IMG/VR virus record: IMGVR_UViG_3300036861_000589 | Span: 1 to 40,569 of that record | Strand: one strand, 5' to 3' | Source: a virus | Length of the DNA: 40,569 nt | Shown: piece by piece, positions 1 through 40,569 of the stretch | How positions within the stretch are numbered: the first letter of the stretch is position 1 | Layout: every line of letters starts with the position of its first letter | Notes under the pieces: model-generated | What the model was told of the DNA's origin: nothing | Databases searched by the model: none | The model's input: the letters and a program-made list of their open reading frames with translations, nothing else | Program-made: the position numbers and the translations under genes

Positions 1-240
1 GTGGCGGCGCCCGTGGCGTCGCGCGTGGCGGCGCGCGTGGCGGCGCGCGTGGCGGCGTCCGTGGCGGCGTCCGTGGCGTCGCGCGTGGCGGCGTCCGTGG
101 CGTCGCGCGTGGCGGCGCGCGTGGCGGCGCGCGTGGCGGCGTCCGTGGCGGCGCGCGTGGCGGCGTGAGTGGCGGCGTCCGTGGCGGCGCGCGTGGCGGC
201 GTCCGTGGCGGCGTCCGTGGCGGCGCCCGTGGCGGCGCGC
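1..240. repeat. 12-bp tandem repeat array, left part
   Basis: Twenty exact-length 12-bp units of the form GTGGCGGCGNNC run without interruption from the window start. The variable bases are mostly TCC, CGC or CCC, and three units have GTC in place of the second GGC. Read on the minus strand the array encodes a tetrapeptide repeat Thr-X-Ala-Ala with X mostly Asp, Arg or Gly, and it contains no stop codon. The same unit fills 40377-40569, so both ends of the window lie in one array. Near-identical codons between units point to recent expansion by slippage or recombination; 12-bp steps keep the frame. Confidence 0.97.
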
Positions 241-503
241 CGATTTTTGCGAAGCCACCAGATGCCTGCAGCAAAGCCGGCCGATACATTACCAACGAGA
301 GGACTTGGCACGAATACGATTCGCTCTGGCGGAGGCGGCGGCAGATCCGCCGCCTCGTATAGCCCCCTGATAGCCGCGCGCATCGCCTGTCGATCGCCGC
401 CGTCCATGGGCTTGGTAGACATGGCATTGGCGATCCAGCGGTCGGCCCAGGGCTTGAGCTGGTCGCGATGCTCCAGTGTCAGAGCGTAGCGCTTGCGGGT
501 CAT
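1..503 (-). CDS. DUF6745-like tetrapeptide-repeat protein, N-terminal part (cut by window end)
   Basis: The ATG at 503 has an AGGA site 9 bases upstream. The frame stays open to base 1, giving about 167 codons. It begins [19 protein letters not shown], followed by an acidic and Pro-rich stretch (DLPPPPPER, about residues 54-62), a short hydrophobic segment with [15 protein letters not shown] and AGIWWL, then the Thr-X-Ala-Ala repeats from about residue 87. No stop occurs before the window end. The other end carries the same repeats in frame with a DUF6745-like C-terminal domain (39638-40569), so this is its N-terminal part. I recall the same order (this N-terminus, Ala/Thr repeats, DUF6745) from other phage and bacterial proteins. 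The function is unknown. It lies 57 bases after the gene ending at 561, in the leftward early unit. Confidence 0.82.
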
Positions 504-560
504 AGCTTGCTGTCCTTGTTTCGCACTGCTTTGCGTGCTGCACACCTCTGCAGCGCCACC

Positions 561-1040
561 TCAGTCCGCGACACGCCGCTCCTCCGCGGCATTCCACTCG
601 TTCTGTCCGCCAACGTAATAACGCCCCGGCGAGATGCGCACGGCGTCGTGCTCGTCGTGGCGCAGGACGACGGGCGCGCCCTCGACAATGAGCAATCCGA
701 TGGCCAGTCGCTCATGGTCTAATTCGCCCAGCTCGATGAGCTGGCGGATGGCGCTTGGGTCGCGGTAGAGCCTGGCGGTGCCGGCCGGGGCCTGTGTCTC
801 GGCAGCAAGCTCCGGCGCCAACTCCCGCGCCAAGCCGTCGTCGCGGAACATGACGGGCTGCGGCAGCCAGATGGCGTGGTGATGCCCGGTCAGCTCGCCC
901 TCGGCCAGGATGAGGCGGCGGTCGCGGGGCCTCACCTCGTCGGCCAGGTTGAGCCGCACGCTATCGGGGAGGCGGAAGATTTCCACATCGCCCTGGCACA
1001 GGTCGCCGTTGGCGGGATTCCAGTCGATGATGCGCATCAT
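561..1040 (-). CDS. Small conserved phage protein paired with the DUF6745-like gene
   Basis: 159 residues. The ATG at 1040 has a strong AAGGAGG site just upstream, and its first four bases overlap the previous stop (ATGA). The middle holds AEGELTGHHHAIWLP and the C-terminal half holds VLRHDEHDAVRISPGRYYV, ending in a VAD tail. This matches a recurrent phage family I know by its pattern: GE-TGH-H, then H-EH-P/A-I, then PGRY, often found directly upstream of a DUF6745 gene as here. The conserved His residues could bind a metal; that is inference. No signal peptide or membrane segment is seen. The biochemical role is unknown. Its fixed pairing with the repeat protein suggests that the two act together. 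Confidence 0.8.
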   Translation of the reverse strand: MMRIIDWNPANGDLCQGDVEIFRLPDSVRLNLADEVRPRDRRLILAEGELTGHHHAIWLPQPVMFRDDGLARELAPELAAETQAPAGTARLYRDPSAIRQLIELGELDHERLAIGLLIVEGAPVVLRHDEHDAVRISPGRYYVGGQNEWNAAEERRVAD

Positions 1041-1477
1041 GAGTCCTCCTTGGGTTGGTGAAGCTCCCACAGCACCTCGTCCATCGAAGCGCAGATGTGA
1101 TCGGCCAGCAGGTTCATCAGCTCCGGCTCCTCGCCGTCGCGGGTGAGAATCATGGTGCGCTTGCCGGCGCCAGCCATCCATCCGAGTTCCAGGTGAGCCG
1201 AGCGGTCGCTGGGCAGCACGAGCAGGCCAACGTCGGCCCACTTCATCGCGCCGAAGTCGGAGTTGAAGCACTCCTGAACGCGCGGGTGTTTGAGGCCCTG
1301 GCGGTAGCGGTCAGCGGTCCACGCCTTCCACTCAGGGTCCGCCTCCGACCAGATGAAGCGGCGGGACCGGAGCGGGTTGCGGTAATCGTAGACATCGTAG
1401 CCGGTGTCGGTCAGCTGCCGGATCACATCGACGTGGTGCGGATTGCGCCACGATGAGGCGACATAGATTCGTTTCAC
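1037..1477 (-). CDS. Nucleoside 2-deoxyribosyltransferase-like protein
   Basis: 146 residues. The GTG at 1477 overlaps the recT stop (GTGA) and has AAGGAG upstream. The start KRIYVASSWRNPHHVDVI, the VYDYRNP segment, the acidic FIWSEADPEWKAWT and the late ADVGLLVLPSDRSAHLELGW are typical of nucleoside 2-deoxyribosyltransferase-like phage proteins: a small Rossmann-like fold with a glutamate in a SAHLELG-type motif. Such enzymes transfer or hydrolyse deoxyribose bonds of nucleotides. Whether this one is active on nucleotides, DNA bases or a signalling nucleotide cannot be told from sequence. It sits between recT and the DUF6745-associated pair and overlaps both neighbours by 4 bp, so it is translated with them. 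Confidence 0.78.
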   Translation of the reverse strand: MKRIYVASSWRNPHHVDVIRQLTDTGYDVYDYRNPLRSRRFIWSEADPEWKAWTADRYRQGLKHPRVQECFNSDFGAMKWADVGLLVLPSDRSAHLELGWMAGAGKRTMILTRDGEEPELMNLLADHICASMDEVLWELHQPKEDS

Positions 1478-2526
1478 GCCGCCGCTCCTTCCGATTGGGC
1501 GAGCCTCACCTTGAGACGGTCCTTCTCTGCCGCTAGCTCGGCCTGCCAGTTGGCGGGCAGCGCCTTGATGCTGGCATGCTCGTGCTTCCATAGCGCCGCC
1601 AGCATCGCAACTGTTGCCGCCATGCGCAGTGCCCGGAAGAGGCGCGCGTACTCCTCCTCGGCCGCTGCTTGCTCCGGCGTCTTGGCGGGCTTCGTGGCAG
1701 CCTTTTCGAGACGGGCGAGGTGCCGCATGGCGAGGTCGTTGGCGGCCTGCTCCAGGCCGCGCTCCTCGACCGTGGCCTTGTTGGCCTCGATGTGCTCGGC
1801 GAGCCGGGCCTCGGTGGCGGCCGTTGCGAAGGCGCCATCGAGGTCGGCCAGGTACTCGGCGTCGGTGGTCGCGATCTCACCGGTCTCGGGGTCGTGCGGA
1901 ACGTCGGGCACATCGGGGGGGGGCGCCTTCGGCATGTCGGGGATGTCAGGAGGCGCAATGGCCGCAGCCCGCGGCGTGATATCGCGCACGGGGATGTCCT
2001 GCGCCTCCTCACCGATGCAGAGACCCTTGAGGGCGTCGGAGAAGCCGTCGCGCAGCGCCCACGAGCGGGCGCGCATTTGGCGCATGCGCTGGGGGTACTG
2101 CGTCCACGGGCCGGCCTTGCCGGCGAGCCCAGCGCGCTTGGCGTCCTCCATCGAGAACCGGCGCACGATGAGCTTGGGGTTGCCACGCCGCTTGATGATG
2201 CACGTCGCCGTCGTGCCGTCGTCGGCCTCTTCAAAAGATTCCATGAGACCAGTGTGCTGCACGACGGCCAGAGCCCCATCGCCCCACAGCGACGGGCGCC
2301 CGTTGATGATGGCGATCGACGCCAGCGCGGCGAGCGGCAAGAGGCCAACCTCAAGGCCCTGCATGATGGCAACGCAGGTGTTTTCCGGCTTGCCCTTATA
2401 GGCTGCCGGCACCATATCGGTGCGCGCTAACAGGTCAGCGAGCCGCATGCACTCGTCGAATGACCTGGGCACGATACTAGCGACAGGGCCGCCGGCCATC
2501 AACGCAACTGCTCTGGACTCGGACAC
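1474..2526 (-). CDS. recT: RecT-family single-strand annealing protein
   Basis: 350 residues from a GTG at 2526 that directly follows the upstream TAG; an AGGAGA site lies just before it. Residues about 15-180 carry the RecT-family signature: PRSFDECMRLADLLARTDMV, KGKPENTCVAIMQGLEVGL, INGRPSLWGDGALAVV and MRARSWALRDGFSDAL. The protein would anneal complementary single strands during phage recombination and repair in the cytoplasm. The C-terminal third is Pro/Ala-rich and then charged, as is common in these proteins. No partner exonuclease gene is obvious next to it, although the two genes upstream are unassigned and could help. It belongs to the leftward early unit. Confidence 0.88.
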   Translation of the reverse strand: MSESRAVALMAGGPVASIVPRSFDECMRLADLLARTDMVPAAYKGKPENTCVAIMQGLEVGLLPLAALASIAIINGRPSLWGDGALAVVQHTGLMESFEEADDGTTATCIIKRRGNPKLIVRRFSMEDAKRAGLAGKAGPWTQYPQRMRQMRARSWALRDGFSDALKGLCIGEEAQDIPVRDITPRAAAIAPPDIPDMPKAPPPDVPDVPHDPETGEIATTDAEYLADLDGAFATAATEARLAEHIEANKATVEERGLEQAANDLAMRHLARLEKAATKPAKTPEQAAAEEEYARLFRALRMAATVAMLAALWKHEHASIKALPANWQAELAAEKDRLKVRLAQSEGAAA

Positions 2527-2760
2527 CTATCTCTCCTGCGTCTCGTTCATGATCCGGCTGTGGCGGCGCTCGGCCTCAGCCTCCAGCTTGCGGCGCCGCT
2601 TCTCCATGTAGGCATCGATGCCGCGCAGGATGGCGTAGAAATCCAGCTTACAGCGCTTGCAATGCTCCGTGGCGACGGCAATCGCCAGCTCCAGCTCCTT
2701 GGCGTCGTAGTCGACGATGCGCTTGAAGCCGAAATCGTAAGCCTGCTGTTTGTCTGCCAT
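2527..2760 (-). CDS. Small hypothetical protein in the recT unit
   Basis: 77 residues. The ATG at 2760 shares its A with the stop of the upstream gene (TGATG), so translation is probably coupled. An in-frame start further upstream would overlap that gene and is less likely. The protein is mostly helical and charged: a segment ELAIAVATEHCKRCKLDFY with a C-x-x-C pair, then a strongly basic and acidic C-terminal helix MEKRRRKLEAEAERRH. It could be a small DNA-binding or recombination helper, but I do not recognise a family. No signal or membrane segment is present. Confidence 0.7.
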   Translation of the reverse strand: MADKQQAYDFGFKRIVDYDAKELELAIAVATEHCKRCKLDFYAILRGIDAYMEKRRRKLEAEAERRHSRIMNETQER

Positions 2761-3827
2761 CACGCAGCCCTCCTCACCCTTGTCACCTTTATGCCCGGCC
2801 AATCGCCCTTGCCTTTCGCGGCCCGGACCCGGCGCTTGAGCACCTTGCCCACCATGATTGCGATATCCGGATCCTCGATGACGAGCAGGGCCGCGAGCTT
2901 GTAATCGGTGAACTCAATGTCCCAGTCGTCCTTGAGGCCTGACCTGCGGCCGACGCCGCCGCCCGCCTGCACCTTGACGGGGTCCGGTGCGACGGGGAGC
3001 GCCGGCAGCTCCGGCTCCGGGTCAGTGAGAGCCGCAGCGGGGTCGTCGGCGAGCTTCCTGGCGCGCTCGGCCTCGATGCGCCGGCGCTCGGCCTCGGCGG
3101 CGGCGCGCTCCTCGCGGAACTTCGCCTCGGCGGCCTCGCGCTGGCGCCGCTCCTCGGCGGCCATCCAGCCCTCGAAGGCGCCGCGCAGCTTGGCTGCCCA
3201 GTCCGCCAGCGCGGCACGGAAACCATACTTGGCGTCAACCTTGCGGCCGGCCTCCAGGTGCGGGCGCTTCTCCACCTCGTGCATGGCGTCGGCGCGCTTC
3301 GCAACGGCCAGCAGCTCGGCCTGGATGTTGCGGGCCATGTCGCAGGCCACCTGGTCGCCGATCGGCGAGTGCTCGTGCAGCCAGCGCTGGGCCTGCTCGA
3401 CGCGCTCGTCGGCCTCCAACTGCAGAGCCTCGAAGGGGTCTACCGGCGCGTTGTGCGTCCTGGGCGGCAGCGGCGGCGCGTCGGACGGCCAGCGGCCGTG
3501 CTGGCCCCAGTGGGCGGCCTCGGCCTTGGTGGCGGGCTCGCCAAAGAGCCAGCGGTCGATGATGTCCTGGCTGCCGGCGGGCTTGCCGGCGATCTGGCCG
3601 GCGAGCGTCAGTCCGTCACGCCAATAGCCGACCGCATCGCCACCATCGATAGCATCGACGAGCCAGATTTGCATGAGCACCACCGGTGCGTCCTTGCGCA
3701 GGCGCACCTTCCACAGGCCGGGCTGCGGGTCCTCGCCGTTGTTGGCGCCGATGGTGGGCAGCGGCTCGACGCTGCCCATCTTGCCAGCACACGCGGCGCG
3801 CCAATACTGATAAACGTCAGTGATCAC
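2760..3827 (-). CDS. Conserved hypothetical phage protein with coiled coil
   Basis: 355 residues from a GTG at 3827 with GAGGAG upstream. The N-terminal 110 residues are folded-looking (VYQYWRAACAG, then LWKVRLRKDAPVVLMQIWLV). The middle (about residues 210-275) is a long Glu/Arg/Ala coiled coil with AEAERRRIEAERAR, followed by a Pro-rich linker and a conserved basic C-terminus with WDIEFTDYKLAALLVIEDPD and WPGIKVTRVRRA. Proteins ending this way recur next to RecT genes in phages of alphaproteobacteria. It may work with RecT in recombination; that is inference from position only. It overlaps the upstream gene by 11 bp and the downstream gene by 1 bp. Confidence 0.72.
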   Translation of the reverse strand: MITDVYQYWRAACAGKMGSVEPLPTIGANNGEDPQPGLWKVRLRKDAPVVLMQIWLVDAIDGGDAVGYWRDGLTLAGQIAGKPAGSQDIIDRWLFGEPATKAEAAHWGQHGRWPSDAPPLPPRTHNAPVDPFEALQLEADERVEQAQRWLHEHSPIGDQVACDMARNIQAELLAVAKRADAMHEVEKRPHLEAGRKVDAKYGFRAALADWAAKLRGAFEGWMAAEERRQREAAEAKFREERAAAEAERRRIEAERARKLADDPAAALTDPEPELPALPVAPDPVKVQAGGGVGRRSGLKDDWDIEFTDYKLAALLVIEDPDIAIMVGKVLKRRVRAAKGKGDWPGIKVTRVRRAA

Positions 3828-4476
3828 GGATGGTCTCCTCGCCTTGCCACGCCCTGCCGGGCCATGCCGGGCCTTGCCAGGCTGCGGCCTTCAATGCCAC
3901 GTCTGGGTATTCCACCCATTGTGTGACCACAAATTTTCCGTAAGGGCCCTTCGTTGCGGGGCGGAAGTCGCCAAGGCCAACCTTCTTGCCCGCATCGTCA
4001 ACGATGCTGCGCAGCAGCTTCACGCCGACAACGTCCGTATCCAGCATCGCCGTAAAGTGCAGCGCCCAATCGTCGAACATCGGGCGGTAGGCCAGGATGC
4101 GCCCGCCCGTGGAGGGAATGCGTACCGCTCGCGTGTCGACGCGCCAGGGCTCCTTGTGTAACAGCGGGATTTCGGCCCCCTCGATGTCGAGGCACGCATA
4201 GAGCAACGAACTCTTTTGCGTCGTGATCTTGTTCTTGCCGGCCTTGTGGAAGCTCCCGCCATCCACGAGACAGCGCAATAGGTTCGGCTGGGGAATGATA
4301 AGCGCCTTGCCGTCGCTCCCGTAATAGAGCTTCTTCTCGGCCTGCTCTTTCGGCGTGCCTCTGTCACCCGCTGCTGCTGCGGCGCGGGTGCCATTCGTGG
4401 CAGCCTCGGCAGCTGCATCATGGAAGCGGTTGCAGATCAGCGCCGTGGTGCCAGCAATCTCAACTTCTATACGCAT
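3817..4476 (-). CDS. Conserved phage protein of the recT cluster
   Basis: 219 residues. The ATG at 4476 follows a GGGAG site and the long GGCNN tract. It has recognisable conserved phage motifs: IEVEIAGTTALICNRFHD at the start, GTPKEQAEKKLYYG, PQPNLLRCLVDGG, GKNKITTQKSS, then VGLGDFRPATKGPYGKFVV near residue 190. I know this family only as a conserved hypothetical that travels with phage recombination genes. The last 25 residues are a low-complexity AWQGP/AWPGR/AWQGE repeat encoded by eight GGCNN pentamers and are probably not part of the fold. No signal peptide is seen. The neighbouring recT operon suggests a DNA metabolism role, unproven. Confidence 0.75.
   Translation of the reverse strand: MRIEVEIAGTTALICNRFHDAAAEAATNGTRAAAAAGDRGTPKEQAEKKLYYGSDGKALIIPQPNLLRCLVDGGSFHKAGKNKITTQKSSLLYACLDIEGAEIPLLHKEPWRVDTRAVRIPSTGGRILAYRPMFDDWALHFTAMLDTDVVGVKLLRSIVDDAGKKVGLGDFRPATKGPYGKFVVTQWVEYPDVALKAAAWQGPAWPGRAWQGEETIRDH
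3839..3878. repeat. GGCNN pentamer tract 1 (8 units)
   Basis: Read on the minus strand, eight GGCNN pentamers follow one another and lead straight into the GAGGAG ribosome site of the gene starting at 3827. The tract lies inside the 3' end of the upstream gene, where 15-bp periods give the five-residue repeat Ala-Trp-X-Gly-X. A second tract at 4490-4549 has the same layout ahead of another gene. Possible roles are an RNA element affecting translation start, a site for a protein or RNA, or plain slippage. I cannot choose among these from sequence. Confidence 0.85.
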
Positions 4477-4489
4477 ACTGGTATACTCC

Positions 4490-4549
4490 CTGCCGGGCCT
4501 CGCCACGCCTTGCCTCGCCGTGCCATGCCTTGCCCTGCCTCGCCCTGCC
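4490..4549. repeat. GGCNN pentamer tract 2 (12 units)
   Basis: Twelve exact pentamers of the form GGCNN (minus strand) fill the gap between the gene ending at 4574 and the start at 4476, and finish at the GGGAG ribosome site. The two variable bases differ from unit to unit (AG, GA, AA, AT, AC, GT, CC), so this is not a simple copy array: GGC is held constant and the rest drifts. It is noncoding here but coding in tract 1, which argues for selection on the nucleic acid and not on a peptide. Confidence 0.87.
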
Positions 4550-4573
4550 TGGCATCGCTACGGGGTTTCTCGC

Positions 4574-4879
4574 TCACGCGGCACCTCCCGTCCTGGGCGC
4601 CGTGGGTGACGGCCGCGGCAACTCCTTCATGCCGCGGATGCTCTCGGCCAGCGCGTGCAGCTGCGTCAGCATGTGCTCGCGGGTGATGAGGCTGTCGGGC
4701 CAGCAGGCCACGCCCGCTGTCAGCCATTCGACGCGCAGCGCTGCGCTCTCGATGCAGAGGACGCGCAGGGCATCGTGCGCGCGGAGGGCGCAGTCGGCCA
4801 GCATGCCCGAGGACGACGGCGACGCCGGGAACAGCACGATGTTGGACGGCGCAGAGCCTGGATCGTCTGGGATAGACAT
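4574..4879 (-). CDS. Hypothetical protein, early leftward unit
   Basis: 101 residues from the ATG at 4879, chosen because GGAGCG lies at a good distance; a GTG 18 bases upstream is the alternative. The protein has an acidic Pro/Ser-rich N-terminus followed by two probable helices (ADCALRAHDALRVLCIESAA and REHMLTQLHALAESIRG) and a Pro/Ala tail. No known motif, signal or membrane segment is seen. It is followed by the pentamer tract and by the conserved gene starting at 4476. I do not recognise the family. Confidence 0.62.
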   Translation of the reverse strand: MSIPDDPGSAPSNIVLFPASPSSSGMLADCALRAHDALRVLCIESAALRVEWLTAGVACWPDSLITREHMLTQLHALAESIRGMKELPRPSPTAPRTGGAA

Positions 4880-4994
4880 GAATTTACGCTCCGACACAAC
4901 AAATGGGAAAAACGGCGCCCGCTGTCAGCCACTGGGGAGCGGGCGCCGTCCTCGGGCTCGCGGGACGCTGGACAGTTACCGCGAGCACCGAAGC

Positions 4995-5261
4995 TCATTT
5001 CGGGATGGCGAGTGCGGCCCGGATCGCGTCGATCGTGTCGCGCACGGCAGCCTCGACCTCCTCCGGCGCTGGCTTTTCCTCGGCAGGCTTTTCGGCTGGC
5101 GCGGGTGGCTCGACTGGCGCGGGGTCCTCGTCGCCTGGGTCGCCCTGGACGGGCGGCTCGCCGCCGGCCTGGGTGCCGCCGTTCACGCTCGCAAAGCGGG
5201 GCGTGTCATCGCGGCCAACGTAATGGCGCATCGTGTCCCAATATTCCTCGGACGTGGGCAT
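4995..5261 (-). CDS. Small acidic Pro/Glu/Ala-rich protein
   Basis: 88 residues. The ATG at 5261 has GGAG 6 bases upstream. The first 35 residues (EEYWDTMRHYVGRDDTPRF) look folded. A linker rich in Pro, Glu and Ala follows (PVEPPAPAEKPAEEKPAPEE), then a short helix VRDTIDAIRAALAIPK. The design resembles a small two-ended adaptor with a flexible middle, but no family is recognised. It starts 10 bp after its upstream neighbour, and the 115 bases after its stop hold no gene that I can support. Confidence 0.65.
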   Translation of the reverse strand: MPTSEEYWDTMRHYVGRDDTPRFASVNGGTQAGGEPPVQGDPGDEDPAPVEPPAPAEKPAEEKPAPEEVEAAVRDTIDAIRAALAIPK

Positions 5262-5271
5262 GTCAGCTCCT

Positions 5272-5508
5272 TCAGTTGCAATCACCATTGGCAAGATCGT
5301 TCTCGGCCTTCTCGCGGTGGCTCTCGGCGATGGCGTCGCGCTCGGCCCAGTCCCAACCGGCGAGCCAGCAGCGATCGGCATGCGTGCCGGCCAGGTACGG
5401 GCTGTCGGTGCGCGCGGCGCCGAGTGAATGGTTGTAGGTGCCAAGCAGAAAACCCCAGTGGCCGCGGCTCACCGCCGGCAGATGGGCTGGGGTGGCATCG
5501 AGCGGCAT
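5272..5508 (-). CDS. First gene of the leftward early unit, hypothetical
   Basis: 78 residues from the ATG at 5508, which has a CCGGAG site at good spacing. The C-terminal half, HADRCWLAGWDWAERDAIAE, resembles small phage proteins of unknown function. An in-frame ATG at 5643 would add 45 low-complexity residues and lies 7 bases past the -10 box of P-left, so it could give a leaderless longer form, as seems to happen for the Cro-like gene. The internal start has the better ribosome site, so I chose it. No signal or membrane segment is seen. Confidence 0.62.
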   Translation of the reverse strand: MPLDATPAHLPAVSRGHWGFLLGTYNHSLGAARTDSPYLAGTHADRCWLAGWDWAERDAIAESHREKAENDLANGDCN

Positions 5509-5643
5509 GGGGTGCTCCGGAAAAGTGGCCCCAGGACTGGGTGCGGTTGCAGCCCTGGGGCCGAGGTGGCACGCGCCGGGCAGAGAAGGAGAGGCCCGGC
5601 GATGCCCGCCGTCGTCCAGGGAGGAGCTACTAGCGGCGGGCAT

Positions 5644-5679
5644 GGGGCGAGCCTAAGTCACCGGCAGTGATGCAGTCAA
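5644..5679 (-). promoter_or_regulatory. Leftward early promoter P-left
   Basis: On the minus strand TTGACT (5679-5674) and TTAGGC (5656-5651) are spaced by exactly 17 bases. The spacer holds a full operator (5658-5670). Operator, -10 box and the following TCGC nearly match the rightward promoter at 6143-6171: TCACYGCCRGTGACTTARGC in both. It would drive the leftward unit running through recT and, across the window cut, to the integrase. Repressor bound in the spacer would block RNA polymerase. Confidence 0.72.
5658..5670. promoter_or_regulatory. Operator O-L1
   Basis: TCACCGGCAGTGA, a near-perfect dyad, lies between the -35 and -10 boxes of P-left. It has the same TCAC-N5-GTGA form as the sites at 5689-5701 and 6152-6164. 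Likely ligands are the XRE repressor encoded at 5766-6089 and the Cro-like protein at 6181-6438. Confidence 0.78.
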
Positions 5680-5688
5680 GAGGAAAAA

Positions 5689-5701
5689 TCACTGCCGGTG
5701 A
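5689..5701. promoter_or_regulatory. Operator O-L2
   Basis: TCACTGCCGGTGA, the inverse of O-L1. The centres of the two lie 31 bp apart, about three helical turns, so dimers on both could contact each other on one DNA face. No promoter boxes flank this copy; it is therefore probably an auxiliary site for cooperative repression of P-left. Confidence 0.72.
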
Positions 5702-5707
5702 CGTTGG

Positions 5708-5750
5708 ACGAAAAAATATCGCCGGCGCCACTACGCTCTCGCGCGCGAGC
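5708..5750 (-). terminator. Possible weak terminator after the repressor
   Basis: Downstream of the repressor stop, on the minus strand, the GC-rich dyads CTCGCGCGCGAG (5738-5749) and CGCCGGCG are followed by ATATTTTTT (T run at 5716-5711). This may stop repressor transcripts before P-left. The stem geometry is poor, so support is weak. Confidence 0.25.
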
Positions 5751-5765
5751 GGCCAGGAAACGCGC

Positions 5766-6089
5766 TTAATTAGTAGGGTGGGTTGGGGGACGCGGTGGGG
5801 CGGGCGCACGCACACCCTGAAGGCCGCGGATTGCGGTTGCAAGCTTTAGCGGCAAGCCATCGATGTCACCATCGTATACCCAGTCGAGCGTTACTCCGAA
5901 CGCGTCCTTAAGGTTCCGCACTTTGTCAACGCCGATGCCCTTCTTTCCGTCCTCCACCTCACCGAGATGATTGGCGAGCATCTGGGCTGCCAGAGCAAAG
6001 TCCTTCTTCGATAGCCCAAGGGCATCGCGGGTCAGCGTCAACCGCTGCCCAATGGCCTTTGAGGACCTGCCTATCCATGGCTCGCGCAT
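5766..6089 (-). CDS. XRE-family phage repressor (CI-like)
   Basis: 107 residues from the ATG at 6089. An HTH of the XRE type covers about residues 12-62: IGQRLTLTRDALGLSKKDFA, ANHLGEVEDGKKGIGV, then LKDAFGVTLDWVYDGD, which closes the fold. The C-terminus is a short Pro-rich tail. There is no S24 (LexA-like) self-cleavage domain, so induction by RecA-driven autocleavage is unlikely. Longer in-frame starts would run through the operator at 6152-6164, so I rejected them; no clear ribosome site precedes 6089. It is divergent from the Cro-like gene, with one operator between them and two more at P-left. It probably keeps lysogeny by closing both early promoters. Confidence 0.83.
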   Translation of the reverse strand: MREPWIGRSSKAIGQRLTLTRDALGLSKKDFALAAQMLANHLGEVEDGKKGIGVDKVRNLKDAFGVTLDWVYDGDIDGLPLKLATAIRGLQGVRAPAPPRPPTHPTN

Positions 6090-6142
6090 ATGCGAGTGAA
6101 TAAAATTACTTGGAAGCAATATCCATTCTCTGGCTATCGCCC

Positions 6143-6171
6143 TTGACGGTGTCACCGCCAGTGACTTAAGC
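6143..6171 (+). promoter_or_regulatory. Rightward early promoter P-right
   Basis: TTGACG (6143-6148) and TTAAGC (6166-6171) are separated by 17 bases, with an operator in the spacer. The sequence from operator to TCGC matches P-left almost base for base. The start site would fall about 2-5 bases before the ATG at 6181, so the Cro-like mRNA is probably leaderless. Confidence 0.75.
6152..6164. promoter_or_regulatory. Operator O-R
   Basis: TCACCGCCAGTGA within GTCAC-N5-GTGAC, a dyad in the P-right spacer and also upstream of the divergent repressor gene. It is one of three such sites. Binding here would shut P-right and could affect repressor transcription in the opposite direction. Confidence 0.8.
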
Positions 6172-6180
6172 TCGCTAATC

Positions 6181-6438
6181 ATGCAAAGCAAGTCTTCGGG
6201 CATCAGGCTAACCACCGTCGCTGAAATCGTGAGTGCATTCGGAGGGCCAGCAGCAATGGGTGCATGGGCGGGCATCTCTGGCCCAGCGGTCAGCAACTGG
6301 ATCGCACGCGGCTGGATCCCGCCCGACCGATATCTCGCCGTAAGCGAAGCCCTGCATCGTAAAGGGTTCGAGGCCCCCCCCGAAATCTTCCGCCAAGTCC
6401 CAGTGAAGGCTGAAAATCACACGGCGGCCGATGCTTAA
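6181..6438 (+). CDS. Cro-like regulator
   Basis: 85 residues from the ATG at 6181, which lies only 9 bases past the -10 box of P-right and has no ribosome site. The HTH covers about residues 11-50: VAEIVSAFGGPAAMGAWAG, ISGPAVSNWIARGWIPPDR, YLAVSEAL. This is the short Cro/YdaS-like form found as the first rightward gene of many lambdoid phages of proteobacteria, opposite an XRE repressor. It would bind the same TCAC-N5-GTGA operators and favour lytic growth. A later start would remove HTH helices. Confidence 0.83.
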   Translation: MQSKSSGIRLTTVAEIVSAFGGPAAMGAWAGISGPAVSNWIARGWIPPDRYLAVSEALHRKGFEAPPEIFRQVPVKAENHTAADA

Positions 6439-6580
6439 GGATAATTCACCCAGCGTTCATGTCAATGCCCCAGCTGCGGCAGCGCTGCGGCGGGAGGATG
6501 GCGGCGCCATCCGCATCGAGCCGGAGCTGCCGCCAGAGTGCCCCCTGACGGCCGGCACCAGGCACCTACTCGGTGCGTTC

Positions 6581-6865
6581 CTACTGTTCATGGTCGCGAA
6601 GGGCCGCCCTCCGCAGCTCCTCTACGCGGCGGAGGGCTTCGACCGTCTCTTTGGGGCTGGCGCGTTCGCCAAATGCGATCGCGACGAGCTCCGCTTGGCT
6701 CGCTGCCTCGTCGAATGCAAGCCGGACGACCGCAAGTGCCTCCGGCGAGGAGTTGGCAAGGGCGTGCGTGAGTTGTCCCAGGACCGCATAGAGCGCAAGG
6801 GTCTGGCCCTTCAAGGTGTCGACCTGGTCCTGAAGCTCCGCCAGCTTCTTCGGCGTGTCGTCCAT
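6581..6865 (-). CDS. Small coiled-coil protein on the reverse strand
   Basis: 94 residues. The ATG at 6865 has CGGAG 9 bases upstream. The sequence is a long amphipathic helix (KKLAELQDQVDTLKGQTLAL, then LGQLTHALANSSPEALAVV) ending in VEALRRVEELRRAALRDHEQ. Composition and ribosome site favour this strand over the longer overlapping plus-strand frame (6431-6952). It is therefore a leftward gene inside an otherwise rightward block, with no clear promoter of its own. Function unknown; small phage proteins of this kind may act as modulators of larger complexes. Confidence 0.65.
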   Translation of the reverse strand: MDDTPKKLAELQDQVDTLKGQTLALYAVLGQLTHALANSSPEALAVVRLAFDEAASQAELVAIAFGERASPKETVEALRRVEELRRAALRDHEQ

Positions 6866-6916
6866 CGTGCTTTCTCCGTGTTGCTGTTCTCTCGCACGAC
6901 CAGCATACACGGAGGC

Positions 6917-6948
6917 GGCCCCGGTCCTTCACAAGGAGGGCCGGGGCC
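6917..6948. other. Strong hairpin over the rusA ribosome site
   Basis: GGCCCCGG (6917-6924) pairs with CCGGGGCC (6941-6948), extended by further pairs between TCCTT and AAGGA. The loop side holds AGGAGG, the apparent ribosome site of rusA, and the probable start codon follows the stem at once. The structure could limit RusA translation or work as a terminator stem; no T run follows on either strand. Confidence 0.6.
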
Positions 6949-7446
6949 CTGACCATTCGCATCGAGCTTATCGGGCCTCCGCGTGGCAAGGGGCGTCCGC
7001 GTTTCAGCACACGCAACGGCTTTGCCATGGCCCATCCCGACAAGAAGAGCGCGACCTACGAGGGCATGCTGCGATATGCGGCCCAGCAAGCCATGGCAGG
7101 GCGGGCGCCCCTCGATGGCGCTCTGCTGCTGGAGGTGCTGGCCGAACTGCCGATCCCAGCAAGCTGGAGCAAGAAGCATCAGCGCGACGCCGCAGCGGGC
7201 CTCATCCGGCCGACGACGCGCAGCGCCGCGGACCTCGATAACATCATCAAATCCGTAGACGCACTGAATGAGGTCGTTTGGCGCGACGATGCGCAGATCG
7301 TTTCCATCCGTGCACTGAAAGTCTACAGCACACGGCCGCGGCTGGTGCTCATCGTGGAGCCGGTGCAGCGCGAGCTGCAAGCACAGCTCGACGAGCTCAG
7401 GGCGCCGCGCGCCGCGGCCCAAGCGGAGGGGGTGATGATAGCGTGA
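6949..7446 (+). CDS. rusA: RusA-like Holliday junction resolvase
   Basis: 165 residues if translation starts at CTG 6949. RusA dimers cut four-way DNA junctions left by recombination and replication. Conserved residues are present: the N-terminal strand ending in GKGRPRF (residues 13-19), DLDN (Asp95 and Asp97) and the WRDDAQI stretch (Asp113/114), matching the catalytic aspartates of the family. Starting at the first ATG (7027) would remove the conserved N-terminal strand and the GKGRPRF loop. No ATG, GTG or TTG lies in frame between the AGGAGG site (about 6934) and CTG 6949. The real start is therefore probably non-AUG, or the sequence has an error here. The gene overlaps the possible GTG start of the GcrA-like gene. 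Confidence 0.8.
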   Translation: MTIRIELIGPPRGKGRPRFSTRNGFAMAHPDKKSATYEGMLRYAAQQAMAGRAPLDGALLLEVLAELPIPASWSKKHQRDAAAGLIRPTTRSAADLDNIIKSVDALNEVVWRDDAQIVSIRALKVYSTRPRLVLIVEPVQRELQAQLDELRAPRAAAQAEGVMIA

Positions 7447-7448
7447 TA

Positions 7449-7889
7449 ATGTTCTGGACACCCGAGGAGCAGGCCGCGCTCGCGCAGCTCGTGGCGCAGG
7501 GGTATTCCGCCAGCCAGATCGCCCGGCGGATGGATACGACCAGAAGTGCGATCATCGGCAGATGCGGGCGCACCAACATCAAGCTTCGGGGCGGGTGCGC
7601 CGACAACAACCCATGCCGCCGGGACGCCGTGAAGCGCGCCAAGAAGCCCAAGCTCGTCAAGGCCAGCAAGCTCCCCCCCCCATCAGGCGTCCCGGCGTCA
7701 CTGCCCAGCGTGGGGCCCGTATCCAGCAATGACCTCGGTCTCCGGCAGTGCCGCTACATCGGCGAGCGGCCGGAGCTGCTGATGCTGGATACGCCCGTCT
7801 ACTGCGGCCAGGCCACCGACGGGGGTTCGTGGTGCCCTGAGCACCGCGCACGGGTCCTGGCGCCGGCGCGGCCGACGGGGACAGCGTGA
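7449..7889 (+). CDS. GcrA-like transcription regulator
   Basis: 146 residues from the ATG at 7449; the GTG at 7443 overlaps the rusA stop and is closer to the GGAGGG site, so it could also be used. The N-terminus FWTPEEQAALAQLVAQGYSA and SQIARRMDTTRSAIIGR is the GcrA HTH. The C-terminus has QCRYIGERPE, then YCGQATDGGSWCPEHRAR, the C-x-W/Y...FCG...YC-x-H pattern of the family. In alphaproteobacteria GcrA binds sigma70-RNA polymerase and methylated GANTC sites to control cell-cycle genes. A phage copy could redirect host polymerase or read DNA methylation state; this is inference. Confidence 0.82.
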   Translation: MFWTPEEQAALAQLVAQGYSASQIARRMDTTRSAIIGRCGRTNIKLRGGCADNNPCRRDAVKRAKKPKLVKASKLPPPSGVPASLPSVGPVSSNDLGLRQCRYIGERPELLMLDTPVYCGQATDGGSWCPEHRARVLAPARPTGTA

Positions 7890-7902
7890 CGGCGGGGCGA
7901 AC

Positions 7903-9960
7903 ATGGATGGAGGGCGCGGCGCTGGACTGGCAGAGATCGCCGCGGCCCTTGGTGGAGCCCAGCGCACGGGCAACGGCTACGACTGCCGCTGTCCCGCGCA
8001 CGAGGACCGCACCGCGTCGCTGTCCATCAGCCAAGCCGAGGACGGACGGCTGTTGGTGTATTGCCATGCTGGGTGCACCTGGGAGTCCGTGCGCGACGCT
8101 TTGCAGGCCCGGGGGCTCCTGCCGGGGGAAGGCGCGCGACGACCAGCTGCGCCGCCTCCGGCAGGACGACGCATCGTCGCCGCGTACGACTACCTCGACG
8201 AGGCAGGCGAGCTCGTCTTCCAAGTCGTCCGCTTCGAGCCCAAGGATTTCCGCCAGCGCCGGGGCCCGCGGCCCGGCGACGACCCCGCCACCGTGCGCGA
8301 CGGCTGGGTGTGGTCCGTCAAGGGCCTGCGCGTCATTCCCTACCGGTTGCCCGAGGTCCTGGAGGCGATCGCCAGCAGCCGGCCCGTCCTCATCGTCGAG
8401 GGCGAAAAGGACGCCGACGGCCTGGCGCGGCTCGGCGTCGCGGCTACATGCAACGCCGGCGGCGCCGGCAAATGGCGCAAGGCGCACGCTGAGGCCCTGC
8501 GTGGAGCCGATGTCGTCGTCCTGCCGGACAATGACGACGCCGGGCGCAAGCACGCGCACGAGGTGGCAGTGTCTCTCGCCGGCGTCGCCGCCCGCGTGCG
8601 GATGCTCGATCTGCCGGGGCTCCCACTCAAGGGCGACGTGTCGGATTGGCTCGCGGCCGGGCACGCGGCAGACGAGCTGTGGCGGCTCGTCGACGGGGCG
8701 CGGGAATGGAGCGCGGTTGCGGCAAAAACAGAATGGCAAGGCGCCCTCATCAGGACGCCAACCGGCCGAGCCAAGGCGCTCCTCGCCAATGCCGTGCTTG
8801 CCCTCAGGTCGGCACCAGAGTGGCATGGTGTGCTCGCCTACAACCAGCTCAAACTCGTTATCGAGATCGCCACCGCACCGCCGTGGCACACGCGCGCAGC
8901 GTGGCGGCGGCGCGCATGGACCGACAACGACGACGTGCGTGCTGCCGAGTGGCTGCAACGCGCTGGAATCGAGGTCGGCCACAGCGTCGCGAATGCTGCC
9001 GTGGCCGAGGCAGCCGAGCACAACGCTTATCATCCCGTGCGCAGCTACCTCGGCGGGCTCGCGTGGGACGGCATCGAGCGTATCCGGCATTTCGCTACCG
9101 ATAGCCTGGGGGCGGAGGACGACCCGCTCGTGCAGGCGATCTCCGCGGCCATGCTCATCGCAGCGGTGGCTCGCGCCATGACGCCAGGATGCAAGGCGGA
9201 CAACATCCCTGTGCTGGAGGGCCCCCAGGGCAAGCTCAAGAGCATGGCGATCGAGACGCTCTTCGGCCGCGACTGGTTCTCGGACGATCTGTCGGACCTG
9301 GGCACCAAGGACTCGGCCATGCAGGTAGCGCGGGCGTGGGTTGTGGAGATATCCGAGCTGGCGGGCATGAGCCGCACCGAGGTGGAGCGCATCAAGGCGT
9401 TCGCCAGCCGCCGCGTCGACATCTTCCGGCCGCCCTATGGCCGCGCCCTGATAGAACAGCCGCGCCAGTCGGTGCTGTGGGGCACAACGAACCAGGACGC
9501 CTACCTCAAGGACGAGACGGGAGGGCGCCGCTTCTGGCCGGTCGCGTGCGGCACCATCGACGTCAAGCGCTTGGAGCGCGAGCGCGACCAGCTATGGGGC
9601 GAGGCCGCGCACGCCTGGCAACAGGGCGAGCCGTGGTGGCTGGCTGACCCAGGGACCGTGCAAATGGCGCGCAAGGTGCAGGAGAGCCGCCAAATGGCCG
9701 ACGCATGGGACGAGCGCGTCGCAGACTACATCCACAACAAGGGGGACATATCGATTGGGGAGGTTCTGCAGTTCGCGCTCGTGATCGAGCCGGGCAAATG
9801 GAGCCAGGCCGATCAGAACCGTGTGGCCCGGTATCTACGAGGCAAGGGCTGGACGCGGCGCAATACCGGCCCGAAAGGCCGGCAGAAGTGGCGCTATTTC
9901 TCGCCTCGCGCCGGCCCGGAGGAGCCGGTATTCCAGTCCGAACTGGAATACCGAGAGTGA
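7903..9960 (+). CDS. Primase-helicase: CHC2 zinc, TOPRIM and VirE-type ATPase
   Basis: 685 residues. Residues 28-58 form a zinc-binding primase head (CRCPAHEDR and CHAGC). Residues 162-215 form the TOPRIM domain with VEGEKDADGL (Glu167) and VLPDNDDAG (Asp209-212). Residues about 385-620 form a VirE-like ATPase with Walker A EGPQGKLKS (439-447), Walker B VVEISEL and later GTTNQDAYL and GGRRFWPV. It would unwind DNA and lay primers at the phage origin. The last codons and the following bases hold the ACTGGAATACCG iterons, so the gene and its likely origin adjoin. The start at 7903 follows the GcrA-like gene by 13 bases; its ribosome site is weak. Confidence 0.9.
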   Translation: MDGGRGAGLAEIAAALGGAQRTGNGYDCRCPAHEDRTASLSISQAEDGRLLVYCHAGCTWESVRDALQARGLLPGEGARRPAAPPPAGRRIVAAYDYLDEAGELVFQVVRFEPKDFRQRRGPRPGDDPATVRDGWVWSVKGLRVIPYRLPEVLEAIASSRPVLIVEGEKDADGLARLGVAATCNAGGAGKWRKAHAEALRGADVVVLPDNDDAGRKHAHEVAVSLAGVAARVRMLDLPGLPLKGDVSDWLAAGHAADELWRLVDGAREWSAVAAKTEWQGALIRTPTGRAKALLANAVLALRSAPEWHGVLAYNQLKLVIEIATAPPWHTRAAWRRRAWTDNDDVRAAEWLQRAGIEVGHSVANAAVAEAAEHNAYHPVRSYLGGLAWDGIERIRHFATDSLGAEDDPLVQAISAAMLIAAVARAMTPGCKADNIPVLEGPQGKLKSMAIETLFGRDWFSDDLSDLGTKDSAMQVARAWVVEISELAGMSRTEVERIKAFASRRVDIFRPPYGRALIEQPRQSVLWGTTNQDAYLKDETGGRRFWPVACGTIDVKRLERERDQLWGEAAHAWQQGEPWWLADPGTVQMARKVQESRQMADAWDERVADYIHNKGDISIGEVLQFALVIEPGKWSQADQNRVARYLRGKGWTRRNTGPKGRQKWRYFSPRAGPEEPVFQSELEYRE

Positions 9961-10142
9961 CTGGAATACCGCAACCCACTGAAAGGGCGGGCGGTATTCC
10001 AGTATTCCAGTCCTTCCAGTCGTGCCCCCTATAGCCCTAGGGCTGAACACTACAACTTATATATATATACTGGAATACTGGAATACCGGCATACCGGCAT
10101 ATCAAATCAATGACTTACGTGTATGCCAGTCGGTATTCCAGT
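9926..10142. repeat. ACTGGAATACCG iteron cluster, probable replication origin
   Basis: ACTGGAATACCG or its complement CGGTATTCCAGT occurs at 9926, 9942, 9960, 9992, 10077 and 10131, with partial copies at 10001, 10012 and 10069. The first two form a perfect 12-bp inverted repeat with a 4-base spacer inside the end of the primase gene. The cluster also holds a 12-bp palindrome AGCCCTAGGGCT (10033-10044), an AT-only run of about 17 bases (10052-10068) unlike the GC-rich surroundings, and two copies of CCGGCATA (10086-10100). Iterons beside an AT-rich box directly after a primase-helicase gene fit a replication origin. Confidence 0.75.
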
Positions 10143-10190
10143 CTTGATGACCGAAATACGTGTGAAGTCAGCAACAGGGAACAGCAGCCA

Positions 10191-10355
10191 ATGAGCAACA
10201 TCAAAGGAAACGGGAAAGGGGGAGTAGAGAAATATAGGACTGCTGGAGTCGGGATTAATCACAGGCCCGTGAAAACGAGCCCGGTGAAGCGCCGCAAGCC
10301 GACGCGCAAAACCATGCGCGACTGGCAGCGGCCGCTGGAGGACCGCTGCGGATGA
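10191..10355 (+). CDS. Small basic protein
   Basis: 54 residues from the ATG at 10191, with AGGGA upstream at slightly long spacing. An in-frame ATG at 10110 would start inside the iteron cluster and is less likely. The protein is strongly basic (KTSPVKRRKPTRKTMRDW), which suggests binding to nucleic acid. It overlaps the next start by 4 bp (ATGA). No family is recognised. Confidence 0.55.
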   Translation: MSNIKGNGKGGVEKYRTAGVGINHRPVKTSPVKRRKPTRKTMRDWQRPLEDRCG

Positions 10356-10819
10356 GCCTGCGCATGAAGCAGAAGCGCATGCGATCGCTGTGGAACCGCG
10401 GCGACATGAGCTATGCCGACATTGCCGCGCGCACCGGGCGCTCGATCGCCGAGGTGGCCGAGCACTTGGAGGCGCAGCCGGGATACCCCGACCTCATTGG
10501 CAACGCCGTGCCGGCGCAGTGCGTCATTTGTGGCGCCATGTACGGGCAGAGCCATAAGCTCCAGCGATACTGCTCTGATGAGTGCTGGGGTGAGGCGCGC
10601 CGCCGTACCTGGTATCTCCATGCCTGCCGCAAGAGGGGCGCGCCAATGGACGGTGCAACCCCGTCAGCTCGTCAGCGGCGCTCCCCCGGGTTATCACGCC
10701 AAAACGCGGCTGATACGAAGATCGTGCGAGCGGCAAGGCGAGAGGCACAGATACGACGTACGACGCTTGAAACCGTACTGAGCGCTTGGGGATTCGAGGC
10801 AACGAGGAGAAGTCCATGA
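10352..10819 (+). CDS. Putative HTH and zinc-finger protein
   Basis: 155 residues. The N-terminal 40 residues look like a short HTH (RMRSLWNRGDMSYADIAART, then GRSIAEVAEHLEA). Residues about 57-79 carry a C-x2-C...C-x3-C treble-clef-like pattern, CVICGAMYGQSHKLQRYCSD followed by EC. The C-terminus is basic. It probably binds DNA; a specific role cannot be named. The start overlaps the previous gene, and its stop overlaps the next start. Confidence 0.68.
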   Translation: MSLRMKQKRMRSLWNRGDMSYADIAARTGRSIAEVAEHLEAQPGYPDLIGNAVPAQCVICGAMYGQSHKLQRYCSDECWGEARRRTWYLHACRKRGAPMDGATPSARQRRSPGLSRQNAADTKIVRAARREAQIRRTTLETVLSAWGFEATRRSP

Positions 10820-11274
10820 CCCCTGATCAACACACGAAACTGCGCCACATCGTCGATCGCTATGTGACGCTGAATGATCAGATCAAGAGCGCGAAGGACG
10901 AGCAGAAGGAGCTCGCCGATGCTGCCAAGGGCGAGCTTGGCATCGAGCCCAAGGTCACAAAGCAGCTCGCCAAGGAGACGGCCTGGAACGAGCTGGAGCG
11001 CGCTGCGCAGCTCGGCTTGGAGCGGCAGCTCGACGAGTGCCGCCTTGCTCTGGGTCTGCTCGACGGTACGCCGCTCGGAGAGGCCGCCGTGGGTGCAGCT
11101 GCCCTTGGCGGCGGCTGGCACCACAGCGCCGACGGCACGCGCAGCGATGACGGCCACGGCGTCGCTGAGCCCAAGCGCGGTCGCGGCCGGCCGAAAGGTA
11201 GCCGCAACAGGCCGAAGGTGCGCGATGAGTTCGAGACCGCCGCGCCGCCGTCCATCCCGGATTGGCCGCAGTAG
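10816..11274 (+). CDS. Coiled-coil protein with AT-hook-like tail (GapR-like?)
   Basis: 152 residues from the ATG at 10816 (AGGAGA upstream, 4-bp overlap with the previous gene). The first 85 residues are a charged helix (LRHIVDRYVTLNDQIKSAKD, then EQKELADAAKGELGIEPKV), reminiscent of the DUF2312/GapR nucleoid proteins of alphaproteobacteria, though the match is loose. The C-terminus holds RGRGRPKGSRNRPK, an AT-hook-like motif that would bind the minor groove. It may organise DNA or affect supercoiling during phage replication. An alternative is an unrelated small DNA-binding protein. Confidence 0.62.
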   Translation: MTPDQHTKLRHIVDRYVTLNDQIKSAKDEQKELADAAKGELGIEPKVTKQLAKETAWNELERAAQLGLERQLDECRLALGLLDGTPLGEAAVGAAALGGGWHHSADGTRSDDGHGVAEPKRGRGRPKGSRNRPKVRDEFETAAPPSIPDWPQ

Positions 11275-11285
11275 CTCCCAGGAAA

Positions 11286-11378
11286 GCCGCTGGCGGGCAA
11301 ATTGTGGGCGGCAGGCATTCGGGGTGAGGCCGGCGCAGAAAACCCGCCAGCGGCCTCCGTATTGGGTTTTTGGCGGTT
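11286..11378 (+). promoter_or_regulatory. Leader with competing hairpins before the NusG-like gene
   Basis: GCCGCTGGCGGG (11286-11297) is perfectly complementary to CCCGCCAGCGGC (11343-11354). AAAACCC (11339-11345) is also complementary to GGGTTTT (11364-11370), and CCGCCA (11344-11349) to TGGCGG (11371-11376). These pairings exclude each other, and the second ends in a T-rich stretch. This resembles an attenuator or an autoregulated leader. No RNA family is recognised. Confidence 0.5.
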
Positions 11379-11403
11379 GGAAGGAACAGGCAGGCTTGAC
11401 GGG

Positions 11404-12012
11404 ATGTCGGATAACCAGCTATGTGCAGAAACAGCCAGCGCGTCCCACGACCAAGCACATAAACACGGGGCGCCGGAGCACTCCGTCGATAACCGCGCAG
11501 GCTGGTACATACTGCGCTGCGGAGCAGGTCTCGATTTCCCCGCCGCGATGGCGGTGCGAAATGCGGGATGGAATGTATTTTGCGCGCGTGAAAAGAAATG
11601 GCGCGTCTCGCTCTGGCGCCGCAAGCCGAGCGAGGGCGAGGCTGATTACCCGCGCTTCCCCGGCTATCTGTTCGTGCATGTGACGCCGCCCGCCTGGCCC
11701 GACTTGAGCGCCTGGCCGCTCTCGGCCTACCTGTCCGGTGTCCTGACGATGGGCGGTCGTCCCGTCCCGCTCGCGGCCAGGGAAATCGACCGACTCAGGG
11801 CCGAGGACGGCACGAATGTGCCGCACACAGACAGCGTGCCAGTGCATCGCGCCTTCGCTGCCGGTCAGCGTGCCCTAGTCCTCGCCGGCGCCTTCTGCGA
11901 TTTCGTCGCGACGATCGAATTTATCGACGAGGCGGGGGCGCATATTGCGGTGCCGATCTGCGGGAAGCCCGCCGACGTGACGTTGCCGCTCACCTGGCTA
12001 CGGCACGCTTAG
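11404..12012 (+). CDS. NusG-like transcription (anti)termination factor
   Basis: 202 residues from the ATG at 11404; the start is uncertain because no strong ribosome site precedes it. Residues about 33-95 have the NusG N-terminal pattern: GWYILRCGAGLDFPAAMAVR, GWNVFCAREKKWR and YPRFPGYLFVHV. The C-terminal part (about 150-202) has the spacing of a KOW-like barrel (FAAGQRALVLAGAFCDFVAT). Such proteins ride on RNA polymerase and help it read through terminators. It sits between the replication and late regions, behind a dyad-rich leader, which suits a late-gene switch. Phage NusG paralogues may also serve only their own operon. Confidence 0.8.
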   Translation: MSDNQLCAETASASHDQAHKHGAPEHSVDNRAGWYILRCGAGLDFPAAMAVRNAGWNVFCAREKKWRVSLWRRKPSEGEADYPRFPGYLFVHVTPPAWPDLSAWPLSAYLSGVLTMGGRPVPLAAREIDRLRAEDGTNVPHTDSVPVHRAFAAGQRALVLAGAFCDFVATIEFIDEAGAHIAVPICGKPADVTLPLTWLRHA

Positions 12013-12040
12013 GAGACCATGATGCTAGATGCGAGGACGC

Positions 12041-12319
12041 ATGGCCGAGCGGGACACCGGGGAGAGGCGCGAGCCAATGGCGGCGCTGATGGAGCGTCTT
12101 CTGGACGCGGAGCGCGTCCGCAACGACAGATTGTTGGATCAGCACGCCTCGACCCTGACGCAGATCGGCATGCGCCTCACCTCGATCGAGGCGAGGCTCG
12201 CGGAAGCCCTAACACCGGCGCAATGGGTCAAAGTCTTGGCCGGTATCGGCTTTCCCATCGCCGCTCTCTGGCTGACCGGGAGCGTCGACTTGGCCCGTCA
12301 GCTTCTGCCGAGCCCGTGA
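12041..12319 (+). CDS. Small coiled-coil membrane protein
   Basis: 92 residues from the ATG at 12041, with GAGG 5 bases upstream; an ATG at 12029 is the alternative. A charged coiled coil (LMERLLDAERVRNDRLLD, IEARLAEAL) leads to one membrane segment (WVKVLAGIGFPIAALWLTG). Its stop shares a base with the next ATG. Small proteins of this type near lysis or DNA-entry genes can be spanin- or holin-like, but nothing here proves it. Confidence 0.65.
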   Translation: MAERDTGERREPMAALMERLLDAERVRNDRLLDQHASTLTQIGMRLTSIEARLAEALTPAQWVKVLAGIGFPIAALWLTGSVDLARQLLPSP

Positions 12320-12438
12320 TGGGGAATTATGCGGCGATATGGACGGCCTGGGATACGCCAACCCGCCTGCTTGCTGTTGGGGTGACAATCGCGGCCATCG
12401 TTTTGGGCTGGCGGCTTGGATGGCGACTGATGCAATGA
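12319..12438 (+). CDS. 39-residue membrane protein
   Basis: The ATG at 12319 shares its A with the previous TGA (TGATG), which implies coupling. The peptide has one membrane segment, TRLLAVGVTIAAIVLG, ending in RLGWRLMQ. It is followed by an AGGAGA site and the outer-membrane protein gene. A holin-like or accessory function is possible but unproven. Confidence 0.6.
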   Translation: MGNYAAIWTAWDTPTRLLAVGVTIAAIVLGWRLGWRLMQ

Positions 12439-12449
12439 GGAGACCGATA

Positions 12450-13061
12450 ATGCGCGCTCTTGCCTATTTGTTCGTTACGGCCGCGCTGGCTCTTGCCACG
12501 GCGTGCGCTTCATTCGCGGCCGAGCCGCTGCAACAGGGCAAGATTGCCGCGCCCCAGCAGCCCTGGACGCCCCTCGCGGCCTCGGCGCCGATCGGCGATG
12601 GCACGTGGAAGGTGCACAACTGGTACGTCGGCGCGGTTGGCGGCTATGCCTGGGCGCCGGAGCAGGCTGAAGATACGTGGCAGGGGGGTGTCGTTGGAGG
12701 GTATCTTTGGCGCAGCGGATTGCTTGGCCTCGGTCTCGGCGTTGAGGCTGACTACGTGGTGCGCGACCTCGGCCATTTCACCATCGACGATGCTGTTGCC
12801 TCCATTCGCGGCCGAGCTGGTATGTTCATGGCTGGCGGGACGTTCGTGTACGCAACCGCGGGGGTGGCTGAGGCCATGGAGGCTGCGGCTCCAGATGGTG
12901 CCAGGAAAGGTCTTGTTGTAGGCGGCGGCATCGAGTGGGAGGCGCTCAAGGGCCTCGCTCTGCGCGGCGAGGTGCTGCACTACCGCCACGCCGACGGCTA
13001 CTTCGAGTGGGGCGACGAGGGCTCGACCGCCGTGCGCCTCGGCGCGCTCGTGAAGTTCTGA
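12450..13061 (+). CDS. Outer-membrane beta-barrel protein (Omp25/OmpA-like)
   Basis: 203 residues from the ATG at 12450, with AGGAGA upstream. A signal peptide covers residues 1-23 (LFVTAALALATACASFA, likely cut before AEP). The rest alternates aromatic and small residues in strands: WYVGAVGGYAWAPEQ, GGVVGGYLWRSGLLGLGLG, then VEADYVV, and it ends in VRLGALVKF, a terminal-Phe beta-signal for BAM insertion. It resembles the eight-strand Omp25/RopB type of Rhizobiales. In a phage it may change the lysogen's surface, for example by blocking superinfection or altering uptake; that is inference. Confidence 0.83.
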   Translation: MRALAYLFVTAALALATACASFAAEPLQQGKIAAPQQPWTPLAASAPIGDGTWKVHNWYVGAVGGYAWAPEQAEDTWQGGVVGGYLWRSGLLGLGLGVEADYVVRDLGHFTIDDAVASIRGRAGMFMAGGTFVYATAGVAEAMEAAAPDGARKGLVVGGGIEWEALKGLALRGEVLHYRHADGYFEWGDEGSTAVRLGALVKF

Positions 13062-13291
13062 TCCCACGCGAACGGCGGGGTTCGAGGCCTGCACCGCGAA
13101 CCAGGTGCAGGCTGGTCGCCTAGTAGGCCGAGCCGGGGCGGCGGTTCCCCGGCATCCAATATCCCCAGAGCGGTCTGGTACGGCGCGCAAGGCCCCCAGC
13201 GCCCATAGGGGTCGCGGCAATCGCCGCGCGGGGCCCAGCCCGCCGCTCGCTACACTCCAACATCAGCGACACCCAACATCAGCGAGGAACG
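13062..13291. other. Intergenic region with hairpin and direct repeat
   Basis: No gene is supported in these 230 bases. GCCTGCACC (13087-13095) pairs with GGTGCAGGC (13104-13112) around an 8-base loop, without a T run. CAACATCAGCGA occurs twice (13258 and 13274, 16 bp apart) just before the next gene. The hairpin may end transcription of the beta-barrel unit or protect mRNA; the repeat could be a binding site for a late activator. Confidence 0.5.
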
Positions 13292-13585
13292 ATGATCATC
13301 ACACCGACAGTCGGGCGCGTCGTCTGGTTCGTCCCGCACGGCTCGCTTATTGACGAGAAGTTTCAGCCCTGCGCAGCGATTGTTGCCTATGTGCACAGCG
13401 ATCGCTTGGTCAATCTCACCGTGTTCGCCCACAACGGTGGCTCTCGCCCAGAGACGTCGGTCACCCTTGTGCAGGAGGGCGACAACAAACCGGAGTCCGG
13501 CCACTACTGCAAGTGGATGCCCTACCAGATTGGGCAGGCGCAGAGGCACGCTCAGGATGCGCTCGGCGCGACCAAGGGTCTATGA
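13292..13585 (+). CDS. Conserved small phage protein
   Basis: 97 residues from the ATG at 13292, GAGG upstream. It has a pattern common to many phages: TPTVGRVVWFVPHG, AAIVAYVHSDRLVNLTVF, TSVTLVQEGDNKPESGHYCK, then WMPYQ. It is a compact beta-rich protein with no signal peptide. I know the family as a phage conserved hypothetical that often lies just before the packaging genes, as here. Function unknown. Confidence 0.78.
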   Translation: MIITPTVGRVVWFVPHGSLIDEKFQPCAAIVAYVHSDRLVNLTVFAHNGGSRPETSVTLVQEGDNKPESGHYCKWMPYQIGQAQRHAQDALGATKGL

Positions 13586-13662
13586 CCGCAATGTCGAAGG
13601 GCAAACCGAAACCTAAGCCGATGCCGAGGCCCCGGGCCCAAACCGAGCGGATATTGACATGA
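13582..13662 (+). CDS. 26-residue basic Pro-rich peptide
   Basis: The ATG at 13582 overlaps the previous stop (ATGA), and the TGA at 13662 overlaps the next ATG. The peptide is basic with a Lys-Pro run (KGKPKPKPMPRPRAQ). The twofold 4-bp overlap supports translation, since chance overlaps at both ends are unlikely, though the peptide may matter only as a coupling device. Confidence 0.45.
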   Translation: MTAMSKGKPKPKPMPRPRAQTERILT

Positions 13663-13811
13663 TAACCACCATGGACAAGGCCTGGACAGCCGGTTTTGTG
13701 ACATTCATCGGCCAGTACCTGTCCACGCGCTCCGGCTGGGGTTGGCTCACGCCCGAACTCGTGGCCATGGTCGCGGGCATTGCGACATACTGGATGCCGA
13801 ACAAAGCATGA
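13659..13811 (+). CDS. 50-residue putative membrane protein
   Basis: The ATG at 13659 is inside an ATGA overlap. The N-terminal helix (AWTAGFVTFIGQYLS) and C-terminal helix (ELVAMVAGIATYWMPNKA) are hydrophobic. Similar short proteins occur beside packaging genes in other phages. A holin-like role is possible, but charges and length leave this open. Its stop overlaps the next ATG by 4 bp. Confidence 0.62.
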   Translation: MITTMDKAWTAGFVTFIGQYLSTRSGWGWLTPELVAMVAGIATYWMPNKA

Positions 13812-14182
13812 GCCATAACCGTGCTATCGCCGAGGCCTTCGCAGCCCAGTTCGATCCGCCGCTCAATCCCGTCCAGACGGCGCGAATCAACAACATGCCG
13901 GTTCGTGACGCCTGGCTCGTCGCGGTGTACGACAAGCAGACCGGGTACGGCATCACCGCGCACGCCTATGCCGGCCAGCTGCACGCCTTCTTGGAAGGCG
14001 CGGCAGAGAGCGACGGCGCCGCGGACATCGGCAGGGTGCTGGCCGCGACAATGCGCAAGCTGAGAGATGGACCGCACACCGACACAGCCCCGAGCGGGGA
14101 GATTGCCGGGCGCCCCCAAGCCGCCGAACAGCGGCCGCCAGAAGGGCACGCCGAACAAGGTAACGAGCAAGGTTCGCCTTGA
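13808..14182 (+). CDS. Conserved phage protein upstream of terminase
   Basis: 124 residues. The ATG at 13808 is in an ATGA overlap. The first 90 residues are well formed: AIAEAFAAQFDPPLNPVQTA, INNMPVRDAWLVAVYDKQTG, HAYAGQLHAFLEGAAE. The last 37 are low in complexity and overlap the next gene for 116 bp in another frame, so the fold probably ends near residue 87. The family is seen as a hypothetical before small terminase genes. No motif for a specific activity is seen. Confidence 0.72.
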   Translation: MSHNRAIAEAFAAQFDPPLNPVQTARINNMPVRDAWLVAVYDKQTGYGITAHAYAGQLHAFLEGAAESDGAADIGRVLAATMRKLRDGPHTDTAPSGEIAGRPQAAEQRPPEGHAEQGNEQGSP

Positions 14183-14393
14183 GGAGACGGCGCTCGCTGC
14201 GGGCGAAGCGCCGCTCGACTTCCTGCTCCGCGTCATGCGCGACCGGCGGCGCCCGATCGAGGTCCGCCTGGTAGCGGCGAAAGCGGCGGCACCCTACTGC
14301 CACCGCGCGCTGAAGGCGGTTGAGCTCACGGGCGAGGGCAGCGGGCCCGTCGTGAGCCGTGTCGAGATAGTAATTGTCGACCCTGAGAATTGA
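14067..14393 (+). CDS. Putative small terminase subunit
   Basis: 108 residues from the ATG at 14067. It contains SGRQKGTPNKVTSKVR near the N-terminus and a helical centre (PLDFLLRVMRDRRRPIEVRL, AAPYCHRALKAVEL), a pattern common in proteins placed immediately before TerL in phages. Small terminase binds packaging-site DNA and regulates TerL. The assignment rests on position and the Arg/Lys-rich start, not on a clear HTH, so it is tentative. It overlaps both neighbours, by 116 and 20 bp. Confidence 0.62.
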   Translation: MDRTPTQPRAGRLPGAPKPPNSGRQKGTPNKVTSKVRLEETALAAGEAPLDFLLRVMRDRRRPIEVRLVAAKAAAPYCHRALKAVELTGEGSGPVVSRVEIVIVDPEN

Positions 14394-15741
14394 GGTTCCA
14401 CGGGCGTTCAAGCCGCTGCTCACGCCGGCACGCTACAAGGGCGCGTACGGCGGGCGCGGCGCGGCGAAGTCGCATTTCTTCGGCGAGCAGATGGTGCTGA
14501 GGTGCCATCTAGACCCCATCAGGGCCGTTGGTATTCGCGAGGTGCAGCTGAGCATCCGCGATTCGGTCCGGCAGCTCCTGATCGACAAGATCACGAAGCT
14601 GGGCCTGGGTGGCGCGTTCTCGGTGCTGGACACAGAGATCCGTGGGTTGAACGGCTCGAACATCATCTTTCGCGGCATGCAGTCCTACAATGCGGACACC
14701 ATCAAGTCGCTGGAGGGCTACGATCTTGCGTGGGTCGACGAAGCCCACATGCTCTCTCAGCATTCCCTCGACCTGCTCAGACCAACGATTCGCGAAGAAC
14801 GCTCCGAGCTGTGGTTTTCGTGGAACCCGCGCTTTCGCACTGACCCAGTTGACCGGTTCCTGCGCAGAAATCCGCCCGCCGAAGCCGTGGTAGTGGGCGT
14901 CAACTGGGACGACAACCCTTGGTTCCCCGATGTTCTCCGGCGCGAGATGGAGCACGACAGGGAGCTCGACGCAGAGCTTGCCGAGCACATCTGGAATGGA
15001 ACCTACAAGATCGGCCACGGCGCGATCCTTGCGCGCCAGATCGAGCGGCAAGAGCGGGCGGGCCACATCCACGACGGCGTTGATTACGACCCCGACGGCC
15101 CAGCTGTCGAGATCAGCTCGGATATCGGCTATCGCGACACGGCGAGCTGGTGGTTCTGGCAGCGCAAGGTCGGCGGCTTCAGTGTGATCGACCATGACTA
15201 CGGCAGCGGCTACGAGGCAGACGACTGGGTTGTGCGCCTGCAGGACAGGCTGCGCGAGCGCGGCTGGCCGTTGGGGCACGTCTGGCTGCCGCACGACGCC
15301 AAGGCCAAGACGTTCGCCACCAAGCATACGGCTGTTGAGCGGTTCCTGGCCGCTTTCGGCGCCGACAAGGTGAGTATCGTCGCGCGGAGCAGAAAGTATG
15401 ACCGCATTAACGCCGCGCGGCGCGTCGCGGCCAAATGCGAGTTCAATTCCTCCCGGTGCGAGGCAGGGCTCGACGGCCTGAGGGCCTGGGAGTTCGAGTG
15501 GAACGAGGACACGGAAGCATTCTCGCGCGAGCCGCTGCCCAACTGGGCAGGCCACCACGGTGACGGCTATTCCTACGGGTGCCAGGTGATGGAAGGCCTG
15601 GCGCTACCGGAGGCGCTCCCGAAGGGGCAGATGGTGGAGACCCCGCGCGGGCCGGTGTTCATGCCTGAGGTAGAGGCCAGATGGCCGACGTTGGATGAGG
15701 CATGGGCGCACCAGCCGCGTCCTAGCAAGTGGAGAGTGTGA
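14374..15741 (+). CDS. terL: Large terminase subunit (PBSX/XtmB type)
   Basis: 455 residues from a TTG at 14374, inside the end of the previous gene; no better start fits the full domain. The packaging ATPase has Walker A GGRGAAKS (26-33) and Walker B YDLAWVDEAH (116-125). The nuclease part has SSDIGYRDTASW (Asp250, Asp255), VWLPHDAKAKTFAT and a late HHGDGYSYG aspartate. It translocates DNA into the prohead and cuts the concatemer. The PBSX-like family is usually linked to headful packaging, which would explain a permuted genome without fixed ends in this window. Confidence 0.92.
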   Translation: MSTLRIEVPRAFKPLLTPARYKGAYGGRGAAKSHFFGEQMVLRCHLDPIRAVGIREVQLSIRDSVRQLLIDKITKLGLGGAFSVLDTEIRGLNGSNIIFRGMQSYNADTIKSLEGYDLAWVDEAHMLSQHSLDLLRPTIREERSELWFSWNPRFRTDPVDRFLRRNPPAEAVVVGVNWDDNPWFPDVLRREMEHDRELDAELAEHIWNGTYKIGHGAILARQIERQERAGHIHDGVDYDPDGPAVEISSDIGYRDTASWWFWQRKVGGFSVIDHDYGSGYEADDWVVRLQDRLRERGWPLGHVWLPHDAKAKTFATKHTAVERFLAAFGADKVSIVARSRKYDRINAARRVAAKCEFNSSRCEAGLDGLRAWEFEWNEDTEAFSREPLPNWAGHHGDGYSYGCQVMEGLALPEALPKGQMVETPRGPVFMPEVEARWPTLDEAWAHQPRPSKWRV

Positions 15742-16028
15742 TGCTGTGGAGTCCCACGGGGCCGGCCGTCGTGGCCGGGGTGTCGCCGGCGAACGCCGCG
15801 TTCCGGGCCGCTGGGAACATTGCGGCCAACTATGGCGGCGTGGCGTGGGTTTTCAATTCCGGCACCGGCGTGGCGACTTTCACCTTGGGCGGCAGCGGCG
15901 TGACCAACACGCTGCTGATACCGATCGGCGGCGGCCAGGGCATGACGGTGGCCTTCGGGCCAGGCGACACGCACATCAGCGCGTCGTCAGCGGACATCAG
16001 TACGACGCCAGGCATCGGCAGGCCGTGA
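15741..16028 (+). CDS. Small virion-associated protein, paralogue A
   Basis: 95 residues. The ATG at 15741 shares its A with the terL stop. It is a beta-rich protein: WSPTGPAVVAGVSPANAAF, ANYGGVAWVFNSGTG, VTNTLLIPIGGGQGMTVAFG, ending in TPGIGRP. It matches the protein at 16741-17046 across its whole length (GGVAWVFN, LLIPI-like and TPGI-RP segments), so the two arose by duplication around the LamG gene. A role as a minor capsid or tail decoration is plausible from location. No known family is recognised. Confidence 0.72.
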   Translation: MLWSPTGPAVVAGVSPANAAFRAAGNIAANYGGVAWVFNSGTGVATFTLGGSGVTNTLLIPIGGGQGMTVAFGPGDTHISASSADISTTPGIGRP

Positions 16029-16696
16029 CGCTGCATTTGGGGCTGGACCTCTGTCTTGGCGGCGGCGGCGGCGGCTTCTCCCCCCTCTCCCTCGATCCGG
16101 TCCTGTGGCTGAAGCTAAACGAGGGCTCCGGCACAACGCCGCAGGACTCTTCCGGCAACGGGAACAACAGCACTTTTATCAATACGCCCACTTGGGACAC
16201 CCCCGGCTGGCTCGATTTCCAGGCCGCCGATATGGATGGACTGCTGATCTCTGGTCTGTTGGGTCAGCCCGCTGCCGTGACGGTTGCCGTATGGGTGGAT
16301 GTGGATGCCATCGCCGGCACCCACCCGCGCGTAATGAGCATCGGCAATGCCGTAGACCTGGTCGTGGAGAGCAACGGCATCCAGGTCATACACTTCGACG
16401 GCGGCTTTCGATCTCTTGCGTATACTGGGGGCACCATCGTTGGCGCTGGGCCGACGCACATCGCCTGCGTGGTGGACCCAGGCGGCTCGCGGCAGCAATT
16501 GTACCTCAACGGGGTGTCGGTGGCATCTGCGGCGCTATCGGCCGCTATCAATTACCCTGGGACAGGCATTAGCGATACCTACGTTGGACAGATCATCGGG
16601 CTGGAGCCGTTCGACGGCCGCATGCACGACGTGCTGGCGTTCCCGTCCGCGCTCACCACCGAGCAGATCGCGGCCGTAATGGCGGCGACAGCATAA
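16025..16696 (+). CDS. LamG-like concanavalin-fold protein
   Basis: 223 residues from a GTG at 16025 in a GTGA overlap. After a Gly-rich stretch comes DPVLWLKLNEGSGTT and DSSGNGNNSTFINTPTW, the classic start of a LamG/concanavalin-like jelly roll; WVDVDAIAGTHPRVMSIGN and IACVVDPGGSRQQLYLNGVS continue it, and GLEPFDGRMHDVLAFPSALT closes it. Such domains bind glycans or decorate capsids. Its place between terminase and portal suggests a surface protein of the head that may attach to polysaccharide. No signal peptide is present. Confidence 0.82.
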   Translation: MTLHLGLDLCLGGGGGGFSPLSLDPVLWLKLNEGSGTTPQDSSGNGNNSTFINTPTWDTPGWLDFQAADMDGLLISGLLGQPAAVTVAVWVDVDAIAGTHPRVMSIGNAVDLVVESNGIQVIHFDGGFRSLAYTGGTIVGAGPTHIACVVDPGGSRQQLYLNGVSVASAALSAAINYPGTGISDTYVGQIIGLEPFDGRMHDVLAFPSALTTEQIAAVMAATA

Positions 16697-16740
16697 TGCG
16701 CACCTATCTCGCAGCAAAGCAGGGACGGGTACTGTAGCCT

Positions 16741-17046
16741 GTGGCCGCCATGCAGAACGACATCATTTGGAGCCCGACGGGGCCAACGATCGCGGCGGGC
16801 ACAGGACCCAGCGCACCCTTCCGGACAGCCAACAACATCGCTTCCAACCTGGGCGGCGTGGCGTGGGTGTTCAACGACACCGACCTTACCCAGAGGTTCA
16901 CGATCGGGGACGCCAGCGTGGGCAACAGCATTCTTGTCCCCATCTCGCCGCGGCGGGGCATGTTCATTGCGTTCGGGGCGATGGACACTCACATTATCGC
17001 GACTGCATTGGGCGTCTGGGCGACGCCAGGCATCGCCCGTCCCTGA
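16741..17046 (+). CDS. Small virion-associated protein, paralogue B
   Basis: 101 residues from a GTG at 16741 (GGGACGGG 9 bases upstream); an ATG at 16750 is also possible. It follows the same pattern as 15741-16028: IIWSPTGPTIAAGTGPSAPF, NLGGVAWVFNDTD, NSILVPISPRRGMFIAFGA, TPGIARP. The last bases share the TGATG junction with the portal start. The pair brackets the LamG gene and may form a shared assembly with it, perhaps as different copies of a capsid-bound subunit. Confidence 0.72.
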   Translation: MAAMQNDIIWSPTGPTIAAGTGPSAPFRTANNIASNLGGVAWVFNDTDLTQRFTIGDASVGNSILVPISPRRGMFIAFGAMDTHIIATALGVWATPGIARP

Positions 17047-19346
17047 TGGCCGCCACCGGCGCCACCCAAGTCGGGGTGGAGAGTGAGAGCGCATTCGGCA
17101 CCGACGCTGCTGGCCAGGCCGCGTGGTGGCACACCGAGATCAAGCTTGCCCAGAAGTTCCGTGCGCCTTGGCTGAAGCGCGTAAAGAAGATCGTCGAGCG
17201 CTATCGGGACCAGGGGCCTGAGGGCGAGCGCAACGATGACCTCCTGCCACGGCCAGTCCGGTTCAACGTTTTGTGGTCCAATGTGCAGACGCTGCTCCCG
17301 GCGGTCTATGCGAAGGCGCCCAAGCCCGTTGTAGAGCGGCGATTTCTGAGCCGCGACCCGGTGGGCCGCACAGCGAGCATGATCCTGGAGCGCTCGCTCG
17401 CCTACAATCTGGAGGTCGGTTACTACCACGGCTCGACGCGCAAGAGCGTGCTCGACTACCTGCTCGCCGGCCAGGGAGAGGTCTGGCACCGCTATGAGCC
17501 GATCTACGACTACTCGCAGCAGCCGGCACTTACAGACACGAAGCCGACTGAGCCGTCTGAGCAGGCGGGACACATGCAGGGCCCTGCTCAACAGCAAGGC
17601 TACGCCCAGCCGCCCGGCGGCGCACTGCTGCAGGCAGGGCAGCCCGGTGGCTTGCAGCAAGCACAGTCTCAAGCTGGGCAAGAGGGCAGCGAGCAGCCAT
17701 ACGCCACGGTGGCGGCCGAAAAGGTGTGCACCGACTATGTGCACGTCGAGGATTTCTTAACGAACGCAGCGCGCACATGCGACGAGCTGCGCTGGGTAGG
17801 CAAGCGCGCGTACCTGACGCGCGCGCAGTTGGTGAAGCGCTTCGGCGACGTCGGCAGGACGGTCCCGCTCGACTACAAGCCGAAGGACATGCCGTCGAGC
17901 ACGAGCTCGAAGGCTGTGCAGCAGGACCAGGTCTTCGCGCGGGCTACGGTATGGGAGTGCTGGCATAAGCCGGACCGCAAGGTCTATTTCGTCTCCGAGC
18001 ACCACAATGAGATCCTGGAGGTAGCCGAGGATCCGCTGCACCTCGAAGGTTTCTGGCCGACGCCGGAGCCTCTGCTCGCCACGGTGGCCAACGATTCCAT
18101 CGTGCCGGTGCCGGACTATGCCGAGTACCAGGGCCAGGCGCAGGAGCTGGATGAACTCACCCAGCGCATCGCCGCGCTGACGAAGTGCATCAAGGTCGCC
18201 GGCGTCTACGACGCGAGTGTGCCGGCGCTCAAGCAGCTGCTGGACGAGGGGCAGGAGAACAAGCTCTATCCCGTCGCTAAGTGGGCGGAGTTCAGCGAAA
18301 AAAAGGGCCTCGACGGCTGCACGGACTTTCTCCCGATCCGCGACATGGCGGAAGTGTTGATCCGGCTGCACGAGGCGCGCGCGCAGGTCAAAAACGACCT
18401 CTACGAGATTACTGGCATGTCCGACATTGTGCGCGGGGCCAGCGGCGTAGGCGGCGCCAAGACGGCCACCGAGCAGCGCATCAAGGGTCAGTTCGCGAGC
18501 CTGAGACTCTCCGACAGGCAGGCGGCAGTGGCGCGGTTCTGCCGAGACAGCCTGCGCATCCAGGCGGAGATCATGGCCGAGCACTTTGCGCCTGAGACGC
18601 TGTGGCTGATGTCAGGGTACGAGCAGTGGGGCCCGGAGCAACACATTCAGGCGGGGATGAACCCGCAGCAGGCCCAGCAGCTGGCCATGCAAGTGTTTCA
18701 GCAGGCCATCCAGCTGCTCAAGTCGGACAAGCTGCGGGGTTTCCGGATCGAGGTCGAGACGGACTCGACCGTCGAGCCCGATGCGCAGGCTGAAAAACAG
18801 GCACGCGTGGAATTCCTGGGGGCCGTGGCGCAGTTCCTGCCGCAGGCATTAGCGGCAGCAACGCAGCAGCCGGAGATGGCCCCGCTGATGGGCAAGATGC
18901 TGCTGTTCGGTGTGCGCGGCTTCCGTGCTGGTCGCGAGTTGGAGAGCGCCATGGAGGAGACGATTGCCGTGTTGGAGAAGCAGGCGCAGAACCCGAAGCC
19001 GAAGCCGCCGACGCCGGAGGAGATGGCGTTGAAAACGGAGCAGCTGAAGCAGCAGGGCGAGGAGCGGCGGCAGGTGCGCGACGATCAGTCCACCATGCGT
19101 GAGCAGCAGATGGAGAGCCAGCGTGCGCAGCAGGATGCCGCACTGGAGCAGCAGACGCAGGCGGGCGAGATCGCGATGAAGCAGCGCGAGCACCAGCTGA
19201 AGATGGAAGAGATGGAGCGTAAGGCGCAGATGGACGCTTTCCGATTCCAGGTCGAAATGGCCAAGCTGGACGGGGAGTTGCAACAGGCACACGCGATGGC
19301 GGCGATCCCGCGGCAGCAGCCGATGAACAGTGGAGCGCCAGCGTGA
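17046..19346 (+). CDS. Portal protein
   Basis: 766 residues from the ATG at 17046, sharing a base with the previous stop. N-terminal KIVERYRDQGPEGERN, VRFNVLWSNVQTLLPAVYAK, ARTCDELRWVGKRAYLTRAQ and the long helical core (LDELTQRIAALTKCIKVAGV, ITGMSDIVRG) match large portal proteins of short-tailed phages. The C-terminal 120 residues are a Gln/Glu/Arg coiled coil (QQGEERRQVRDDQSTMREQQ), as in other such portals, here also encoding an insert rich in Gln (SQAGQEGSEQ, about 210-220). Twelve copies would form the vertex ring for DNA passage. The placement right after terminase fits. Confidence 0.87.
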   Translation: MAATGATQVGVESESAFGTDAAGQAAWWHTEIKLAQKFRAPWLKRVKKIVERYRDQGPEGERNDDLLPRPVRFNVLWSNVQTLLPAVYAKAPKPVVERRFLSRDPVGRTASMILERSLAYNLEVGYYHGSTRKSVLDYLLAGQGEVWHRYEPIYDYSQQPALTDTKPTEPSEQAGHMQGPAQQQGYAQPPGGALLQAGQPGGLQQAQSQAGQEGSEQPYATVAAEKVCTDYVHVEDFLTNAARTCDELRWVGKRAYLTRAQLVKRFGDVGRTVPLDYKPKDMPSSTSSKAVQQDQVFARATVWECWHKPDRKVYFVSEHHNEILEVAEDPLHLEGFWPTPEPLLATVANDSIVPVPDYAEYQGQAQELDELTQRIAALTKCIKVAGVYDASVPALKQLLDEGQENKLYPVAKWAEFSEKKGLDGCTDFLPIRDMAEVLIRLHEARAQVKNDLYEITGMSDIVRGASGVGGAKTATEQRIKGQFASLRLSDRQAAVARFCRDSLRIQAEIMAEHFAPETLWLMSGYEQWGPEQHIQAGMNPQQAQQLAMQVFQQAIQLLKSDKLRGFRIEVETDSTVEPDAQAEKQARVEFLGAVAQFLPQALAAATQQPEMAPLMGKMLLFGVRGFRAGRELESAMEETIAVLEKQAQNPKPKPPTPEEMALKTEQLKQQGEERRQVRDDQSTMREQQMESQRAQQDAALEQQTQAGEIAMKQREHQLKMEEMERKAQMDAFRFQVEMAKLDGELQQAHAMAAIPRQQPMNSGAPA

Positions 19347-19696
19347 GAACCACCTACGTCTACGACGCCGTTCTAGATTGCCTGGTGCGCAAGGACGGGC
19401 GCAACTATTTCGAGCGGGACCAGGCTGGTCCGCACATCATCAGCGACAACCTGCCCGGTGGCATCAACGGCATCGTGCACCCGGTCAGCCAGGGGCACTA
19501 CACGTCGAAGAAGCTGTTTCGCGATGAGACGCGCGCTCGCGGCTGCGTTGAAGTCGGCAACGACGTGCGGCCGGAGCGCGCGGTGCGGAAGCTGCCCGAT
19601 GTGCGACCGCTGATGAAACAGCTGATCGACCACGTCACGCCAATGAATCAGCACGAGTACCGGCAGTACTTCAAAGAACTGACTTACAAGGACTAA
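19343..19696 (+). CDS. Conserved hypothetical protein of the head module
   Basis: 117 residues from a GTG at 19343 in a GTGA overlap with the portal. It begins RTTYVYDAVLDCLVRKDGR and has HIISDNLPGGINGIVHPVSQ, then a C-terminus with DVRPLMKQLIDHV and YRQYFKELTYKD. Similar small proteins lie between portal and scaffold in other short-tailed phages; their role is not known to me. No membrane or signal segment is present. Confidence 0.72.
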   Translation: MRTTYVYDAVLDCLVRKDGRNYFERDQAGPHIISDNLPGGINGIVHPVSQGHYTSKKLFRDETRARGCVEVGNDVRPERAVRKLPDVRPLMKQLIDHVTPMNQHEYRQYFKELTYKD

Positions 19697-19700
19697 ACCA

Positions 19701-20963
19701 GTGGACCAAGATGAAGTGATTGCGGCCGATGCCGTAGTCGATACCAGCGCGCCAGTCATTGATCCGGCTCCAGCGCCGGCACCAGCTGCGCCGCAGGATC
19801 ATCCGGCCAAGCCCGTCTCGGTACGTGATAGCGTGCGCGCGGCGTACGACCAACTGAGCAAGAAGGGCGGCGATGAGCCGAAGCCAGGCGAGCCAGGCGA
19901 GCCAGCCAAGCCGACAGGGCAGTTAAGCCGCGACCCGGCAACAGGGCGGTTCGCCGCTCAACCCAAGCCGGCGGACCCGGCAGTTGCGGCGCGACCTGGA
20001 GCGGACCCAGCGCCTGCTGAAAAGGCTGGAGGCCAAGCCCCAGGGGCGCCCGCCGTGCCTGGGGGCGGCCCGCCGCCGGGCTGGTCCGTCCAGTCCAAAG
20101 CCAGCTGGGACAGCCTGAAGGCGGCGTTCCCGCACGTCGCTGCCGACGTCGAGAAGCGTCAGCAGGAGACCGAGGCCGGTCTCGCCGCGCTGCGCGACTA
20201 CAAGGACGTCAAGCCCTACGCCGAGATGGCGCAGCAGTCGGGCACTACGCTTGCCGCCGCGCTGCAGCGCTACACCACGATGGAGCAGCTCGCGCGCCGC
20301 GACCCCGCCCAGGGGATGATGTCCATCGCCCATAACATGGGGCTCTCCAAGGCTCAGGCCGGGCAACTCTTCGCACACCTGGCTGGTGCCCTCGGCGCCC
20401 GCCCTACGAATGGCCACCAATCAAACGGTGGCCTCCAACCCTTCACTAGCGGCACGGATCAAAACGACCCGCTGGCGGAGGTCCTCGGCCCGATCCTGGA
20501 GCAGCGCCTCGGGCCGCTGGCGCAGAAGCTCGGCGTGCTCGAAACTCATCTGACACGGGCGCAGCAGGCGGATCAGAACGCCATGCAACGCGGCGTGTCG
20601 GAAGCCATCGAGAAGTTCGCAACTGACCCGGCGCACCGCTATTTCCCAGATCTGCAGGAGACCATCAGCCGTCTCTTCGAGACGGGCATGGTGGAGCGTA
20701 CGGCTGACCCGGTAGCGGACCTCACCAAGGCCTACGAAATGGCGGCCTACCAACACCCCGAGGTGCGCGAGGCGCTTGTCAGCGAGCGGCTCAAGGCCAA
20801 GGCGGATGAGGGCAGGACCAAGGCGGTGGCGGCGCAGAAGCGTGCTGTGTCTCTCACCGGGCACCCTGCCGGAGGAGCCGCGGCTCCGCCCCGGCCGGCT
20901 GTCGGTATGAGCGCGCACGACAGCGTGCGTGCCGCATTCGATCAACTGCGCTCCGGGGTCTGA
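19701..20963 (+). CDS. Putative scaffolding protein
   Basis: 420 residues from a GTG at 19701 with AGGA upstream. A Pro/Ala-rich disordered N-terminal region (about residues 1-130) is followed by a helical core (AAFPHVAADVEKRQQETEAG, KPYAEMAQQSGTTLAAALQR, RRDPAQGMMSIAHNMGL) and a basic helical C-terminus. The motif SVRDSVRAAYDQLSK near residue 40 is repeated near the end as SAHDSVRAAFDQLRSG. Its place before the coat gene and its charge pattern are those of scaffolds, which guide coat assembly and then leave. Confidence 0.78.
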   Translation: MDQDEVIAADAVVDTSAPVIDPAPAPAPAAPQDHPAKPVSVRDSVRAAYDQLSKKGGDEPKPGEPGEPAKPTGQLSRDPATGRFAAQPKPADPAVAARPGADPAPAEKAGGQAPGAPAVPGGGPPPGWSVQSKASWDSLKAAFPHVAADVEKRQQETEAGLAALRDYKDVKPYAEMAQQSGTTLAAALQRYTTMEQLARRDPAQGMMSIAHNMGLSKAQAGQLFAHLAGALGARPTNGHQSNGGLQPFTSGTDQNDPLAEVLGPILEQRLGPLAQKLGVLETHLTRAQQADQNAMQRGVSEAIEKFATDPAHRYFPDLQETISRLFETGMVERTADPVADLTKAYEMAAYQHPEVREALVSERLKAKADEGRTKAVAAQKRAVSLTGHPAGGAAAPPRPAVGMSAHDSVRAAFDQLRSGV

Positions 20964-20999
20964 CCCCGAGAGGCTGAAACCCGACAAGGAAACGAGACT

Positions 21000-22016
21000 A
21001 TGCCCGCTCCTGGCGTAAGCGAGGTTGCGACCATGACGATGCGCTCCCGCACTGGGGAGCTCGCAGATAGCGTCACCCGCAACAATGCAGTGCTGACCCG
21101 ATTCAACGGCCGTGGTCGCATCCGTGAGTTCATCGGCGGCGGCCGGACCATCATGGAGGAGATCGCGTACGCCCAGAACGTGACGTACAAGCGTTACGCG
21201 GGCTACGAGCTGCTCAACATCTCGCCGTCAAGCGTCTTCACCGCCGCCGAGTATCCCATTCGCCAAGCGGCGGTGGCGGTGTCAATCAGCGGTCTGGAGA
21301 TGCTGCAGAACGCCGGCGACGAGCAGTCCATCGATCTGCTCGGAAGCCGCATCGAGAATGCCGAGGACACATTCCGCAACGGGCTGTCCTTTGACATCTA
21401 CTCGGATGGCTCGCTGCCCAATCAGATCGGCGGCCTGCAGGCGGCGATCCCGTTTGACCCGACGGTGGGCGTCTACGGTACCATCGACCGGGGCCAGTGG
21501 GAGTTCTGGCGCAACCAACGCTTCCGGGCGATCACCGACGGCGGGGCCGCGCTGTCGCCGGCCAACGTGTATCAGTATATGACCCAGCTCTATGTTCGGT
21601 GCACCCGCGGCAACGACCGGCCGGACCTGATCCTCACCGACAACAATGGGTGGACGGTCTACAACCAGTCGCTGCATGCCATCCAGCGCATCACCAACAC
21701 CGATAGCGATCTCGGCAAGGCGGGGTTCCTGAATCTCAAGTTTATGGACAGCGACGTGGTGCTCGACGGCGGCTTCCAGGGCACGACACAGGATGCTTCG
21801 CTGGCCGGCATTCCCATCGGTGGCGTGCCATCATCCGTCATGTGGTTCCTTAACGCCAAGTACAACAGCTGGCGGCCCCACAAGAACCGCAACATGGAGC
21901 CGCTGGATCCCGACCGCTTCTCGGTCAACCAGGACGCGATGGTCCGCCTGATCGGCTGGGCCGGCAACTTCACGAAGCGCGCCATGCTGTTCGACGGCGT
22001 GCTGACCAACACCTGA
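21000..22016 (+). CDS. Major capsid protein
   Basis: 338 residues from the ATG at 21000 after an AAGGA site. It has the MCP pattern of many podoviruses: MTMRSRTGELADSVTRNNAV, then IREFIGGGRTIMEEI, YKRYAGYELLNISPSSVFTA, AEYPIRQAAVAVSISGLEM, LILTDNNGWTVYNQSL and, near the end, WRPHKNRNMEPLDP. It would build the icosahedral head. Scaffold upstream and head proteins downstream support the assignment. Confidence 0.9.
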   Translation: MPAPGVSEVATMTMRSRTGELADSVTRNNAVLTRFNGRGRIREFIGGGRTIMEEIAYAQNVTYKRYAGYELLNISPSSVFTAAEYPIRQAAVAVSISGLEMLQNAGDEQSIDLLGSRIENAEDTFRNGLSFDIYSDGSLPNQIGGLQAAIPFDPTVGVYGTIDRGQWEFWRNQRFRAITDGGAALSPANVYQYMTQLYVRCTRGNDRPDLILTDNNGWTVYNQSLHAIQRITNTDSDLGKAGFLNLKFMDSDVVLDGGFQGTTQDASLAGIPIGGVPSSVMWFLNAKYNSWRPHKNRNMEPLDPDRFSVNQDAMVRLIGWAGNFTKRAMLFDGVLTNT

Positions 22017-22026
22017 GGAGGCGAGA

Positions 22027-22563
22027 ATGTACATCGAGGGTATCAACCCGACCCGCGTTCTCACGGCGGCCGATTTGCCGCCGCCGGTGAACGCGCCGCA
22101 ACCGCTTCCAGACGCCGGCGGCGAGTCTCTCGCCCTCGGCACTGTTGGGCGCGACCAGACCGGCAATGCGTATATCCTGCTACAGAGCGCTGCCGCCATT
22201 GCCGTGCAGGGTCAGGCTATTCTGTGGGATGCGGCATATGTCGTGACCGAGATCACTACGGCACTCCTGACTGGACCACCGCTGAGAGGTGGTAGGCCTC
22301 TCGCTTTCAACTTCGGGCTTCCGACCGCTGCGGGACAGCGCTTTTGGGCTCTGACGGCGGGTCAGGGACCTGTGCGCGTACTGGCCAGCGCGGTGGCAAA
22401 CGCTCGTTTGAATTCTACTGCTACATCCGGTGTGCTCGACGATGATGGGACCGCTGGATCCTTTGTGATTGAGGGGGTCACGTTGACTGTTACCAACGGC
22501 GGTGCCCCGGCATCGGTCAATGCCATCTTGCGCGATCCGCATGTCGGTGACCGCGTCCTGTAA
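22027..22563 (+). CDS. Head decoration or minor virion protein
   Basis: 178 residues, ATG at 22027 with a perfect AGGAGG. The sequence is beta-rich and Ala/Gly/Thr-rich (NAYILLQSAAAIAVQGQAIL, AYVVTEITTALLTG, FWALTAGQGPVRVLASAVAN). The strong ribosome site suggests high expression, as expected for a decoration or cement protein placed right after the coat gene. No family is recognised. Confidence 0.66.
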   Translation: MYIEGINPTRVLTAADLPPPVNAPQPLPDAGGESLALGTVGRDQTGNAYILLQSAAAIAVQGQAILWDAAYVVTEITTALLTGPPLRGGRPLAFNFGLPTAAGQRFWALTAGQGPVRVLASAVANARLNSTATSGVLDDDGTAGSFVIEGVTLTVTNGGAPASVNAILRDPHVGDRVL

Positions 22564-22572
22564 GGAGTCCCC

Positions 22573-23337
22573 ATGCACCAGCAAACCAACGGCCAGGCGC
22601 CCTCTCTCTACGAGCGGGCGCCGTGGCAGACCCAGGAAGCGGCGCAGTACGCGCGCTTCTATACCCACGAGGATTACGACCGGGCGGCGTCCGAGCGTGA
22701 GGGCCGCCCGATCATCCGTGCCAAGCCCTACATCGAGTTCCCGCGCGCCGGCGAGATCGACGTGCTGCGGCGCGAGGCGACGGAGGGCGACAAGCAGCGC
22801 TTTCCGGATCAGTGGAAGCGCTACAGCGAGGCTCGCGAGGACATCCCCGTAGGCACGCCGATTTCGACGCTGTTCCCTGCACATCCCGAGATCATCTCGA
22901 CACTGCGGTTTTTCAGGTGCCACACCATCGAGCAGCTCGCGGAGATGTCCGAGCATGGCGTGCAAAAGATCGGGCTCGGTGCGTTCGAATGGCGCAACAA
23001 GGCGCGCGAGCTGATCAAGGCCGCCGACGGGAGCAAGGGGTTCCACCAGCTGCAGAAGGCGCTGGAGGATCGCGACGCCACGATCGCCAAGCTCCAGGCG
23101 CAAATGGCGGCGCTGGACGTGAGGCTGAGCCAGCCGACGCCGGCGGCCGATGTCCAAGGGATGATCCGCAGCGCGGTCGCCGAGGCGGTCGCCGCCGAGC
23201 GCACGCAGAGCGCAGGCCAAGCTGCTTTCGGGCTTGCCGCGCGCTCCAGCTCTACCGTCATGCCTCCGCGCCGTCGTCAGACGGTGGGCGAGCCGCCGGC
23301 AATACCGGAAGGGAGTGCGAGCGATGGCAACCGCTGA
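22573..23337 (+). CDS. Virion module protein, coiled coil
   Basis: 254 residues, ATG at 22573 with AGGAG. It starts with an acidic and aromatic region (EAAQYARFYTHEDYDRA), has WKRYSEAREDIPVGTPIST and RFFRCHTIEQLAEMSEHGVQ, then a coiled coil (LQKALEDRDATIAKLQAQMA) and a basic tail. The middle resembles small proteins that sit in capsid modules of marine and soil podoviruses. A head-assembly or connector role is plausible only by location. It overlaps the next gene by 14 bp. Confidence 0.65.
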   Translation: MHQQTNGQAPSLYERAPWQTQEAAQYARFYTHEDYDRAASEREGRPIIRAKPYIEFPRAGEIDVLRREATEGDKQRFPDQWKRYSEAREDIPVGTPISTLFPAHPEIISTLRFFRCHTIEQLAEMSEHGVQKIGLGAFEWRNKARELIKAADGSKGFHQLQKALEDRDATIAKLQAQMAALDVRLSQPTPAADVQGMIRSAVAEAVAAERTQSAGQAAFGLAARSSSTVMPPRRRQTVGEPPAIPEGSASDGNR

Positions 23338-23737
23338 AGGGCTGATGGGGCTGGGCCAGCCGGCAGAACTGGCGCTGCGCACGGGTATATCCACGGTTGC
23401 TGTCACTACCACCGCGGCCACCCAGAACAGCGCCGGCGGCCTGCTGAAGGGTGCAGGCAATAAGCTTGTGCTGGTCAACGCAGCCGGCGCGAATGGCGCG
23501 GTCACACTGCCTGCCGAGGCTGGGGTCGGAGACGTGGTGGAGCTGTTCAACGTCAGCGGCAACACTGCACTGGTGTTTCCGCCAACTGGTGGGACGATCA
23601 ACCAGGGGACCGCGAACCAGTTCGTCTCTGTGCTCACCAATGCCTCGCTCTATGCCGTCAAAGCTGGCGTCATTGGCGGGCTCGGCGTGGCGCACAATTG
23701 GCGGGTAATGCCAAGCGCCGCCGTGACGCCAGCCTGA
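23324..23737 (+). CDS. Small beta-rich virion protein
   Basis: 137 residues from the ATG at 23324, with GGGAG upstream and a 14-bp overlap with the previous gene. The sequence TQNSAGGLLKGAGNKLVLVN, GAVTLPAEAGVGDVVELFNV, PTGGTINQGTANQFVS is typical of beta-stranded capsid or tail decorations. No signal peptide is seen. The function is inferred only from the structural context. Confidence 0.66.
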   Translation: MATAEGLMGLGQPAELALRTGISTVAVTTTAATQNSAGGLLKGAGNKLVLVNAAGANGAVTLPAEAGVGDVVELFNVSGNTALVFPPTGGTINQGTANQFVSVLTNASLYAVKAGVIGGLGVAHNWRVMPSAAVTPA

Positions 23738-23740
23738 CCC

Positions 23741-24673
23741 GTGGCCACCTTCCTGGAGATCGTCCAGCTCGCGGCTGACGAACTCGGGCTGCCGCGTCCC
23801 GCGACCGTCGCCGGCACCGACGCGCAGACGCGGCAGCTCACCTCGCTCGTCAACCGCGACGGCCGCCAGCTCGTCCTCGACCACCCATGGACCGAGCTGC
23901 AGGTAGAGTACATCATAGAGTTCGTTGCGCCGCTCAACCTCACCGGCGACACGGTGGCCGGCTCGCGCATCGTCGCCAACATCAACACGACCGGGCTCCA
24001 GGCTCAGTATTTCATCGTCAACGGCAGCGGGACGCAGATTAGCTGCCGCATCGCTTCTATCGACAGCCCGACGCAGCTGACGCTGACGGAGAGTTGCGAC
24101 ACGACGGCTATAGGCAACCTGCTCACCTTCACGCGCGACACCTTCGACATGCCGGCCGACTTCGATCGGTTCATCGATCAGACCATGTGGGACCGGCGCT
24201 TCCAGTGGGCGCTGATCGGGCCGACCTCTCCCCAGTTCGACCAGTGGATGCGTTCGGGCATCGTGCCCACGTCGCCGCGCCGGCACTGGCGCCAGATCGG
24301 CAAGCTGCCGACAGCGTTCCGCATCTTCCCGCCGCCCACAGCCTCCGGCGATTTCCCTGGCACGCTGGTGTGGGAGTACATCTCCAAGAACTGGGTGCAG
24401 GACGGCGCTACCGGCACCTATAAGGATAGCCTGCAGAGCGACAATGACGTGCCGCTGTTCAGTGAGGACATGATGGTCCTCGGCGCCAAGTGGCGCTTGT
24501 GGCAGATCAAGGGCTTCAGCTATGCGGCCATGCAGGCGGAGTACGTCGATTTTGTCGATGCGCGCCGTGCCCACGACGGCGGCATGCCAGTGCTGGGTCT
24601 GGCGCGCCGCGTCTATCCGTACCTTCTCTCGCCGCAGCAGGTGCAGGACGGTAACTTTCCGGGGGCGTTGTAG
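23741..24673 (+). CDS. Putative head-tail adaptor protein
   Basis: 310 residues from a GTG at 23741. It opens with FLEIVQLAADELGLPRPATV, a typical start of the adaptor (connector) family, followed by helices and beta strands, FDMPADFDRFIDQTMWDRRF, QWALIGPTSPQFDQWMRSGI, FRIFPPPTAS and WEYISKNWVQ, and closes with KWRLWQIKGFSYAAMQAEYV. In T7- and P22-like phages such proteins sit beneath the portal and receive the tail. The ribosome site is poor, so translation may depend on the upstream gene. Confidence 0.75.
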   Translation: MATFLEIVQLAADELGLPRPATVAGTDAQTRQLTSLVNRDGRQLVLDHPWTELQVEYIIEFVAPLNLTGDTVAGSRIVANINTTGLQAQYFIVNGSGTQISCRIASIDSPTQLTLTESCDTTAIGNLLTFTRDTFDMPADFDRFIDQTMWDRRFQWALIGPTSPQFDQWMRSGIVPTSPRRHWRQIGKLPTAFRIFPPPTASGDFPGTLVWEYISKNWVQDGATGTYKDSLQSDNDVPLFSEDMMVLGAKWRLWQIKGFSYAAMQAEYVDFVDARRAHDGGMPVLGLARRVYPYLLSPQQVQDGNFPGAL

Positions 24674-24676
24674 GCT

Positions 24677-26248
24677 ATGCGTCGGACGGCCCTGGCCGGC
24701 GGTCCGGTGCAGTCTAAGGGGTTCGGTGTCGTCTCGCGCGGCGCAAGCCTGCCAGCCCCGGTGGAGGGGTGGGACGCGCTCTCGCCGCTCAGCGAGATGC
24801 CGCCCAAGCGCGCGGTCGCCCTCGACAATTGGTTCCCCCAGCCGGGCTATCTGGAGCTGCGCCGCGGGCACGTCGAGCACAGCGACACGGGGAGCGGGGA
24901 GCCTGTTGAGAGCGTAATGGCCTATCACGGGGCCGGCGGTACGCTTGATCTCAAGGCGGCGGCCGACGGCGTGATCTGGGACGTGACGGCTGCGGCTGCG
25001 GCGGTGTCTGAGATCGTGGGCCAGGCCAACAACCGCTGGCAGCACGTCAACTTTACGACCATCGACGGCAACAACTTCCTGTGGATCTGCAACGGCGCCA
25101 ACGACAGTCGGCGGTGGGACGGCGCGGCCTGGTCCGTCAACACCATATCGGGCGGCATCACCGGCCCTGACGTGGTGCACGTCGCCGTGTTCAAAGGCAG
25201 GCTATGGCTCACGGTCAACGGCTCTCTCAACCCGTGGTACCTGGGCGTCGGCGCAGTGCAGGGCGCGGCCGTCGAATTCCCGCTGCGGGGCGTGTTCCGC
25301 GAGGGCGGCTTCCTGCAAGCGATCGGCACCTGGTCACTCGACGCCGGCGCCGGCCCTGATGACATCATTGCATTCATCTCCTCCCGCGGCGAGGTGGCGG
25401 TCTACAGCGGTATTGATCCGGCAGCGGATTTCACGCTCAAGGGGGTCTACACGGTAGGCCCGCCGATCGGCCGGCGCTGCCTCACCGCGGTCGGCGGTGA
25501 CATCATGCTGATCAGCATCGACGGTGTGCTGCCGTTGTCGCAGGCCCTCGTTGTCGAACGCGGCGTGCAACAGACGGTCGCCATCACCAAGCTGATCCAG
25601 CCGGTGGTAAGCCAATCAGCGCGCGACTTCGGCGCCAACTTCGGCTGGCAACTGCAGTCCTACCCGCGCGGCACACGCGCCATCCTGAACGTGCCGGTGG
25701 CAGAAGGTGCCGACCAGCGCCAGTACGTCATGAACACGGTGACTGGTGCCTGGTGCCAGTTCATCGGCCAAGCGGCCAATTGCTGGGAGGTGCTGGATGA
25801 CCGCTTGTATATGGGCGGCAACGACGGCATCGTCTATGAGGCCGACGTGGGCGGCAACGATGCGGGGGCGCCCATCGTCTTCGACCTGCGCACGGCGTTC
25901 AACTATTTCCGGTCCCGCGGGCGCAACAAGCGTTTCAGCATGTGCCGTCCGCTGCTGACGACTGACGGCAGCGTGGTGCCTGGCCTTGCCGTCAACACAG
26001 ATTTCGGCCGAGACGCGCCTATCTCGGTGTCGTCCACAATCGTTGATTCGGTAGCGCTGTGGGACGTTGCGATGTGGGACGTGGACGTGTGGCCGATTGA
26101 GGAGCGCATTATCGCCGACTGGCAGACGGTGGTGGGCGTCGGCTACTGCGCCTCGGTGCGCATGACGGGCAATCTGATGAGCACTCATGCGCCGATCCTG
26201 CGGATCAACGGGTTCGACCTGCTCATGGAAGACGGCGCGTTCATCTGA
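24677..26248 (+). CDS. Tail hub or packaged-DNA stabilisation protein
   Basis: 523 residues from the ATG at 24677. It starts LPAPVEGWDALSPLSEMPPK, AVALDNWFPQPGYLELRRGH, a recurrent beginning of proteins that close the portal channel. The middle repeats beta-propeller-like strands (NNFLWICNGANDSRRWDG, FKGRLWLTVNGSLNPWYLG, VYSGIDPAADF, CLTAVGGDIMLISIDGVLP). A stabilisation protein (like P22 gp10) or tail hub fits, as it follows the adaptor and precedes tail genes. The N-terminal match is a better guide than the rest. Confidence 0.72.
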   Translation: MRRTALAGGPVQSKGFGVVSRGASLPAPVEGWDALSPLSEMPPKRAVALDNWFPQPGYLELRRGHVEHSDTGSGEPVESVMAYHGAGGTLDLKAAADGVIWDVTAAAAAVSEIVGQANNRWQHVNFTTIDGNNFLWICNGANDSRRWDGAAWSVNTISGGITGPDVVHVAVFKGRLWLTVNGSLNPWYLGVGAVQGAAVEFPLRGVFREGGFLQAIGTWSLDAGAGPDDIIAFISSRGEVAVYSGIDPAADFTLKGVYTVGPPIGRRCLTAVGGDIMLISIDGVLPLSQALVVERGVQQTVAITKLIQPVVSQSARDFGANFGWQLQSYPRGTRAILNVPVAEGADQRQYVMNTVTGAWCQFIGQAANCWEVLDDRLYMGGNDGIVYEADVGGNDAGAPIVFDLRTAFNYFRSRGRNKRFSMCRPLLTTDGSVVPGLAVNTDFGRDAPISVSSTIVDSVALWDVAMWDVDVWPIEERIIADWQTVVGVGYCASVRMTGNLMSTHAPILRINGFDLLMEDGAFI

Positions 26249-26997
26249 TGGCGGAGATCAATCAGAACCTATGGGACCGGGCGGCAAACACGTGGCGGCG
26301 GCTTGTCGACACGGCGACGGTGGTATGGGACACGAGCACGCCGGGCGTAGCGTCGGCGAGCGTACCCGACGGCGCGGTCACCAATGCCAAACTGGCCGAC
26401 ATGGCGCAGTCGACCATCAAAGGTCGCGCCGCTGGGGCTGGGACAGGCGACCCGACTGACCTGAGCGCCGCCCAAGTGCGGGATATTCTGGGCATCCCTG
26501 CTGCCGGCCGCACCCTCCTAGCCAGTGGCAACCTGAATTCCGGTACGACGCTGAGCATCGCAGGTATTCCAGAGACCTTTGCCTATATCGTCCTGCAGCT
26601 GTTCAACATCTCTCACGACAACGCTGCGAACCGGCAGCCGCTGGTGCGCGTGTCCACCGACAACGGATCGTCCTTCGATGCCACCGCCGCCAATTATCAA
26701 GCATCGAACTTGAGCACGTCGAGCACAACAGTTAACGACCACAACGCAGCAAGCCTCATTGAAGGCTCACAGCAGGCAGCCGCTGCGACGTGGAACATCA
26801 CGGTGGCAATTGGGCCGTATCAAACCGGCATCCTGCCTATGTGGCAGGCTTGTGTTGTGCCGTCGGGCGGCGACATTCGCATTATCCATGGCTGCTACAT
26901 CGCAAACGCAGCGAACATCGATGCGCTGCAGGTTCTGTTGGACGGGGCTGGCAACTTCGACGGCAGCGGGAGTTACAGCCTTTATGGTATCGCCTAA
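26248..26997 (+). CDS. Tail-fibre- or spike-like protein
   Basis: 249 residues, ATG at 26248 in a TGATG junction. The segment SVPDGAVTNAKLADMAQSTI, KGRAAGAGTGDPTDLSAAQV is a standard tail-fibre stalk motif. The N-terminus MAEINQNLWDRAANTWRRL may attach to the tail, and the C-terminal 130 residues are beta-rich with a jelly-roll look (LLASGNLNSGTTLSIAG, NITVAIGPYQTGILPMWQ). It likely binds the host surface or links a spike to the tail. Confidence 0.75.
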   Translation: MAEINQNLWDRAANTWRRLVDTATVVWDTSTPGVASASVPDGAVTNAKLADMAQSTIKGRAAGAGTGDPTDLSAAQVRDILGIPAAGRTLLASGNLNSGTTLSIAGIPETFAYIVLQLFNISHDNAANRQPLVRVSTDNGSSFDATAANYQASNLSTSSTTVNDHNAASLIEGSQQAAAATWNITVAIGPYQTGILPMWQACVVPSGGDIRIIHGCYIANAANIDALQVLLDGAGNFDGSGSYSLYGIA

Positions 26998-27417
26998 ATG
27001 CCCATCCTCACCGGTCATGACGCCTCCGTCGCCAATTGGGTCGCCGCGCACCTGGGCATCACGATCGCGCCGCCCTATACGGCGCTCGGCGTGCTGGACG
27101 CGGCCGGCGCGGCGATCGGCGGGGCCGTGTTCTCCGGCTACTCGGGCGCCAATATCGACATCACGATCTACGGACCGCGCGCGCTGACGCGGCCCGCAAT
27201 CCGCGCGACATTCCGCTACGTGTTCGGCCAACTGCGGTGCGCACGGCTCACGGCCCGCTGCAAGCGCTCCAACGTGGCCATGCGCCGGCTGCTGGAGCGG
27301 CTCGGGTTCCGGCATGAAGGGACGCAGCGGCGCTACTGGGGCGAGGGCCGCGAGAACGATGCGCTGCTCTATGGGATGACTAAAGACGAATGCAGGTGGA
27401 TCGATGAACGCGCCTAA
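26998..27417 (+). CDS. GNAT-family N-acetyltransferase-like protein
   Basis: 139 residues, ATG directly after the previous stop. The last 60 residues have the GNAT pattern: ARLTARCKRSNVAMRRLLER, LGFRHEGTQRRYWG, with a closing beta strand ENDALLYGMTKDECRW. The acetyl-CoA loop is weaker than the canonical Q/RxxGxG/A, so activity is not certain. GNAT genes recur between tail genes in podoviruses. A role in modifying a virion protein or host target is unknown. It overlaps the next gene by 14 bp. Confidence 0.76.
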   Translation: MPILTGHDASVANWVAAHLGITIAPPYTALGVLDAAGAAIGGAVFSGYSGANIDITIYGPRALTRPAIRATFRYVFGQLRCARLTARCKRSNVAMRRLLERLGFRHEGTQRRYWGEGRENDALLYGMTKDECRWIDERA

Positions 27418-28168
27418 AGCTCCCGACCCAATGCAGACTGCGCAGGCGCAGGCTGGACTGAACCAGGCCACGGCGACGACGCAGTACCAGCTCGGCGCCA
27501 CCAATCAGGTAACGCCGTATGGCAACCTGACCTACAACCAGACTGGGACCTGGGCCAACGGCACGCCGCAGTTCACGGCCACGACTACGCTGTCGCCCGA
27601 GCAGCAGCGGCTCTACGATGCCGCCACGAAAGCCCAGGGCCAGTTCGGCGACATCGCCAACGCTCAACTCGGCCGCGTCGCTGACGTGTATTCCACGCCG
27701 TGGGATTTCGGCGCCGAGCAGGCCAGCAACATCACCGATATGCAGCGCACGTTCCTGGACCCGCAATGGGACCGCCAGCGCGAAGGACTTGAGACGCAGC
27801 TCACCGCGCGTGGGCTCGCTCCAGGCGGTGAGGCATGGGGCAAGCAGTTCGAGGACTTCGGCGAGGCGCGGGACAATGCTTACAACCGCATGTACCTAGA
27901 TGCCTACCGCACGGCCGGCGACATGGCCTTGCGCGAGCGCAATCAGCCGCTCACTGAGCTCACCAGCATGTTGGGCATGACGCAACCCCAGACGCCGCAG
28001 TTTCAAACGACGCCGCAGCCTGGAGTGGCGCCGACCGACTATTCCGGGCTCGTGCAGCAGAACTATGCGCAGAAGATGGGACAGTACAACGCCATGATGG
28101 GCGCACTGTTCTCCATTCCGAGCGCGGTTGCCGGCGGTTGGGCGCGCGGCGGCTTCCCCGGAGTCTAG
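27404..28168 (+). CDS. Internal virion protein (ejection-type)
   Basis: 254 residues from the ATG at 27404. It has a Gln/Ala/Thr-rich N-terminus (MQTAQAQAGLNQATATTQYQ), TPYGNLTYNQTGTW, helices with LSPEQQRLYDAATKAQGQFG and FLDPQWDRQREGLETQLTAR, and ends with a hydrophobic MMGALFSIPSAVAGGWARGG. Such proteins are carried inside the head and ejected to form a channel in T7- and P22-like phages. The grouping with the two following large proteins supports this. Confidence 0.72.
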   Translation: MNAPKAPDPMQTAQAQAGLNQATATTQYQLGATNQVTPYGNLTYNQTGTWANGTPQFTATTTLSPEQQRLYDAATKAQGQFGDIANAQLGRVADVYSTPWDFGAEQASNITDMQRTFLDPQWDRQREGLETQLTARGLAPGGEAWGKQFEDFGEARDNAYNRMYLDAYRTAGDMALRERNQPLTELTSMLGMTQPQTPQFQTTPQPGVAPTDYSGLVQQNYAQKMGQYNAMMGALFSIPSAVAGGWARGGFPGV

Positions 28169-28171
28169 ATC

Positions 28172-30112
28172 ATGCCTAACTCCGGCTACGCGGACAGCGG
28201 GGCCTACCTGACGCCGCCGGGCCTCGCCAGCCGGCGGCGTCTGTTCGACGCCATGCTTCAGCAGGGCATTGACCCATCGCCCGTGCAGCACTGGACGCAG
28301 GGCCTCGCCCGGCTCACGCAGGCGATGGTCGGCGGGTATGGCGGTTATCGGGCCGATCAAGACGAGCGCGAGGGGCTCGCGCGCCTCGGCCGTGCTGTGG
28401 TAGGGCCCGACGCCAGCGATGTGACAACGCCATGGCGGACTGAGACGCGGCCGGAGCCAGCAGCGGCGGCGCCGGCCAGGCCATCACCGACGGTTGCGCC
28501 AGCGACACCCGACGATTTCACCAGCTGGGTGCAAGGCCGCGAGGGGTTCAATGCGCGGGCCTACCCAGACTTCCGCCAGACGAGCATCGGCTACGGCACG
28601 CGCGCGCGTCCGGGCGAGACAAGCATCACCCAGGCCGACGCGGCAACCCGGCTGCAGGAAGAGATTGGGCAGGCGCGCACGATGGTTCGCGCATTCGCCC
28701 CAAGCCTCTCCCAGGGTCAGGAGAATGCGCTCACCGACCTCACCTACAACGCTGGGCCGAACTGGATGCAATCCGGGCTCGGCCAGGCTGTGCGGACCGG
28801 TAATTGGGCTGAGGCGCAGCGCCTGTTCACGCAGTACGTCAACGCCGGCGGCCGGCCTCAGGCAGGGCTGGAGGCACGCAGGCAAGCTGCGGCGCCGTGG
28901 CTTGCCCCGCAAGCAGGAGCCGCCGCGATGCCCCCCCCGATGCGGCTGGGCGGGCCGCAGCCGGCCAACGACCCGCTGATCCCGGCTCAGGAGCCGCTTT
29001 CGGCTGCGGACGCTGCAGCAGCCGCCCCCCCTACTCTCGACACCCCCGGCGCTCTTGCCTCTCTCGGCGCCCGTGGTGACGCCTTTGCCGGTGATTGGTC
29101 GGGCCAGCCCAGGCAACAGCCAGGCCCCGCAGGGCTCGGCTCCATGGATTGGATGCTGCCGCCGGAGATGCGCGGCGCCGGCCGCGTCCCCAACCTGGAC
29201 AGGTTCTTGCCGGAAGAGATGCGCGGGCCGCGGCCGCCAGCGCCGCCGGCCGCGCCAGCACCGTCTGTGCCTGGAGCGCTGCAGCAAGTGCCTGGCGTCA
29301 ATGTGGGCGCGCCGTTCGAGATGCCGCCCGGCATGCTGCCGCCCGCCCTGACACCAGGAGGCGCTGGCGCGGGCCAGCCGCCGCCAGCGCAGGGCCCTGC
29401 GGCGCCCGCTCAGCCCATGCCGGCCACCGATATGATCCGCCGGCTGCTCACGTCGCGCGATCCCCAGGCCATCCGCTTCGGTCTGCAACTCTACGCGGCC
29501 ACGGCCGGGCGCGGCCACGACTACGACTTCCATGCGTCCGAGGGCTCGCTGTACCGGGTCAACAAGCGCACCGGCCAGGCCGACCTGGTGGCGGGCAATG
29601 GACAGGGGAAGCCGCCGACAGGATTCCGTTGGGCTGGGAATGGCCAGCTTGAACCTATCCCCGGCGGTCCTGGCGAGCATATCGCAGGTGAGCAGGCTGG
29701 GCGGCTTGCATCGATGCAGACGGCGCGCGGCCACTTCTCTGAGGCGCGGCAATATCTGGTCAATCAGATGGGGTTGGGCGCCGCCATTGGGCATAGCATT
29801 CCCCTCGCCGGCGCTGCACTCGCGCCCCAGTACGACGCAGCAAGGCGTACCGTGCGCCTTGCGATCGAAGGCGCGCTGCGTGCCAACACGGGGGCGGCGG
29901 CTCCGGTGCATGAGGTTGATCAATACATGGACACCTTCATGCCGAGGGCGACCGACCCCGTGGCGATCCGCCAGCAGAAACTGACGCTGCTCAGCCAGTT
30001 CATGGACAACATCGAGGAGAACATTACGCGCGGACGGCGCCCAGCAGGCCAGCAGCCGAACGCCGGTGGACGCGCCAGGACCTACAATCCCCAGACCGGC
30101 GAGCTCGAGTAG
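28172..30112 (+). CDS. Internal virion protein with GH24 lysozyme domain
   Basis: 646 residues. Residues 112-245 form a T4-type (GH24) muramidase: WVQGREGFNARAYPDF with Glu124 and Asp133, TSIGYGTRARPGE, and FAPSLSQGQENALTDLTYNA. The usual Thr before IGYG is Ser138 here. Residues 250-430 are a Pro/Ala-rich linker, and the C-terminal 200 residues look folded (DPQAIRFGLQLYAATAGRG, GHSIPLAGAALAPQYDAARR). As part of the ejected proteins it would cut peptidoglycan during entry. No separate endolysin is found, so it may also be the only lysozyme of the phage. Confidence 0.82.
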   Translation: MPNSGYADSGAYLTPPGLASRRRLFDAMLQQGIDPSPVQHWTQGLARLTQAMVGGYGGYRADQDEREGLARLGRAVVGPDASDVTTPWRTETRPEPAAAAPARPSPTVAPATPDDFTSWVQGREGFNARAYPDFRQTSIGYGTRARPGETSITQADAATRLQEEIGQARTMVRAFAPSLSQGQENALTDLTYNAGPNWMQSGLGQAVRTGNWAEAQRLFTQYVNAGGRPQAGLEARRQAAAPWLAPQAGAAAMPPPMRLGGPQPANDPLIPAQEPLSAADAAAAAPPTLDTPGALASLGARGDAFAGDWSGQPRQQPGPAGLGSMDWMLPPEMRGAGRVPNLDRFLPEEMRGPRPPAPPAAPAPSVPGALQQVPGVNVGAPFEMPPGMLPPALTPGGAGAGQPPPAQGPAAPAQPMPATDMIRRLLTSRDPQAIRFGLQLYAATAGRGHDYDFHASEGSLYRVNKRTGQADLVAGNGQGKPPTGFRWAGNGQLEPIPGGPGEHIAGEQAGRLASMQTARGHFSEARQYLVNQMGLGAAIGHSIPLAGAALAPQYDAARRTVRLAIEGALRANTGAAAPVHEVDQYMDTFMPRATDPVAIRQQKLTLLSQFMDNIEENITRGRRPAGQQPNAGGRARTYNPQTGELE

Positions 30113-30115
30113 CCG

Positions 30116-32503
30116 ATGCCGATCGAGGTCAACGCCCCCGACGGCAGTGTTGTCCGGTTCCCCGACGGCACGTCTGACACCACCATCAGGCAGGTGATGG
30201 CCCGCAACTACGGCGGCCCGGCCGCCCGCCCCCAGCAGTCCTGGGGCGAGTACCTCAGAGGCCTTGGCCGGGAGGCGCTGCAGGGCGCCACGTTCGACTT
30301 TGCCGATGAGGCGGGCTTGATCGATCGCGATGCGAGCAAGCGGTTCGGCGAAGAGAACCCCGTCATGTCGACGGTGGCGCGCCTCGCCGGCGGCGTCGCG
30401 CCGTTCGCGATACCCGCCACCGCTCCGCTGCGGCTTGGCGCTCTCGCCCGTGCCGCACGCTCGGCGGCCGAGGCACCGACCATGCTGGGGCGTGTCGGCC
30501 GCTCAGCAGCGCTGGGCAGCGGGCTCGGCACCGTGTCAGGCCTTGGCGCCGGTGAGGGCGACCTGGCCGAGCGGCTGCCGTCGGCGGAGATGGGGGGCCT
30601 GTTTGGGTTGGCCTTGGGCGCCGCTGTGCCGCCTGTCGCGGCGGTCGCCGGCCGTGCCGCCGGAGCCGCCGCGCCCATGTTTGAGCGTCTCACGGGCGCC
30701 ATGCGCCGGCCAAGTGAGCCCCCGCTTCCGTTCAGCGCATTTGATGCGCCGCCGGCCCCGGCGAGCCTCGGGGTAGCGGCCGCTGGCGGCGCCCCCGGCA
30801 CCCGGTTCGTCAACGACATGGCGCCCGGCAGTATCGGCAACGCGCAGACGCGGGCGCTGGGGGCAATCCAGGACGCGCTGCAACGGGAGGGCACGCCGCC
30901 GGCCCAGATAGAAGCGCAGCTCGACGAGTTTGCGACCTGGGCCTCGCGGTTCAACACCAGCAGCTACGGCCAGGACGTGGTGACGCCGGTCGACCTCAGC
31001 CCCGGGCTGCAGCGCCTGCTCGGCACGCTGGCGCGGCAGTCGCCGGAGGCGGCGCGCGACATCGTATCATTCCTGCAGGCCCGCCAGACCGGCCTCACGC
31101 CGCAAGGGGCAGACGCCGTGCGCCTCAGCCAACGCGGGCTGCCGACCCGCCAGCGGTTCGCCGAGCCTATGACGGGCGAGCAGGCCATGGAGGAGTTCGG
31201 TCCGGCCTTTCAGCGGGCGCCGGGCGGAGACCTGCGCACCGGGCTCGACAATATGCAGCCCATGGGCCACTGGGCGCGCTCCATGGATTTCCTCAAGCGC
31301 TCGTTCGGCATCAAGGACTCCGACTTCCATGGGCACGCGGCAGACCCGGGCCGCACGGTCGATCAGCTCGCCGCCTCCATGAAGGAAGGCGCCCGGCGTT
31401 ACTATGGCGCGCTCTACGGACTGGGCCGGAGCGTCGATCTGACACCCGCGGTCGAGCCGGTCCTCATCAAGTGGGCCGCCCGCGCGGAGGCAGCCCAGCC
31501 GCCGCTGTCCGACGCGCTGCGCGCCGCCGTGCGCCTTTTCTACAGGCGCGACGGTGCCGTGCAGGGCAGCATCAAGGATTTCGATCTCTACGGTAAGCAG
31601 TATCTCGACGATCACATCTCCAAGGCCTTCAGGGCAGGCGACAACGCCGTGGGCCGCGAGCTGATCAAGCTGCGCGACGAGCTGTTCGCCGCGCTGGAGA
31701 ACTCCACCAGCCAGCCCATCCGCAACATCGGCTCGGTCTATCGCGGCGCGCGCGCCCAGTACTCCGACGACATGCGCGTGCAGCAGATCGTCGAGCGGTT
31801 CCGCGATAAGGCCTTCGGGGGCGATCCGCGCTCGCTGCTGGAGTTCTACGGCACGCTCTCGCGCGAGGAGCAGAAGCTCGCCCGCCTCGGCGTGCAGTGG
31901 GCCGTGGAGAAGGCAACGGGCCGCACCGGAGAGCGACGCCAGGTCCTGGACCTGTTCAGGAATCCAGAGGCGGACCGCCTGCTGCGTGGCATTATCAGGC
32001 GCTCATCGGGCACTGGCAAAGCCTTCTCCGACCGGCCTGAGAGGTTCGGGGCGGCCATCGACGTAGAGGGCCTCTTCCCCGAGACGCGCAACGTCGCCGT
32101 CGGCGGCTCGATGACGGCTCGCAACGTCCAGGACGACCTCATGCAGGTTGCGCTCGACGCGTCGCAGCATGCTCAGACGCTGATGGGCGTGCTGCGCGGG
32201 AACCAGTCGCTCTACCAGCTGGTGGAGCGGGGCCTCATCCTGGGTTGGGACCGCATCTTCGGCGTTGGCGCCGATGCGGCCCGCGAGGCGGTGCGCATGC
32301 TGCTCACCGCCAACCCAGCCGAGCGCACAGCGATGCTGCGGCAGGTTGCGGCCATGACGCCGCCCGACCGCATGATCCGCTTCAACGAGCTGATGGGCCA
32401 GATCCAGCGCCAGGTCGCCACACCCGGCGTCGTCGCCGGCGCCGGCATCGCCGGGGCGCCGACACCGCAGCAGCCGCAGCAGGGAGGCCCGGTGTTTCTA
32501 TGA
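30116..32503 (+). CDS. Large internal virion (ejection) protein
   Basis: 795 residues. It begins MPIEVNAPDGSVVRFPDGTS, a start shared by internal virion proteins of podoviruses. Residues about 90-200 are Gly/Ala-rich and hydrophobic (VAPFAIPATAPLRLGALARA, LFGLALGAAVPPVAAVAGRA), suited to membrane insertion. The C-terminal half is long helices (FRAGDNAVGRELIKLRDELF, YRGARAQYSDDMRVQQIVER). It should be packaged in the head and enter the cell envelope with DNA. No enzymatic motif is recognised. Confidence 0.76.
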   Translation: MPIEVNAPDGSVVRFPDGTSDTTIRQVMARNYGGPAARPQQSWGEYLRGLGREALQGATFDFADEAGLIDRDASKRFGEENPVMSTVARLAGGVAPFAIPATAPLRLGALARAARSAAEAPTMLGRVGRSAALGSGLGTVSGLGAGEGDLAERLPSAEMGGLFGLALGAAVPPVAAVAGRAAGAAAPMFERLTGAMRRPSEPPLPFSAFDAPPAPASLGVAAAGGAPGTRFVNDMAPGSIGNAQTRALGAIQDALQREGTPPAQIEAQLDEFATWASRFNTSSYGQDVVTPVDLSPGLQRLLGTLARQSPEAARDIVSFLQARQTGLTPQGADAVRLSQRGLPTRQRFAEPMTGEQAMEEFGPAFQRAPGGDLRTGLDNMQPMGHWARSMDFLKRSFGIKDSDFHGHAADPGRTVDQLAASMKEGARRYYGALYGLGRSVDLTPAVEPVLIKWAARAEAAQPPLSDALRAAVRLFYRRDGAVQGSIKDFDLYGKQYLDDHISKAFRAGDNAVGRELIKLRDELFAALENSTSQPIRNIGSVYRGARAQYSDDMRVQQIVERFRDKAFGGDPRSLLEFYGTLSREEQKLARLGVQWAVEKATGRTGERRQVLDLFRNPEADRLLRGIIRRSSGTGKAFSDRPERFGAAIDVEGLFPETRNVAVGGSMTARNVQDDLMQVALDASQHAQTLMGVLRGNQSLYQLVERGLILGWDRIFGVGADAAREAVRMLLTANPAERTAMLRQVAAMTPPDRMIRFNELMGQIQRQVATPGVVAGAGIAGAPTPQQPQQGGPVFL

Positions 32504-33768
32504 CCCCAGAGGAGCTGGCGAGGTACGTCGCCGAGAACCAGGCTGCCGCGGCCCAGCTGGAGCTTTCGCCGGAGCGGCAACGGCTGCTGAGCGCGCTTGC
32601 AACCGCGCCACGGCAGCGCGGACAGATCCATGACATGCCGATTGCCGACGCCATCGCGCAGTGGGGTGTCGAGCGCGATACACCATTTGGCGAGGCCGCG
32701 CGCGGCAGCGTGGCGCCGATGGTTAACCAGGGCGAGCGACTGGCGCGCGCCATGCTTGGCACGGCCGGCGAGATGACGGGGATTCCAGCGGCGGGAAGAG
32801 CCGGCGAGGCCCTGGCCGAGGGAAACATACCTCAGGCCGCCGGCAATGCGCTAATGGCAGCGCCGAGCCGCCTGGCTGCGATCCCTGGTATGCTCATGAG
32901 CTCAGCTTCTGCCGCGGGCCCGGACCCGCGCGAGGCACGCATACGCAAGCTCGATGCCGACATTTCCACGACGCAGCGCGCCATTGAGCAGCTCGGCCGG
33001 CGCACGCCCGACGCTGACCGGCTTGAGGTGCTGGCGCGGCCTCATCAGCAGATGCTGGACAGGCTGAACAAAGAGCGGACGGGCCTGCAGGACGCGATGG
33101 ACGCCGAGGCGGCCGAGGCACGTCAACGCGAGGAAGCGGAATCGCGCGGGGCTGCGCGGCGAAACACGCCCACGGCCCAGGCCTATCCGGCGGCACTGTA
33201 CGCTGCGGCTGGGGCCGGCGGGCTGTTAAGTGCCATGCTCGCGGCCCGCGGCGCACGGCAGCCTGTCGCGCAGTTCAACGAGCGCGTGCAGTCGCTCGTG
33301 GAGCGCCAGCGCTCGGCCATCGCCCGGGCCAACGACACCAGCTTACCAGCCGCAGAGCGCAACCAGGCACGTCGAACCGCCCAGGCGGCTCAGGAAGGAT
33401 ATGACACTGCCATTGCCAGCGCTCCGCGCCTGACGGGTCGCGACCGGCTGACCGCGGCCCTCACATCAGGGGCTGGCACCGATATCGGGCTGATGGCACT
33501 TCCCTTCGTGGACTATGTGTATTCATCAACAGACCCAGGGGCGGGCGATCTACGCTCCTATTCAATTGGGCAGCTAAACCCAATCGATAATCCCGGTCGT
33601 TTCGGTGCCGGCGCCATGATGGGCGGCACCCTGGGCGTATTAGGCCAGGAGCTGGGCGCGCGGTATCCTGGCGTGCAGATCCCGCCGAGCCTCCAGGCGG
33701 AGACTGAGGGGTTGCCTACGCGCTATCAGAACCCACGCCGGCCGTCGGCACCGCGGAAGCGGAAGTAG
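32500..33768 (+). CDS. Internal virion protein with coiled coils
   Basis: 422 residues. The ATG at 32500 overlaps the previous stop (ATGA). It begins with helices (TPEELARYVAENQAAAAQLE), has hydrophobic Gly/Ala segments (TGIPAAGRAGEALAEGNIPQ, YPAALYAAAGAGGLLSAMLA), a charged coiled coil (ARIRKLDADISTTQRAIEQ) and an Arg/Pro tail with RRPSAPRKRK. The pattern resembles the two genes before it, so it is likely a third ejected protein. It ends the rightward structural block; the last 43 bp overlap the leftward gene at 33726. Confidence 0.72.
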   Translation: MTPEELARYVAENQAAAAQLELSPERQRLLSALATAPRQRGQIHDMPIADAIAQWGVERDTPFGEAARGSVAPMVNQGERLARAMLGTAGEMTGIPAAGRAGEALAEGNIPQAAGNALMAAPSRLAAIPGMLMSSASAAGPDPREARIRKLDADISTTQRAIEQLGRRTPDADRLEVLARPHQQMLDRLNKERTGLQDAMDAEAAEARQREEAESRGAARRNTPTAQAYPAALYAAAGAGGLLSAMLAARGARQPVAQFNERVQSLVERQRSAIARANDTSLPAAERNQARRTAQAAQEGYDTAIASAPRLTGRDRLTAALTSGAGTDIGLMALPFVDYVYSSTDPGAGDLRSYSIGQLNPIDNPGRFGAGAMMGGTLGVLGQELGARYPGVQIPPSLQAETEGLPTRYQNPRRPSAPRKRK

Positions 33769-33908
33769 AGGATCTGGGCCACAACGGGAGCGAGCGCACT
33801 CCCCACGATAGCGGCGCCGACCCATAGCGGCGCATCAACCGCGTAGGCCGCTGAGACGACGCTGACGGCGACGTAGGCGGCCCAGCGAATGGCGATGGCG
33901 GGCGTCAT
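33726..33908 (-). CDS. Small two-segment membrane protein
   Basis: 60 residues from the ATG at 33908 with GGAGA upstream. Two hydrophobic segments (IRWAAYVAVSVVSAAYAV and WVGAAIVGSALAPVVAQILY) are joined by a short turn, and the basic end is FRFRGADGRRG. It is holin-like in size and layout, but placed at the end of a leftward cassette. Its 3' end overlaps the end of the structural genes tail-to-tail. Confidence 0.65.
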   Translation of the reverse strand: MTPAIAIRWAAYVAVSVVSAAYAVDAPLWVGAAIVGSALAPVVAQILYFRFRGADGRRGF

Positions 33909-33946
33909 GGGGGCTCTCCGAGATACAGCGTTGCGTCGAAGCCGGT

Positions 33947-34222
33947 TCATTGCCGCCACCTTCCCGGTTCACACCAATAACGAACCATAATGCCTGGGCG
34001 GTTGGCCGCCAGGTCGCGGATTATTTCGCAATTGTAGTGGTTGTAATCCCTGCCATCTGCCGCATCGAATGTCGCAACATGAATGCGCATCGCGAAGGCT
34101 GGGGAGTCGCGGTAGAGCGTATAGACCGCTGTCGCAGCTGGAGGCTGGTTGCTGCCGAGCACGGCTTCCCGAGCGAGCAGAAATGCAGCGCCGGACATGA
34201 TTATGACAATCAGCCACCGCAT
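33947..34222 (-). CDS. Exported small phage protein
   Basis: 91 residues from the ATG at 34222, GAGG upstream. Residues 1-18 form a signal or anchor (MRWLIVIIMSGAAFLLARE). The rest has YTLYRDSPAFAMRIHVATFD, AADGRDYNHYNCEIIRDLAA and VRYWCEPGRWRQ, a conserved pattern I associate with small periplasmic phage proteins, including two cysteines. Function unknown. It is the middle gene of a three-gene leftward cassette. Confidence 0.72.
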   Translation of the reverse strand: MRWLIVIIMSGAAFLLAREAVLGSNQPPAATAVYTLYRDSPAFAMRIHVATFDAADGRDYNHYNCEIIRDLAANRPGIMVRYWCEPGRWRQ

Positions 34223-34232
34223 CCCGGGAACC

Positions 34233-34454
34233 TCAAACGCAATCGAAGACGACACTGCCGCCGGCTTCGGCCTGCACTGACGTGATGCGTGCCTGCTTGC
34301 CATACTTGCGACAGTGACCGTCCGCCGCACCGTGCGCCGCCTTCAGGTTGGTCGCGAACCAGGGCATCACGCCGCCTTTCGCATTGCCTGTGACGTTGGG
34401 CGTGCTGGCGCAGGCTGAGACGAGCAACGCTCCGAAGATAATTGCAATGCGCAT
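34233..34454 (-). CDS. Small phage lipoprotein
   Basis: 73 residues from the ATG at 34454, GGGAGG upstream. A lipobox LVSAC ends at residue 15, so the mature form would be a lipoprotein. The rest (GGVMPWFATNLKAAHGAADG, HCRKYGKQARITSVQAE, GGSVVFDCV) matches small phage and prophage lipoproteins of proteobacteria. It may alter the envelope of the lysogen or take part in lysis. First gene of the leftward cassette; a promoter near 34460-34520 is not obvious. Confidence 0.75.
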   Translation of the reverse strand: MRIAIIFGALLVSACASTPNVTGNAKGGVMPWFATNLKAAHGAADGHCRKYGKQARITSVQAEAGGSVVFDCV

Positions 34455-34528
34455 CGCACCCTCCCAACAATAATCCGACCACGCTACCGCTTGAATCCGC
34501 CACACCGCAAGGAAAATAGGAGGCCGCC

Positions 34529-35548
34529 ACGCCCTACAACGGCTCCGGCACCTACGTCGTGCCCAACAGCTTCACTCCGGCGACAACGATTCTGTCGTCC
34601 GAGATGAACGCCAACTTCGTCGACATCGCCACCGCCCTGTCGAGCGTGCTCACGCGCGACAATCAGGCCCCCATGACAGCGCCGCTGCGGCTCGCCGATG
34701 GCAGCGAGGCGCTCCCCGGCCTTCAGTTCGCCAGCGATACCAACACAGGAATCCGCCGCTCCGGCGCGGATGTGATGGAGTTCGTCACTGGCGGTGCCGA
34801 CCGGGCATTTATCGACGCCGCTGGCAAGTTATGGGCGCTGTTCGCCTTCGACGTGGCGGGGGCGGCCAACTTCCAATCGACGCTGGGCGTCACAGGGGCG
34901 GCCAGCGTCCAGTCGACGCTGTCGGCGTTAGCTACAATCGAGCTGGGTCACGCTAACGATACGACGCTTGCCCGGTCCGGCGCGGGGGATATGACCATTG
35001 AGGGCAACGCCGTTTATCGGGCTGGTGGCACCGATGTTCCTATCGCCGACGGGGGCACGGGCGCCAGCACCGCAGCCGCTGGGTTCAGCAATCTGAAGCA
35101 GGCAGCCTCAGATTCTGCAACGGGTGTTATCGAGATTGCCGTCCAGTCGGAAATGGAAACACCGGCATCGGCGCTACTGGCGGTTACGCCGGCACGGCAG
35201 CAATTCCACCCTGGGCACCCGAAGGCGGGGGGCAACCTAAACGGCTCCGGCACGCCGGCATTCATGGCCGGCGACTACGGCATGGGGGCGGTGACGGATA
35301 ACGGCGTGGGCGACTATATCGTTGCTCTCGATACCGCGTTCAGCAACACCAACTACTGGTGTGCTGGCTATGGCCGCAACACGGATGTGGTCGGAAGCAC
35401 CAGCACGGGCGTCATGTCATCCGGTTCAGACGGGGCAAAAACAGCGAGCACTTTCCAAGTCAAGGGGTTCCAGGTTGGGGGTGGCTCTCTCGGCGCCAAC
35501 GCGGACCTTACCGAGATCGGCATGTCTTTCTGGGGCGACTATGCCTGA
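34529..35548 (+). CDS. Tail fibre protein (probable non-AUG start)
   Basis: 339 residues if translation begins at ACG 34529, placed 5 bases after a perfect AGGAGG (34518-34523). The first in-frame GTG (34559) has no ribosome site and would drop the conserved start PYNGSGTYVVPNSFTPATTI, which resembles starts of other phage fibre proteins (MPYNGSGT). A stop lies just upstream (34517), so no ATG can extend it. The middle has the stalk motifs (LRLADGSEALPGLQFASDTN, TGIRRSGADVMEFVTGGA, PIADGGTGASTAAAGFSN) and an internal imperfect repeat (NFQSTLGVTGAASVQSTLSA). The C-terminal third looks like a receptor-binding head. Confidence 0.72.
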   Translation, partial: TPYNGSGTYVVPNSFTPATTILSSEMNANFVDIATALSSVLTRDNQAPMTAPLRLADGSEALPGLQFASDTNTGIRRSGADVMEFVTGGADRAFIDAAGKLWALFAFDVAGAANFQSTLGVTGAASVQSTLSALATIELGHANDTTLARSGAGDMTIEGNAVYRAGGTDVPIADGGTGASTAAAGFSNLKQAASDSATGVIEIAVQSEMETPASALLAVTPARQQFHPGHPKAGGNLNGSGTPAFMAGDYGMGAVTDNGVGDYIVALDTAFSNTNYWCAGYGRNTDVVGSTSTGVMSSGSDGAKTASTFQVKGFQVGGGSLGANADLTEIGMSFWGDYA

Positions 35549-36248
35549 TCGGCGGATCGTTTACACGCGCCCGGATGGTAGCGTCTCCATCTGCGCCCCA
35601 TCGCTGACAGCCCTATCTTATATGACTGGTGGGGGCGGGCGATGGAACGACGCCCGGGCATGGCGTGATGCGGAGATTGCTGTCAACTTGCATCTCCAGA
35701 CGGAACGTGGACGCCGTTACATTGCGGCTTGCGGCAGCGTCGATGGCGCCCGTGCGCATTTAGTGCGCGCGACGTATAATAGAACCATAGCCGACGGTTT
35801 CGGGTCGCCCGCCTTTATTGACCGACAGATTGCCGCCCAGTCTGCCAATGGCGTCGGCGAGTGGGCAGCAGCAAGGTTCGTGCGTGCCATGCAGTTCGGC
35901 GGCTGCTCGACTGCGGAAGCCTACGGTGTCATGCGGGATCGCTTCTGCGCCCATCTGGGCACCGGCCACGAGTTATGGGACGTGGAGGAAATACCCACTG
36001 ATCGAACCTATCGCAACGCCTGGCGCCGCTCGCACAACGGCGGGCCGATCTACGTACACATGCCGACTGCTCGCCGGCTGCAGTGGGAGCGCATCAAGGC
36101 AACGGTGATGAGCCACAATCAACAGCGGCTGACGCTTGGGCGCAAACCTTGGGTGCCGTCGTGGGGCGAATTGATGATCGCCGTCAGGCATGCTCGGGAT
36201 GAGGCAGAGCTCCGGCGGGTTTGGCCGCGAGGTCTCGCCGAGCCATGA
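35541..36248 (+). CDS. Fibre-associated hypothetical protein
   Basis: 235 residues from the ATG at 35541, overlapping the fibre end by 8 bp. It has RRIVYTRPDGSVSICAPS at the start and TDRTYRNAWRRSHNGG, VHMPTARRLQWERIKATV later, a pattern of phage proteins that follow fibre genes and may aid fibre folding or attachment. No catalytic motif is clear. The start overlap suggests coupling to the fibre gene. Confidence 0.7.
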   Translation: MPDRRIVYTRPDGSVSICAPSLTALSYMTGGGGRWNDARAWRDAEIAVNLHLQTERGRRYIAACGSVDGARAHLVRATYNRTIADGFGSPAFIDRQIAAQSANGVGEWAAARFVRAMQFGGCSTAEAYGVMRDRFCAHLGTGHELWDVEEIPTDRTYRNAWRRSHNGGPIYVHMPTARRLQWERIKATVMSHNQQRLTLGRKPWVPSWGELMIAVRHARDEAELRRVWPRGLAEP

Positions 36249-36385
36249 GCAAGCGCCAGCCGGCGGTACGCTATTACGATCCCGACGAGCACGGCGACGA
36301 TGAGTGGGGCACGTGGTTCAACGGTTTTATCTGCGGCCTCATCGCGGGCGCTGCCGTCTGGCTGCTCGCCAACTGGCTGGTGTGA
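36245..36385 (+). CDS. 46-residue membrane-anchored protein
   Basis: The ATG at 36245 overlaps the previous stop (ATGA). A polar acidic start (VRYYDPDEHGDDEWG) is followed by one membrane segment, FICGLIAGAAVWLLANW. It is the last rightward gene before attP. Function unknown; such tiny tail-end membrane proteins are common in phages. Confidence 0.6.
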   Translation: MSKRQPAVRYYDPDEHGDDEWGTWFNGFICGLIAGAAVWLLANWLV

Positions 36386-36402
36386 GCTGGGCCCGGAGCA
36401 AT

Positions 36403-36420
36403 TTGCGTAAGAATTGCGTA
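36403..36420. promoter_or_regulatory. Integrase arm-type sites, P side
   Basis: TTGCGTA occurs at 36403-36409 and 36414-36420, 11 bp apart (about one helical turn). The same heptamer recurs at 36602 (inverted), 36614 and 36625 on the far side of the core, with the same 11-bp step. Such an arrangement is that of integrase arm sites around an attP core. Confidence 0.7.
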
Positions 36421-36473
36421 CCCCAACCCCCGATGTTGCCTTCGCGTTCCCGACACGTACATGCCTCACAGGC

Positions 36474-36502
36474 TTGACCGGAACATGCTAGATCGCTAGG
36501 AA
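36474..36502 (+). promoter_or_regulatory. Possible promoter for restored tRNA-Val
   Basis: TTGACC (36474-36479) and TAGGAA (36497-36502) have 17-base spacing, and the start would lie just upstream of the tRNA half at 36515. If the phage joins the host tRNA gene here, this phage-borne element would drive the rebuilt tRNA. Confidence 0.42.
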
Positions 36503-36514
36503 AACCGGGCTCTT

Positions 36515-36553
36515 GGGCGCGTAGCTCAGCGGTAGAGCACTCCCTTCACACGG
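36515..36553 (+). other. attP core: 5' half of tRNA-Val(CAC)
   Basis: The sequence matches the 5' half of tRNA-Val(CAC). It has the acceptor strand GGGCGCG, TA, the D arm GCTC-AGCGGTA-GAGC, the anticodon stem strand CTCCC, and the anticodon loop TTCACAC with anticodon CAC (36547-36549). It departs from a tRNA at 36554, after GG. The second half is missing, so it is not a functional tRNA on its own. Beside the integrase gene it fits an attachment site in which crossing over occurs in the anticodon region and the phage supplies the 5' half of the rebuilt tRNA. Confidence 0.85.
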
Positions 36554-36564
36554 CATAGATGCCG
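36551..36564. terminator. Hairpin at the attP/int boundary
   Basis: CGGCAT (36551-36556) and ATGCCG (36559-36564) form a perfect 6-bp stem with a 2-base loop, followed on the plus strand by TCATTTT. It sits partly in the tRNA half and directly after the integrase stop. It may terminate rightward transcription weakly, or be part of the att core. Confidence 0.35.
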
Positions 36565-37593
36565 TCATTTTCGCCCTTGTCCTGCAACGACTTGCAGTTT
36601 CTTACGCATTGATTTGCGTATTATTTGCGTAAGTTCCCTATCCGATTGCCGCACCATGCGGTCGATGGCCGATTGCTCGACATGCCCGTAGGTCTCCGCC
36701 AGGAGAACCATTGAATCCGGGCTCCATCCCCCCGCTTCCTGCACCTCCTTCAGCGTCCAGCCGGCGCGCAGCAAGCGAGCTGCGAAAGCGTGGCGACCGA
36801 CCTTGTGCGAGGTCAGCACCGGCAGCCCGGCGCGCCTGCAGGCTCGCGCCAAAGCCTGATTGAACGACCAGCGTTGCTTGAACCCGAATAGTGGTCCCTC
36901 GGCGCCTCTGAGCGGCAGCATCGCCTTGTAGACCATCTCCGGCAGCACGACAGTACGCGGCTTGCCATTCTTGGTTCGCCAGAACAGCGCAGAGCGCGCT
37001 TTCCAATCCACGTGGGTATCCTCAACCCGGCAGCATTCGCTTACGCGAGCGCCGGTGAAGGTGATGAACAGGAGCGCTGCCTTGAGCCGGATGCTGCATG
37101 CCGGCAACAGCTGCGCCACATCGTTGTCCTTGGCATAAGCCACAGGCGCGCGCTCGGGTTTCCTTGGCCGCCGCAGCTCGTGCGGCCCGCACAATCCCGC
37201 TTCATGGGCAGCCGTCCAGATCGCAATCAACGGCGTGAACACATGGCGATCGATCGTCTGAGGTGAAGCGGTGGGATACTGCTTCTTGGCGAATCTCATC
37301 ACCTCCGCCTGGGTGATGTCGCCCATGCGCCAGGGGCCGAAGTGCTGATTGAGCGGAGTGACGAAGCGGGGCGAGCCACCGCCCTCCAGGTAGGCGACTA
37401 CGGCTTCCGAGAAGATCGCCGTGACGCGCTTGCCGTAGACATCCTCGTCGAGGATGCGTTTTTCAAGCTGGATCCTGAGGGCCTCGGCGTGAGGCTCTGA
37501 AGTAGTTCTTGTGCTCTCGTGAACGCGGACCCCGCGGAGCGTACCGATAATTTGAAAGATGCCCTTCTTGCCCCGGCGCTCGATCTTGAGCAT
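36565..37593 (-). CDS. int: Tyrosine recombinase (integrase)
   Basis: 342 residues from the ATG at 37593. The catalytic set is visible: Arg183 in TGARVSEC, Lys208 in WRTKNGKPR, the SHKVGRHAFAARLL box with Arg267, and the nucleophile Tyr302 in LAETYGH. The N-terminal 60 residues (RRGKKGIFQIIGTLRGVRVH) are a small arm-type domain. It would integrate the phage at host tRNA-Val(CAC). The 3' end of the gene contains three TTGCGTA arm sites and runs into attP. The 5' end overlaps the xis-like gene by 196 bp in another frame. Confidence 0.92.
   Translation of the reverse strand: MLKIERRGKKGIFQIIGTLRGVRVHESTRTTSEPHAEALRIQLEKRILDEDVYGKRVTAIFSEAVVAYLEGGGSPRFVTPLNQHFGPWRMGDITQAEVMRFAKKQYPTASPQTIDRHVFTPLIAIWTAAHEAGLCGPHELRRPRKPERAPVAYAKDNDVAQLLPACSIRLKAALLFITFTGARVSECCRVEDTHVDWKARSALFWRTKNGKPRTVVLPEMVYKAMLPLRGAEGPLFGFKQRWSFNQALARACRRAGLPVLTSHKVGRHAFAARLLRAGWTLKEVQEAGGWSPDSMVLLAETYGHVEQSAIDRMVRQSDRELTQIIRKSMRKKLQVVAGQGRK
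36602..36631. promoter_or_regulatory. Integrase arm-type sites, P-prime side
   Basis: Within the last codons of int, TTGCGTA occurs at 36614 and 36625 (11 bp apart), and its inverse TTACGCA starts at 36602. The match to the sites at 36403 and 36414 makes these probable arm-type binding sites. They are therefore coding and regulatory at once. Confidence 0.68.
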
Positions 37594-37769
37594 GGCGACT
37601 TGATCCCCGCGACCACAACGGCCCACTGCTCCGGCGTCAGGAAAATCTGGCGCCGGTGCTCCTGGTAATATTCGGGGCCGGCGGCTCGAATGTACTGCAC
37701 GAGCCGCCGTCGGCTGATGCGGATCGGCAACGCCGCACGGCAATCCTCGACAGTAAGCATGGAGGTCAT
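37398..37769 (-). CDS. Xis-like HTH protein overlapping int
   Basis: 123 residues from the ATG at 37769, in an ATGA overlap with the previous gene. Residues 4-58 have an excisionase-like HTH fold: MLTVEDCRAALPIRISRRR, LVQYIRAAGPEYYQEHRRQI, FLTPEQWAVVVAGIK. The rest (from about residue 60) lies over the int start in another frame, is low in complexity (SPCSRSSAGARRASFKLSVR) and is probably a tail set by the overlap. I recall similar upstream HTH and integrase pairs with long overlaps from rhizobial phages. It would bind DNA near attP and favour excision. Confidence 0.75.
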   Translation of the reverse strand: MTSMLTVEDCRAALPIRISRRRLVQYIRAAGPEYYQEHRRQIFLTPEQWAVVVAGIKSPCSRSSAGARRASFKLSVRSAGSAFTRAQELLQSLTPRPSGSSLKNASSTRMSTASASRRSSRKP

Positions 37770-38026
37770 GTCAGCCTCTTGTTATTGGCCCTCTCAACCT
37801 CCAGGACGCGCCACGCGAACAGCCCGCGCGGCCGGTGAAGGACGATGCATCGCACCCGGTCCATGGCTTGGATGGCATCAATGCCCGCGGCTTGCAACGC
37901 CTCGCGGCTGAGGAAAATGTCAGGTCCGACCTCGTCTTGGATCAAGTGGGTATAGCATTTGTTGCCGCCGACGGAGCCCCTTGCGGTAGCCCATATCTCG
38001 CGGCGCTGGGGCTGGGTCGCACTCAT
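37766..38026 (-). CDS. Cold-shock-domain-like small protein
   Basis: 86 residues from the ATG at 38026. Its stop overlaps the xis-like start. The segment DIFLSREALQAAGID, IQAMDRVRCIVLHRPRGLFA, WRVLEVE resembles the second half of a cold-shock (OB) domain, with the usual Gly-to-V and basic arch. The aromatic RNP1 motif is not clear. It may bind RNA or single-stranded DNA. The match is partial, so the call is tentative. Confidence 0.58.
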   Translation of the reverse strand: MSATQPQRREIWATARGSVGGNKCYTHLIQDEVGPDIFLSREALQAAGIDAIQAMDRVRCIVLHRPRGLFAWRVLEVERANNKRLT

Positions 38027-38385
38027 TTATGCCGCTCCCTCCAATCGTCCATCCGCGCGGCCAGCGCTCGTGCGGCGGCCGTATCCTTGGGGCTGACGGC
38101 CGCGGCGGGGTACTCGTTCGCGGCCGCCCAGAACCGCACCAGCATCCCAGACAGCGGGTCTGACGCGCGCAGTACGAATGTCGGTTCATCGCCTTTTACA
38201 GAGGCAGGCGGCGCCCGCGGCGAAGGCAGTTGCCGCCCGAGCCATGCCTCATCGCTCGTGGCAGCGGGCTTGCCCCGCGGAGCTGGGAATGGCCAGCCAT
38301 CGCGGTCCTCCAGCCGGGCCGCGGTGGCGACCTCGTCGGCGTAGGGGTTGCTCGGATGGTTGCCCTTGCGCATGCGCTTGGTCAT
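38023..38385 (-). CDS. Conserved hypothetical phage protein
   Basis: 120 residues from the ATG at 38385, overlapping the 20-residue gene before it. It has KRMRKGNHPSNPYADEV at the start and DEPTFVLRASDPLSGMLVRF, WAAANEY, then AARALAARMDDWRERHK near the end, a pattern I know from phages of Rhizobiales as a hypothetical. No known motif or signal is present. It overlaps the next start by 4 bp. Confidence 0.68.
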   Translation of the reverse strand: MTKRMRKGNHPSNPYADEVATAARLEDRDGWPFPAPRGKPAATSDEAWLGRQLPSPRAPPASVKGDEPTFVLRASDPLSGMLVRFWAAANEYPAAAVSPKDTAAARALAARMDDWRERHK

Positions 38386-38444
38386 TTGCGGTCGCGTCCA
38401 TCTGCGATAATGACTGCAATAACTAGCCAGCCAGCGTCAGTCAT
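38382..38444 (-). CDS. 20-residue hydrophobic peptide
   Basis: The ATG at 38444 overlaps the previous stop, and its TGA overlaps the next ATG; both junctions are ATGA. The peptide has one hydrophobic segment (GWLVIAVIIA) flanked by Asp and a basic end. The next gene lacks a good ribosome site of its own, so this small frame may carry ribosomes to it. Confidence 0.45.
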   Translation of the reverse strand: MTDAGWLVIAVIIADGRDRK

Positions 38445-38878
38445 GTGGGGCCTCCCCTCACCATCGCTGTCCAGCCGACCACGAGCGCGATGAGCGCGGC
38501 CTGGGCGGTCTTTCGCAGGCGTGCCGCCGTCCATAATCCGCGCCGGCGCGGACTCTGCATCTGCGGCGGGCGCACGTAACGGGGCAGGTTGTTGTCCAAT
38601 GACGGGTCGTCCTCGACCGGCAGTGGTGTCACCTCCCGCGCGCGCTCCGGCGGTTCGGCCGCCTCGCTGTATTGGTTGGCGGCGACCCGGCCCATGGCCT
38701 GGACAGCTTCAATCAGCGTCGAGCGGGCGGCATGAATGGCACCGTTGACGCAAACGATGAAGCCGCCGTGCTTGCACTGGCTAATGTGGTAGCCGACGGT
38801 CGGGCCGATCGCCCGCGTGAGCGTCTCGCGGTCGGTGATGGGGGCAGCTACGGCGTGCCCGGCCGGCGTCGGGGTCAT
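38441..38878 (-). CDS. Hypothetical protein with C-terminal membrane segment
   Basis: 145 residues from the ATG at 38878, GGAG upstream. The N-terminal 60 residues look folded (VGYHISQCKHGGFIVCVNGA, STLIEAVQAMGRVAAN), a Pro/Glu linker follows, and the C-terminus is basic with a membrane segment (TAQAALIALVVGWTAMV). It may be anchored to the inner membrane. No family is recognised. Confidence 0.63.
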   Translation of the reverse strand: MTPTPAGHAVAAPITDRETLTRAIGPTVGYHISQCKHGGFIVCVNGAIHAARSTLIEAVQAMGRVAANQYSEAAEPPERAREVTPLPVEDDPSLDNNLPRYVRPPQMQSPRRRGLWTAARLRKTAQAALIALVVGWTAMVRGGPT

Positions 38879-38890
38879 GCGCCGCTCCTT

Positions 38891-39253
38891 TCAGTTGTCC
38901 AGTTCCCGGTCGGGGTCCACGCCCGGCACGTGCTCCATGCCCAGCTTGTCGCGCAGCTGCTCGGCGATGTGCTCCATCATGGTGAACGTGTTGGCGGCAA
39001 CGTCGCGCATCTGCATGACGATGTGTGCGGACAGCTCCGCTGCCGCGCGCTGGGCCTCCAGGTTCGGGAAGTCCTCGCGCTTGGAGCGGAAGCGGATGTG
39101 GTCGCTGCCGAGCGTGATCACGCTCCACGTAGGGAAGTGGTACTTCCACATGGCACGCTCCTTCGAGACCACGGTGATGGCGCCGGCCATGTCATATTTC
39201 TGGAGCACGACAATGATCTCCGCGACGCACTCGCGGTAGCGCTTATCGCTCAT
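38891..39253 (-). CDS. Conserved small phage protein
   Basis: 120 residues from the ATG at 39253 with GAGG upstream. It shows ECVAEIIVVLQKYDMAGAIT, SKERAMWKYHFPTWSVITLG, SDHIRFRSKREDFPNLEAQR and a helical C-terminus. This is a recurring hypothetical of rhizobial phages, with a mixed alpha/beta look and no known catalytic residues. It is in the leftward unit after the HTH gene at 39309. Confidence 0.72.
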   Translation of the reverse strand: MSDKRYRECVAEIIVVLQKYDMAGAITVVSKERAMWKYHFPTWSVITLGSDHIRFRSKREDFPNLEAQRAAAELSAHIVMQMRDVAANTFTMMEHIAEQLRDKLGMEHVPGVDPDRELDN

Positions 39254-39308
39254 GCTCTCACCTCACATACGATGGGTGGCGGACAGGGGCTTGGGCTTGG
39301 TGGCTGTG

Positions 39309-39635
39309 TCACTCATGGCTGTCATCCAGGATTGCGACAACCAGGCTGTCGTCCACGATGCGGTCCAGCAGCATCCGCACCAACTCGTTGACGCTGACGA
39401 CGCGGGCCTCTGCCTCAGGCAGCAGCGCGTCCAGCACGTCGACCGACACCACGATGGTGCGCCTGGTTGGGGCTCTCGCTCGACCCCGCCTCTCATGGCA
39501 GAGGATTACGCGAACGGTGTTGCGGTTGATGCCGACAGCGCTGACGATATCGTTGGTGCCCAAGCCCCTTTCGTGCATGGCCTGCACGGCCTCCGAGCGG
39601 CTCTTGTAGCCGAGCGTGGGGATGCGCCTGGGCAT
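39309..39635 (-). CDS. HTH DNA-binding protein
   Basis: 108 residues from the ATG at 39635, two bases after the stop of the DUF6745-like gene. The N-terminal region YKSRSEAVQAMHERGLGTND, IVSAVGINRNTVRVILCHE is an HTH similar to resolvase- or sigma4-type domains. The second half (VSVDVLDALLPEAEARVVSV, NELVRMLLDRIVDDS) resembles a ribbon-helix-helix-like dimerisation unit. It may regulate the leftward unit or the repeat-protein cassette. Between it and the next gene lie 55 bases with no supported gene. Confidence 0.72.
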   Translation of the reverse strand: MPRRIPTLGYKSRSEAVQAMHERGLGTNDIVSAVGINRNTVRVILCHERRGRARAPTRRTIVVSVDVLDALLPEAEARVVSVNELVRMLLDRIVDDSLVVAILDDSHE

Positions 39636-39637
39636 CG

Positions 39638-40569
39638 CTACGTCCTCACCGCCTCCCTGAACTTGCCCGCCGGCCGCGCGTAGCTTGCCGCCACCGCCGC
39701 GTGCGGCGTCGCTGCCTCCGGGTGCGCCCCCAGCAGGAACTCGCGTCGCGTCCCGTCCGGCTCCAGCGAGCCGTTGACGACGTGGACGTAGCGCACGTCG
39801 TGGATGTCGTAGAGCTTGCGCGGGCGGCCGTGCTCGGTATCCTCCGCGAGTAGCGTGGCACCCATGGCCTCCAGCATCGCATTGGGGCCGTGCACGTCGG
39901 CATATATTTCCATGAGGATGCGGCGCATCTCGGCATTGGGTTCGCTCAGCACGTCGGCGGCCAAGCGGACGTGGCGCTGCTCGATGTATTCGGCGGGGAT
40001 GCGCTGGCCGTGCCAGTGATAGAGCCTCCAGCCGTCGCGCCAGACGTGAGAGGGGCCGTCAGCGCAGTGCGGGCGACGCAGAGGGTCTATCTTGAGTACA
40101 GCCGGCCGATCGCTGACGATGCAGAAATCAGCATGCATCCAGCGCCAGGAGCCGTGGACTGCCGCGGCTTCGTAGTGCTGCCACTTGGCGTAAACGGGCA
40201 GATCGAGCTTCGCGATGTGCCGGAAGAAAGACAAGAAGGCGCACCACGCGCTCCAGTGATTGCCCCCATTGCGTATCAACCACGCTTTGCGCGCGCAGCC
40301 CACCAGAAACGAGGTGTCGCCGAAGTGATCTGCAACGCCTATCGCCCACCCGTCCGGCAGCGCGCCGTATCGACGCGTGGCGGCGTCCGTGGCGGCGCCC
40401 GTGGCGGCGTCCGTGGCGTCGCGCGTGGCGTCGTCCGTGGCGTCGCGCGTGGCGGCGCCCGTGGCGGCGTACGTGGCGGCGTACGTGGCGGCGTCCGTGG
40501 CGGCGCCCGTGGCGTCGCGCGTGGCGGCGCGCGTGGCGGCGCGCGTGGCGGCGTCCGTGGCGGCGGGCG
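39638..40569 (-). CDS. DUF6745-like tetrapeptide-repeat protein, C-terminal part (cut by window end)
   Basis: From the TAG at 39638 this frame is open to the window end, through 15 repeat units, and continues as the gene part at 503-1. After the Thr-X-Ala-Ala repeats come RRYGALPDGWAIGVADHFGD, TSFLVGCARKAWLIRNGG, SAWCAFLSFFRHIAKLDLPV, then the DUF6745 core: VSDRPAVLKIDPLRRPHCAD, GPSHVWRDGWRLYHWHGQRI and VVNGSLEPDGTRREFLLG. The whole protein would have about 478 residues with the repeats as found. A GTG within this part (40303) would lose the repeats and is not the real start. Function unknown. The direct join of the two window ends shifts the frame by one base (see findings). Confidence 0.82.
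   Translation of the reverse strand, partial: PAATDAATRAATRAATRDATGAATDAATYAATYAATGAATRDATDDATRDATDAATGAATDAATRRYGALPDGWAIGVADHFGDTSFLVGCARKAWLIRNGGNHWSAWCAFLSFFRHIAKLDLPVYAKWQHYEAAAVHGSWRWMHADFCIVSDRPAVLKIDPLRRPHCADGPSHVWRDGWRLYHWHGQRIPAEYIEQRHVRLAADVLSEPNAEMRRILMEIYADVHGPNAMLEAMGATLLAEDTEHGRPRKLYDIHDVRYVHVVNGSLEPDGTRREFLLGAHPEAATPHAAVAASYARPAGKFREAVRT
40377..40569. repeat. 12-bp tandem repeat array, right part
   Basis: Fifteen exact 12-bp units of the form GTGGCGGCGNNC (some GTGGCGTCGNNC) start at 40377, followed by a last unit of 13 bases (40557-40569), one G longer. Variants TAC (Tyr in the protein) at 40461 and 40473 are unique to this side. Together with 1-240 there are at least 35 units. 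Confidence 0.96.

Follow-up and report, generated by a model that had tools for sequence, protein, structure and literature searches.

A compact cluster of short repeats in both orientations lies at the end of a primase-helicase gene in viral record IMGVR_UViG_3300036861_000589, the whole of which (40,569 bp, hereafter the window) was analysed. The cluster raises the question of whether it is a replication origin, which protein would read it, and whether such an origin is of a new kind.

The iteron array and its inverted core

A sequence-only reading of the window had described repeats in both orientations, and these were recovered at 9926–10142 as six exact and two one-mismatch copies of ACTGGAATACCG. 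With up to two mismatches this word matched 14 times in the window against 1.5 ± 1.3 expected, nine of these matches falling inside the 217-bp stretch 9926–10142, and no exact copy was found elsewhere in the 40,569-bp record. The 9-mer CTGGAATAC occurred 8 times in 9916–10150, whereas none of 2,000 dinucleotide shuffles contained it more than 3 times. The array starts about 34 nt ahead of the last base of the VapE stop codon and ends 182 nt past it.

The core of the array structure is a perfect 20-nt inverted repeat, 9992–10011/10069–10088, around a 57-bp spacer, which the earlier reading had overlooked. Within each arm the unit GTATTCCA occurs twice in tandem at an 8-bp step, and the two arms face each other: the left inner pair (9992–10011, minus strand) comprises an exact copy at 9992–10003 and a one-mismatch copy at 10000–10011, and the right inner pair (10069–10088, plus strand) comprises a one-mismatch copy at 10069–10080 and an exact copy at 10077–10088, followed by a degenerate third copy of the right arm with 2 mismatches (10085–10096, plus strand). 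Outer copies are present on both sides of this dyad. On the left are an exact copy within the last codons of the helicase gene (9926–9937, minus strand), its exact inverted partner 4 nt away (9942–9953, plus strand), which together make up the inverted pair already reported at the gene end, and an exact copy at the helicase stop codon (9960–9971, plus strand); on the right are a degenerate copy with 3 mismatches (10119–10130, minus strand) and an exact copy reversed with respect to the right inner pair (10131–10142, minus strand).

The spacer (10012–10068), the putative unwinding region, contains the 12-nt palindrome AGCCCTAGGGCT (10033–10044) and the beginning of an AT-only run (10057–10069), both as first described. 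Its AT content, measured between the 8-mer cores, is 0.54 against 0.34 for the window; its single-strand folding showed nothing notable and did not exceed that of shuffles. The DnaA box consensus TTWTNCACA had no match anywhere in the window, and GC skew showed no switch at 10 kb and was uninformative for an origin. A search of viral contigs for the exact 20-nt pattern gave zero matches, so the iteron word appears private to the lineage of the window.

A fused primase-helicase as candidate initiator

The gene upstream of the array (7903–9960, plus strand) encodes a 685-aa fused primase-helicase, the putative origin-binding initiator, in which a CHC2-like zinc motif, a TOPRIM domain of the DnaG primase type, a VapE-like AAA+ helicase and a C-terminal winged helix follow one another. 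Pfam matches were VapE-like_dom (5e-77) and Toprim_2 (1e-4), with Zn_ribbon_DnaG, the CHC2-like motif, below threshold. The only PDB homologue by sequence was 7pds (phmmer 7e-43; profile 8.5e-75), deposited under the title 'Similar to D. nodosus vapE'. Foldseek with the predicted structure likewise gave 7pds, described as 'PriRep1 with dsDNA', as best match (E 3e-30, TM(target) 0.74), with the SaPI5 primase-helicase further down the list, and the N-terminal half matched the DnaG core 1dd9. Going by this description, we take 7pds to be the Rep of SaPI1.

In the AF2 model of the protein (mean pLDDT 83), the winged helix spans residues 601–666 (H601–610, H618–625, H635–647, E651–655 and E662–666; mostly pLDDT 83–96), and its codons at 9703–9900 (plus strand) would encode the part of the protein that reads the iterons. 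The tail encoded by the iterons themselves, residues about 671–685, reached pLDDT of only 57–59, and this low confidence explains why repeats are able to overlap coding sequence. The earlier remark that repeats lie in coding sequence is thus correct but trivial, as the array starts in the codons of a low-confidence protein tail.

Two further features of this protein were observed. In the motif GPQGKLKS (residues 440–447, encoded at 9220–9243), a leucine instead of a glycine precedes the Walker A lysine, and the corresponding residue is not glycine in 95 of 169 VapE relatives (Arg 48, Lys 21, Leu 11, Met 8), so that a non-canonical P-loop is widespread among VapE helicases that retain their arrays. 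Moreover, the primase half (7903–8720) shares 51–62% identity with L007, L008, L011 and L012, and the helicase half (8720–9957) about 44%; closer relatives for the primase half than for the helicase half point to a mosaic fusion.

Arrays, dyads and winged helices among VapE relatives

Relatives were drawn from viral contigs, genome contigs and phage records, and 164 VapE loci were counted. With an array called wherever a single 8-mer was present four or more times in 380 nt at the VapE stop codon, 82 of the 164 loci carried one, against 20 of 2509 (0.8%) AT-matched control stretches of 380 nt; when both strands of the 500 nt around the stop were counted, an 8-mer occurred at least 4 times in 85/164 loci and in 32/2,445 control windows from the same loci. 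Array frequency was 41% at the VapE stop and at +200, 17–18% at +400/+600, and at most 4% at other positions between −4,000 and +4,000. In Pseudomonas-type phages, one small gene lying between helicase and array accounts for the second peak. About half of the relatives had no strong array exactly at the stop codon, and some showed none. In six loci (L027, L028, L030, L031, L036, L114) the array lay 1.8–3.5 kb downstream of VapE, separated from it by other genes, one of which in L114 is apparently UmuC-like; the arrangement looks like an insertion of cargo between the initiator and its origin.

The reach of the association was surveyed in 20 annotated records of phages or satellites, many of which are distant, and most had a significant array right behind VapE, including Bacteroides F2, Paenibacillus Bob, Staphylococcus MetB16, Corynebacterium CL31 and IME1320_01, Acutalibacter Fontainebleau, Hamiltonella phage APSE-6 and Fusobacterium phiPaco; five of the 20 (L019, L187, L188, L193, L196) had none that was significant at the sensitivity of the survey. 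Arrays follow the VapE gene through many different gene neighbourhoods, and those of Streptococcus and Corynebacterium phages sit among polymerase, primase and helicase genes. The latter observation, together with an array position that stays constant with respect to the VapE stop codon from one relative to the next, bears against a packaging (cos/pac) or partition site in place of a replication origin; the terminase genes of the window do start about 4 kb downstream, but such a site has hardly any probability left.

The anatomy of the arrays was compared in 67 dereplicated arrays with at least 5 copies. In 46 of them the two inner copies were inverted relative to the two opposite copies across the largest gap, where chance would give 1/8. 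The usual iteron step among the 67 was 8–10 bp, most spacers measured 50–115 bp, and spacer AT was 0.50 against 0.39, exceeding that of the locus in 59 arrays. The iteron words differ by lineage while the layout is kept. Units read toward the spacer mostly resemble TGTnCCA (TGTCCCAC, TGTTCCAG, TGTCACCA and TGACGCA, with GTATTCCA in the window), and this shared polarity in the sequences suggests a common loading direction. The relatives nearest by winged helix (L103, L106 and also L022) carry TGTTCCAG-type words, which are nearest to TATTCCAG of the window.

Iteron arrays often autoregulate too, and the array of the window lies between two genes with one promoter-like match (10044–10071) in its spacer; it could accordingly be read as an array of operators through which VapE or a phage regulator controls the replication operon or the genes from about 10191, with no replication start. 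The array, however, stands behind the initiator gene and not ahead of it, its exact word is absent elsewhere in the genome, and families whose words differ share with it an inverted dyad about an AT-rich spacer, a layout matching PICI origins that have been tested, so that purely regulatory function seems improbable.

Two natural pairs connect the word with the winged helix. In L051 and L047, 4.2 kb around the gene are 85% identical, the helicase domains are 97% identical and the spacer DNA is homologous; identity drops to just 50% in the second half of the winged helix, and both arms switch from TGTCCCACC to TGTCC(A/T)ACC as their unit. In L128 and L124, with helicase domains again 97% identical and spacers homologous, the second half of the winged helix shares 48% identity and the units change from CGGACGAC to CGGCGCAC on both sides. 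Since the words differ with the winged helix in both pairs and the spacer stays, the iterons change together with the winged helix. A matrix test over the relatives, in which repeat similarity tracked helicase-domain and C-terminal identity equally (partial rho 0.15 each), was for that reason not counted as winged-helix evidence; the natural pairs do single out the winged helix, although they are few and C-terminal codons adjoin the array.

The initiator had earlier been sought also among the small proteins encoded at 10191–11274, and these had no initiator-like or Rep family match, which leaves the VapE helicase as the likelier candidate. The array might still be a true origin whose binder is a different protein, for example the small one at 10352–10819 or the GapR-like one at 10786–11274, with VapE acting only as helicase; the similarities of these two proteins (HTH/zinc-ribbon and GapR-like) are weak and all below family cut-offs. 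The tie between array and VapE gene across many gene neighbourhoods, and the change of word alongside the VapE winged helix within near-identical pairs, make a separate binder very unlikely. The initiator is likely the VapE helicase, acting via its C-terminal winged helix.

Three lines of evidence strongly support the proposal that the iterons are a replication origin beside its initiator: comparison with about 165 relatives, the relatedness of that initiator to 7pds, and the arrangement of the repeats as a dyad. Judged from sequence comparison, the array is with high probability a phage replication origin of the SaPI/PICI rep-ori type, and the upstream VapE helicase its initiator. VapE, made from its operon, could bind the iterons through its C-terminal winged helices; since the two inner arms are inverted, a pair of hexamers would be loaded head-to-head, one to each side of the AT-rich spacer. 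The two opposed hexamers on the inner pairs might then melt the spacer and unwind outward, and the fused DnaG-type primase could prime the new strands. The outer copies, in turn, may serve to nucleate binding or to keep copy number in check.

For the wider family it is reasonably probable that VapE helicases of tailed phages and prophages in several phyla are self-loading origin binders, in which the C-terminal winged helix reads a private 8–10-bp word at a conserved inverted dyad where two hexamers are loaded in opposition, the word changing in step with the winged helix. If the self-loading reading is true, the origins of many uncharacterised phages would be readable from sequence, and natural variants would yield a protein–DNA recognition code, which natural winged-helix/iteron pairs make directly testable. 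Given that a paired layout with different words stands behind the helicase gene in many viruses, their origins should be findable from sequence, and the layout rule offers a sequence-only way to locate phage origins. VapE, a name taken from virulence, would be better described as an origin-binding initiator helicase.

Relation to known origins and the phage setting

PICI origins always contain two iteron sets around an AT-rich region, and PICI rep-ori segments drive plasmid replication (PMC6092414). In the SaPI/PICI layout the origin lies immediately 3′ of rep, with the two iteron sets around the AT-rich region (PMC6092414, PMC7581432), and SaPI Rep uses its C-terminal domain to recognise an iteron origin that directly follows the rep gene, apparently acting as two hexamers (PMC7581432). 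The window shares with SaPI/PICI rep-ori replicons (SaPI1, SaPIbov1, EcCICFT073) an origin immediately 3′ of an initiator-helicase gene, two iteron sets around an AT-rich region and an initiator homologous to 7pds PriRep1, so that this putative origin has every sequence-level feature of the SaPI/PICI rep-ori module. The origin had been called likely new, and its kind is not: this is the SaPI/PICI layout. The window nevertheless differs in that its module has a private iteron word with an 8-bp step and belongs to a temperate tailed phage that brings along head, portal, terminase, lysis and integrase genes of its own, and in that its helicase is fused to a DnaG/TOPRIM-type primase, whereas the primases of SaPIbov1 and SaPI5 are of AEP type (PMC7581432). 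Cch2 of SCCmec, with a putative origin, resembles the window in that it is a helicase of self-loading type and in that its C-terminal domain binds direct repeats which closely follow the gene (PMC7581432), but it belongs to the D5/Primase-C-term helicase family and has three 5-nt iterons, and the excerpts of PMC7581432 describe no tandem-pair dyad for it.

Iteron plasmid origins of the RepA/pi type also place repeated initiator sites beside an AT-rich region. Their iterons are direct, with a non-helicase Rep and host DnaA, whereas in the window the dyad is inverted, the initiator is a helicase and DnaA boxes are absent, and the gene beside the array encodes a VapE helicase, not a non-helicase Rep. 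The alpha protein of satellite phage P4, a fused primase, helicase and origin binder with short iterons, is comparable to the window by description, but P4 has separate ori and crr sites. P4 alpha is mentioned in PMC6092414.

A 2018 paper termed the rep-ori layout exclusive to PICIs, and within the literature collection searched no paper on VapE with origins or iterons was found. What is new is how widespread this layout is: temperate tailed phages have it, and it stands behind VapE genes in many prophage and viral contigs. Its occurrence in tailed phages and behind many VapE genes implies that satellites and ordinary phages share one replication module.

The record is that of a temperate tailed phage, with repressor (5766–6296), terminase, portal, major head, tail, lysis and integrase genes, and with RecT-like and exonuclease genes on the minus strand. 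At 40.6 kb and with all these virion, lysis and integrase genes, it does not fit the description of a PICI, a small satellite that depends on a helper phage to produce virions; the element is a phage, not a PICI. The module is flanked by a GcrA-like protein (7278–7889, Pfam 7e-10) and the weakly GapR-like protein at 10786–11274 (below cut-off), both resembling alphaproteobacterial cell-cycle/chromosome proteins and hinting at an alphaproteobacterial host, and a NusG-domain protein (11302–12012) matches a PHROG of transcription antiterminators. Both contig ends share a 12-bp tandem repeat (GTGGCGGCGCGC-like), in about 20 copies at 1–240 and about 16 at 40374–40569; stronger than the array, these repeats lack an iteron layout and were set aside as an origin candidate. 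The contig break probably lies inside one such repeat tract, so that the genome, though not flagged so, may be circular or terminally redundant.

Follow-up and report, generated by a model that had tools for sequence, protein, structure and literature searches.

What is the task of a phage protein in which an array of four-residue repeats separates two domains, and why does a small gene so regularly lie beside it? The question arose from a virus record of 40,569 bases (66% G+C), analysed over its full length and called the window here. An integrase, a terminase, a portal, a major head protein and a VapE-like protein are encoded in it, so the window is very probably a temperate tailed phage. 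Its two ends fall inside a single minus-strand tandem array of 12-bp units, which leaves a DUF6745 gene split over the two ends of the contig (Table 1). Our tentative answer is that this gene and its neighbour may form a tunable conflict module, carried as a mobile two-gene accessory.

Table 1. Features of the array-bearing gene and its upstream neighbours in the window
Feature	Position	Strand	Basis or remark
Array, first part, ~19 units	3-236	-	Exits contig at low end
DUF6745 protein, N-terminal domain	271-503	-	ATG at 503; in-frame GTG at 545 too
Partner protein, 159 aa	561-1040	-	Family alignments; PHROG 27831 E 3e-8
Nucleoside-deoxyribosyltransferase-like gene	1037-1591	-	PHROG 12607 E 2e-52 from residue 40 on
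RecT-like annealing protein	1474-2526	-	PHROG 561 E 1.2e-50; farther upstream, same leftward run
DUF6745 protein, C-terminal part	39638-40567	-	Pfam PF20530 at about 39662-40180, residues 130-302 of 309
Array, second part, ~16 units	40376-40569	-	Exits contig at high end

A DUF6745 gene cut open at its array

The sequence-only reading of this DNA had described a DUF6745-like domain, about 35 Thr-X-Ala-Ala units with mainly Asp or Arg at X, and coupled genes upstream. Its domain call was borne out: the C-terminal part matched Pfam PF20530 (DUF6745) at E 1.2e-26, with 93.7 bits against a cut-off of 27. Parsing gave 18.8 units in the N part and 15.8 in the C part, so the unit estimate is correct for what was assembled; the assembly was cut within the array and the true total may differ. 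X was D or R in 26 of the 34 whole units parsed, and the cut unit at the very high end has Pro at X. The coupled order also held, the start of the partner gene overlapping the stop of the deoxyribosyltransferase-like gene by 4 bases (1037-1040). The region of homology in the latter gene begins near 1474, and its match to Pfam PF05014, at 20.5 bits, is below the cut-off of 28.8.

The N part (3-503, minus strand) shares 64% and 60% identity with the N domains of L029 and L077, two DUF6745 proteins whose array type is like that of the window. An N-domain profile that has the window among its 33 rows matched at 276-494 (E 5.8e-26), and an AAGGA-like site lies upstream of the ATG at 503. No exact overlap of 12-200 bases was found between the two contig ends. 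Joined directly, the ends are out of frame; by eye, a one-base overlap (or 12n+1) would put them in frame.

Related viral contigs are broken in the same place. Among 58 viral loci collected by DUF6745 alignment, 24 have a contig end within the open frame 5' of the DUF6745 match and none has one 3' of it; this zero is biased, since loci were recognised by the domain itself. L078, among the 24, retains its N domain, which leaves 23 of the 58 contigs ending between the N and C domains. When these 23 and the window were taken together, the N-terminal half was found at the opposite contig end in 9 of 24 records, and the 15 in which none was seen were counted as misses. Phages cut inside the array include G003, G006, G012, G016, G017, G020, G022, G023 and the window (1-240 and 40361-40569). 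N-terminal halves at opposite contig ends mean that the maps of several of these phages are circular, or their ends redundant, and that assembly opened them at the array. On the practical side, metagenome assemblies hide the DUF6745 array and cut genomes open there, and array-opened contigs of phages with circular maps can pass for linear fragments.

Two loci had unusual frames. At L043:1339-2394 the array switches frame midway (SSGT/SSGA to DQLG), leaving the N domain out of frame, which points to a gene that is broken or to a fault of assembly. At L078:2-400 an arginine-proline-rich repeat, unlike the arrays described here, shares the open frame of the N domain and lies upstream of it.

DUF6745 is paired with a small partner gene

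The stop of the partner gene is 57 bases from the DUF6745 ATG at 503. With residues numbered from its second ATG (1037), Q15, G16, E48, H54, H130, E147 and D158 are invariant over 39 aligned partner sequences and G51, H127 and G138 are nearly so; the family pattern is QGD...GE.TGHHH...H.EH...PG.Y. Judged from sequence, the partner probably binds a metal via the E48/H54/H127/H130 set and is probably required for the core activity of the pair. As a lone query the window partner found no relatives in phage records or viral contigs; profiles, and a homologue used as query, did recover them. The family profile was iterated from a three-member seed, and it matches the window partner, which its seed alignment includes, at E 1.7e-56. 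Independent relatives are 58% and 33% identical to the window partner.

With the iterated profile, one partner member was found in 54 of 72 DUF6745 loci as well as in the window. Where the DUF6745 frame is uncut by a contig end, a same-strand partner lies nearby in 42 of 46 loci (downstream in 25, upstream in 17), a count that takes in a few near-identical phages. The N domain was detected in all of these 46 loci save L023 and L043, and the partner was not detected in L023, L024, L026 and L077. Pairs are tight: the partner is within ~120 bases in 39 of the 41 loci with a measurable distance, and farther off in L062 (0.5 kb) and L046 (1.1 kb). A search of 26 whole records, including the window, found a partner in 14 and none in the other 12, many of which are fragments. 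For L077, whose DUF6745 gene has ~60 T-X-A-A units, no partner was detected in the locus or in the 38-kb record.

The recurrence of this pairing in phages and bacteria had been put forward, with a profile search for co-occurrence as the way to check it. Such searches found the neighbourhood conserved in both: in the 42 uncut loci, in gp175-gp174 of the phage Ma-LMM01, and in all 15 chromosomal loci among the best matches (L137-L151), where the partner sits beside DUF6745 and no array was seen. DUF6745 and the partner thus stand side by side in very distant phages and in bacterial chromosomes, and because they do, the two very probably act together.

Chromosomal relatives near STM4011-STM4015

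PF20530 matched 32 of 296 genomes of the class of a Mycobacterium genome (G027), 30 of them over cut-off, and 2 of 274 genomes of the class of a Pseudothauera genome: the centre genome itself and one other, below cut-off. By a hand count of coordinates, 20 of the 21 genomes with a DUF6745 match over 200 bits have STM4015 on that contig, no more than about 8 kb away; in the remaining one, G569, none was found within that distance on the contig. STM4015 was also matched in all five of the 16-kb contexts fetched. Among the proteins scanned at L152, L155 and L156 were the radical SAM proteins STM4011 and STM4012, the hydrolase STM4013, STM4014 and STM4015, and L154 gave leucine-rich-repeat and radical SAM matches. 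STM4015 is a leucine-rich-repeat protein that often occurs in tandem, with five matches within ~5 kb in G355 and G559. The STM4011-STM4015 cluster is little studied and is a new lead for DUF6745.

The chromosomal pair is like the phage pair in its N domain, its DUF6745 domain and its adjacent partner, and differs in having no tetrapeptide array and in its linkage to STM401x genes. These neighbours may point to a metabolic or peptide-modifying role. In the alternative that survives best, the pair belongs to a cellular pathway, so far uncharacterised, that centres on STM4011-STM4015 (two radical SAM proteins, an ATP-grasp-like protein, a hydrolase and a leucine-rich-repeat protein) and that phages modulate, copy or block, and the array is a lineage-specific adaptation. 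We regard this as possible but doubtful; it is compatible with a conflict module. The regularity with which STM4015 lies near strong matches argues for it. Against it, the strong chromosomal branch is one clade on the tree, and the weaker DUF6745 matches in the same genomes are without STM4015 linkage in the coordinates listed. Moreover, no listed ORF cluster (at least three loci, up to about 5 kb either side of the pair, three near-duplicate loci dropped) joins the STM401x genes of L025 and L152-L156 with the viral loci examined or with the 12 kb around the pair in the window.

Arrays vary in length and chemistry at a constant period

We parsed 60 arrays in 74 frames, the two window halves being counted apart; 55 have at least 10 units. 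The unit is four residues in all lineages, with a chemistry that differs between them: T-X-A/D-A; V-X-S/D/N/G-A; L or V-X-D/G/A/S-Q; L-X-S-S; L-X-A/D-N; and A-A-X-S.

Parsed length spans 5.5 to 93.8 units, and near-identical phages differ by whole units, which upholds the earlier suggestion of a spacer of changeable length. A Mycobacterium prophage locus (L011) and a viral locus (L067) are ~99.7% identical outside the array, with 45 and 18 parsed units, respectively. L066, which runs into a contig end, has 20 units; L069, whose C-domain stretch of 576 bases is identical, has 61. Between L038 and L040, which are both truncated at a contig end, the difference is one clean block of 5 units; L079 and L080 differ by 3 units. 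As 12-base units leave the frame unshifted, the array is a tuner, not an on/off switch; an on/off phase switch was rejected on this ground.

Variation within arrays was concentrated at one residue. In a set of 42 arrays (about 1,104 units), which leaves out 13 of the 55 as near-duplicates or of ambiguous phase, mean nucleotide entropy was highest at unit position 4 (1.38 bits), followed by positions 5 (0.76 bit) and 8 (0.58 bit); none of the other nine positions, all four third codon positions among them, exceeded 0.09 bit. Positions 4 and 5 open the X codon, and position 8 is the second base of the codon after it. With the 13 restored, the 55 arrays gave 1.30, 0.80 and 0.56 bits, with at most 0.16 elsewhere. 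All four third positions were at or below 0.1 bit in 27 of the 42 arrays, while amino-acid variation at X was at least 1 bit in all 42; X is the most variable of the four columns, so its variability is partly by construction, which does not hold for the contrast with third positions. In the two window arrays the first base of the X codon had 0.99 and 1.40 bits, one third position had 0.30 bit and the other seven had 0.

Pro, Phe, Thr and Met are absent among 1,093 X residues. The commonest residues are R (101), D (97) and Y (84) of 375 in the T type; D (109), G (95), R (91) and Y (35) of 371 in the V type; and G (107), W (92) and R (84) of 301 in the Q type. Neighbouring X residues are not more alike than in shuffled arrays (278 vs 300). 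The D/R repeats had been proposed to form a single long helix with i to i+4 salt bridges, and the salt bridges lack support on two counts: D/R order does not stand out from shuffled order (window p 0.32 and 0.45; lowest p 0.05 over 8 array stretches), and related families have G/R/W or G/D/R/Y at the X position. We therefore rejected the salt-bridged helix.

Since homogenisation by unit exchange would erase neutral variants, selection for variation is the simplest account of the diversity at X; targeted mutation is a conceivable source as well. The authors on Tweety made the same selection argument for its array (PMC2884959).

Repeat type also changes readily. We entered 84 C-domain proteins in a tree, after 13 near-duplicate or very distant loci had been dropped, and 83 were long enough; seven came from the 41 loci of a T-X-A-A scan and one from the AA-X-S loci (below). 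On these 83 tips, array state (eight states including 'none') changed about 19 times with period 4 kept, whereas shuffled labels need 47 changes on average. The window, of T type, stands next to a clade (support 0.99) whose arrays are of V type and Q type. Because the period persists through ~19 changes of chemistry, the array is no generic filler. To sum up the phage arrays, they are optional, built of 12-bp in-frame units that are gained and lost quickly as wholes, and diverse at X against near-silent third positions.

Arrays of this design are not confined to DUF6745. A scan of viral contigs for T-X-A-A arrays in DNA gave 41 stretches on 37 contigs, all 41 with a DUF6745 N and/or C domain in the array frame (E 1e-3 or better). 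An A-A-X-S scan gave 86 stretches in 80 loci, 69 of which have an open frame with such an array; the frames total 107, since the opposite strand often reads open too. Only 3 of the 107 have the DUF6745 C domain and none has the N domain. These loci (L157-L236) encode phage proteins with long AA-X-S arrays in which X, judged by eye, is mostly E, R or W. They resemble DUF6745 proteins in a tetrapeptide array with one variable residue and differ in end domains unrelated to DUF6745, save the three frames just mentioned. A Pfam scan of 10 of them gave one match to Imm5_like, a putative immunity family in Pfam, one to DUF6745 (L228) and none for the other eight. One-variable-residue tetrapeptide arrays thus serve several phage proteins that look unrelated.

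Two further readings concern the array. The array could be a passive flexible linker or a neutral minisatellite, its length irrelevant and the end domains doing the work. We think this unlikely. The array-free homologues (L037, L046, L054, L060, L062 and Ma-LMM01), the wide range of lengths and the low AlphaFold2 confidence in the array fit it. Neutral homogenisation, however, should not leave variation at X with silent variation nearly absent, and period 4 is kept through the changes of repeat type. Rather less probable is that the array is a recombinable recognition code, its number and order rewritten by unit recombination only, that retargets a two-protein inhibitor of host or prophage defences. 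Such a code would have one variable residue per unit, a small alphabet (R/D/Y, G/D/R/Y or G/R/W) and a chemistry re-invented within one family.

Array-free pairs in Microcystis phages

Five homologues (L037, L046, L054, L060, L062) are array-free, as is the pair in Ma-LMM01, where gp174 is a DUF6745 protein (profile E 4.5e-31) and the adjacent gp175 a partner (E 3e-25). Like the window, Ma-LMM01 has both families adjacent on one strand; it differs in its array-free linker and in its 162-kb genome. Full-length PHROG matches were obtained for gp174 (PHROG 31813) and for the partner of MaMV-DL02 (PHROG 27831). The arrangement is the same by eye in MaMV-DC, and MaMV-CH01, CH02, DL01, DL02 and DH01 have both families with one small gene in between. 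Because array-free versions exist, the array elaborates a two-protein core.

The Ma-LMM01 pair lies between the genes for DNA polymerase (gp178) and uracil-DNA glycosylase (gp173). Its position among these and clamp-loader genes, together with the RecT-like, exonuclease-like and deoxyribosyltransferase-like neighbours in the window, could suggest an accessory pair for replication, repair or nucleotide metabolism. We consider this improbable: defence-related genes are also found in such regions, which makes position alone weak evidence, and the neighbours of the chromosomal copies differ. The early genes of Ma-LMM01 are given as gp054-gp063, and the neighbours gp169, gp173 and gp178 as middle genes (PMC5780444). 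The pair is outside gp054-gp063, which counts against an immediate-early takeover role for the Ma-LMM01 version.

Structure prediction and searches for known folds

AlphaFold2 modelled the window partner mostly as strands (pLDDT 85.7, pTM 0.80). In a DUF6745 homologue it placed helices in the array, though at pLDDT 43-65, so that one long helix is no more than a possible form of the array. A short hydrophobic segment ahead of the array had suggested a membrane- or envelope-spanning superinfection-exclusion protein. The usual 19-residue hydropathy threshold for a membrane segment is 1.6. Such a stretch reaches it in 14 of 45 homologues, and membrane contact of DUF6745 proteins is for that reason kept as possible; an envelope-spanning protein is very improbable, since the best value in the N part of the window is 1.40 and the matching stretch of the homologue is modelled as a strand and helix of a folded domain (pLDDT 83-92).

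A Foldseek search of the PDB with both full models gave no match at E 0.001. With the full models as queries, the best VIA-align rows were NAD kinase (Z 2.1) and kinetochore KMN (Z 4.5), both dismissed as common arrangements; antifreeze protein 4ke2 appeared in the fold search at E 1.1 and Z 2.9. PDB sequence matches were dismissed as chance, the best being E 0.46 for the partner and E 0.012 for DUF6745, the latter to a repeat-like part of an unrelated large protein. NCBIfam gave no match for the DUF6745 proteins submitted and a weak one for the partner (E 0.074, far below cut-off), taken as chance. PADLOC at E 0.1 matched no family for five proteins (the C part, partner and neighbour of the window and the L034 homologues), so a known anti-phage defence protein was rejected. 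In the literature searched we found neither DUF6745 by name nor a functional test of any DUF6745 protein.

A candidate conflict module

A conflict system, one of the roles floated in the sequence-only reading, stays our best guess, held at less than even confidence and drawn by analogy with Tweety gp54. The DUF6745 protein and its small His/Glu-rich beta-strand partner would act as one functional unit. The array would be a helical adjustable spacer or interaction surface joining the two end domains; recombination between units would set its length and X residues, and selection would fit these to a changing target. By the same analogy the target might be part of a bacterial or prophage defence, or else a rival phage, and with such a module a phage could retune its interference without new genes. 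The Imm5_like match of one AA-X-S array protein among the 10 scanned is a point in favour. Tuning cannot be the core function, since array-free phage versions exist.

If the tuning model is true, it would account for a protein family that occurs in phages in culture, in prophages and on bacterial chromosomes, and would tie that family to STM4011-STM4015. In-frame minisatellites would then maintain phage protein diversity with no diversity-generating enzyme known to be needed, and natural variants in length and sequence would be ready to test.

Comparison with Tweety gp54 and Bbp36

Bordetella phage BPP-1 Bbp36 (variable region 2) is like the DUF6745 proteins in having short tandem coding repeats that change in number (PMC2884959). 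It differs in being a DUF7666 protein with octapeptide units, and no N, C or partner homology was found in its locus.

Mycobacteriophage Tweety gp54 is closer in design and is the best precedent. Unique N and C regions flank its tetrapeptide array, whose 12-bp units show amino-acid-changing variation beside invariant third positions and vary in number among relatives (PMC2884959). Period 4, 12-bp units between unique ends and near-invariant third positions are shared with the DUF6745 arrays, whereas the unit is AA[G/W/Q][S/Y] in Tweety gp54 and T-X-A/D-A in the window. In Tweety mutants that escape the defences of the prophages Phrann and MichelleMyBell, the number of tetrapeptide repeats is reported to have risen or fallen (PMC9262239, PMC8549241). 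A role in defence escape is therefore reported for Tweety gp54, and DUF6745 is likened to it by array design alone.

A 5.5-kb stretch of Tweety had no match to the N, C or partner profiles (best E 0.56), DUF6745 was not found in gp54, and PADLOC gave gp54 no match. Homology with either Tweety gp54 or Bbp36 was rejected, as profile searches found none, and without homology to gp54 the functional link is one of analogy only. The array of gp54 (L013:2645-3769) gave NCBIfam FliH matches far below cut-offs, which we took as composition, perhaps because FliH also carries small-residue four-residue repeats.

Tuned tetrapeptide arrays in a phage protein were thus already known, from one mycobacteriophage. 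New, relative to the literature searched, are the DUF6745-partner module, the breadth of the arrays, their repeated switches of chemistry within an unchanged period and the STM401x neighbourhood on chromosomes. Should the tuning model prove right, the DUF6745 arrays would add a second, independent and far more widespread case of the Tweety gp54 kind.
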